A DNA stretch of 32,037 bases from Planctomycetota bacterium (GTDB lineage: Bacteria; Planctomycetota; Phycisphaerae; UBA1845), in contig JAJRWX010000025.1 in NCBI GenBank assembly GCA_024276605.1, forward strand, positions 1 through 32,037. The letters are read 5' to 3'. Below, piece by piece: positions 1-32,037 of the stretch; position 1 is the first letter of the stretch; every line of letters begins with the position of its first letter. Under the pieces are notes generated by a model that ran no database searches, was not told the DNA's origin, and worked only from the letters and a program-made list of their open reading frames with translations. A program made the position numbers and the translations under genes.

Positions 1-1
1 G

Positions 2-172
2 GCACTAGCGCGGGCGCTTGGCGTTTCGCGGATGACTGTGAGCAAGTGGAAAAGACATCCCTATTGGCGATGGCCTAAACCGCCATACCCGATTGATGCT
101 ATTGCCCGATGGCGTGCCGATTGGTTTTCGTATGACAATGCGGCGGTATGGCGAGAACTATATCGGTATTGA
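2..172 (+). CDS. Helix-turn-helix protein, C-terminal part (partial)
   Basis: The reading frame is open from the window edge and ends with TGA at 170-172, giving 56 residues with no start in view. It begins ALARALGVSRMTVSKWKRHP, which fits a helix-turn-helix in which the second helix (VSRMTVSKW) would contact DNA. A Trp/Arg/Pro-rich tail with WRADW follows. This HTH type occurs in phage terminase small subunits, resolvases and small DNA-binding proteins of mobile elements; which one applies here cannot be told. The same frame stays open for another 46 codons past the TGA, to a TAG at 311-313, with coding-like composition (for example VDTTYIVKKGTNGTFWGNI). The gene may therefore be interrupted. 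The tRNA-like relic downstream suggests the edge of a mobile element. Confidence 0.55.
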   Translation, partial: ALARALGVSRMTVSKWKRHPYWRWPKPPYPIDAIARWRADWFSYDNAAVWRELYRY

Positions 173-329
173 TGGTTCACCGGACCAGCTACAATTCAAC
201 AGTGCCACCACGTTGACACGACTTACATCGTCAAAAAAGGTACCAATGGTACGTTTTGGGGTAACATCACCGGGGATTTGTGCAAAGCTTGCAATTTGAA
301 ACCGCTCTGGTAGACTCTAAACAACGATT

Positions 330-400
330 ACGGCCAGTGCCAAGTACATGGCACTAGATTACGGAACCGAAGGTTGCAGGTTCGAGTCCCGCGCGGTGTA
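330..400 (+). tRNA. Degenerate tRNA-Arg(ACG)-like relic
   Basis: The 3' half has exact tRNA spacing: a 7-base anticodon loop TTACGGA (359-365, anticodon ACG), a 5-base variable loop, a T arm GCAGG-TTCGAGT-CCCGC (376-392, one A-C mismatch), a 7-base acceptor strand GCGGTGT and discriminator A (400). A D-stem GCCA/TGGC (339-342 and 349-352) with a 6-base loop sits at the right distance, although the loop lacks the usual GG. The anticodon stem (CTAGA versus ACCGA) does not pair and the acceptor 5' strand at 330-336 pairs at only about 4 of 7 positions. It is unlikely to be functional. An integration scar at a tRNA gene or a decayed tRNA fits best. Confidence 0.4.
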
Positions 401-809
401 GTTGACATAAACGCTGAATCCATAACGACTTATGGATACCCGCCAACGCGGCGGGGCGGCCACTACCAAGGTGGCATACGTATACCGTGTACGTTTCCCT
501 TCAGGCAAGTCCACTCTATGTCCTAAGCTACTGCGCAGGAACCAGGACATCTACACACGCAGATAGAATGTTTGCCGACTACCGAGTTCCATACGATGAG
601 GCCCAGTACGGCTAAAACCACTCATGGCCGAAATCTCGGTGGTCCAATCTGGATATGATTATCGGTTGTCCGGATATGGGGCATAGGGATAATTATTTGA
701 ATAAAAGAGTTTGCCGATTAATCGACCGTATTGTATCGTTCACCGTGGTTAAATCAGTTGTGCTGATAGAGTGCAAATCTATTGTTTCGAAGTCAAAACG
801 GAGACTACT
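401..809. other. Stretch with no confident gene
   Basis: No recognisable gene lies between the tRNA relic and the lipoprotein start. One very short frame is the only coding-like segment: ATG 432 to TAG 566, 44 residues, basic, containing VAYVYRVRFPSGKSTL. It has no good ribosome binding site, so I treat it as doubtful. The rest is low in open frames and probably holds the promoter region of the lipoprotein gene at its right end. Confidence 0.4.
432..566 (+). CDS. Possible 44-residue basic ORF
   Basis: This short frame begins ATG GAT ACC CGC and ends with TAG. The peptide is basic (many Arg and Lys) and contains TTKVAYVYRVRFPSGKSTL. The composition is coding-like, but there is no Shine-Dalgarno sequence in front of the ATG and I recognise no family. 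It sits just 3' of the tRNA-Arg-like relic, where small element-borne genes can occur. It could equally be the remnant of a longer gene or chance. Confidence 0.15.
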   Translation: MDTRQRGGAATTKVAYVYRVRFPSGKSTLCPKLLRRNQDIYTRR

Positions 810-1901
810 ATGAAATTGTTCATCGGTCCGATAGCATTTTTGTTCGTCTTATCGCTAACAGGCTGCGGCCCTGTAGCCGGTCAGTTAGGCTCTTCAGATA
901 CGCGCCTACCAGTCACGCAGATTAACGGTAAGGTCGTACTCAGCGCCAATGGTAGTACGGCCCAGTCACAAGGAAACACGGATGGTCAGCTTGGGCAGAT
1001 ATATGCCACTGTGGCGATCACTGACGATGGCGAGAAGATTGTGACGGTTGTTGCCGGGGATGGGGAGTTTACGTTTGAGATATCCACAGGCGACCAGTTT
1101 ATGCTTTACCTGCTAGTCGACGCCGATGGCGATGGGGAAGCGGAGACGTTTGCCGGTGCCTGCGACATTCAAAACCCTGATGATATCGACCTGATCGGCA
1201 CGAACGGCGGCGTGGTTGATTTGGGCGAGCTTGTCGTTCCCGATGATCCGGAGACCAGTGTCATTGATCTGGACGATAGCCTCGCTTTGATCGACACGGA
1301 TGACGACGGGATTAGCGATGCGGATGACAGCGACGATGATAACGACGGTGATCTTGACGAGGACGAGCGAGATGAGCTGAACTCGGATGATGATAACCTG
1401 CCCAATGACATCGACGACGATGACGACAATGATGGCGAAAGCGATGACGTTGACGATGATGACGACGGCGACGGTATCTCCGACTACGATGAATGGGATA
1501 CCGACGGCGACGGGATTTCGGATGTAGATGATATCGACGACGACAACGACGGCCTTCATGATAGCGAGGATGGCGACGACGACGGTGATGGGATTGACGA
1601 CGACTCTGAGCTAGACTCTGATGGCGACGGCATTCCTGACACGGCTGACTCTGATGACGACAACGACGGTGTTCGTGATGAAGATGATGACGATAATGAC
1701 GGCGATGGAATCAACGACGAAGATGAAGCCGACGTTGACAACGATGGCACGCCTGATGACATCGACAATGACGACGACGGTGATGGCATCCTGGATGACA
1801 TTGACGATGATGATAATGGTGACGGCATCTTGGATATAGACGAAACCGACGATGATGATGCGGTAGATGGCAGTGGTGATGATGTACCAGCCGTGGAATG
1901 A
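810..1901 (+). CDS. Asp-rich lipoprotein with thrombospondin-3-like calcium-binding repeats
   Basis: A 363-residue secreted lipoprotein. The start at 810 is preferred because GGAG lies 6-7 bases upstream and the protein then opens with a lipoprotein signal, MKLFIGPIAFLFVLSLTGC (lipobox LTGC, lipidated Cys at 19); an earlier ATG at 771 would bury it. Residues about 40-150 look like a small beta-sandwich with carboxypeptidase-regulatory-like character. From about residue 160 to the end the chain is almost only Asp, Gly, Asn, Ser and Ile in DxDxDGxxD-type units (for example DSDGDGIPDTADSDDDNDG), as in type 3 thrombospondin repeats, where the Asp side chains bind calcium. A cell-surface calcium-loaded stalk is inferred. 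The low-complexity GAC/GAT coding makes long antisense frames that are not genes. The gene is monocistronic and faces the kinase gene; a strong hairpin lies downstream at 2048-2087. Confidence 0.85.
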   Translation: MKLFIGPIAFLFVLSLTGCGPVAGQLGSSDTRLPVTQINGKVVLSANGSTAQSQGNTDGQLGQIYATVAITDDGEKIVTVVAGDGEFTFEISTGDQFMLYLLVDADGDGEAETFAGACDIQNPDDIDLIGTNGGVVDLGELVVPDDPETSVIDLDDSLALIDTDDDGISDADDSDDDNDGDLDEDERDELNSDDDNLPNDIDDDDDNDGESDDVDDDDDGDGISDYDEWDTDGDGISDVDDIDDDNDGLHDSEDGDDDGDGIDDDSELDSDGDGIPDTADSDDDNDGVRDEDDDDNDGDGINDEDEADVDNDGTPDDIDNDDDGDGILDDIDDDDNGDGILDIDETDDDDAVDGSGDDVPAVE

Positions 1902-2275
1902 TTGCGGTACGATGCTCATGGCGCTTTCAATACCGGGCCAAATCCAGGTACGGTGATCAAACGAAAAGACTTGGCTTGCATCAAACTGCGACTTAATGAA
2001 GCTGAGAAACAGCACGGCTTGAGTACCTCAAGAAACGTGACATGGAAGGTGGTATGGATTCCGATGTACATTGGAATCCATGCCACCTACTTGTTTAGAG
2101 CAAGCTCTATTTAACTGTAGCGTCCCGTCGCACGTTTTTCATGGAGGTTTTCGATGTTTCCATGCTACACTTGACTGTTAAACGCTATAGGTTTTCGTTG
2201 CCGGCGTATATACACGTTCGCCACCAGCTCAAACTCGGCCTTGTATATGTATTTCATTGTTTACAAGCACTACGA
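1902..2275. other. Intergenic region between convergent genes
   Basis: This stretch separates the lipoprotein stop from the kinase-TPR stop. I see no credible gene; the two short open frames here have no ribosome binding site and no familiar sequence. The only clear structure is the 15-bp hairpin at 2048-2087. Confidence 0.6.
2048..2087. terminator. Strong 15-bp hairpin between convergent genes
   Basis: The arms GGTGGTATGGATTCC and GGAATCCATGCCACC pair over 15 positions with a single T-G wobble, around a 10-base loop (GATGTACATT). No perfect U-run follows, only TACTTGTTT. Its position 150 bases past the lipoprotein stop and before the convergent kinase-TPR stop suggests a bidirectional transcription barrier. 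A 3' mRNA stability element is the alternative. Confidence 0.45.
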
Positions 2276-3694
2276 TCAATCAGTATTTTTGGAGGATGTC
2301 TCAAGCTGTGCCAGCCTCGTTTGCCACTGGGCGGCTTTTTCGTCGTAGTCTTGGCTTGGTTCGCTGGTGTGCCAGGCATCATAGAGTTGGATGATCCGAT
2401 CGATGGATTCCTTTTTTTGTGTAGTGAGTGACTGGGGATTGTCGCTAAGTTGTTTGTGCAGTGCCAACAGCAACGGCTCGGCTTGCGCATAGCTTTGTTG
2501 TTCTACAAGATATCCGGATAGATTAGTCTCAAGTGCAGTGCGAAGTGTCGATGCGCCGGGTTGCAGGAGCGACACCGCGGTTTGTTCTGTTTTAACGGCT
2601 GCATCGATGTCGCCGGTCATTTGCTGGGCCAGCGCCCATGTATCCAGGATATTAGGATCCTTACCGTTGGATAGTTCGACTGCCTTTTGTACCGCATACA
2701 ATGCTGCATCCGGATCGCGCAGGTCCGCCGGCTCGATCGTAAGCAAATCCCACGCATACGCGTTGTGATTGCTTGCATTTGCATCCGGCCTTGCCGAAAG
2801 TTTTCGGCTCTTATCAAGAAGCTCAGCGGCAAATGGCCGGACTTCCTCGAACTTGCCTTGGACTTTCAGTACGTCAACAAGGTTACGCAGGCTCTGGGCT
2901 ATGTTTGGATGCGCTGCGCCGAGGCGCTTGCGTTTGATGCCCAGCGCCTGGCGATAGAATTGTTCCGCCTCGGCGTACTTATGCTGGAATTCAAGTATGA
3001 CAGCAAGGTTGTTGAGGCTATAGGCCACCACCAGATGTTCTTCTCCGAGGAGTTTGCGCCGCATGGCCAGCGCCTTGCGGAAGAACTTTTCCGCCTCAGC
3101 GTACTTGTTTTGATTACTTAGGACTTTGGCAAGGTTGATGAGGCTGTTGGCTACACTGATATGTTCGTCGCCTAAGAGTTTCATCTTCAAATCAAGCACT
3201 TGTCGGTGGTATGGTTCCGCCTCGGTGTATTTGTTTTGTTTTTCCAGGGTGTTTGCCAGATTGCCGAGGCTGTTGAGCACATCCGGATGTTCGTCACCAA
3301 GGAGCTTTTGCCACAAAGCCAACGCCTCGCGGTGTAGTTTTTCCGCCTCGACGTACTTGCCCTGGCGGTAAAGGTCGTTTGCGAGGTTATTGATGTAGGA
3401 GGCTTCGTCAGGGTGTTCATCGCCTGGTAGTTTGCGGTGCATGGCGAGTACCTCGCGGTGGATTTTTTCCGCGTCGGCATATTTACGCTGGAAGAAAAAA
3501 TCGCTTGCCAGGTTATTGAGGACTTGGGGAACGTCGGGATGCTCATCGCCTAGTAGCTTGCGGTGCATGGCTAATGCCTGGCGGTACAGTTTTTCCGCTT
3601 CAGCAAATTTTCGTTGGCGGGAAAGGTCGCTGGCGAGGTTGTTGAGGCTGCTGGCTACGCTGGGGTGCTCATCGCCACAGAGTTTGCGTTGCAT
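2276..3694 (-). pseudogene. TPR C-terminal part of the interrupted kinase gene
   Basis: 472 residues can be read from an ATG at 3694, in exactly the frame of the kinase above, but separated from it by the TAA at 3725-3727 and ten further codons (AEKLHREVLA). It contains seven 42-residue TPR units of the kinesin-light-chain type, each with a signature like GDEHPDVxxSLNNLA followed by [15 protein letters not shown], and then a helical tail without clear repeats (about residues 290-472). There is no Shine-Dalgarno sequence before the ATG at 3694, so independent translation looks unlikely. The part is either lost, or made by stop read-through as the continuation of the kinase. In intact relatives these TPRs form a protein-binding superhelix at the C-terminus of a membrane Ser/Thr kinase. 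Confidence 0.75.
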
Positions 3695-3724
3695 GGCCAG
3701 TACTTCGCGGTGTAATTTTTCCGC

Positions 3725-5542
3725 TTAGGCGTACTTGCGCTGCCGGTAAAGGTCACTGGCGAGGTTGCTGAGGCTTGTTGCGACGATCGGGCTTTCGTCG
3801 CCAAGTAGCTTGCGCCCCATAGTTATCGCCTGGCGGCGGAGCTTATCCCCCTCGGCGTACTTGCCCTGTTCATTAAGAACCCCGGCGAGGTTATGCAGGT
3901 TTTCGAACACGTCGGCGTGCTCTTCGCCAAGGAGCTTTCGGCTCATGGCCAACGCCTGGCGGAACAGTTTTTCCGCCTCGGCGTATTTACCCTGTTTCTG
4001 AAGGACTTCAGCAAGGTTATGGAGGTTGTTGGCTACGTCGGGGTGCTCGTCACCATGAACTTGTCTGCTAATGCGCAGTGCTTGCTCTGCGAGTGGTAGT
4101 GAGATGTGGTAAAGGCCCAACGAGGTGTAGACACTGCTGATTGTTTGAAACAGCGTCGCCTGAATCAACGGCTGGTCGGACAGCTCTTTGCCAATCCGTT
4201 CGGCGCCTCGGTCCATGATCTCGCGGGCGGTGATCGTGTTACCCCTCGCCTCGCTCGGATCGGATACTTTGAACAGGTCAATCATAAAGTGTTGCACCTG
4301 TTTGGCCGTCTCCGCTTCGCGCTGTGCGTTATCGCGTTCTATAATGGTTTCGGCACGGGCAGTTTCCGCTTCAATACGGGCTTCTTCTGCCTTGATGTAC
4401 AAATGCACGGTCATGGCCAGCCCTGCTGTGAGTGCGACCAATACGGCAGAGACAGCCGTAACCGGGCCTTTGTTGCGACGGATGAACTTCTTGAATCGAT
4501 AACCCGAACTTGGCGGACTGGCGAGGACCGGTTCGTGGTGTAGGTGTCGGCGTAGGTCATCTGCAAATTCGGTGGCTGTGGCATAGCGTCGGGTTCTATC
4601 TTTTTCCAGGGCTTTGATGGTGATCCAATCGAGGTCGCCGCGGAGGTGTTTTGTCAGCGTGTCAGGGTTCGTGTGCCGGTTGTGGGCTATGGTAGCAGAG
4701 TCGGCGACTAGTTCGTCGCCAATACTGCTCAGCTTGGTACTCGGCTTTTGAGGTTCCTGCTCTCGAATCACCCGCCGAATCTCTTCCCAACCGGCTTGCA
4801 TAAGTGTTTTGGCGTCAAAGGGCGTCACGCCGGTGAGTAATTGATACAGTACCACGCCGAGTGAATAGATGTCACTTCGTGTGTCGATGTCCTGGGCCGA
4901 CATCTCCGCCTGTTCCGGACTCATATAGGCCGGTGTGCCAATGAGTTGGCCTTGCAGGGTGTAGATGGTTTTCTCAGAAAGTTTTTGTTCGATGGCTTTA
5001 GCGACACCAAAGTCAATCACTTTGATGATGGATGTGTTGTTACGATATTCCACGAGAATGTTGCTGGGTTTGATGTCTCGGTGAATGATTCCTTTTTGAT
5101 GCGCATGCTGGACGGCTTCACATACGTTGATGAATAGGCTTAGCCTATCCACGATGTTGAGCTTGTGCAGATCGCAATGCTCAGTAATCGGAACGCCGGT
5201 GACGAGTTCCATCACAAAATAGGGCCGACCCTGCTCCGTAGTTCCCGCATCGAAGACTTTGGCCACGTTTGGATGATTCATCATGGCCAGTGCTTGTCGC
5301 TCCGCCTCGAATCGTGCGATGACAGCTTTGGAATCCATCCCCGGTTTGATGACCTTTAGTGCGACTCTTCGTTTGACAGGTTTCGTTTGCTGAGCCAGAT
5401 ACACTACACCAAAGCCGCCCTCGCCGAGTATGTCGATGAGTTTATAATTGGATATTTTTGGTAGTGCCTGTGCAGGTTGCGGTGCGGTTGTTTGCGTCGG
5501 AATATTCAACGGTTGTGTGTCATCCGGCTTGGTCATAACCAT
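3725..5542 (-). CDS. Ser/Thr protein kinase with TPRs, truncated by in-frame TAA
   Basis: 605 residues. An eukaryotic-type kinase domain spans about 33-300: glycine loop GEGGFG (40-45), Lys63 in VALKVI, catalytic HRD 154-156, Asn161, DFG 177-179 and SPEQA near 208-212. All catalytic residues are present, so the kinase should be active. One membrane segment follows at about 358-383, then a Glu/Ala/Arg-rich coiled-coil stretch (385-415) and three KLC-type TPR units. The protein stops at ...RQRKYA followed by TAA, exactly where the repeat consensus continues YAEAEKL; the same frame then runs on for 482 more codons (to 2276). One G-to-T change (GAA to TAA) would explain it. The product would be a membrane kinase with a cytoplasmic catalytic domain and a shortened TPR array. 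Possible regulators or partners are unknown; no partner phosphatase lies nearby. Confidence 0.88.
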
Positions 5543-5617
5543 GCTCCGAACAGATGTGTGCCATAGGTATTCTAATCATAGAGACGGTTGCATACAAACG
5601 GACTAGACATACAAAAC

Positions 5618-6646
5618 CTAACGCCTAGCGACGAAACGATCAAAGTTGACACGGGCTGTCAGATAATCGTCGCGCATAGGCTCGTCATTACAAAGGTCAG
5701 TGGAGAGATACTTCTTATTCGAATCTGGAAGAACCGTTACAATGGTAGCATCCGATCCGTATCGTTCGCTCAGTTGTATGGCACCGATGATGTTTGCACC
5801 GGAGGAGATGCCCACGGCCAATCCCAACTCAGTGCAAAGTTTTTGCGCCATAAGAATAGCATCGCCATCCCAGACATCGACAACCTCATCAAGTTCATCG
5901 AGGTTGATGATGGACGGAATGAATTCGTCAGAAACTCCCTGAATGCGATGCTTGCCCATTTTGCAGCCAGTGCGAAGCGTCGGCGAGTTGGCTGGTTCGA
6001 GCGGATGAACATGCACCGATCTCCCCGCGCGACGTAGGTGCTCACCTACACCCATCACCGTCCCTCCTGTACCAACGCCAGCCACAAAAACGTTTGCGGC
6101 CTGACCGAACATGGCCAGTTGTCGCTCGATTTCCGGTCCAGTAGTCAGGCAATGGGCCTCGACGTTTGCCGGATGGGCAAACTGTCGTGGAAGAAAAACG
6201 TGGTCATGCTCCTTGGCGTATTGCTCAACCAACTCGATTGCACCGACGAATCCCCCTTGCTCACGAGACACGGGAATGACAGAGGCCCCGAAGTTGCGAA
6301 TCAACTGAACGCGCTCGCGGCTCATCCAGTCAGGCATGAAGATACGGACAGGATGTCCCAGTGCCCTACCGATGGCAGCGAATGAAATACCAGTATTGCC
6401 GCTGGAGGTTTCGGCAATTGTGTCGCCGAGTTTGAGTGCGTTAGAGTTGTAAGCGCGGCGCATAATGTGTGCGGCCATGCGGTCCTTAATACTTTCGGTC
6501 ATGTTCATCAGTTCGTATTTGGCGAAGATATGACCGGGCCTGCCATCCAAGCGGAAACGAATCTCAAGAAGGGGGGTATTGCCGATCAGTGCCTGTAGCG
6601 CGTCAACACATGAGTTGTTACCTGTCGATGCGGCAATCTGCGTCAT
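5618..6646 (-). CDS. PLP-dependent cysteine synthase family protein
   Basis: 342 residues from the ATG at 6646, chosen because GAGGGAT lies just upstream and the family N-terminus (ALQALIGNTPLLEI) then falls at 17-30; an in-frame ATG at 6697 would add 17 unlikely residues. It is a fold-type II PLP enzyme: ESIKDR with the Schiff-base Lys54, substrate loop TSSGNTG (80-86), phosphate-binding GTGGT (192-196), GKHRIQG before the active-site region (231-237) and GISSGA (279-284). Known members replace the O-acetyl or O-phospho group of serine with sulfide to make L-cysteine, or make cystathionine. Length fits CysK/CysM. The C-terminus (STDLCNDEPMRDDY onward) is extended by about 20 residues. It stands alone, 75 bases upstream of nothing related. 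Exact substrate is not decidable; cystathionine beta-synthase or a siderophore-type homologue are alternatives. Confidence 0.88.
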   Translation of the reverse strand: MTQIAASTGNNSCVDALQALIGNTPLLEIRFRLDGRPGHIFAKYELMNMTESIKDRMAAHIMRRAYNSNALKLGDTIAETSSGNTGISFAAIGRALGHPVRIFMPDWMSRERVQLIRNFGASVIPVSREQGGFVGAIELVEQYAKEHDHVFLPRQFAHPANVEAHCLTTGPEIERQLAMFGQAANVFVAGVGTGGTVMGVGEHLRRAGRSVHVHPLEPANSPTLRTGCKMGKHRIQGVSDEFIPSIINLDELDEVVDVWDGDAILMAQKLCTELGLAVGISSGANIIGAIQLSERYGSDATIVTVLPDSNKKYLSTDLCNDEPMRDDYLTARVNFDRFVARR

Positions 6647-6941
6647 AATTCTATCCCTCATGACAAAATGTGGTACGCGGTGCGCTTGGCGCCACACGTA
6701 AGGATTTTCTGAAAGGGTAGTACTTCAACGTGGTCAATGCTGGTCATCCAGCGAATCGAAAGTCATGATGGAGCCTAGAAGTCGACATGACCTGTCCATC
6801 GTACATGAGTCCGTCCATGTAGCCGCACATGCTATTCGATTTAGGTGCTAAACAACTTTACCACTGTGAACCGCTTACCCTAATTATTGTAAGTATGCGC
6901 TTCGTGAAACGATTAGGCAACTACATGTATTTTTCACAGAT

Positions 6942-8888
6942 TTACGGGCAATTGGGGACGCAGGTTCCGGTCAGGCAATCCGTTACGCCAAAGCCAAAAT
7001 CACCCCCGGCAAAAGCGATGGCCGCCCGTAAGATGTCCGCACTGGCGATAATGCCATTTGGTGACTTGCCGTCATTATCCACGCGCGATAGGTGCGGTGC
7101 TGAGGTGAGCAACTGAAACTTCTGTAACACAGCGACAATATCGGTGGTGGTGACCAATCCGTCCGGTGCCGTCCATACCCCAGCGACTAACGTGCCTACG
7201 ATATCACCGAATTGTCGACTCGCACTGATTTGGGGTGCTGTAGTAAGAATCGATAGTGATGACGAGAAAGTGACATTGTCCAATGTGGTTTCGACCAAAT
7301 ATTCATTACCTGGGACAACCTCACAGCCACGAACGTGGATCACCGAATCCGTCCAGTCACAAAACTCGGCGTTCTGTACCAATGTGCTAAGCTTGCCATC
7401 TATACCTGCGTCTTGCAACGTGCAACTCACATACCAAGGTGTGGCCGCACCTAAGCGGGTTACGCGCAGTGCCGAAAACCGTCCTGTATTGGTACTGGGA
7501 TCAAAGGATAAGTAACGATCTTTAGTTACATCAAATGGCGCGGGAGCGGGCAAAGGAGCATTCAGTTGATCAAAGCAATCAAATGATGTGCTACCCAACG
7601 ATAACTCTGACAGAGTAGGTGGAGGTCGGGAGAACACGCCGATACCACCAATGCCAAGCGTGCTTGTCATGGATGATGGTACGTTGACGAGCGTTGTCAT
7701 CTCTACGTAACCAACGCGAACCCAGGACGGCTCTAATCCCTGCGGGCTGAAGTTGGATCCACCAAAATTTGTAATCACACCACTACCGTTATCAAAGGTG
7801 CCTTCATTGAGTTCTGGAAAACCAGAAGTATGAACTAGAGAAGAGGCTTGAAAAACACTGGGATCAAAGGATAAGTCGGTATATATACCCGTGACGCCGG
7901 TATTGATAGCGCCTAGGTCACTGGTCCAAAGTTCGACCACGAAAGTGGAAGGGACATTGTTCGGTTCACAAATGCGTCCTGGCAATGAGCCGGGTTGATC
8001 AGACACTTCGAGTGTGTTTGGTGAGGTAAATGGAATCAGTCTTAACGCCACATCCGTAAAACTTTGTTTGGCTGTCCATACCAAGGCATTGGTCAGCATT
8101 TGATCGCCGTCGGATGCGGCATCCCAATAGAGCGTACTCACATCACTAGAAGGGGGATAAAATCCCAAGTCAACGCGCCGCCCGGGAAGGTCTTCTCGAT
8201 AAGCCATAAGCGGTGCACCATCATCCCATTGGGCTACCATTGTCCCACCGCCGGATAGCATCTGCGTAGTCGGCCGCGCACTCAGTAATCCACCGTCGAA
8301 CGATGAAACACCATTGACCAGCACATGCGTAGGATCGTTGATGGTTCCTAAGCTAGCCGGGCCTGCCATGCTTTCTAGTTTAGGAACAATCACCTCATAA
8401 CCGTCCGTTTCCCATCGGCCCGCAATAAATCTACCGGCTATACTGCTGGTGTTGGCAAACACTGCGACAACCACACCACCACCGCTGTCAACATAATCAG
8501 CTAAATTATCACCGAGCGCAACAGCATCCAAGAAGTCCAGATTACTCCAAACGAGTATGGCATCGTATAATTGCAAAGTAGGTAGCGTAGGTGTTACCAA
8601 TCCAGCGTGGATAATGTCCACGCTACTAAACAGACCAGTCGCTGACAATTTGTCTCTTACGTCGGTAAATAGTGCATCTGAAACATTCGCAGAGGCCGAG
8701 GCTACGATGGCGATATTTGACCCACCCATGACGGCTAATTGATTGGATAAAAAGTTATCACGCAATCCATCCGGTTCCCCAGCCTGCGATACTTGCACGA
8801 TCACCGCGCAGCATGTGAGCATGGTCAGCCAAGCGTTCGTAGTCGTGTATCTATTCTTGCTTCTCATATCCCTCAAATTCACTTTCAC
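6942..8888 (-). CDS. Secreted GATase-like / cohesin-like protein with dockerin-like tail
   Basis: 648 residues, last gene of the minus-strand cluster. The frame starts with GTG at 8888, one base after the DUF1501 stop; an ATG at 8867 (MRSKNRY...) after GAGGGAT is an alternative start. An N-terminal signal peptide ends near VSQA|GEP. Residues about 55-270 resemble a glutamine-amidotransferase-like Rossmann domain, as in ThuA-like or trehalose-utilisation-type proteins: NIAIVASAS, YDAILVWSNLDF, YVDSGGGVVVAVF. Residues about 280-450 look like a cohesin-type beta-sandwich (DLSFDPSVFQASSLVHT, VRVGYVEMTTL). The C-terminal 100 residues carry two helix-loop units, TTTDIVAVLQKF and SADILRAAIAF, with NDG, resembling a degenerate dockerin. 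It ends in a Cys-containing tail (CLTGTCVPNCP). Extracellular scaffold or surface role is inferred; no catalytic residues were recognised. Confidence 0.65.
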   Translation of the reverse strand: MKVNLRDMRSKNRYTTTNAWLTMLTCCAVIVQVSQAGEPDGLRDNFLSNQLAVMGGSNIAIVASASANVSDALFTDVRDKLSATGLFSSVDIIHAGLVTPTLPTLQLYDAILVWSNLDFLDAVALGDNLADYVDSGGGVVVAVFANTSSIAGRFIAGRWETDGYEVIVPKLESMAGPASLGTINDPTHVLVNGVSSFDGGLLSARPTTQMLSGGGTMVAQWDDGAPLMAYREDLPGRRVDLGFYPPSSDVSTLYWDAASDGDQMLTNALVWTAKQSFTDVALRLIPFTSPNTLEVSDQPGSLPGRICEPNNVPSTFVVELWTSDLGAINTGVTGIYTDLSFDPSVFQASSLVHTSGFPELNEGTFDNGSGVITNFGGSNFSPQGLEPSWVRVGYVEMTTLVNVPSSMTSTLGIGGIGVFSRPPPTLSELSLGSTSFDCFDQLNAPLPAPAPFDVTKDRYLSFDPSTNTGRFSALRVTRLGAATPWYVSCTLQDAGIDGKLSTLVQNAEFCDWTDSVIHVRGCEVVPGNEYLVETTLDNVTFSSSLSILTTAPQISASRQFGDIVGTLVAGVWTAPDGLVTTTDIVAVLQKFQLLTSAPHLSRVDNDGKSPNGIIASADILRAAIAFAGGDFGFGVTDCLTGTCVPNCP

Positions 8889-8889
8889 A

Positions 8890-10422
8890 CTAACGACGTG
8901 ACCTTGTTTGTTTTATTGTCGGCGTGGATAAGCGCGCAGCCGAGTTGCTGATGACGCCTAATTCATCCAGTACGGGTGGTGGCTGTTCGGCTGATGTTTT
9001 GAAGATGACATTATCAATCACCGACTGATCGACCAGCAACCTCTTTCTTAATACTTCGCTATATACCGCCCGATAGTCGATGGTGGTTCGTATGGCATCA
9101 CTGTCGATGGTTAAGGCGGGATCAAGCCCTGCCCACCCATCCGCACCACCTAGCGTTTGCTTGGCATAGACGCCACCGTTGATACTTCCACCCATCAGCA
9201 TCATCAGCCCGCCATTACCATGATCCGTTCCGCCGTCAGCATTTTCGTTAATCTGCCGACCAAATTCTCCCTGGCAGACCAATGTGATTCGATGCCAATC
9301 ATCTTGCAGGTCGACACGAAACGCAGCTAAATTTTGACTAATGTCCTTCAAGCGGTCGTACATACCGCCTCCTTTGAAGGTGCCGATCGTCGCATGGTTA
9401 TCCCAACCGGTGCGGTCGGTATACACGACTTCCACATTGACGCCACCTCTAATAAGTGCCGCAGCATTTAACAAACGCTGACCAAATGATGAATTTGTAT
9501 ATCGCGCATCAGGATGGGGAGAGATAGGCACCTGTTGCAGCAAATCGATAATTTCAAATGCGTTTAATACGCCGCTTTTGAGTGGATCCTGACTTTGGGC
9601 GGCATATCTGGTTGACAAAATATCACTACGCTGTTGGGCCGTTGCCGGATTACCTGGCAATACAACTTCGCTGAGCGCCTGAAAAGCTAACGTTTTCTCT
9701 GCAAAAGCAAGCATTTTGGGGACTAAACGATTGGAAGAAAAAGCGGCACCGCGTAGCGGACTACCCAAGCTTGGGGCAATGTTCAAATATCTCGCCAGCC
9801 AACCCGTAATGTCTGTTTGTGGTTGATTGGGTGTACCAAATTCTATCAAGGCCTCGGCTGAAAAATGCGAGCGATTGGTATCCGGTGAGCCGGCAGCGGG
9901 AATAAACGCAACTTCTCCCGCCTGATAAAATTCAAAAATGGTATTCCGATCTTCCACACCCAGATATTCTCGATCATGATAGGCTTTGTTGATGCCAAAT
10001 GCATCACTACCCACATTACCCAAATGTAAACATCGTTGTGCGCTCAGGTCCGGATCATTGTCATCGGGTGGACTAATGCCGATGGTTGGTCGAAGACCAT
10101 CTGCGAAAAATTCCGCCCCTGAATTGTACGGCGCGGCATATAGCCAAGGATCGCTATAGGGTATTAATTGAGAAAGCAAATCCGGACCACCACGCCAAAA
10201 ACAGGACACGAGAATGTCCGGCTGAGCACCCTGTTGACCAACAGCTTTCGAAAGCGAAATACCCGGAAGCACATGAGAAGCAGCTACGACGCCGGCGGCT
10301 GCGGCTGCAGATCGGCCCATGAATGCGCGACGCGTGATTTCACGGTATTCGTTGCAGGCAAAATGATCGTCACGATATCCGTCATTGCGATCGAGTTGAG
10401 CTATGTATTGTGGTTTGTCCAT
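8890..10422 (-). CDS. DUF1501 family secreted protein (Tat leader)
   Basis: 510 residues. A twin-arginine leader is visible: TRRAFMG at 30-36, followed by an Ala-rich hydrophobic stretch (AAAAAGVVAASHVLPG). The mature part matches DUF1501, a family with an alkaline-phosphatase/sulfatase-like fold: CFWRGGPDLLSQLIPY, HLGNVG, PAAGSPDTNRSHFSAEA, GGVNVEVVYTDRTGWDNHA, LVCQGEFGRQINEN, and DHGNGGLMMLMGG near the C-terminus. The Asp/His-rich motifs are where metal ligands sit in the superfamily, but enzymatic activity is not established for the family. It lies 65 bases after the DUF1800 gene and directly before the cohesin-like gene. DUF1800-DUF1501 neighbours are common in planctomycetes and other bacteria and are thought to work together; their substrate is unknown. 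Folded export across the inner membrane is expected. Confidence 0.9.
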   Translation of the reverse strand: MDKPQYIAQLDRNDGYRDDHFACNEYREITRRAFMGRSAAAAAGVVAASHVLPGISLSKAVGQQGAQPDILVSCFWRGGPDLLSQLIPYSDPWLYAAPYNSGAEFFADGLRPTIGISPPDDNDPDLSAQRCLHLGNVGSDAFGINKAYHDREYLGVEDRNTIFEFYQAGEVAFIPAAGSPDTNRSHFSAEALIEFGTPNQPQTDITGWLARYLNIAPSLGSPLRGAAFSSNRLVPKMLAFAEKTLAFQALSEVVLPGNPATAQQRSDILSTRYAAQSQDPLKSGVLNAFEIIDLLQQVPISPHPDARYTNSSFGQRLLNAAALIRGGVNVEVVYTDRTGWDNHATIGTFKGGGMYDRLKDISQNLAAFRVDLQDDWHRITLVCQGEFGRQINENADGGTDHGNGGLMMLMGGSINGGVYAKQTLGGADGWAGLDPALTIDSDAIRTTIDYRAVYSEVLRKRLLVDQSVIDNVIFKTSAEQPPPVLDELGVISNSAARLSTPTIKQTRSRR

Positions 10423-10487
10423 GTTTTAACAATAACTCCAAATGTTCATCCAATGTCCACTACGTAATCGATAATCCGCTTACTCTA

Positions 10488-12101
10488 TCAAATGAATTGA
10501 TAGGTAGGTAAACTCATAGCTAAACCGAGTGCTTCCTTTAGTCTGGATTCCGAGGCCGTACCAAATCCAATAAAATCTTGCACGGCTTCAACTTCTTTTT
10601 GTGTCATACGTCCGCCCGTCAACAATTCGTTCAAGCCCTGTGCCTGTGTACCCCCCGTTGTGGCATTTACTTGTGATAGCAAATTGGTCACACTATAGCT
10701 GACAACATCCGTAATGCCGTTGTTGGACAATGCATCAACATACGCCCAGCGCGGTATGGCACTTCCCTCCGACCATGTCTTCGTGTCAAACGGACCGTTG
10801 GGCGGTCCCCAGAAATTAGGATGCATACCCATACTGTCCATAAAGAAACTCAAAATCGATAAGAATCCTGGATTGGATACAAACAAATCGGCATTGATCG
10901 CGCGCAAGGAAGAAGATGTTAAGTCAAGTGGGCGTCTGAACTTGGGCGACGACGCATTGGTTAGCACATCGCGCTGTAAGATGACGGATAGCATAGCACG
11001 AATATCGCCAATGGGATTACTATTTAGGTAAGTCCATTTTACCATTTGTACAATATCTTCAGGTGGATCGTACGCATAATTTATTCCACCAAGGAAATGT
11101 CGGCAAAGCTTTCGAGAGATGTAGTCGGCTGTATTGGGATGCTCAGTTAAAATGGTGATGGCTTGTATGCCTTCATTGATCCCGGATGCGCCGCTTTGCC
11201 CTTGAATAAAATTGCCTAACAGCATTTTATTGCCCGTGTCGTGGTTGCCGGAAATAAAACGGAAATCGCCATATTCATACAAACCACCGTTGCACCCTGC
11301 CCCGTTCAAACACACCGACCAGCCGGTGAGGATTCGCGCCAGTTCTTCAATGTCCGTTTGCGTATAACCATTATCAACGCCTAACGTATGAAGCTCCATG
11401 ACTTCGCGTGCGTAGTTTTCATTGGGGGCCGACGCGACGTTGGTGTTGTTGTTCAGATAATACAACATGGCTGAGCCTTGTGCCGAGGCTTGAATGAGAT
11501 CGGGAAAGGTGCCCATCGCGTTAGCAAGTACCTTATCTCGCAGGAATGGCCAAAGAATAAATCTTTGGGTTCCTGAGCTATTGATATCAATGTTTAGATG
11601 CTGATTCCAAAACTGAAACATTCGGTAATACAACTGCGCTTTGGCATATACATGCCACATAAGCTGAACGGTGGTGGCCTGCCGCAGTGCGATGAAGGAC
11701 ATATTCATCGGATTATAGGCCACGACTATCTCTAATGCTGACATGGGTAGGATGTCATAATCAACAAGCCTGGCCTGTAGCGCCGGATCGTTCGCATCGA
11801 TGATCGTTTCGAAATTGAGTTGTTCTGCCAAGTAGGCGTCATAACCCAGACTCTCGGCGTACTGATACTCAGACAAGCTAAAGCCGCCCGTTATGCGATC
11901 AATCAATAAAACAAGATCAGGGTCATAGCCTGCATCAGCCATTCTCAATGGGGCTGAGGCCTCGGCTTCTTTGGACATGGCATCAGACAATAGCCCCGCT
12001 GCACCGCCAATAGCAGGGATTTGGAGAAACTGACGGCGTGAAGAAGCTCCGTTACTAGCGCTTACCTTCGATGGCATCATATTTGACTTCCCAACATTCA
12101 T
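10488..12101 (-). CDS. DUF1800 family protein (Tat leader)
   Basis: 537 residues. The start at 12101 has AGGA four to five bases upstream and is followed by a twin-arginine leader, SSRRQFLQIPAIGGAAGLL (RR at 22-23). Family hallmarks are clear: GFSLSEYQYAESLGYDAYL, LLWHVYA-like and WNQHLNI segments, NYAREVMELHTLGVDNGYT, LARILTGWSV and HPNTADYISRKLCRHFLGG. Function is unknown; members are secreted, largely helical and almost always encoded beside a DUF1501 gene, as here. It sits 50 bases downstream of the giant repeat protein, so the whole cluster is probably one transcript. Nothing unusual in length or motifs. Confidence 0.92.
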   Translation of the reverse strand: MNVGKSNMMPSKVSASNGASSRRQFLQIPAIGGAAGLLSDAMSKEAEASAPLRMADAGYDPDLVLLIDRITGGFSLSEYQYAESLGYDAYLAEQLNFETIIDANDPALQARLVDYDILPMSALEIVVAYNPMNMSFIALRQATTVQLMWHVYAKAQLYYRMFQFWNQHLNIDINSSGTQRFILWPFLRDKVLANAMGTFPDLIQASAQGSAMLYYLNNNTNVASAPNENYAREVMELHTLGVDNGYTQTDIEELARILTGWSVCLNGAGCNGGLYEYGDFRFISGNHDTGNKMLLGNFIQGQSGASGINEGIQAITILTEHPNTADYISRKLCRHFLGGINYAYDPPEDIVQMVKWTYLNSNPIGDIRAMLSVILQRDVLTNASSPKFRRPLDLTSSSLRAINADLFVSNPGFLSILSFFMDSMGMHPNFWGPPNGPFDTKTWSEGSAIPRWAYVDALSNNGITDVVSYSVTNLLSQVNATTGGTQAQGLNELLTGGRMTQKEVEAVQDFIGFGTASESRLKEALGLAMSLPTYQFI

Positions 12102-12151
12102 ATCCTAAACCACTATGCTGCAATAGCTTCAATCTCATACACCTATGTCAT

Positions 12152-15100
12152 TTAACGATCTAATCGCTCCGGCCTTTTGTGATACAAATGCGGTGGTGAC
12201 AACGAGATATCCGCAGGGTCAATTAACCCTTTGCCCACGCCGGCGATACCATGTTCACGAGGAATAATCGTAAACGTCCCAGGACCAACCAGCATGTCCT
12301 TTTTTGCCTTGAGTAGGATGGAACCGAACGACGCTCGGTCATTCACGCCAATACCACTTTCCAAAGTAGCGCCGCCAAACCATTGCACCGATCGCGCCCG
12401 CAGGGTACCGGAAGCAAACATGGGGAAATGATCGTCAGTGGTGGCTTGGATGACGTCAACCTGATTCGGATCAAACACGACATCCACAAAAACCGCGGAT
12501 ACGCCTAGTGTCCCTATCGTCTCATCACGAACATAGAGTGAAACCTCAAAGGTCTCATCGACAGCGATAAATGATTTATCCGTTTCCCATGAAATGCGCC
12601 ATGCGGATGTTGCTAAGCTTGAATTGATTAACTTATCCAGGCCATTGTGGTGTTCCGGTTTCGTAAAAGTGGCCACTTGATGCCTTGTTGAGCCGTCGCC
12701 AATCATAGGCGCACCTGTGTCACACCTACGGCATAATGGCAATTCAGACTGGCTGATAGATGGGCACGCCTGCAACCAGCCGGCTGCGAACCAACCAATA
12801 TCACCGGCATCGACGAAGGCGCTGCAATCGAAATCGCAAGCGCGATTAAACCCGACATCACCCAGGCCGGTTAGCCAACAACCCGCAAAAATGCCGGAAT
12901 CTCCAGCGTTGATAAACGTATCACCATCAAGATCGTACACGCAGTTTGACTGTATACCGAACGTTTCCGAGTCTATGGAGACATCCGCAGGGTCGATCAA
13001 ACCGTTATCGATGGTTGACACGCCTGATGAACCAACGTCTACCGAGATTGTCGTATTCACCGGGCAATCCTGCGACTTTAATTCGACGATAGCGACACGC
13101 CGCCATTCCGGTGAGATACCCACGCCGGATGCGGTTAGATCGGCTCCACCAAGATTGGATATGATCCCGGCTACGTTATCAATTTGTCCATCGATGTTCG
13201 AAGTAAAAGGCGGTCGATGATCTATGTTCGACGCCTGAAACGTTATGGCATCAAAGGTGACATTCACATATACCTCGGCTAAGCCCGAATTCACGACGCC
13301 GCTATCCGTCGCCCAAATCTCAAATACAAACGGATCACCCAAGGGGAATATAGTATCTGAAACCGGTGGCGTCATGGATGCGTCACTAAGACTAGCTTGA
13401 TTGCGAACGACAATGGCTAACTCTACATCAACACCTTCGCACTCGTCGGGAATGCCATTGCCATTGACATCCAAACTGGTACCAGCCGTGATGTCACAAC
13501 TGTCCGCGATTCGATTATTGTTACAATCCTCGCATTCGTCGGGAATCTGATTGGTGTTGCAGTCTTTCGATGCCGGCCTGAATGTTAAATCAAAAGTAGA
13601 CACAAACAGGGGCGATGATGGAAAAATTTCAAGGACCACGCCGGTCACGCTATCCAATTCCACAACTGAACTGATCAATGAATGCCCTAGATATAGATGA
13701 CCGTCAGGACCAAATTCAAGCGGCGTGAAGAAGAATGCCCCCGCACCACCTAGATCAGCTAGCAGTATCCGATCGAATACACCGGTGGTCCCGTTATATA
13801 CCTGAATATTATTTGCTCCCGTATCGGAAATATACAAATCACCGTCTGGGCCAAAGGTTAGCCCAGCAGGATTGATGAGTGTGCCGCCACTTGTGAATGA
13901 ACCGATGACATTGCCGGTTGTACCATCGATCTGAATAATGGCGCCGTTGGTAAAATCAGCAACGAACAGATTCCCCGTTGCGTTGAAAGCCATAGAAAGA
14001 GTAAACGGAGGTGTCGGCGGGTTGATGTCTGCGAATACCTGAATCGGCGTGCCCGTAACACCGTCAAACGTAGTAATCTGCCCTGTCGAGTTGAGCGCAT
14101 AAAGATCATCATCAGGCCCAATCAGCAGGTCGACAATCCGGGGAACAATCGTCCCCGTAAAATCACTGATGGCAGCGCCTGTATCACCATCAAAACGCAA
14201 GATGGACTGGGATGTAAAATCACTTACCAACAGGTCGCCCGTTGGTGAAAACACAAGGCCGGTAGGATTGTTCAGTCCGCCCCCGTTTGACGGTACATAT
14301 TCACCTAGAAAGGCATTGGTCACAGCCCCGTATTGCACAACGTTGCCTGAATTAAATCCGGTTACGAACAGGCCGCTGGTTCCGTTCAAATTGCATTGAT
14401 CGGGTACGCCGTCACCTTGGCAATCGGTGTCAAAACCGGAAGTGATGTCACAAGCGTCCAACACACCATTACTGTTGCAATCTCGAAATCCCTCGCATTC
14501 GTCGGGTATGGCATTTGAATTGCAATCCGGGCTTGTCCCATCGGCTATGTCACATGAGTCTGCCAAACTATTACCGTTGCAATCTTCACAATCATCTGGG
14601 ATAGCATTGGTGTTGCAGTCGTTACTAGTGCCACTATTCAAATCGCAATCATCCGGTACGCCATTACCATTGCAATCTTCACTCACTTGGAAAGAGAAAA
14701 AATCCAACGTGATCGAATCAAGCGTACCTTCATCAAACTCAGAACTATCATAAAGGCGTATGGTCCAATTGCCGCATTCATTTTCCCCGGTGAACGTAGA
14801 TAAAGTCCCAGGCCAGGCAGTCGCACCCGCATCCGTATGAAACTGGCCCGTACCGGAATCGGCATCTTCAATGCTGATAGGGAATCGATCGTCGAGTTCT
14901 ACATCCAAAGAGGAATCATTCAAACCGCAACATTGTCCACCACCACAAAAGGGGTCTAACTCGGCTAAACCTATCCGACTAAATAGTGTTACTTCAGTAC
15001 CGTTGGGACTTATTAGCACAGCTACTAAGTCGCCAACCCAACTGTGACTCAATTGTATACTGACGGCAAGATGTTCGACCTGACCGCACTGACCCGTGAA

Positions 15101-16453
15101 ATCAACCGGAATGGTCTGTTCGATAAAGGTTGATCCATTGGCGTCACAGTCGGGTACTGTTACCCCCGGCTGTCCTAGGTCTAACGTCACCGACTTTCCT
15201 TGGTCGCCGGGAATTAAATCGAGATCATCAGGTATTTGATTGGTGTTACAATCCGGTTCGCACTCATCAGGGATGCCATTGGCATTGATGTCCGGACTCT
15301 GCAAATTGGCAATATCGCAAGCATCGGCCTGACCATTTGCATTGCAGTCCGGCTGACATTCATCCGGCACCAAATTGCCGTCGCAATCAGTGGCGCCGCC
15401 TAGAACTTCGCAAACGTCAGATTGACCATTGGTATTGCAATCCGGATCACATTCATCAAAAACACCGTCACCATTACAGTCCGGCAATGATTCGCATTCA
15501 TCAGGTATGGTATTATTATTGCAATCCGGCAGCCCTTCGCAGGCATCAGGAATACCATTCGAATTGCAGTCTGCCGCAACTCCGCTGCTTATATCGCAGT
15601 TGTCCGGAATGCCGTTGCCATCACAATCTGCTTCAATATCCGCCGCCAGTTCACATTCATCGGCTACGCCATCGTTGTCGCAATCTGCCAGTCCTTCGCA
15701 CTCATCAGGTATGCCATTACCGCCACCACCCAAATCAGACAGATACGCCTGCAAATCAGCATAATTGTCCGGGGTAAGATCAAATGTACCGCCGGTATGG
15801 AACACGCACCCGCTTGTTTTCCATTGATAAGTATAACGACTACGACCACGATGATTAGGCGCAGTATTGCCAAACCCACCAAAGCCGTGGCATACCGCAC
15901 AGTTGGCGTTGTGAATCAATTGCCCGAAGAACATACTGCCGACATCAGGCCCGCCGCCTCCACAATCCCCTACCGATTCATTCACCAAGTCGCAAACATC
16001 AGAAGTGCCGTTGGATTGGCAGTCTGGATCGCATTCATTCAATACCCCATCGAAATTGCAGTCCAGTGCAAAATTTTGTGAGCAATTCGGATCAAGTTCG
16101 CATTCGTCCGGTGTCCCGTTGTTATTGCAATCGTCCAAGGATTCGCAGATGTCTACAACGCCGTTCGCGTTGCAGTCGTTTATCGCATTAAGCGTACAAT
16201 TCTCGCCGGGAAACCAGATGCCGCCCTGATTTTCACAATTAACCTGAGTCAATGCGTCGTCACAGGCCATCCCCGTACAGCATGCACCAGTCCCCACCAT
16301 ATCAATATCAGAGGTGCTTGTGCGCGAGAGATTTACATGACGATCGATAGCATCCGGTAGTAAGTCACTGCGCTGGTCACTTGCTTGACCATAGTCAAAG
16401 ATGGACAACAAAAGTGCTACAAATAATAAGAATCTTTTATTACTTCGAGTCAT
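12152..16453 (-). CDS. Giant secreted multidomain protein with Cys/Asp repeats and cytochrome-c-like insert
   Basis: 1433 residues, start at 16453 confirmed by GGAGG five bases upstream and a signal peptide (RFLLFVALLLSIF, cleavage near QASD). A small disulfide unit GACCTGMAC comes first. Residues about 90-690 hold many units of the type DCNGNGIPDECE, Cys-bonded and calcium-binding in character. Three inserts interrupt them. Residues 172-243 contain CAVCH (185-189) and end in NYADLQAYLSDL, a short cytochrome-c-like module. Residues about 430-590 match the proprotein-convertase P domain (HTWVGDL-like SHSWVGDLVAVLISPNG; ENECGNWTIRLYDS). Residues about 695-960 are a six-bladed NHL-like propeller. 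Two cohesin-like domains (about 1008-1165 and 1285-1415) flank a dockerin-like pair (YDLDGDTFINAGDSGIF and FDCSAFVDAGDIGWF, 1173-1231). It heads the cluster with DUF1800 and DUF1501 and is probably a surface or extracellular-matrix protein. Confidence 0.85.
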   Translation of the reverse strand: MTRSNKRFLLFVALLLSIFDYGQASDQRSDLLPDAIDRHVNLSRTSTSDIDMVGTGACCTGMACDDALTQVNCENQGGIWFPGENCTLNAINDCNANGVVDICESLDDCNNNGTPDECELDPNCSQNFALDCNFDGVLNECDPDCQSNGTSDVCDLVNESVGDCGGGGPDVGSMFFGQLIHNANCAVCHGFGGFGNTAPNHRGRSRYTYQWKTSGCVFHTGGTFDLTPDNYADLQAYLSDLGGGGNGIPDECEGLADCDNDGVADECELAADIEADCDGNGIPDNCDISSGVAADCNSNGIPDACEGLPDCNNNTIPDECESLPDCNGDGVFDECDPDCNTNGQSDVCEVLGGATDCDGNLVPDECQPDCNANGQADACDIANLQSPDINANGIPDECEPDCNTNQIPDDLDLIPGDQGKSVTLDLGQPGVTVPDCDANGSTFIEQTIPVDFTGQCGQVEHLAVSIQLSHSWVGDLVAVLISPNGTEVTLFSRIGLAELDPFCGGGQCCGLNDSSLDVELDDRFPISIEDADSGTGQFHTDAGATAWPGTLSTFTGENECGNWTIRLYDSSEFDEGTLDSITLDFFSFQVSEDCNGNGVPDDCDLNSGTSNDCNTNAIPDDCEDCNGNSLADSCDIADGTSPDCNSNAIPDECEGFRDCNSNGVLDACDITSGFDTDCQGDGVPDQCNLNGTSGLFVTGFNSGNVVQYGAVTNAFLGEYVPSNGGGLNNPTGLVFSPTGDLLVSDFTSQSILRFDGDTGAAISDFTGTIVPRIVDLLIGPDDDLYALNSTGQITTFDGVTGTPIQVFADINPPTPPFTLSMAFNATGNLFVADFTNGAIIQIDGTTGNVIGSFTSGGTLINPAGLTFGPDGDLYISDTGANNIQVYNGTTGVFDRILLADLGGAGAFFFTPLEFGPDGHLYLGHSLISSVVELDSVTGVVLEIFPSSPLFVSTFDLTFRPASKDCNTNQIPDECEDCNNNRIADSCDITAGTSLDVNGNGIPDECEGVDVELAIVVRNQASLSDASMTPPVSDTIFPLGDPFVFEIWATDSGVVNSGLAEVYVNVTFDAITFQASNIDHRPPFTSNIDGQIDNVAGIISNLGGADLTASGVGISPEWRRVAIVELKSQDCPVNTTISVDVGSSGVSTIDNGLIDPADVSIDSETFGIQSNCVYDLDGDTFINAGDSGIFAGCWLTGLGDVGFNRACDFDCSAFVDAGDIGWFAAGWLQACPSISQSELPLCRRCDTGAPMIGDGSTRHQVATFTKPEHHNGLDKLINSSLATSAWRISWETDKSFIAVDETFEVSLYVRDETIGTLGVSAVFVDVVFDPNQVDVIQATTDDHFPMFASGTLRARSVQWFGGATLESGIGVNDRASFGSILLKAKKDMLVGPGTFTIIPREHGIAGVGKGLIDPADISLSPPHLYHKRPERLDR

Positions 16454-16480
16454 TGACGCCTCCGTTCACTCGCCATTGTA
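16451..16480 (-). promoter_or_regulatory. Candidate extended -10 promoter and RBS of the 16453 gene
   Basis: On the minus strand TGC-TACAAT (the -10 at 16475-16480) forms an extended -10, followed by GGAGG and the ATG at 16451-16453. No good -35 is seen, and the untranslated leader would be only about 15 bases. This is the only plausible promoter I find for the four-gene cluster. Confidence 0.35.
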
Positions 16481-16851
16481 GCATCGTAAATTGAAAAGTG
16501 ATAGGAAAAAAACAGATCATTCATGATGTGCTAAAAATTCAACACAACCTTTACCTGTTACTCGACTCACTACAAATGTTACCGCACAATATGTTTTCTT
16601 ACTGTACTAGTTGATAGATGTAACCAAGGATGCGCCGAAAATCTCTAAACTAACAGTGCCTACGGTACGCCCATTTAACCGGCATTTTTTTGTCTGATTT
16701 TCAACCGAGATCGCGTAGGGTAGTCCAATTCGATAGACGTGAGAGTGAACTCCATCGCGACCTATACGCCTATAAGGCTATAGCCTAATCGGCCATGCGC
16801 GGTAACTTCAGACAGCGTCTCGGCATTCTGCTTCAAGCGCACATGTGCCAA
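16454..16851. other. Intergenic region, no gene seen
   Basis: About 400 AT-rich bases between the GH172 gene and the giant protein gene. It holds a perfect 12-bp palindrome AGGCTATAGCCT (16775-16786), which may belong to a weak terminator for the GH172 gene, and the candidate promoter at its left end. No coding frame is convincing. Confidence 0.5.
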
Positions 16852-18561
16852 TCAGCAAGGGCCTGATAGCGTTGCTTGGATTACAGAATAGTCAGCTAAG
16901 TCCACTTTACCGTCGTTGTTTATATCTAGTTCTATTGCGCACGCAGCATCCCTACCAAAGCAGGTTTGGAACATGGCAAAATCCGTTAGATCAATGTCAT
17001 TATCTTCATCAGTGTCGCCCGGTTGGTCTGGCAGGAGGTACCAGAATGCCACCGAAGTCCACTGCGCACCGGCAATACTATAGCGGTTTTCAATTTTAAC
17101 ATTGAGATTGCGGCAAAATGGAATTCTATCGGCGATATACCAACGGTATTGGTCGGCACGAGCATAGTCAACGCCTAACTCTCGGTGTACGTGAAGGATG
17201 CCACTTAGAGGTCGGGTGGCGGATGGCGGCATGACGCCTTCAGGCTCACTGGATAGTGTGCCAACCCAATTGTAATAGTACCCACCGTTATAGGCGTCTT
17301 CCAAACCCGTGCCTAATTGGCGCTGTACACCATCGACGGTTATGACCTCATCTCCTTCCAGCATGAAGAAACTATAACTTGGCTGCTCAAGATAAAGTAG
17401 ATTCCCCACGTAGTGACCTCTGCCGGTTGTTGAGAGGATTTCATGATATAGTTGTCCCGACTGACGCACATCGGAGATCATCTGTACATGAAGATATGCT
17501 AAGTCATAGTCGATTTCGCCGGGTATATATTCCACAACTGCGGCATCGATAGTGATCGGTGCGTTCGTGGTATTGACGATTTTTATGTCTATGGCATCAC
17601 GAATCGGCATGGGGAAGAAACAGTATGAACCGTCCGGGCCAACAGTACCAAGGGGAAGGCTTTGGTAACCCGCACGGTTATATCCTGCGCCGAAGAATGC
17701 AGCCAGCGGTACCTCGATGGCAGGTATTGGCCGATTATCGTAGGCAACTTTGAGCGTCAGGCCGTCTAGTTCAGTATTAGTGACACTATCGTGTCGAATG
17801 TTTAAGCGACGGATGATGCCGGGTCCACTAATACTTGCGAGCGAGATGAAACGCTGTGCGCCGATGCTTGTTACGCCGGTCGAGAGCACGGTACTGCCAT
17901 TGGCCGGTAAATCAGGATGCGTGCCTGCGTTACTCCACAATGCGACGGTCGTATTGCGTGCAGCTTGTTGCGAGGGCGAAAGAGTCGGCGTAAATGTGTT
18001 GAGTTGAGTATGCGGTGGTAACTTCAGGTAGCTATATTGATAATAATGCCGATTGGAAGACCATCCAGTTGGAGGCAGTGCTTTATTGGCAGATTCGATA
18101 CGAATTGACTTGGCAAACGGAATTGGTTCATACGATACCTGCCCGCCGGCGGACGTATCGATTAGTGGGGAAGCGAAGTAAGCCATTGCGCCGGAGAACC
18201 ACTCATCGGATGTGGTGTCTATGCGTGGTGTCGGTTCACCATCGAAGTACATGCGGATAGGAAAACTTCGGTTAGCCGTTAAATGCGGCATCCAAAATCG
18301 ATAGATAACACCGGGGCCTTGGATTGTGTCGACTATCGTGTTCGTGTCGTAATCGATTAAACCCTGTGGCCAAGCGTAATGGCTATAGTCGCCGTTGCCG
18401 CCACTTCGATCATAGCTTGATGCCATACCGGCGGTGACGCCGGGTCGCACTCTCGCCCAACTGATCCAGTCCGAGTAATCGGCATAGCCGGGTGGTTCGC
18501 CGGCCCGTGCTAGGGCTGCACTGATGGCTAATACAAAGATTATGAACCCGACACGTCTCAT
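16852..18561 (-). CDS. DUF2961 (GH172-type) secreted protein with dockerin-like C-terminus
   Basis: 569 residues. A clean signal peptide (VGFIIFVLAISAALARA|GEP) directs export; AAGGGG lies upstream of the ATG at 18561. Residues about 25-400 match DUF2961, now glycoside hydrolase family 172 (known members act on alpha-D-fructofuranose or arabinofuranose linkages): SSYDRSGGNGDY, IQGPGVIYRFWMPH, RMYFDGEPTPRIDTT, and FFPMPIRDAIDIKIVN. The second jelly-roll half is also present (DYARADQYRWYIADRIPF). The last 60 residues are a dockerin-like pair, DTDEDNDIDLTDFAMFQ and DINNDGKVDLADYSVIQ, with calcium-ligand spacing and good hydrophobic positions. Exact sugar substrate is unknown. Catalytic glutamates cannot be assigned with certainty from sequence alone. 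It may be transcribed separately from the giant-protein cluster. Confidence 0.82.
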   Translation of the reverse strand: MRRVGFIIFVLAISAALARAGEPPGYADYSDWISWARVRPGVTAGMASSYDRSGGNGDYSHYAWPQGLIDYDTNTIVDTIQGPGVIYRFWMPHLTANRSFPIRMYFDGEPTPRIDTTSDEWFSGAMAYFASPLIDTSAGGQVSYEPIPFAKSIRIESANKALPPTGWSSNRHYYQYSYLKLPPHTQLNTFTPTLSPSQQAARNTTVALWSNAGTHPDLPANGSTVLSTGVTSIGAQRFISLASISGPGIIRRLNIRHDSVTNTELDGLTLKVAYDNRPIPAIEVPLAAFFGAGYNRAGYQSLPLGTVGPDGSYCFFPMPIRDAIDIKIVNTTNAPITIDAAVVEYIPGEIDYDLAYLHVQMISDVRQSGQLYHEILSTTGRGHYVGNLLYLEQPSYSFFMLEGDEVITVDGVQRQLGTGLEDAYNGGYYYNWVGTLSSEPEGVMPPSATRPLSGILHVHRELGVDYARADQYRWYIADRIPFCRNLNVKIENRYSIAGAQWTSVAFWYLLPDQPGDTDEDNDIDLTDFAMFQTCFGRDAACAIELDINNDGKVDLADYSVIQATLSGPC

Positions 18562-18757
18562 CTATGAATCCCCTTACTCCGATCGTAGCTGAACAGCCGG
18601 TGTGCATCAAGCGAAATAGGCCATACACAAAAACGTAGACAGTGACAAGGCTCTCGCATTGGTTTTTTTGTGTTGCGATGTTTTATCGTGCAACGGATTT
18701 GGCACTTATTTTTCTTTCAGCTATGGTGGGGGCGGGCGATGGCGTGATGCAGGTGAT

Positions 18758-19900
18758 TTAGTTTACATCTTTGATGGCTTCGACCAGCATCGCGTCGATC
18801 TGGTTTTCCATCATCATAAGCATCGGGCCTATTTGCCGAATCACGCCTTTATGGTCGATTAGGACGAAGGTTGGGAAGGAATGCACTCTCCATGTTGAGG
18901 TGATTTGCCCCACCCCGGGCATACCGTCGTGGATGGTAGGCCAGGTAATGTTGTGTTTTTTGATAGCCCTACGCAACGTGGACCGTTTATCGTCGGCGTT
19001 AATGCCCAAAATAGTGAACGGCTTGCCCGCGTACTTTTCCACTAGCTCCCGTTCGTGGGGAATGACCTGCATGCACGGCGCGCACCACGTCGCCCAGTAA
19101 ACCATCAGGACGACCTTGCCCCGAAAATCAGAGAGTTTAATTTTCTTGCCATCCACGTCCACGCCCGCCGTTTCCGGTGCGGTCATACCGATTTGCAGGT
19201 GATCGATGATAAACAATTGCTCCTCGGCTTGTTCGGCGATCTCGGAACCGGCGAAATCCTTGACTAGACGGCGCAGGATTTTCTCTGCTCGTTTCTTTTT
19301 CTCGGTTCGATTGGTCTTATCGCCCATGCCCATCATCATCATCATGGGCGATTCTTCGTAGAGTATCTCAGCCATGCTGAGTTGTGCTTGCCCCTGTATC
19401 TGACGGTCCGGGTTTTTCTTGGCTACGGTCTCCAAGAAGGAAATTAATAGTTCCTCACCAACGGACATGGCGATCATCGGCGTCATGTCCATGCCCGATA
19501 GCACATGGGGATCGGCTGCATGGTCTTGGGCTAATTGCGTCAACGCCCACTTGCTTGCGGAATTGTCGGACGACATACCGGGAAAACCGAAGTTCTCCCG
19601 TACTAACCAGATCAGCGCCGGTATGGCCTCCGGCTTACCGGCAAGCTTTTCTGCGATGGCTCGCACCCGAGGCCGAAACTTTTCCGACGGGTGTGGCGGC
19701 ATGGATAACATATTGGTGATCTTGATCATGCCCGATCCATTTTCACCATCACCCTGGGCCTTGGTTAATTCCGCATGCCAACTGTCCATCGCCTCGCCGT
19801 ATTCAGTAGAAAGCGCATCCCACTGTGGGTCAGCCAAGGTTGCCTGTGTACATGATAGTAATAGCATAACGCCAAATAGGTGACACTTATTATTAAACAT
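18758..19900 (-). CDS. TlpA-like thioredoxin-fold protein
   Basis: 380 residues from the ATG at 19900, preferred over an in-frame start at 19963 because GGAAAGGAA precedes it and a signal peptide begins there (CHLFGVMLLLSCTQATLA). A Cys at 17 after LLS could be lipidated; otherwise signal peptidase I would cut at TLA|DPQ. Residues about 30-235 are helical and of unknown family, with a Met-rich run (PMMMMMGMG, 186-193). Residues 236-380 are a thioredoxin-like domain of the AhpC/TlpA type: GMTAPETAGVDVDGKKIKLSDFRGKVVLMVYWATWCAPC (WCAPC at 272-276), cis-Pro region SFPTFVLID. Such proteins reduce disulfides or cytochrome-c apoproteins outside the cytoplasm. A role in keeping the haem-binding CxxCH proteins of this window reduced is possible but only inferred. 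It precedes the UbiB gene by 117 bases. Confidence 0.8.
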   Translation of the reverse strand: MFNNKCHLFGVMLLLSCTQATLADPQWDALSTEYGEAMDSWHAELTKAQGDGENGSGMIKITNMLSMPPHPSEKFRPRVRAIAEKLAGKPEAIPALIWLVRENFGFPGMSSDNSASKWALTQLAQDHAADPHVLSGMDMTPMIAMSVGEELLISFLETVAKKNPDRQIQGQAQLSMAEILYEESPMMMMMGMGDKTNRTEKKKRAEKILRRLVKDFAGSEIAEQAEEQLFIIDHLQIGMTAPETAGVDVDGKKIKLSDFRGKVVLMVYWATWCAPCMQVIPHERELVEKYAGKPFTILGINADDKRSTLRRAIKKHNITWPTIHDGMPGVGQITSTWRVHSFPTFVLIDHKGVIRQIGPMLMMMENQIDAMLVEAIKDVN

Positions 19901-20017
19901 CTTGTGGTTCCTTTCCAATGCGCACACCCACAGTAATGTGCTTTGGTTCCCATCCACACCCAACAGACGTTAGACTACCTGGATGACCTGTCATAAAATT
20001 CACCCGGCCTATGGGTG

Positions 20018-21724
20018 TCAGTGTAATCTTCCACTCCGGTAGATGGCCCAACTTAGTCCCAGGCCTAGTACGCCGGCTATGAGATAGCCTACGATGCCGA
20101 AATATTGAACCTTAATATCGAAAACGGTCAGGGTCGTGCCCGCGCTAACTACAACGGAACTGCCTACGATGATGGCTGCGATCACGACTGAAAAGGCCAG
20201 GCGATTGCTCGAGCGATCCAATTCGTTGATGAGTTTGTCGATATTTTCATGGCGCACGTGCAAGCGCCATTTTCCGCTGGATAGACCGCGCATAACCTCG
20301 CGCAATTGCCTGGGCGCCTGCCGGGCGATGGAAAACAGATGCCAACTCCATGCGGCTGATTCTTTGGCGATACGTGCGGGAGATAGCCGATCTTTGGCGA
20401 CTTTTCGCAAACGCATGCCGAGCAGTTCGATCATGTTCAAATCGGGATCAAGCTGTGACACGGCAGAGGATACCAGCGCCAAAGCTTTGAAGAGCATGAG
20501 CAATTCGCGCGGCGTGATGACATCATGCTGACGCACTACATCCGTAAACTCATTCATTACCGTACCGAGGTCGATACGCTTGATCGGGAGGCCGTAGTAT
20601 TTATCGAGTAGTATTTGCATGGCCCGCGCGAGTTGGCGACGGTCAGTTTCCGGGCCTAGTGCACCCAGATCAGCCAGTGCGTCAACCACCACATCGATTT
20701 GATTATTCACTGCAGCATAGACAATGACGACGATTTCCGTCATTAACTCTTCGGTGATGGTTCCCGTTTGACCAAAGTCGATCAAGCCGATGTGACCGTG
20801 CTCGTCGATGAGTACATTGCCGGGATGTGGATCTGCATGAAATACGCCAAGCTCGAATACTTGTTGCAAAAAACAATCCGCGAGTTGTTTGGCGGCTAAT
20901 GTTTTATTGAATGACTGTTGTTTTTCGTTAACCCCGCGCAACACGACTTCAAAATTTGCGCCCGGGACGGTGGTGAGTGTTAGCACCTTAGGGCTGCACA
21001 AATCCCAGATGACTGTGGGGATGTTGATACTTTCAGTATTGGCGAATTTACGGGCGAACTTAGCGGTGGATGAAGCTTCGCTGATGTAGTCTAACTCGCG
21101 CATCAACATGTTTTCCAGTTCGGAAACGAGTAGCGTCGGGCGATAAGCGTTTAATTCGGGGATCAAGTTTTCTAGTGACTCAGCCAACCAGCGTAGCAAT
21201 TGCACATCGACGGCGATGATATCTGCCACGTCAGGCCGCTGAACTTTGACGACGAGTTCGCGACCATCATGGCCCGTTGCGCGATAAACTTGGCCAATGG
21301 ACCCGCTGGCGATTGGTGTGGATTCGAATGTGGCGAAGCAGTCCTCCACCGGTCGGCCAAGCTCGTCGGCGATGATACGCACTGCGGTTTGCGAATCAAA
21401 AGGGGGTACGTCATCATGTAATTGGCGAAGTTCGCGTAGTACATCTTCCGGCACAATGTCAGGCCGACTGGTCAATAGTTGGGCGAATTTGATAAAGGTC
21501 GGTCCGAGTTCTGCGCATACTTGGGCAATGTGTTGACCTATCGAAGATGTCGTGTCGGCCAAGCGTTTTTCGCGCTGGCTACGACGCATCATCCAGACGG
21601 GTACAAAGCGTCCAAGATTGATACGCGCTACGATATGGCCAAAGCCATGCTGCGTGAGTACATAAGCGATACGACGAAGCCGGTTGAGACTGCGGACATT
21701 ACGCGTGAACTGTAGTGGTGTCAT
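20018..21724 (-). CDS. ABC1/UbiB-family atypical kinase
   Basis: 568 residues. The UbiB/ABC1 (ADCK) signature is clear: GPTFIKFAQLLTSRPD (76-89), Ala/Gly loop PIASGSIGQVYRA (137-149), Lys160, FHADPHPGNVLID (295-307) and DFG 316-318. Two C-terminal hydrophobic segments (about 510-530 and 540-562) anchor it in the membrane. Members support ubiquinone and other prenyl-lipid metabolism, probably by ATPase activity that moves or exposes lipid intermediates. The KxGQ motif of the family is altered here to KFAQ (79-82); the glycine-to-alanine change is in the element that shields the active site. The start at ATG 21722-21724 has only a weak ribosome binding site. No quinone-synthesis genes are nearby, so pathway is not assigned. 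Confidence 0.88.
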   Translation of the reverse strand: MTPLQFTRNVRSLNRLRRIAYVLTQHGFGHIVARINLGRFVPVWMMRRSQREKRLADTTSSIGQHIAQVCAELGPTFIKFAQLLTSRPDIVPEDVLRELRQLHDDVPPFDSQTAVRIIADELGRPVEDCFATFESTPIASGSIGQVYRATGHDGRELVVKVQRPDVADIIAVDVQLLRWLAESLENLIPELNAYRPTLLVSELENMLMRELDYISEASSTAKFARKFANTESINIPTVIWDLCSPKVLTLTTVPGANFEVVLRGVNEKQQSFNKTLAAKQLADCFLQQVFELGVFHADPHPGNVLIDEHGHIGLIDFGQTGTITEELMTEIVVIVYAAVNNQIDVVVDALADLGALGPETDRRQLARAMQILLDKYYGLPIKRIDLGTVMNEFTDVVRQHDVITPRELLMLFKALALVSSAVSQLDPDLNMIELLGMRLRKVAKDRLSPARIAKESAAWSWHLFSIARQAPRQLREVMRGLSSGKWRLHVRHENIDKLINELDRSSNRLAFSVVIAAIIVGSSVVVSAGTTLTVFDIKVQYFGIVGYLIAGVLGLGLSWAIYRSGRLH

Positions 21725-21902
21725 AAATGGTTAAAGTGGCCGCTCAACGACGAAACGTCAATCGGCGAACCAATTAAAGATACGCTGTAATATATATCTT
21801 CCCAGATGAAGCAGGCGTGGTTGGTGGCCCTTTTCTGTCACCTTGTCAAAAAAACTTCGCGCATGAGGGGCAAACAGGCGACCTAATGATAGAGCTTGGG
21901 TG

Positions 21903-21911
21903 TGATATAAT
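21903..21911 (+). promoter_or_regulatory. Extended -10 promoter for the 22029 gene
   Basis: TG-A-TATAAT matches the extended -10 consensus perfectly. The -35 region (21883-21888) is poor, as expected for an extended -10 promoter. The untranslated leader would be about 110 bases long. Confidence 0.5.
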
Positions 21912-21954
21912 GGCGTTAGTGAAGATGCTTTGATACCGCCTAAGACGTTTAACT

Positions 21955-21984
21955 GTGGTGATTAATGACCACCGTCTTTTTTGG
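21955..21984 (+). promoter_or_regulatory. Imperfect palindrome followed by a T-run in the leader
   Basis: GTGGTGATTAATGACCAC (21955-21972) is an 18-bp near-palindrome (one G-G mismatch pair), then CGTCTTTTTTGG. In RNA it would give a short hairpin plus U-run, an attenuator-like arrangement; in DNA it could be an operator. It lies between the promoter and the start codon. Confidence 0.3.
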
Positions 21985-22028
21985 GGCGGCGGATAAACTG
22001 AGGTTGTAACTGTAAAATAAGGATGGGC

Positions 22029-23582
22029 ATGATGAGACGACATATAGGGTTTACTTTGGCGGTGTTAGCAGTGTGCGCTACGGCTCATGCTACGGGTGTG
22101 AATTTGACCGCCCATGTAGGCGATGGATCCGGTTTATCGGCGGTGACGGTTAATCCTGGTTGTACGCTCGATTATACCATCACGGCTGATACGACGGATT
22201 CCTTGCATATGGGGCTTGCACTGATTGGCTTCGATGTGAGTTTTGATGGTGGTGACATGGTTATAGCACCGGAACCGATCAGTGGTGCGATGACGGCATT
22301 TGTGGTACCGGATGGTATTACCAACCCGATGGGTTTTGGCGGTACGCCGATCGCGCCGTTGGTTTGTAGTGACGCAACCGGTAACTGTACCGGATTAGTT
22401 TTGGGTGACGCTTGCGGCGCTACGGGCACCTGTGGTCTCGGCCCTGTTGAGTTGGTGCAGGTGGGTGGCGGTCAGAATACGATTCTAAACGGTCAAACGG
22501 GCTGCACGGTAGATACTGATTGTCCAGGTACTACTTGTACGATTGACGCCGATTGCACCGCCGCAGGTGCCACATGTGTACAGGGCAAGTGCAGCTATGG
22601 CGCGTGTGTTGGGCTGGTTTGTGAAGCGGTAGCTTCGTTTCCTACGGGTTTGGTCACCACCATGATCGGCATGCCGGGCGCACCGGTTGACATTGTATCA
22701 GGTGAAGTGACGGTGCCCGCAGGTACCGCCGATGGTGTGTATATGCTGCGTATCAAAAATGTGTTCGGCAATGTGATCCGAGCCGGTGAGACGGGTATAC
22801 CATTTTGGGCGGTTGATCAAATCGTGACGACCGGAACGGGTTCCGGCACGACCACGAATCTAGCCATCACGGTAGACTCTACAGCAAGTTGCCCGGGGCC
22901 GGGTACTGCTCCAGTGGCGCTCTCTTGGAAATCCATCGGTCAGCATGGACCCGGTTGCACTTTCAATCCGGCTTGTGGCGGTGCAGAGTATGGTTTGGAT
23001 ATTCCAGCTGCCCCGGCTACAACCTTCAGTGAATCTCGATCTACCGGCGTGAATAAAATTGTGGTGACTTACGATCAGGATGTGAACCTCAATAGCGCGA
23101 GTATCTTGGTGACCGGATGTAACGTTGATGGCACAGCGGCTGTGACAAGTGGTATCACGATGTCCGTCATAGCCGGCGCTACCCCGGACCAGGCGGTGAT
23201 GCAGTTTGTTCCATCGCTACCAGGTAACAATCCTCAGATAGGTGAGACGCCGGTTAAATATGAGATTACGCTTGATGGTGTGACGAGTCTTATCGGTGCG
23301 GTGGCCTCTGGTCCGGAGACACGCACCATCACAGCTATCTTTGGCGATGCCAATAGTGTACCAATCACAGTCAATAACGGCGACTTAGGGTTTGTACGAT
23401 CCGCACGCGATATTATCCTGGCTCGCCCCGCGGGCATGCAGGTGGTGGATCCAAACAGCGCGACGGGCATGTTTGAGATTCGTGCCGATATTAACAACGA
23501 CAATACGGTGAGTAACGGCGACTTGGGATTGGTGCGTGTGGCCCGCGATTCGATTACCCAGCCATCAGGACTTTGCCCGTAA
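22029..23582 (+). CDS. Secreted cohesin-like protein with Cys-rich insert and dockerin-like tail
   Basis: 517 residues; start at 22029 (or 22032) because AGGA precedes it by five bases and the signal peptide MMRRHIGFTLAVLAVCATAHA follows. Residues 25-280 are a cohesin-like beta-sandwich (LIGFDVSFDGGDMV, VSGEVTVPAGTADGVYMLRI), interrupted at about 155-200 by a Cys-rich segment with repeated DTDCPGTTC and DADCTAAGATC units. A second beta domain (about 320-440) resembles a Big/cadherin-like or fibronectin-type fold. The last 80 residues hold two paired units, VNNGDLGFVRSARD and VSNGDLGLVRVARD (with ADINND), an unusual dockerin-like variant. It is monocistronic, with an extended -10 promoter upstream and a strong terminator 78 bases after the stop. 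Surface attachment is inferred; no enzymatic motif was seen. Confidence 0.7.
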   Translation: MMRRHIGFTLAVLAVCATAHATGVNLTAHVGDGSGLSAVTVNPGCTLDYTITADTTDSLHMGLALIGFDVSFDGGDMVIAPEPISGAMTAFVVPDGITNPMGFGGTPIAPLVCSDATGNCTGLVLGDACGATGTCGLGPVELVQVGGGQNTILNGQTGCTVDTDCPGTTCTIDADCTAAGATCVQGKCSYGACVGLVCEAVASFPTGLVTTMIGMPGAPVDIVSGEVTVPAGTADGVYMLRIKNVFGNVIRAGETGIPFWAVDQIVTTGTGSGTTTNLAITVDSTASCPGPGTAPVALSWKSIGQHGPGCTFNPACGGAEYGLDIPAAPATTFSESRSTGVNKIVVTYDQDVNLNSASILVTGCNVDGTAAVTSGITMSVIAGATPDQAVMQFVPSLPGNNPQIGETPVKYEITLDGVTSLIGAVASGPETRTITAIFGDANSVPITVNNGDLGFVRSARDIILARPAGMQVVDPNSATGMFEIRADINNDNTVSNGDLGLVRVARDSITQPSGLCP

Positions 23583-23969
23583 ACGTTTTTTGATTTTCAG
23601 TTCCCTTGGTCTGCCCAGAGAGGGGTCCGAGGGACACGACATTTGTTGATTAAATACCAACCGGCGGCTGGCCTATCACCAGTCGCCGGTTTCTTAGGTC
23701 TATATCCCTTCGGAATTGTATCTGCGCGTTTGCAGGACATCAATTCACACGCCTGAGGATTTCATTCGCCTGGTTAGGTCATTGACCTTTGATGTGGGCA
23801 TGTATGTAGAATCGTCCGGTTTCAGTGATTGCAACAAAGACATAGTCATTTATACTTGTGCTGGCGTTTCGATTTTATCGTCATCCAGCGTGCGTCAGAT
23901 GGTTTATGTGTTGAGGAAATGACCCAGGCGGGCGCTGGTAATCGATCTTGATATCATGAGGAGATACAT
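23583..23969. other. Intergenic region before the ACT gene
   Basis: It contains the terminator at 23660-23695. A 68-codon open frame (23716-23922, TTG start) has no familiar sequence and no good ribosome binding site, so I do not call it. The ACT gene promoter must lie in the right half, but no clear -10/-35 pair was found. Confidence 0.5.
23660..23695 (+). terminator. Rho-independent terminator
   Basis: The arms ACCGGCGGCTGG and CCAGTCGCCGGT pair over 12 positions with one G-T wobble around a 7-base loop (CCTATCA), followed by TTCTT. It ends the secreted-protein gene that stops at 23582. Confidence 0.8.
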
Positions 23970-24434
23970 ATGGACCCTTGCGTTCAGTTTTCCGTTTTTC
24001 TAGCCAATAAACCAGGTGCTTTTACTCGGGTGTTTCGTGAACTGGCCAAGGCCAAGGTAAACGTCACGGCGCTAACGATGATGGATTCGGTGGAACATGG
24101 TGTGCTTCGGATGATTGTGAGCGACCCTAAACTGGCCCGCACAGTTTTTAGTCAGCTCAATATTCCGGTCACGGAAACGGAAGTCTTAGCGGTGACCTTG
24201 CCAAACAAGCCCGGTGCGGCCGCCGATTTGTGCGACAGATTGTCTGCGAAGCGTATTAATATCGCCTATATGTATTGCACCGGCGGTGTGCGAGGCCGCA
24301 ATACGGTGGTTGTGGTGCGGGTTCCCAATATTCAGAAAGCGATAAAGGCAATTAATTCTACTCGCACCCCGCGTCGCGATATGAAAATCAAGCTTCGCCG
24401 GCCTACGACTCGCAAAAAGAAGCGTATCAAATAA
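23970..24434 (+). CDS. Tandem ACT-domain protein with basic tail
   Basis: 154 residues. GAGGAG lies 7 bases before the ATG. Two ACT domains sit in tandem: residues 5-69 (FSVFLANKPGAFTRVFRELAKAKVNVTALT) and 70-131 (EVLAVTLPNKPGAAADLCDRLSAKRINIAY). Each has the NKPG turn, the place where amino-acid effectors bind in this fold. The C-terminal 24 residues are very basic (RRDMKIKLRRPTTRKKKRIK), which could contact nucleic acid, an acidic partner or membrane. Stand-alone tandem ACT proteins are usually regulatory amino-acid sensors. The gene stops 10 bases before the convergent histidine kinase stop. What it senses cannot be told. Confidence 0.82.
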   Translation: MDPCVQFSVFLANKPGAFTRVFRELAKAKVNVTALTMMDSVEHGVLRMIVSDPKLARTVFSQLNIPVTETEVLAVTLPNKPGAAADLCDRLSAKRINIAYMYCTGGVRGRNTVVVVRVPNIQKAIKAINSTRTPRRDMKIKLRRPTTRKKKRIK

Positions 24435-24443
24435 CCTTACTTC

Positions 24444-25892
24444 TTATTTGGAGACATCCGGAGGGGTGCAGGACAATTCGACAACCAGTTTGGTACCCTC
24501 ATCGGGGTGGCTTTCGATGCGAATTTCCCCGCCGTGTCTCTTAATAACCTGATAGCTGATCCACAGGCCCAGCCCCGTGCCCTCCCCGGGGTCTTTGGTG
24601 GTATAAAATGGCTCGAAAGCATGGGCGATCTGTTCGGGGGTCATTCCCGGTCCGTTGTCCTGGAATTCCAGCACGATTCGGTCTTGTTGTTTGCGGGCCT
24701 TGATGCTTAGCAGGCCGGAGTCGTTGCGGATACCATCCAGGGCGTCAAGGGCATTGAGCATGATGTTCGTAAAAACGTGTAGCAATTTGTCACTGTTTCC
24801 GTAGACAACGGGAAGATCGGAGTCATAGCAGTTATTGATGCTTACCTTGCGTGCCCGCGGATCGTAAGCAACCATGGTTACGGCATGGTCCAGCACAGTG
24901 CGGATATCCGTGTGGCTCATTTCTTCTTCGGTGGTGGCCCGAGAGAAGGTCAACAGTTCGCGAAGGACCACGGATATGCGGGAGATTTCCTTCATAATCA
25001 AGTCAATCTCCTTGGCCTGTTCGTCGGATATGCTCCGACGGCGCATTAGTTGGGCGATGGAGGAGACGCTGGCCAGGGGGTTGAGCACTTCATGGGCAAC
25101 CCCGGCAGCGAACTTGCCCACGGCGGTTAGTCTCTCCGTCTGAAGTATTTTGTCCTGGATGTGCTGAAGATCGTCGTTTGCTTTATTGAATGCCTCTGCG
25201 ATCAGGTGGAATTCGTCGTCGGCATACACGGGGAATCGGAACTTCAGATTGCCTTCACCAACACGTTGGATTCCTTCTACGAGGGCATCCACCGGTCTTG
25301 TGAGTCTGGCTTTCAGATGGAATGCAACGAGTCCGCCGCTGACCAACAGAGCCAGTAGACTGCTATAAAGAACAAGCCCGGCAGTATGGATACTGGCGCT
25401 GACAACAGTACTGTTGATGGCCAGATGCTTGGCCGCTCGGTCAGAAAGCTCGGTAGCATGCTCGACGAACCGATCAGCGTACTTGATGGCCTCCGACTCC
25501 CGCTCCGGTTGTAGGTGGGGGTTAATACCTTCAAATAACAAGCTTGCCACTTCATTGTAGGCATCAAAACTTTTGCGAATGGTATTAAACTCGGCTTGCA
25601 GATGAGGAGGATGATGACAGGTTCCACAGCGGCGTAAGGATGACGTAAACCTCCGCGCGTTCTCCTTGCGTTGCTCAAGATTGTGTTCGTGGCCGGCCAG
25701 CCAAGAGAGCAGATCAGTTTGTACGCGCAGGCTATCTGCAGAGAGCGTCGCGCGCATCGTTTGAATACGATGCCCTTTGGCAAGTTCTTGAAGCTGCGTA
25801 ATACTTCGACGCAGGCACAGCGTCGCGACAACGTCGCCGAGCACACACACGATTAATAGTAAACCCAGGCAAATGACAATCCTACGTTTCAT
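24444..25892 (-). CDS. Sensor histidine kinase with periplasmic CxxCH haem motif
   Basis: 482 residues. Membrane segments lie at about 4-26 and 170-193, framing a periplasmic helical sensor region. It contains CGTCHH (Cys89, Cys92, His93), a c-type haem attachment motif, in an otherwise helical 4HB-like domain. A HAMP region follows (195-245), then the dimerisation helix with the phospho-acceptor His267 in GVAHEVLNPL, N-box Asn376/Asn380, G1 DNGPGM (412-417), F-box FEPFYTTK and G2 GTGLGL (438-443). All kinase motifs are intact. The predicted role is a redox-, haem- or gas-responsive two-component sensor; haem binding is inferred only from the motif. No response regulator gene lies next to it. 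Such single-haem sensor kinases and chemoreceptors are known in other bacteria. Confidence 0.9.
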   Translation of the reverse strand: MKRRIVICLGLLLIVCVLGDVVATLCLRRSITQLQELAKGHRIQTMRATLSADSLRVQTDLLSWLAGHEHNLEQRKENARRFTSSLRRCGTCHHPPHLQAEFNTIRKSFDAYNEVASLLFEGINPHLQPERESEAIKYADRFVEHATELSDRAAKHLAINSTVVSASIHTAGLVLYSSLLALLVSGGLVAFHLKARLTRPVDALVEGIQRVGEGNLKFRFPVYADDEFHLIAEAFNKANDDLQHIQDKILQTERLTAVGKFAAGVAHEVLNPLASVSSIAQLMRRRSISDEQAKEIDLIMKEISRISVVLRELLTFSRATTEEEMSHTDIRTVLDHAVTMVAYDPRARKVSINNCYDSDLPVVYGNSDKLLHVFTNIMLNALDALDGIRNDSGLLSIKARKQQDRIVLEFQDNGPGMTPEQIAHAFEPFYTTKDPGEGTGLGLWISYQVIKRHGGEIRIESHPDEGTKLVVELSCTPPDVSK

Positions 25893-26255
25893 GCGCTACG
25901 CTTTCAGATAGGATTTTCCATTGGTTGTACCTTCAGGTTGTCGTTCTATGATGATTATTCATTATATCTTACTGACATTCCACAAATGGTAGGTGTCGAA
26001 TCTGAGTCAGGTATTCCCATTTATCAATGTACTTGTAGCCATCGTACCTAATCGACCCTTTGATTCAAGCGGAACCGATTTTGCTGCTGTTAATCGCACC
26101 TCATTGCCAATGACGCAGCCATCGGCTTGCGACGGAATGTGCGACAACCTACATCGCGCGTCAGAACAGCTTGCCCCATTGCTTGCCGCGATTACTGGCA
26201 AACGTATTAAACCACCGGCATCTTCTGACAAAAAACAACCTGTATATAAAAAAAA
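25893..26255. other. Intergenic region, no gene seen
   Basis: About 360 bases upstream of the histidine kinase. One plus-strand frame (25993-26283) has a GTG start but no ribosome binding site or known sequence. I see no clear promoter for the kinase here apart from AT-rich stretches. Confidence 0.4.
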
Positions 26256-26316
26256 CCTTACTGCCTGTAAGTGCTTACACTGACAAGAGTAAGGCATTAT
26301 TGACAACGGTTGTCAA
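26256..26316. repeat. Nested palindromes beside the tRNA-Glu relic (attachment-site-like)
   Basis: Three dyads lie within 61 bases. An outer pair CCTTACT (26256-26262) and AGTAAGG (26288-26294) encloses the palindrome TGTAAGTGCTTACA (26266-26279). A perfect 17-base inverted repeat TTGACAACGGTTGTCAA (26300-26316) follows, ending four bases before the tRNA relic. Four GTAAG-type half-sites plus a strict dyad next to a tRNA 3' end resemble recombinase binding sites. Confidence 0.45.
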
Positions 26317-26320
26317 CAAC

Positions 26321-26391
26321 CACCCCCAAGGGGACTCGAACCCCTGTCTCCAGGATGAGAACCTGAATACTACCAGTCCTAACTCGTTACA
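26321..26391 (-). tRNA. Degenerate tRNA-Glu(CTC)-like relic
   Basis: The 3' half is intact: anticodon arm TCAGG-TTCTCAT-CCTGG (26350-26366, anticodon CTC), variable loop of four, T arm AGGGG-TTCGAGT-CCCCT (26329-26345), acceptor strand TGGGGGT and discriminator G (26321). The 5' half is damaged: a GTTAGGAC D-arm-like stretch is followed by about 8 extra bases, and no ACCCCCA acceptor strand is found upstream. CCA is not encoded. A site of tRNA-targeted integration or a decayed tRNA is likely. Confidence 0.45.
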
Positions 26392-26601
26392 CAATAAGGC
26401 ACTTACGAATACCGATAACTCCGCTTGCCCTACTGCTTGCCACGAAAATAATAATGGCGACAATGAAGATAAGGTGGAGCAACTCGTAATGGCCATCGAA
26501 TCATTGACTCCGGAAGAACGAAAACGACTCTTGGTCTATCTGATCGGTGGAATCTGAAATATATAATGTTGGGGACTAAGATAACTCGTAAACAGAGGAC
26601 T

Positions 26602-26619
26602 CGCGCGTACGCGCGTGCG
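26602..26619. repeat. Alternating purine-pyrimidine CG tract 1
   Basis: CGCGCGTACGCGCGTGCG is an 18-base strictly alternating run, unusual in this roughly 50% GC, AT-rich surrounding. Such tracts can adopt Z-DNA under negative supercoiling. A second tract lies at 26747-26760. Confidence 0.6.
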
Positions 26620-26746
26620 GTGCTTTGAGGTATTTGTCAAGGACCAGTGAAAATCTGACTTACGTGAAGCATGGCGAACATAACTCGCGGGGAGTAGGTC
26701 CATATTGGCTTACGTAACAGATAATTCCTGTGATTTTTCGTTATCT

Positions 26747-26760
26747 CGCGTGCGCGCGCG
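26747..26760. repeat. Alternating purine-pyrimidine CG tract 2
   Basis: CGCGTGCGCGCGCG, 14 alternating bases, ends 24 bases before the start codon of the PC4-like gene. A TGTGATACT -10-like sequence follows it directly. Confidence 0.6.
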
Positions 26761-26784
26761 ATGTGATACTTTGGGGGAATAAAC

Positions 26785-27165
26785 ATGGTTGAACCCAATA
26801 ACCAAAACGAGTCAAATCCGATTTCTATTATCGAGAAAAAGCCAAATCCGCTTATAACGTCCGATAAATTCGTGGCTGCGGTGCCTTGGGATGATTGGCG
26901 TACCGTGCTGTTACACCATCGTCAGCATGGTGGTTATGAGTATATCCGCTTTCGCACGTGGAACCTGCATCGGACGAAGTTGGTCTGGTATCCCACCAAG
27001 CGGGGCTTTGTGATCCCGGTCCAGAATGCAACGGCTCTGGCCGATGCCCTATTGGCGGGTGCAAACGGTGATTTTCAGGCAAAGCCCGACTGGTTTGTGG
27101 AGCATGAACGCGTGGAATGGGACAAAGCAGTTGCCAAAGTACGGGCGGCGATGGCTAAAGGGTGA
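26785..27165 (+). CDS. Small PC4/Whirly-like nucleic-acid-binding protein (tentative)
   Basis: 126 residues with GGGGG eight bases upstream of the ATG. Residues 28-92 have the pattern of the PC4-like single-strand-binding fold: FVAAVPWDDWRTVLLHHR, then two strands YEYIRFRTWNLHRTK, then the turn WYPTKRGFVIPV and a closing helix (ATALADALLAG). The aromatic/basic strand pair and the 'W-P-T-K-R-G' turn are what suggest PC4. Residues 100-126 are a charged helix. If right, it binds single-stranded DNA or RNA and could act in replication or transcription of the island. Without a search I would not exclude an unrelated mobile-element protein. Confidence 0.4.
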   Translation: MVEPNNQNESNPISIIEKKPNPLITSDKFVAAVPWDDWRTVLLHHRQHGGYEYIRFRTWNLHRTKLVWYPTKRGFVIPVQNATALADALLAGANGDFQAKPDWFVEHERVEWDKAVAKVRAAMAKG

Positions 27166-27320
27166 GATAGGCTCTGTTTGCGATTGAATCGAGTAGGTCG
27201 TTCGGGTAGGATGCCATATAAACCTTCGTACCTGGGAAATGCCTGTACAACGCTTTCGATACTTGTCGTCGGCATCCTGGTCGTGTCTCGACTCTTCAAT
27301 AATAGTTAGTGAGAGAAGTT

Positions 27321-27821
27321 ATGCGAATTATTCTGCGAATCGGAATCGGATTCACTTTGTTGCTAGTAGTTGGGCAGTTCGACGACACCGCCGACGAACC
27401 GCAAGCGATGCAGCAGATAATACTCCCCGAATCATGCGTACTTATGGATACGGACAACGATGGAGACATCGATCTATCCGATTACGCGGCGTGGCAGGCT
27501 TGTTTCAATGGGCCAAATACAAACGACGTTTTCAATATCTTAGGCGGCTGGGACGTGTTTTATTATTCGGGCGTGTGGCGTTATGATGGCTTTACTGATT
27601 TTTTATCTTCGGGCGTAGTATTACTCTACGGCTATAACGAAGCCGCTCTCTATACGTTCGACGGCATGAATGTGTCTTATGGTTATGATGGTTGTTTTTC
27701 GTCGTACGATGCACATATGTCACTCGACAAAGAAAGTGCGAACGAGATGAGCGGAACGAGGTCATGCTCCAATACATCTAATACATTCTACTACCCCGCT
27801 AGAGCAATTCGACGGCCTTGA
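27321..27821 (+). CDS. Small secreted protein with one dockerin-like motif
   Basis: 166 residues. The ATG at 27321 follows GAGAGAAG; an N-terminal signal (RIILRIGIGFTLLLVVG) is short and not ideal. Residues about 43-62 contain DTDNDGDIDLSDYAAW, a single EF-hand-like half of a dockerin, where two halves are usual. The remainder is Gly/Tyr/Asn/Ser-rich with few charges and no recognised domain (for example YGYNEAALYTF). It may be a remnant of a longer dockerin protein or a small surface peptide. It lies just left of the convergent recombinase operon. Confidence 0.5.
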   Translation: MRIILRIGIGFTLLLVVGQFDDTADEPQAMQQIILPESCVLMDTDNDGDIDLSDYAAWQACFNGPNTNDVFNILGGWDVFYYSGVWRYDGFTDFLSSGVVLLYGYNEAALYTFDGMNVSYGYDGCFSSYDAHMSLDKESANEMSGTRSCSNTSNTFYYPARAIRRP

Positions 27822-27913
27822 CATAAATATCATCGAAATCGCGTATCACATTTACAACTTCTTATTTAACAGTTGCTATTGTGTTCGCAAAGAATGCAAG
27901 CACACTGTATCGG

Positions 27914-28600
27914 CTACCGCCTCAATATCTGTGCTATTGTCTGATGTCGCCATGTGTTATTGCCTGCCTTGGTGGGGATGTTGCGTTCCGTAAGGGTATT
28001 GGCGATGCGTTGCAGGGTGAAGCCCTTGTCTCTCATCGCGGTGATTTCACTGACTATGGATTGCTCCGGCTCGTTTGGTAGCAGCGTGGCTCCATCGTCA
28101 GCTAACGTGTAGCCGTAGGGGATCGTGCCGATACGCTTACCGTTGGCACGCTTAACAGCCATAGCGGCTTTGGTGCGTTCTCTTGTTAGGTTGCGTTCCA
28201 TTTCAGCTGCACCGGCTAACACGACCAGCATAAACCGTCCGGCGGCGCTGGTTGTATCAATGGCGTTACCGCCAAGGTCAACCACGTGCAACGCAATCTT
28301 GGCTTTATCCCATCGCTCAACCGTCGTGAGACAATCGCCAGCATTGCGGAAGCCACGGTCCAGTTTGAGCATGATAATACTGGTGGCTTTGCGTTTCTTG
28401 AGCATATCGAGCAATCGCGCACCACCAGCACGACTACCCAACGGCTTACCGCCCGACACACCGGCGTCAGTGATAATCTCAATCAATCGTAAATCTTTGA
28501 GCGAGCAATAGGCCCGGATGCGCTGTTGTTGCGCATCCAAACCTAACCCGCCATCCGCTTGCTCTTGCGTTGAACATCTTGCATATCCGATAGCGTTCAT
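27914..28600 (-). CDS. Serine recombinase (resolvase/invertase type), short
   Basis: 228 residues from the ATG at 28600, chosen because GAGGGGGAAAGCC precedes it; a coupled ATG at 28615 overlaps the upstream stop as ATGA. The resolvase catalytic domain occupies about 1-140: YARCST with nucleophile Ser10, LDRGFRN (80-86) and GAAEMERNLTRERT (130-143) with the conserved arginines. The large-serine-recombinase domain that follows (about 150-225, GTIPYGYTLADDG, HQTIAQILRR) is short, and there is no zinc-ribbon/coiled-coil C-terminus, so it is smaller than typical phage integrases. It is likely to resolve or invert DNA of the island, or excise it at the att-like palindromes 1.3 kb away. Last gene of the ArdC operon. 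Confidence 0.85.
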   Translation of the reverse strand: MNAIGYARCSTQEQADGGLGLDAQQQRIRAYCSLKDLRLIEIITDAGVSGGKPLGSRAGGARLLDMLKKRKATSIIMLKLDRGFRNAGDCLTTVERWDKAKIALHVVDLGGNAIDTTSAAGRFMLVVLAGAAEMERNLTRERTKAAMAVKRANGKRIGTIPYGYTLADDGATLLPNEPEQSIVSEITAMRDKGFTLQRIANTLTERNIPTKAGNNTWRHQTIAQILRR

Positions 28601-28611
28601 GGCTTTCCCCC

Positions 28612-29283
28612 TCATGCGGCTTGCTTGGCGTTATAACGACGTAAGGTATCCGGTAACTGGTCGATGCAATCCCGAATGTTGTTACCACGTAAATCGACGC
28701 CACACTTGCCCTGCACGTAGGCTAGGAATTTGAAACCATCAGGAATCGGTAAACCGACTTCGGATGCAATGCGCTTCAAGAATTCGGCGATAGCTGGAGC
28801 GCTGGGCTTACGGAATCTAAACCTACGCCATCGGCTAAACAAGCCGTCAACATCTTGTGCCCACGTTACCGATGTTGTAGTCGCTACGACGAATACATGG
28901 CTAGGCAGATTCTCTAGGATACCCAATAGCATCCGTTGGCAGTCTCTATTGAGGTGTTGAATCTCGTCGATGATGTAGCATCGTCTGCCACTATCACCCC
29001 AACCGAATTGTAACATGCGTGATGATAAGTCTCGAAGATCGGCAACCGTACACGCGCGGCTATCAATCCGCTCAATCGAAAAATCATCACAACCTAGCTG
29101 CTTGGCGGTTACATAGGCTGCACTGGTCTTGCCACAACCGGCTATACCATCGGATTCAAATAGCCATCGTTCGCCACAACCATCGAATAGCCAAGAGTCA
29201 CCACAAGCCGTCTGTATCTCGTCTATGATCGGTTGGCCGATGAACGCTTCCCACGTTGTCGGTCGGTATCGTTCGCTTAACAT
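28612..29283 (-). CDS. Clamp-loader-like AAA+ ATPase
   Basis: 223 residues. N-terminus SERYRPTTWEAFIGQ matches the RFC small subunit/DnaX opening. Walker A is GIAGCGKT (46-53), Walker B IIDEI with Asp106/Glu107, sensor 1 at VATTTSV, and an SRC-like segment LFSRWRRFRF (148-157), where clamp loaders keep the arginine finger. The usual C-terminal collar domain is missing, so it is much shorter than clamp-loader subunits (about 320+ residues). It could be a helicase-loader-like or DNA-remodelling ATPase for the element's replication, or a phage/plasmid clamp loader. Its stop overlaps the recombinase start region (ATGA), and its own start overlaps the ArdC stop as TAATG, pointing to translational coupling. 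Confidence 0.85.
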   Translation of the reverse strand: MLSERYRPTTWEAFIGQPIIDEIQTACGDSWLFDGCGERWLFESDGIAGCGKTSAAYVTAKQLGCDDFSIERIDSRACTVADLRDLSSRMLQFGWGDSGRRCYIIDEIQHLNRDCQRMLLGILENLPSHVFVVATTTSVTWAQDVDGLFSRWRRFRFRKPSAPAIAEFLKRIASEVGLPIPDGFKFLAYVQGKCGVDLRGNNIRDCIDQLPDTLRRYNAKQAA

Positions 29284-30128
29284 TAGGCTACCGCCTTTCC
29301 GATTGCCTTGTGGTCAAGGTCGTCGATGATGTCGCGTGCTGTCTTGGAGATTCGGTCCAGACTCGCCCGTAAAGCTTTGGAGTCGCCATCCCACAAGGCG
29401 ATATAGCGCGATGCCCTTACTTCCACGTCTAAGCCGCAGTGCATACATACGACATAGGCTACGCTTTCCGCTTCCAATTCGGCCATACTTCGCGTGAGCG
29501 CTCCACGATTCGTCTTGTGTAGGGCTTCGTGGGCTAACTCATGGGCTAGCGTCTTAGCCTGTTGGCCGGTTGGGTGAGTATTGTCTACTTCGACGATGCC
29601 ACCCTTGGAAACACCGAACAAACCGCCCGAAAGACTGGCGAAATTGACGCGAATACCACGAAGATGCGCCACGCTAACCAACTGGGCGAGTAGATCATCG
29701 GCGATATGGTCAATAGTCGGAACGTCAACGGTTGGTAGGTCCGGACCGTCTGTCTGGGCAATATCGAATACGTGGACAGCGCGGAAGAAAACTCCGTCTT
29801 CGGTTTCTCCGTTGTCGTTTTCCTTGGAGTACGGACAAGGCGCAATTATCATAATCCCATGCTCACCCTTGCGCACTTGGCGGTTTAGTTTCTTCCACGA
29901 CTGATAGCCAGCGACTTGCGTAGCCGATGGGCATTGCATGGCAATCAGCATGGTGTTATTCCACGAATACTTATGGAATCGGGCTTGAATGTTGAGGTAA
30001 TCGGTGAATATCTTGGATGCTCTTACCTCGTCGATAGCTTTGGCTAGTGTGTTCAATCTTTCGTCGATTGATTGCACTAACCGTTTCTTTTTGTTGGCTG
30101 TTTCCTGTTTCCGTTGTAGACTTGTCAT
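29283..30128 (-). CDS. ardC: ArdC-like antirestriction protein with metallopeptidase domain
   Basis: 281 residues. Residues about 38-125 match the ArdC N-terminal single-strand-DNA-binding domain (DUF1738): FHKYSWNNTMLIAMQCPSAT, VAGYQSWKKLNRQVRKGEHGI. Residues about 135-280 hold an ImmA/IrrE-like metallopeptidase with HELAH at 196-200 (two His ligands and catalytic Glu) and a downstream Glu-rich helix (AELEAESVAYVV) that provides the third ligand. ArdC proteins protect incoming plasmid DNA from restriction. First gene of the coupled operon; a TTGACA promoter lies 80 bases upstream. The long basic N-terminus (RKQETANKKKR) is atypical but fits DNA binding. Confidence 0.88.
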   Translation of the reverse strand: MTSLQRKQETANKKKRLVQSIDERLNTLAKAIDEVRASKIFTDYLNIQARFHKYSWNNTMLIAMQCPSATQVAGYQSWKKLNRQVRKGEHGIMIIAPCPYSKENDNGETEDGVFFRAVHVFDIAQTDGPDLPTVDVPTIDHIADDLLAQLVSVAHLRGIRVNFASLSGGLFGVSKGGIVEVDNTHPTGQQAKTLAHELAHEALHKTNRGALTRSMAELEAESVAYVVCMHCGLDVEVRASRYIALWDGDSKALRASLDRISKTARDIIDDLDHKAIGKAVA

Positions 30129-30211
30129 GGCGTTTGCTCCTTCAGTAGCAGATGCCCACGGCCACGGATGTTAGCGCATCGCGTGGCCACTATTGTAATC
30201 AACACACTTCA

Positions 30212-30239
30212 AGTATGACGCGCGTTTGTCATTTGTCAA
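30212..30239 (-). promoter_or_regulatory. Promoter of the ardC operon
   Basis: On the minus strand TTGACA (30234-30239) and CATACT (30212-30217) are separated by 16 bases. The -35 is a perfect consensus match, the -10 matches 4 of 6. About 80 bases remain to the ardC start. Confidence 0.6.
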
Positions 30240-30617
30240 GTAAAATATCCATAACGGGTCGGTTGTGGCAAAATCATCACTGACAACAACGTAGCAACGG
30301 TTGGTTATTTGAATACCGTTTCCGCCTTGTTTTCGTGTTGTTTGCACGTTGATTGTCGCATAGAATGATGCGTGTGATGATGCCAGAACAACGACACAAG
30401 ATTACGAAAAACATCGGTCAAGGTTTCTCAGATAGCGGCTTGGCCAGAAACGTAACCACACCCCCACCCCCAAAATGCAGCGGGACTCCGTACTTAACCC
30501 TTCCCCCTTGTGAGTGGTTTATGATATATACGTTTGCAAAATCAAGCTTTGAAAAAAATCTATATATAAAATTGCGTGAAAGTGACACAACAGTGACACC
30601 TTAAAGGATGAATAGCC
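30240..30617. other. AT-rich intergenic region before the 102-residue gene
   Basis: It separates the divergent ardC operon and the plus-strand hypothetical gene. A C-run (CACCCCCACCCCC near 30463), AT-rich TATATA stretches and the direct repeat AGTGACAC-AAC-AGTGACAC (30581-30599) stand out. An open frame 30353-30604 lacks a good start and is not called. Confidence 0.45.
30581..30599 (+). repeat. Direct repeat AGTGACAC x2, 11-base period
   Basis: Two exact 8-base copies lie 11 bases apart, one helical turn, 19 bases upstream of the start codon. An operator or iteron-type binding site is possible. Confidence 0.4.
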
Positions 30618-30926
30618 ATGAGAAGAAAAGCTAAGAAACGTTTGAAGTTGGAAATGCAAGAGAACGGCCTATGGGACGAATTCGTTCGGCGTCGTGAGGC
30701 ATTGAAGCGTGAAGGCGTATTGCCAGGTAAGCGCTGGATACAGGCGGCAATTGCGGTGGGCGTTATTGATGAAGATTCGAGTCACCTTGATGACCCCTAC
30801 GTGCGGGATGAGGGGATGCCCGAACCTATCGGAGACGAGCTACCGATTAGTCTATTGCGCCTGTACGGATGGGATAAGAATACATTCCCACAGAAGCAGT
30901 CAACACAAACACCGAGGCAAGCGTAA
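30618..30926 (+). CDS. Hypothetical protein, 102 residues
   Basis: AAAGGATG lies eight bases upstream of the ATG. The N-terminus is very basic (MRRKAKKRLKLEMQENGLWDE), followed by a helical segment (FVRRREALKREGVLPGKRWIQAAIAVGVI) and an acidic, Pro-rich C-terminus. I recognise no family. Its place between an antirestriction operon and a toxin-antitoxin pair suggests an element-borne accessory gene. Confidence 0.6.
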   Translation: MRRKAKKRLKLEMQENGLWDEFVRRREALKREGVLPGKRWIQAAIAVGVIDEDSSHLDDPYVRDEGMPEPIGDELPISLLRLYGWDKNTFPQKQSTQTPRQA

Positions 30927-30964
30927 ACCGTACTTAAATAAATGGTAGTAGCCGCGGGACAAAA

Positions 30965-31249
30965 CTATTTGAATAAGTCATCTTTTACACCATCTTTTTC
31001 GGTTAGCTCAAAGGCTCGGCGTAGTGCGTTCACGTATACATTTGGTACATCTTGCTGATGTTTGTGTGGAATTGGATATGTCTCGCGTGTCCGGGACTTG
31101 CGTGATAGGCCGACAAAGCTTCCGTGAGAACCTTTCCCTTTATCCTGGTCCCACAGGATATTATAATTCTTGTTAAGGATGCGCTTCAATTTACGAAACT
31201 TCACGAGCCAGCATTCTTCTTTATGCCACTTCCAATTGTCGAACATCAA
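30965..31249 (-). CDS. HicA-like toxin
   Basis: 94 residues. The HicA/YcfA double-stranded-RNA-binding-like pattern is visible: FRKLKRILNKNYN, then KGKGSHGSF with the conserved Gly-Ser-His (40-42; His42 is the catalytic position in HicA ribonucleases), then YPIPHKHQQDVPNVYVNALRRAF. HicA toxins cut mRNA. The ATG at 31249 overlaps the HicB-like gene by 29 bases, and the usual order hicA-hicB is reversed here. The N-terminus has an extra 16 residues compared with short HicA proteins. Confidence 0.65.
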   Translation of the reverse strand: MMFDNWKWHKEECWLVKFRKLKRILNKNYNILWDQDKGKGSHGSFVGLSRKSRTRETYPIPHKHQQDVPNVYVNALRRAFELTEKDGVKDDLFK

Positions 31250-31571
31250 AACTTTCTGCTTCGGCAGGGAGTCCTCCGACCCCTTTGCGTCTGGAAATGA
31301 TACGCTCGATTAGTTCTAGTGGGAGCCGTTTGGCGTGCTCCAGTTTTTCCCAATACTTGCGCGGGGCATCACGAAAACAATTAGCCTTGTGTACTGCACC
31401 GGATTCCATGGTAGTCGAGATCAATTCAAGTAGCAGGTCAACAGCACCTTCCACCGTGTCATCGTCGGCGATAAGGTCCATGTTCAGGCAGTGCGCAGTG
31501 AACGCGCCTACATCCGAACATTCTGACGGGTAAATCACGATAAACAATTGTATATAACCTGGCGCACCCAT
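31221..31571 (-). CDS. HicB-like antitoxin
   Basis: 116 residues. The N-terminal half has the HicB partial RNase-H-like fold pattern: FIVIYPSE, FTAHCLNMDLIADDDTVEGAVDLLLELI. The C-terminal half is helical and basic (LEHAKRLPLELIERIISRRKG), where a DNA-binding or toxin-binding segment would sit, but no clear HTH or ribbon-helix-helix is seen. It overlaps the HicA-like gene and has GAGGGAAG upstream of the ATG. It is inferred to neutralise the toxin. A -10 box (TATAAT) lies at 31620-31625. Confidence 0.55.
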   Translation of the reverse strand: MGAPGYIQLFIVIYPSECSDVGAFTAHCLNMDLIADDDTVEGAVDLLLELISTTMESGAVHKANCFRDAPRKYWEKLEHAKRLPLELIERIISRRKGVGGLPAEAESFDVRQLEVA

Positions 31572-31899
31572 GACTTTGCTTCCCTCTTCCCTGCGTTGGC
31601 GTGCTACCTACGCAATCTTATTATATCGTTCCCATCGTTTGAGGCGTTGAGGAAATACGTAAAATTTGGTATTTTTCTGCTAATTTAGTGAATCTAGGTT
31701 GTTATCGGAACCAAGAAAAGCAACACCTGCTTTCCAAATTGTCGCGTAAGCGGTCGGCCTTCACCTCAAGCGGGTGTTCACCCCTGGAATTCTCGGGTTC
31801 TTGCCGTAAGCCTTTTCATGCAAGCAGGTTAAGTGAAGTTCTTGCCCAAAATGTGTAGACGTGCATTATTTGTAATATATTCTTTCATATCAACATGTA
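31572..31899. other. Intergenic region with hicBA -10 box and an IS edge
   Basis: On the minus strand a perfect TATAAT at 31620-31625 lies about 50 bases before the HicB start; its -35 is not clear. AACACCTGC (near 31721) and GCGGGTGTT (near 31779) form a distant inverted repeat with one mismatch. No gene is seen. The insertion sequence's left end should lie in the right half, but I could not identify its terminal repeat. Confidence 0.4.
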
Positions 31900-31917
31900 A
31901 TGTTGTATACTGTAGGC

Positions 31918-32037
31918 GTGCATATTGAGCGAAGACAATGGAAGTCCAAGAACGGTAAGACCTACCTGTCCATCCTACTGCGCCACTCCTATCGCGAAAA
32001 CGGCAAAGTCTGCAAACGAACCATCGCTAACCTGACC
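31918..32037 (+). CDS. IS1634-type transposase, N-terminus (cut by window end)
   Basis: The frame is open from GTG 31918 (or an in-frame ATG at 31900) to the end of the window. The 40 residues read VHIERRQWKSKNGKTYLSIL, then LLRHSYRENGKVCKRTIANL. This 'GKTYL-(x)n-SYRENGKVxKRT-xANL' pattern is the N-terminus of IS1634/IS4-superfamily transposases. A TATACT -10 box at 31906-31911 lies only six bases before the GTG, which would make the transcript nearly leaderless. The DDE domain lies beyond the window. Confidence 0.75.
   Translation, partial: MHIERRQWKSKNGKTYLSILLRHSYRENGKVCKRTIANLT

Follow-up and report, generated by a model that had tools for sequence, protein, structure and literature searches.

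The closest described systems are the ardC establishment operons of conjugative plasmids, as in R388 (PMC7213743) and in pLS20 with its EGeRS1 sequence (PMC8708921). In these operons ArdC comes first and provides a promptly needed antirestriction, and a conserved structured sequence lies just upstream of the ribosome-binding site and recurs ahead of several operons of elements of that kind (PMC8708921). I analysed a stretch of 32,037 nucleotides from a Planctomycetota bacterium (contig JAJRWX010000025.1; hereafter, the window) in which these features recur. In contrast to the plasmid operons, the present system belongs to integrative islands and phages of planctomycetes, the operon continues from ArdC into genes for an AAA+ ATPase and a serine recombinase, and the leader is a single 41-nt hairpin downstream of a good promoter rather than 400-600 bp as in EGeRS1. 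ArdC establishment operons and integrative islands are known; the variant in the window is new. An earlier sequence-only reading of this stretch knew of no named system with this gene order, and none was found in the literature searched, where queries on ArdC with a serine recombinase, on phage satellites and on planctomycete defence islands returned nothing. As far as that literature shows, a planctomycete element of this kind is undescribed. The operon and its upstream region consist of the following parts.

30128-29283, minus strand: ArdC-type gene (ORF of 281 aa)
29283-28612, minus strand: collarless clamp-loader-like AAA+ gene (ORF of 223 aa)
28615-27914, minus strand: small serine recombinase gene (ORF of 233 aa)
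30154-30194, minus strand: 41-nt hairpin leader between promoter and start codon, stem at about 30160-30190 (covariation)
30239-30212, minus strand: promoter TTGACA-16-CATACT (position conserved in relatives)
30249-30266, minus strand: putative operator dyad ACAACC-GACC-CGTTAT just upstream of the -35 box (upstream comparison)
30314-30347, minus strand: three 11-bp iterons with an AAAC core (shuffles and comparison of loci)
30441-30511, minus strand: conserved G-rich block GGGGGTGGGGGTGTGGTT, the outermost part of the upstream similarity

The reading frames, the TAATG junction between ArdC and AAA+, the ATGA junction between AAA+ and the recombinase, and the promoter are all as the sequence-only reading had described them. 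Matches to the promoter pattern number 12 against 6.9 in shuffles, and isolated matches are frequent by chance; the window promoter is set apart from these because relatives keep its position. The three genes are likely a single transcription unit behind the conserved promoter and the hairpin leader, as had been claimed. Farther upstream, the dyad is perfect in some relatives (ACAACC..GGTTGT). The AAAC iterons occur in three to four copies in 9/10 loci, and the three copies of the window were reached by 1 of 2000 mononucleotide shuffles.

Is this gene order common in Planctomycetota? A set of 100 related genomes was searched with the AAA+ and with the ArdC protein, followed by an analysis of the neighbouring genes. 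The order ArdC, AAA+, serine recombinase on one strand was found at 15 loci in 13 planctomycete genomes: G000, G392 (two), G402, G405, G411:C461, G412 (two), G413, G425, G430:C200 and G483, and, from another family of the phylum at about 30% identity, G022, G120 and G247. This count takes in loci with small intervening genes, a broken ArdC (G405, G412:C252) or an ArdC truncated at the contig border (G430); beyond the 15, contig ends interrupt several further operon loci. Since the same order recurs on one strand at so many loci, it is not due to chance. Thus, the co-occurrence that the sequence-only reading had proposed looking for is present, and the genes are not scattered in relatives. Between the window and a copy from the same genus, dN and dS are 0.067 and 1.02 for ArdC, 0.054 and 1.06 for AAA+, and 0.047 and 0.91 for the recombinase, corresponding to a dN/dS of about 0.05-0.07 per gene. 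Some loci depart from the order: AAA+ stands alone in G427, ArdC is missing in G307, and AAA+ precedes ArdC in G409:C243. The third position can hold a tyrosine enzyme, as in G398:C14 (Pfam Phage_integrase, 7.7e-34). ArdA (PF07275, 3.5e-44) lies between ArdC and AAA+ in G411:C461 and replaces ArdC in G411:C33. A zinc-ribbon protein is encoded between ArdC and AAA+ in two further loci (L092 10664-11158, with a sub-threshold Pfam match, and L095 4771-5595). G392:C5 carries two near copies (L080/L081) with about 90% identical DNA and a common convergent gene of 178 aa after the recombinase; one of the two has lost AAA+.

Matches in Pfam, PHROGs and NCBIfam bear out the names given to the three proteins. 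The first protein is of the ArdC type, in agreement with the sequence-only reading. Its N-terminal domain, of the ssDNA-binding type, matches Pfam ArdcN above the gathering cut-off (1.2e-11; 45.3 bits against 22.6), and its C-terminal domain is zincin-like with an HExxH motif (Peptidase_M78, 4.2e-6). The residues of this HExxH-plus-Glu metallopeptidase site (H196, E197 and H200 with E217/E221) are invariant among 15 sequences, viral ones included. The sequence match to the solved ArdC structure (PDB 6i89) is weak (E 0.057). The predicted antirestriction role is supported indirectly by the exchange with ArdA. It is known that antirestriction by the R388 ArdC is independent of its own protease activity (PMC7213743).

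The second protein matches AAA (3.7e-6), dnaX_nterm (9.1e-17) and the phage clamp-loader family phrog_5846 (1.3e-23). Its AlphaFold (AF2) model has a pLDDT of 90.9, and the best solved structures found by Foldseek are the E. coli gamma subunit (1njg) and archaeal RFC domains 1 and 2 (2chg, 223 residues), with a TM of 0.73; the best named viral structural matches are clamp-loader-like proteins as well. Thus, the protein consists of domains I and II of the gamma/RFC-small type with the clamp-loader motifs. It stops where the collar would start, and its best full-length match covers RFC domains 1-2 only, confirming the lack of a collar noted before. It shares the fold of these domains, the motifs, the SR finger and the sensor 2 Arg with DnaX gamma, RFC small subunits and phage clamp loaders (phrog_5846, phrog_168). 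In contrast to these, the absence of the collar is a fixed feature of the family, whose members have similar lengths of about 211-232 aa. Two types of AAA+, 69-92% and about 30-38% identical to that of the window, occur on the same ArdC/recombinase backbone. In type 2, Asn replaces the Walker-B Asp; Walker A, the Walker-B Glu, sensor 1, the SR finger and R204 are conserved, type 2 included. Could this be a plain dnaX fragment beside replication genes, the case that the sequence-only reading had named against itself? A broken dnaX is ruled out by the fixed length, the purifying selection and two more clamp-loader-like loci elsewhere in the source genome, but replication genes do lie in what is apparently the same island. 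The prophage-like region L177 encodes, after its related AAA+, a second protein that matches the RarA/MgsA C-terminal domain below threshold (E 1e-5), and collar-like parts may come in trans in that region; the window showed no gene of this kind. The role of a clamp-loader ATPase without its assembly domain beside a recombinase is raised as a testable question.

The third protein matches Resolvase (3e-33) and, at domain positions 3-50/102, the first half of the Recombinase domain of large serine recombinases (5.4e-8). Thus, it is a short serine recombinase, as had been read from the sequence, and lacks the full Recombinase domain, zinc ribbon and coiled coil of the large enzymes. The residues S15, R13, R87, R90, E140, R141 and R147, among them the catalytic Ser and Arg residues, are invariant in 16 sequences. 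Its size (within about 180-240 aa), catalytic residues and short C-terminal DNA-binding part are shared with the resolvases and invertases. Unlike theirs, its DNA-binding part is similar to the first half of the large-serine-recombinase domain. Near the gene, no res site was found, and relatives have no common sequence downstream of it.

The most informative feature is the hairpin leader, which the sequence-only reading missed. It is under compensatory selection: in 13 loci, 99.3% of the cells are paired and 7/11 pairs show double changes, against 34-43% pairing in slid controls. A covariance model of the leader (R1) has matches, some of them weak, in 24/100 related genomes and places the leader before ArdC in most operon loci, even where identity has dropped to about 30% (G483); at the G120, G247 and G022 loci it finds none. 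Rfam has no match to it. The model also finds the leader at four viral loci (L187, L202, L199, L200). Elsewhere, the leader lies ahead of genes for an HNH protein, a transglycosylase and, in a prophage-like region, a MoxR-like AAA protein, and ahead of a small gene accompanied by a tyrosine integrase. Therefore, the leader is a common mark of several mobile-element operons, comparable to EGeRS1 on pLS20 (PMC8708921). Its placement between the -10 box and the ribosome-binding site suggests that it acts as RNA. With it, the short list of known controls on establishment genes gains a structured leader; being easily searched, the hairpin is also a handle for finding defence-carrying islands and phages in Planctomycetota. 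Leaders before unrelated mobile-element genes were seen in L135, L137, L139, L140, L151 and L174, and G438 has three copies about 400 bp apart.

The surroundings of the operon in the window include the following features.

26321-26366, minus strand: 3' half of tRNA-Glu(CTC), attachment site at one island end (intact copies elsewhere)
26367-26557, plus strand: tail of a tyrosine-integrase reading frame that continues in phase across the tRNA fragment (bulk of the gene at C63 7458-9095)
26785-27165, plus strand: small conserved gene convergent with the operon (also in G392:C82, G430:C200 and G438; remnant in G392:C23)
30618-30926, plus strand: small divergent gene (common to the G392:C82 copy, 54% aa)

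The sole other copy of tRNA-Glu(CTC) in the source genome is intact (contig C63, 9041-9115). Its right flank is syntenic with G393, where the site is unoccupied (intact tRNA at L098:10603-10677), and its left flank holds a tyrosine integrase gene (7458-9095), a CHC2-DnaB_C primase-helicase gene (5436-7367) and a DnaD-like gene (4886-5485). The reading frame of the integrase extends into the tRNA and is continued at the opposite end, in the window. The attachment repeats, the integrase and the unoccupied site in a relative identify an island integrated in a tRNA gene; that the window end and the C63 end are one island is inferred, because both contigs break and no sequence joins them. The sequence-only reading had regarded the operon as self-contained. 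Rather, it is one block of a larger island, which at its apparent other end encodes a tyrosine integrase, a primase-helicase and a DnaD-like protein of its own. The serine recombinase was considered as the island's integrase and set back, as the tyrosine integrase sits at the tRNA; the serine enzyme is probably not the integrator. Tyrosine integrases were also found at the G483, G411:C461 and G430 loci, and by eye the G483 and G430 frames end in tRNA-like sequence. No tRNA adjoins the G402 copy in the sequence examined, and the primase-helicase was not found in most operon-carrying relatives. Unoccupied sites for the G392 copies were sought in G000/G393, where the flanks lie on different contigs or have diverged. 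SCCmec, with Ccr and the CCPol-MP-Cch2 replication operon (PMC7581432), likewise combines a serine recombinase, replication genes and variable cargo. In contrast, the window island lies in a tRNA gene with a tyrosine integrase, its serine recombinase is of 230 aa and not a large Ccr, and its replication genes differ in kind (CHC2-DnaB_C primase-helicase). An SCC element was rejected because Ccr/rlmH integration does not apply; the site is tRNA-Glu and the C63 integrase is of the tyrosine type.

The cargo after the recombinase includes type III restriction-modification (G412), BREX (G425, a few small genes further), HmaA-like helicase (G483) and STAND-like (G411) genes. In a small control, 0/10 large host proteins matched defence genes; other operon loci lack a defence gene at this place. 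Among viral relatives, contig L196 has the order AAA+-ArdC-x-x-serine recombinase, and contig L186 has AAA+-ArdC together with DnaB and terminase. In the pieces of the window's island that were examined, no structural or packaging gene was recognised. A single-protein viral scan with the window AAA+ as query gave no match.

It is likely that the operon is the establishment and early-replication block of integrative, phage-like planctomycete islands, some with defence cargo. When element DNA enters the cell or leaves the chromosome, the operon would be switched on through the dyad, the iterons and the leader. ArdC (or ArdA) would shield this DNA from host restriction. The collarless AAA+ may serve replication of the element by borrowing or remodelling the host clamp loader or clamp, or by assisting some other element protein at the expense of ATP. 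The small serine recombinase would resolve multimers arising from replication, a role that fits because the element has its own replication genes, and the tyrosine integrase would carry out island integration; cargo beside the operon would vary, with anti-phage defence in several relatives. As judged from homology, the operon probably helps incoming DNA to survive, replicate and resolve, and the modes of action of AAA+ and the recombinase are predicted. The term establishment, already used in the sequence-only reading, is strengthened by ArdA joining or replacing ArdC and by the leader, which marks the operon as part of a regulon. A bolder proposal is possible but doubtful: the hairpin would be an establishment-regulon mark common to phages and integrative islands across several Planctomycetota families, and the core operon would join the collarless ATPase and an exchangeable site-specific recombinase in an ATP-driven machine that links replication of the element to resolution or recombination.

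Alternatively, the AAA+ might use ATP to control synapsis, choice of site or direction by the recombinase, as IstB/TnsC-type ATPases do for transposases, so that the operon would move itself and its cargo. The ATGA coupling of the two genes, their adjacency in nearly all loci, even with a tyrosine recombinase, the presence of several copies in one genome (G392), with different flanks and a similarity that ceases at the recombinase stop codon, and the variability of the cargo right at the recombinase end are consistent with this. However, no convincing shared ends, direct repeats or target duplications were found around the recombinase gene among the operon copies compared, the window island has its own tyrosine integrase, and the AAA+ groups with clamp loaders, not with the IstB/TnsC families, and in viral contigs mostly lacks a neighbouring recombinase. 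These points make such a module unlikely. The operon might also be a remnant, within decayed prophages, of the early region of a temperate phage genome, without an island life in its own right, since close relatives of the type 2 AAA+ occur with the leader in IMG/VR contigs and terminase is present in L186 and in the L177 prophage-like region. This is distinctly unlikely, as strong purifying selection acts on the copies in bacterial genomes, which adjoin defence cargo and have no recognised phage structural genes around them in the stretches examined, and the island has its own primase-helicase and integrase. That the three genes are themselves an anti-phage system within defence islands, as the directly neighbouring BREX, type III restriction-modification, HmaA-like and STAND-like genes could suggest, is highly improbable: PADLOC has no match for AAA+ or the recombinase and only a weak capP match for ArdC, ArdC and ArdA are counter-defence families, and the leader regulon includes phage genes. 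Thus, the establishment block of an integrative island is the preferred reading.

The attachment site of that island has further peculiarities. The tyrosine-integrase frame spans it (window 26171-26557; G000:C63, L295, 7458-9095), and integration exchanges the last ~63 integrase residues, leaving the catalytic domain whole. According to a review, integrases that disrupt their own gene occur only in archaea (PMC8371274); in contrast to these, only a tail is exchanged here. Integration at the tRNA-Glu site seems to have happened more than once, since the left flank holds integrase-like remnants. On the chromosomal side of the tRNA fragment, positions 25993-26320 hold a remnant similar to integrase residues 475-543. 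Near another operon copy, in G392:C82 (L078 16700-17120), the 3' half of a tRNA-Arg(CCT) lies inside a remnant integrase gene. On the other side of the operon, the window holds two small overlapping genes resembling a HicA/HicB pair (30965-31571, minus strand; phrog_353 toxin, E 0.007 only) and the start of a frame that by eye resembles IS1634-type transposases (31900-32037, plus strand), inside which the contig ends.
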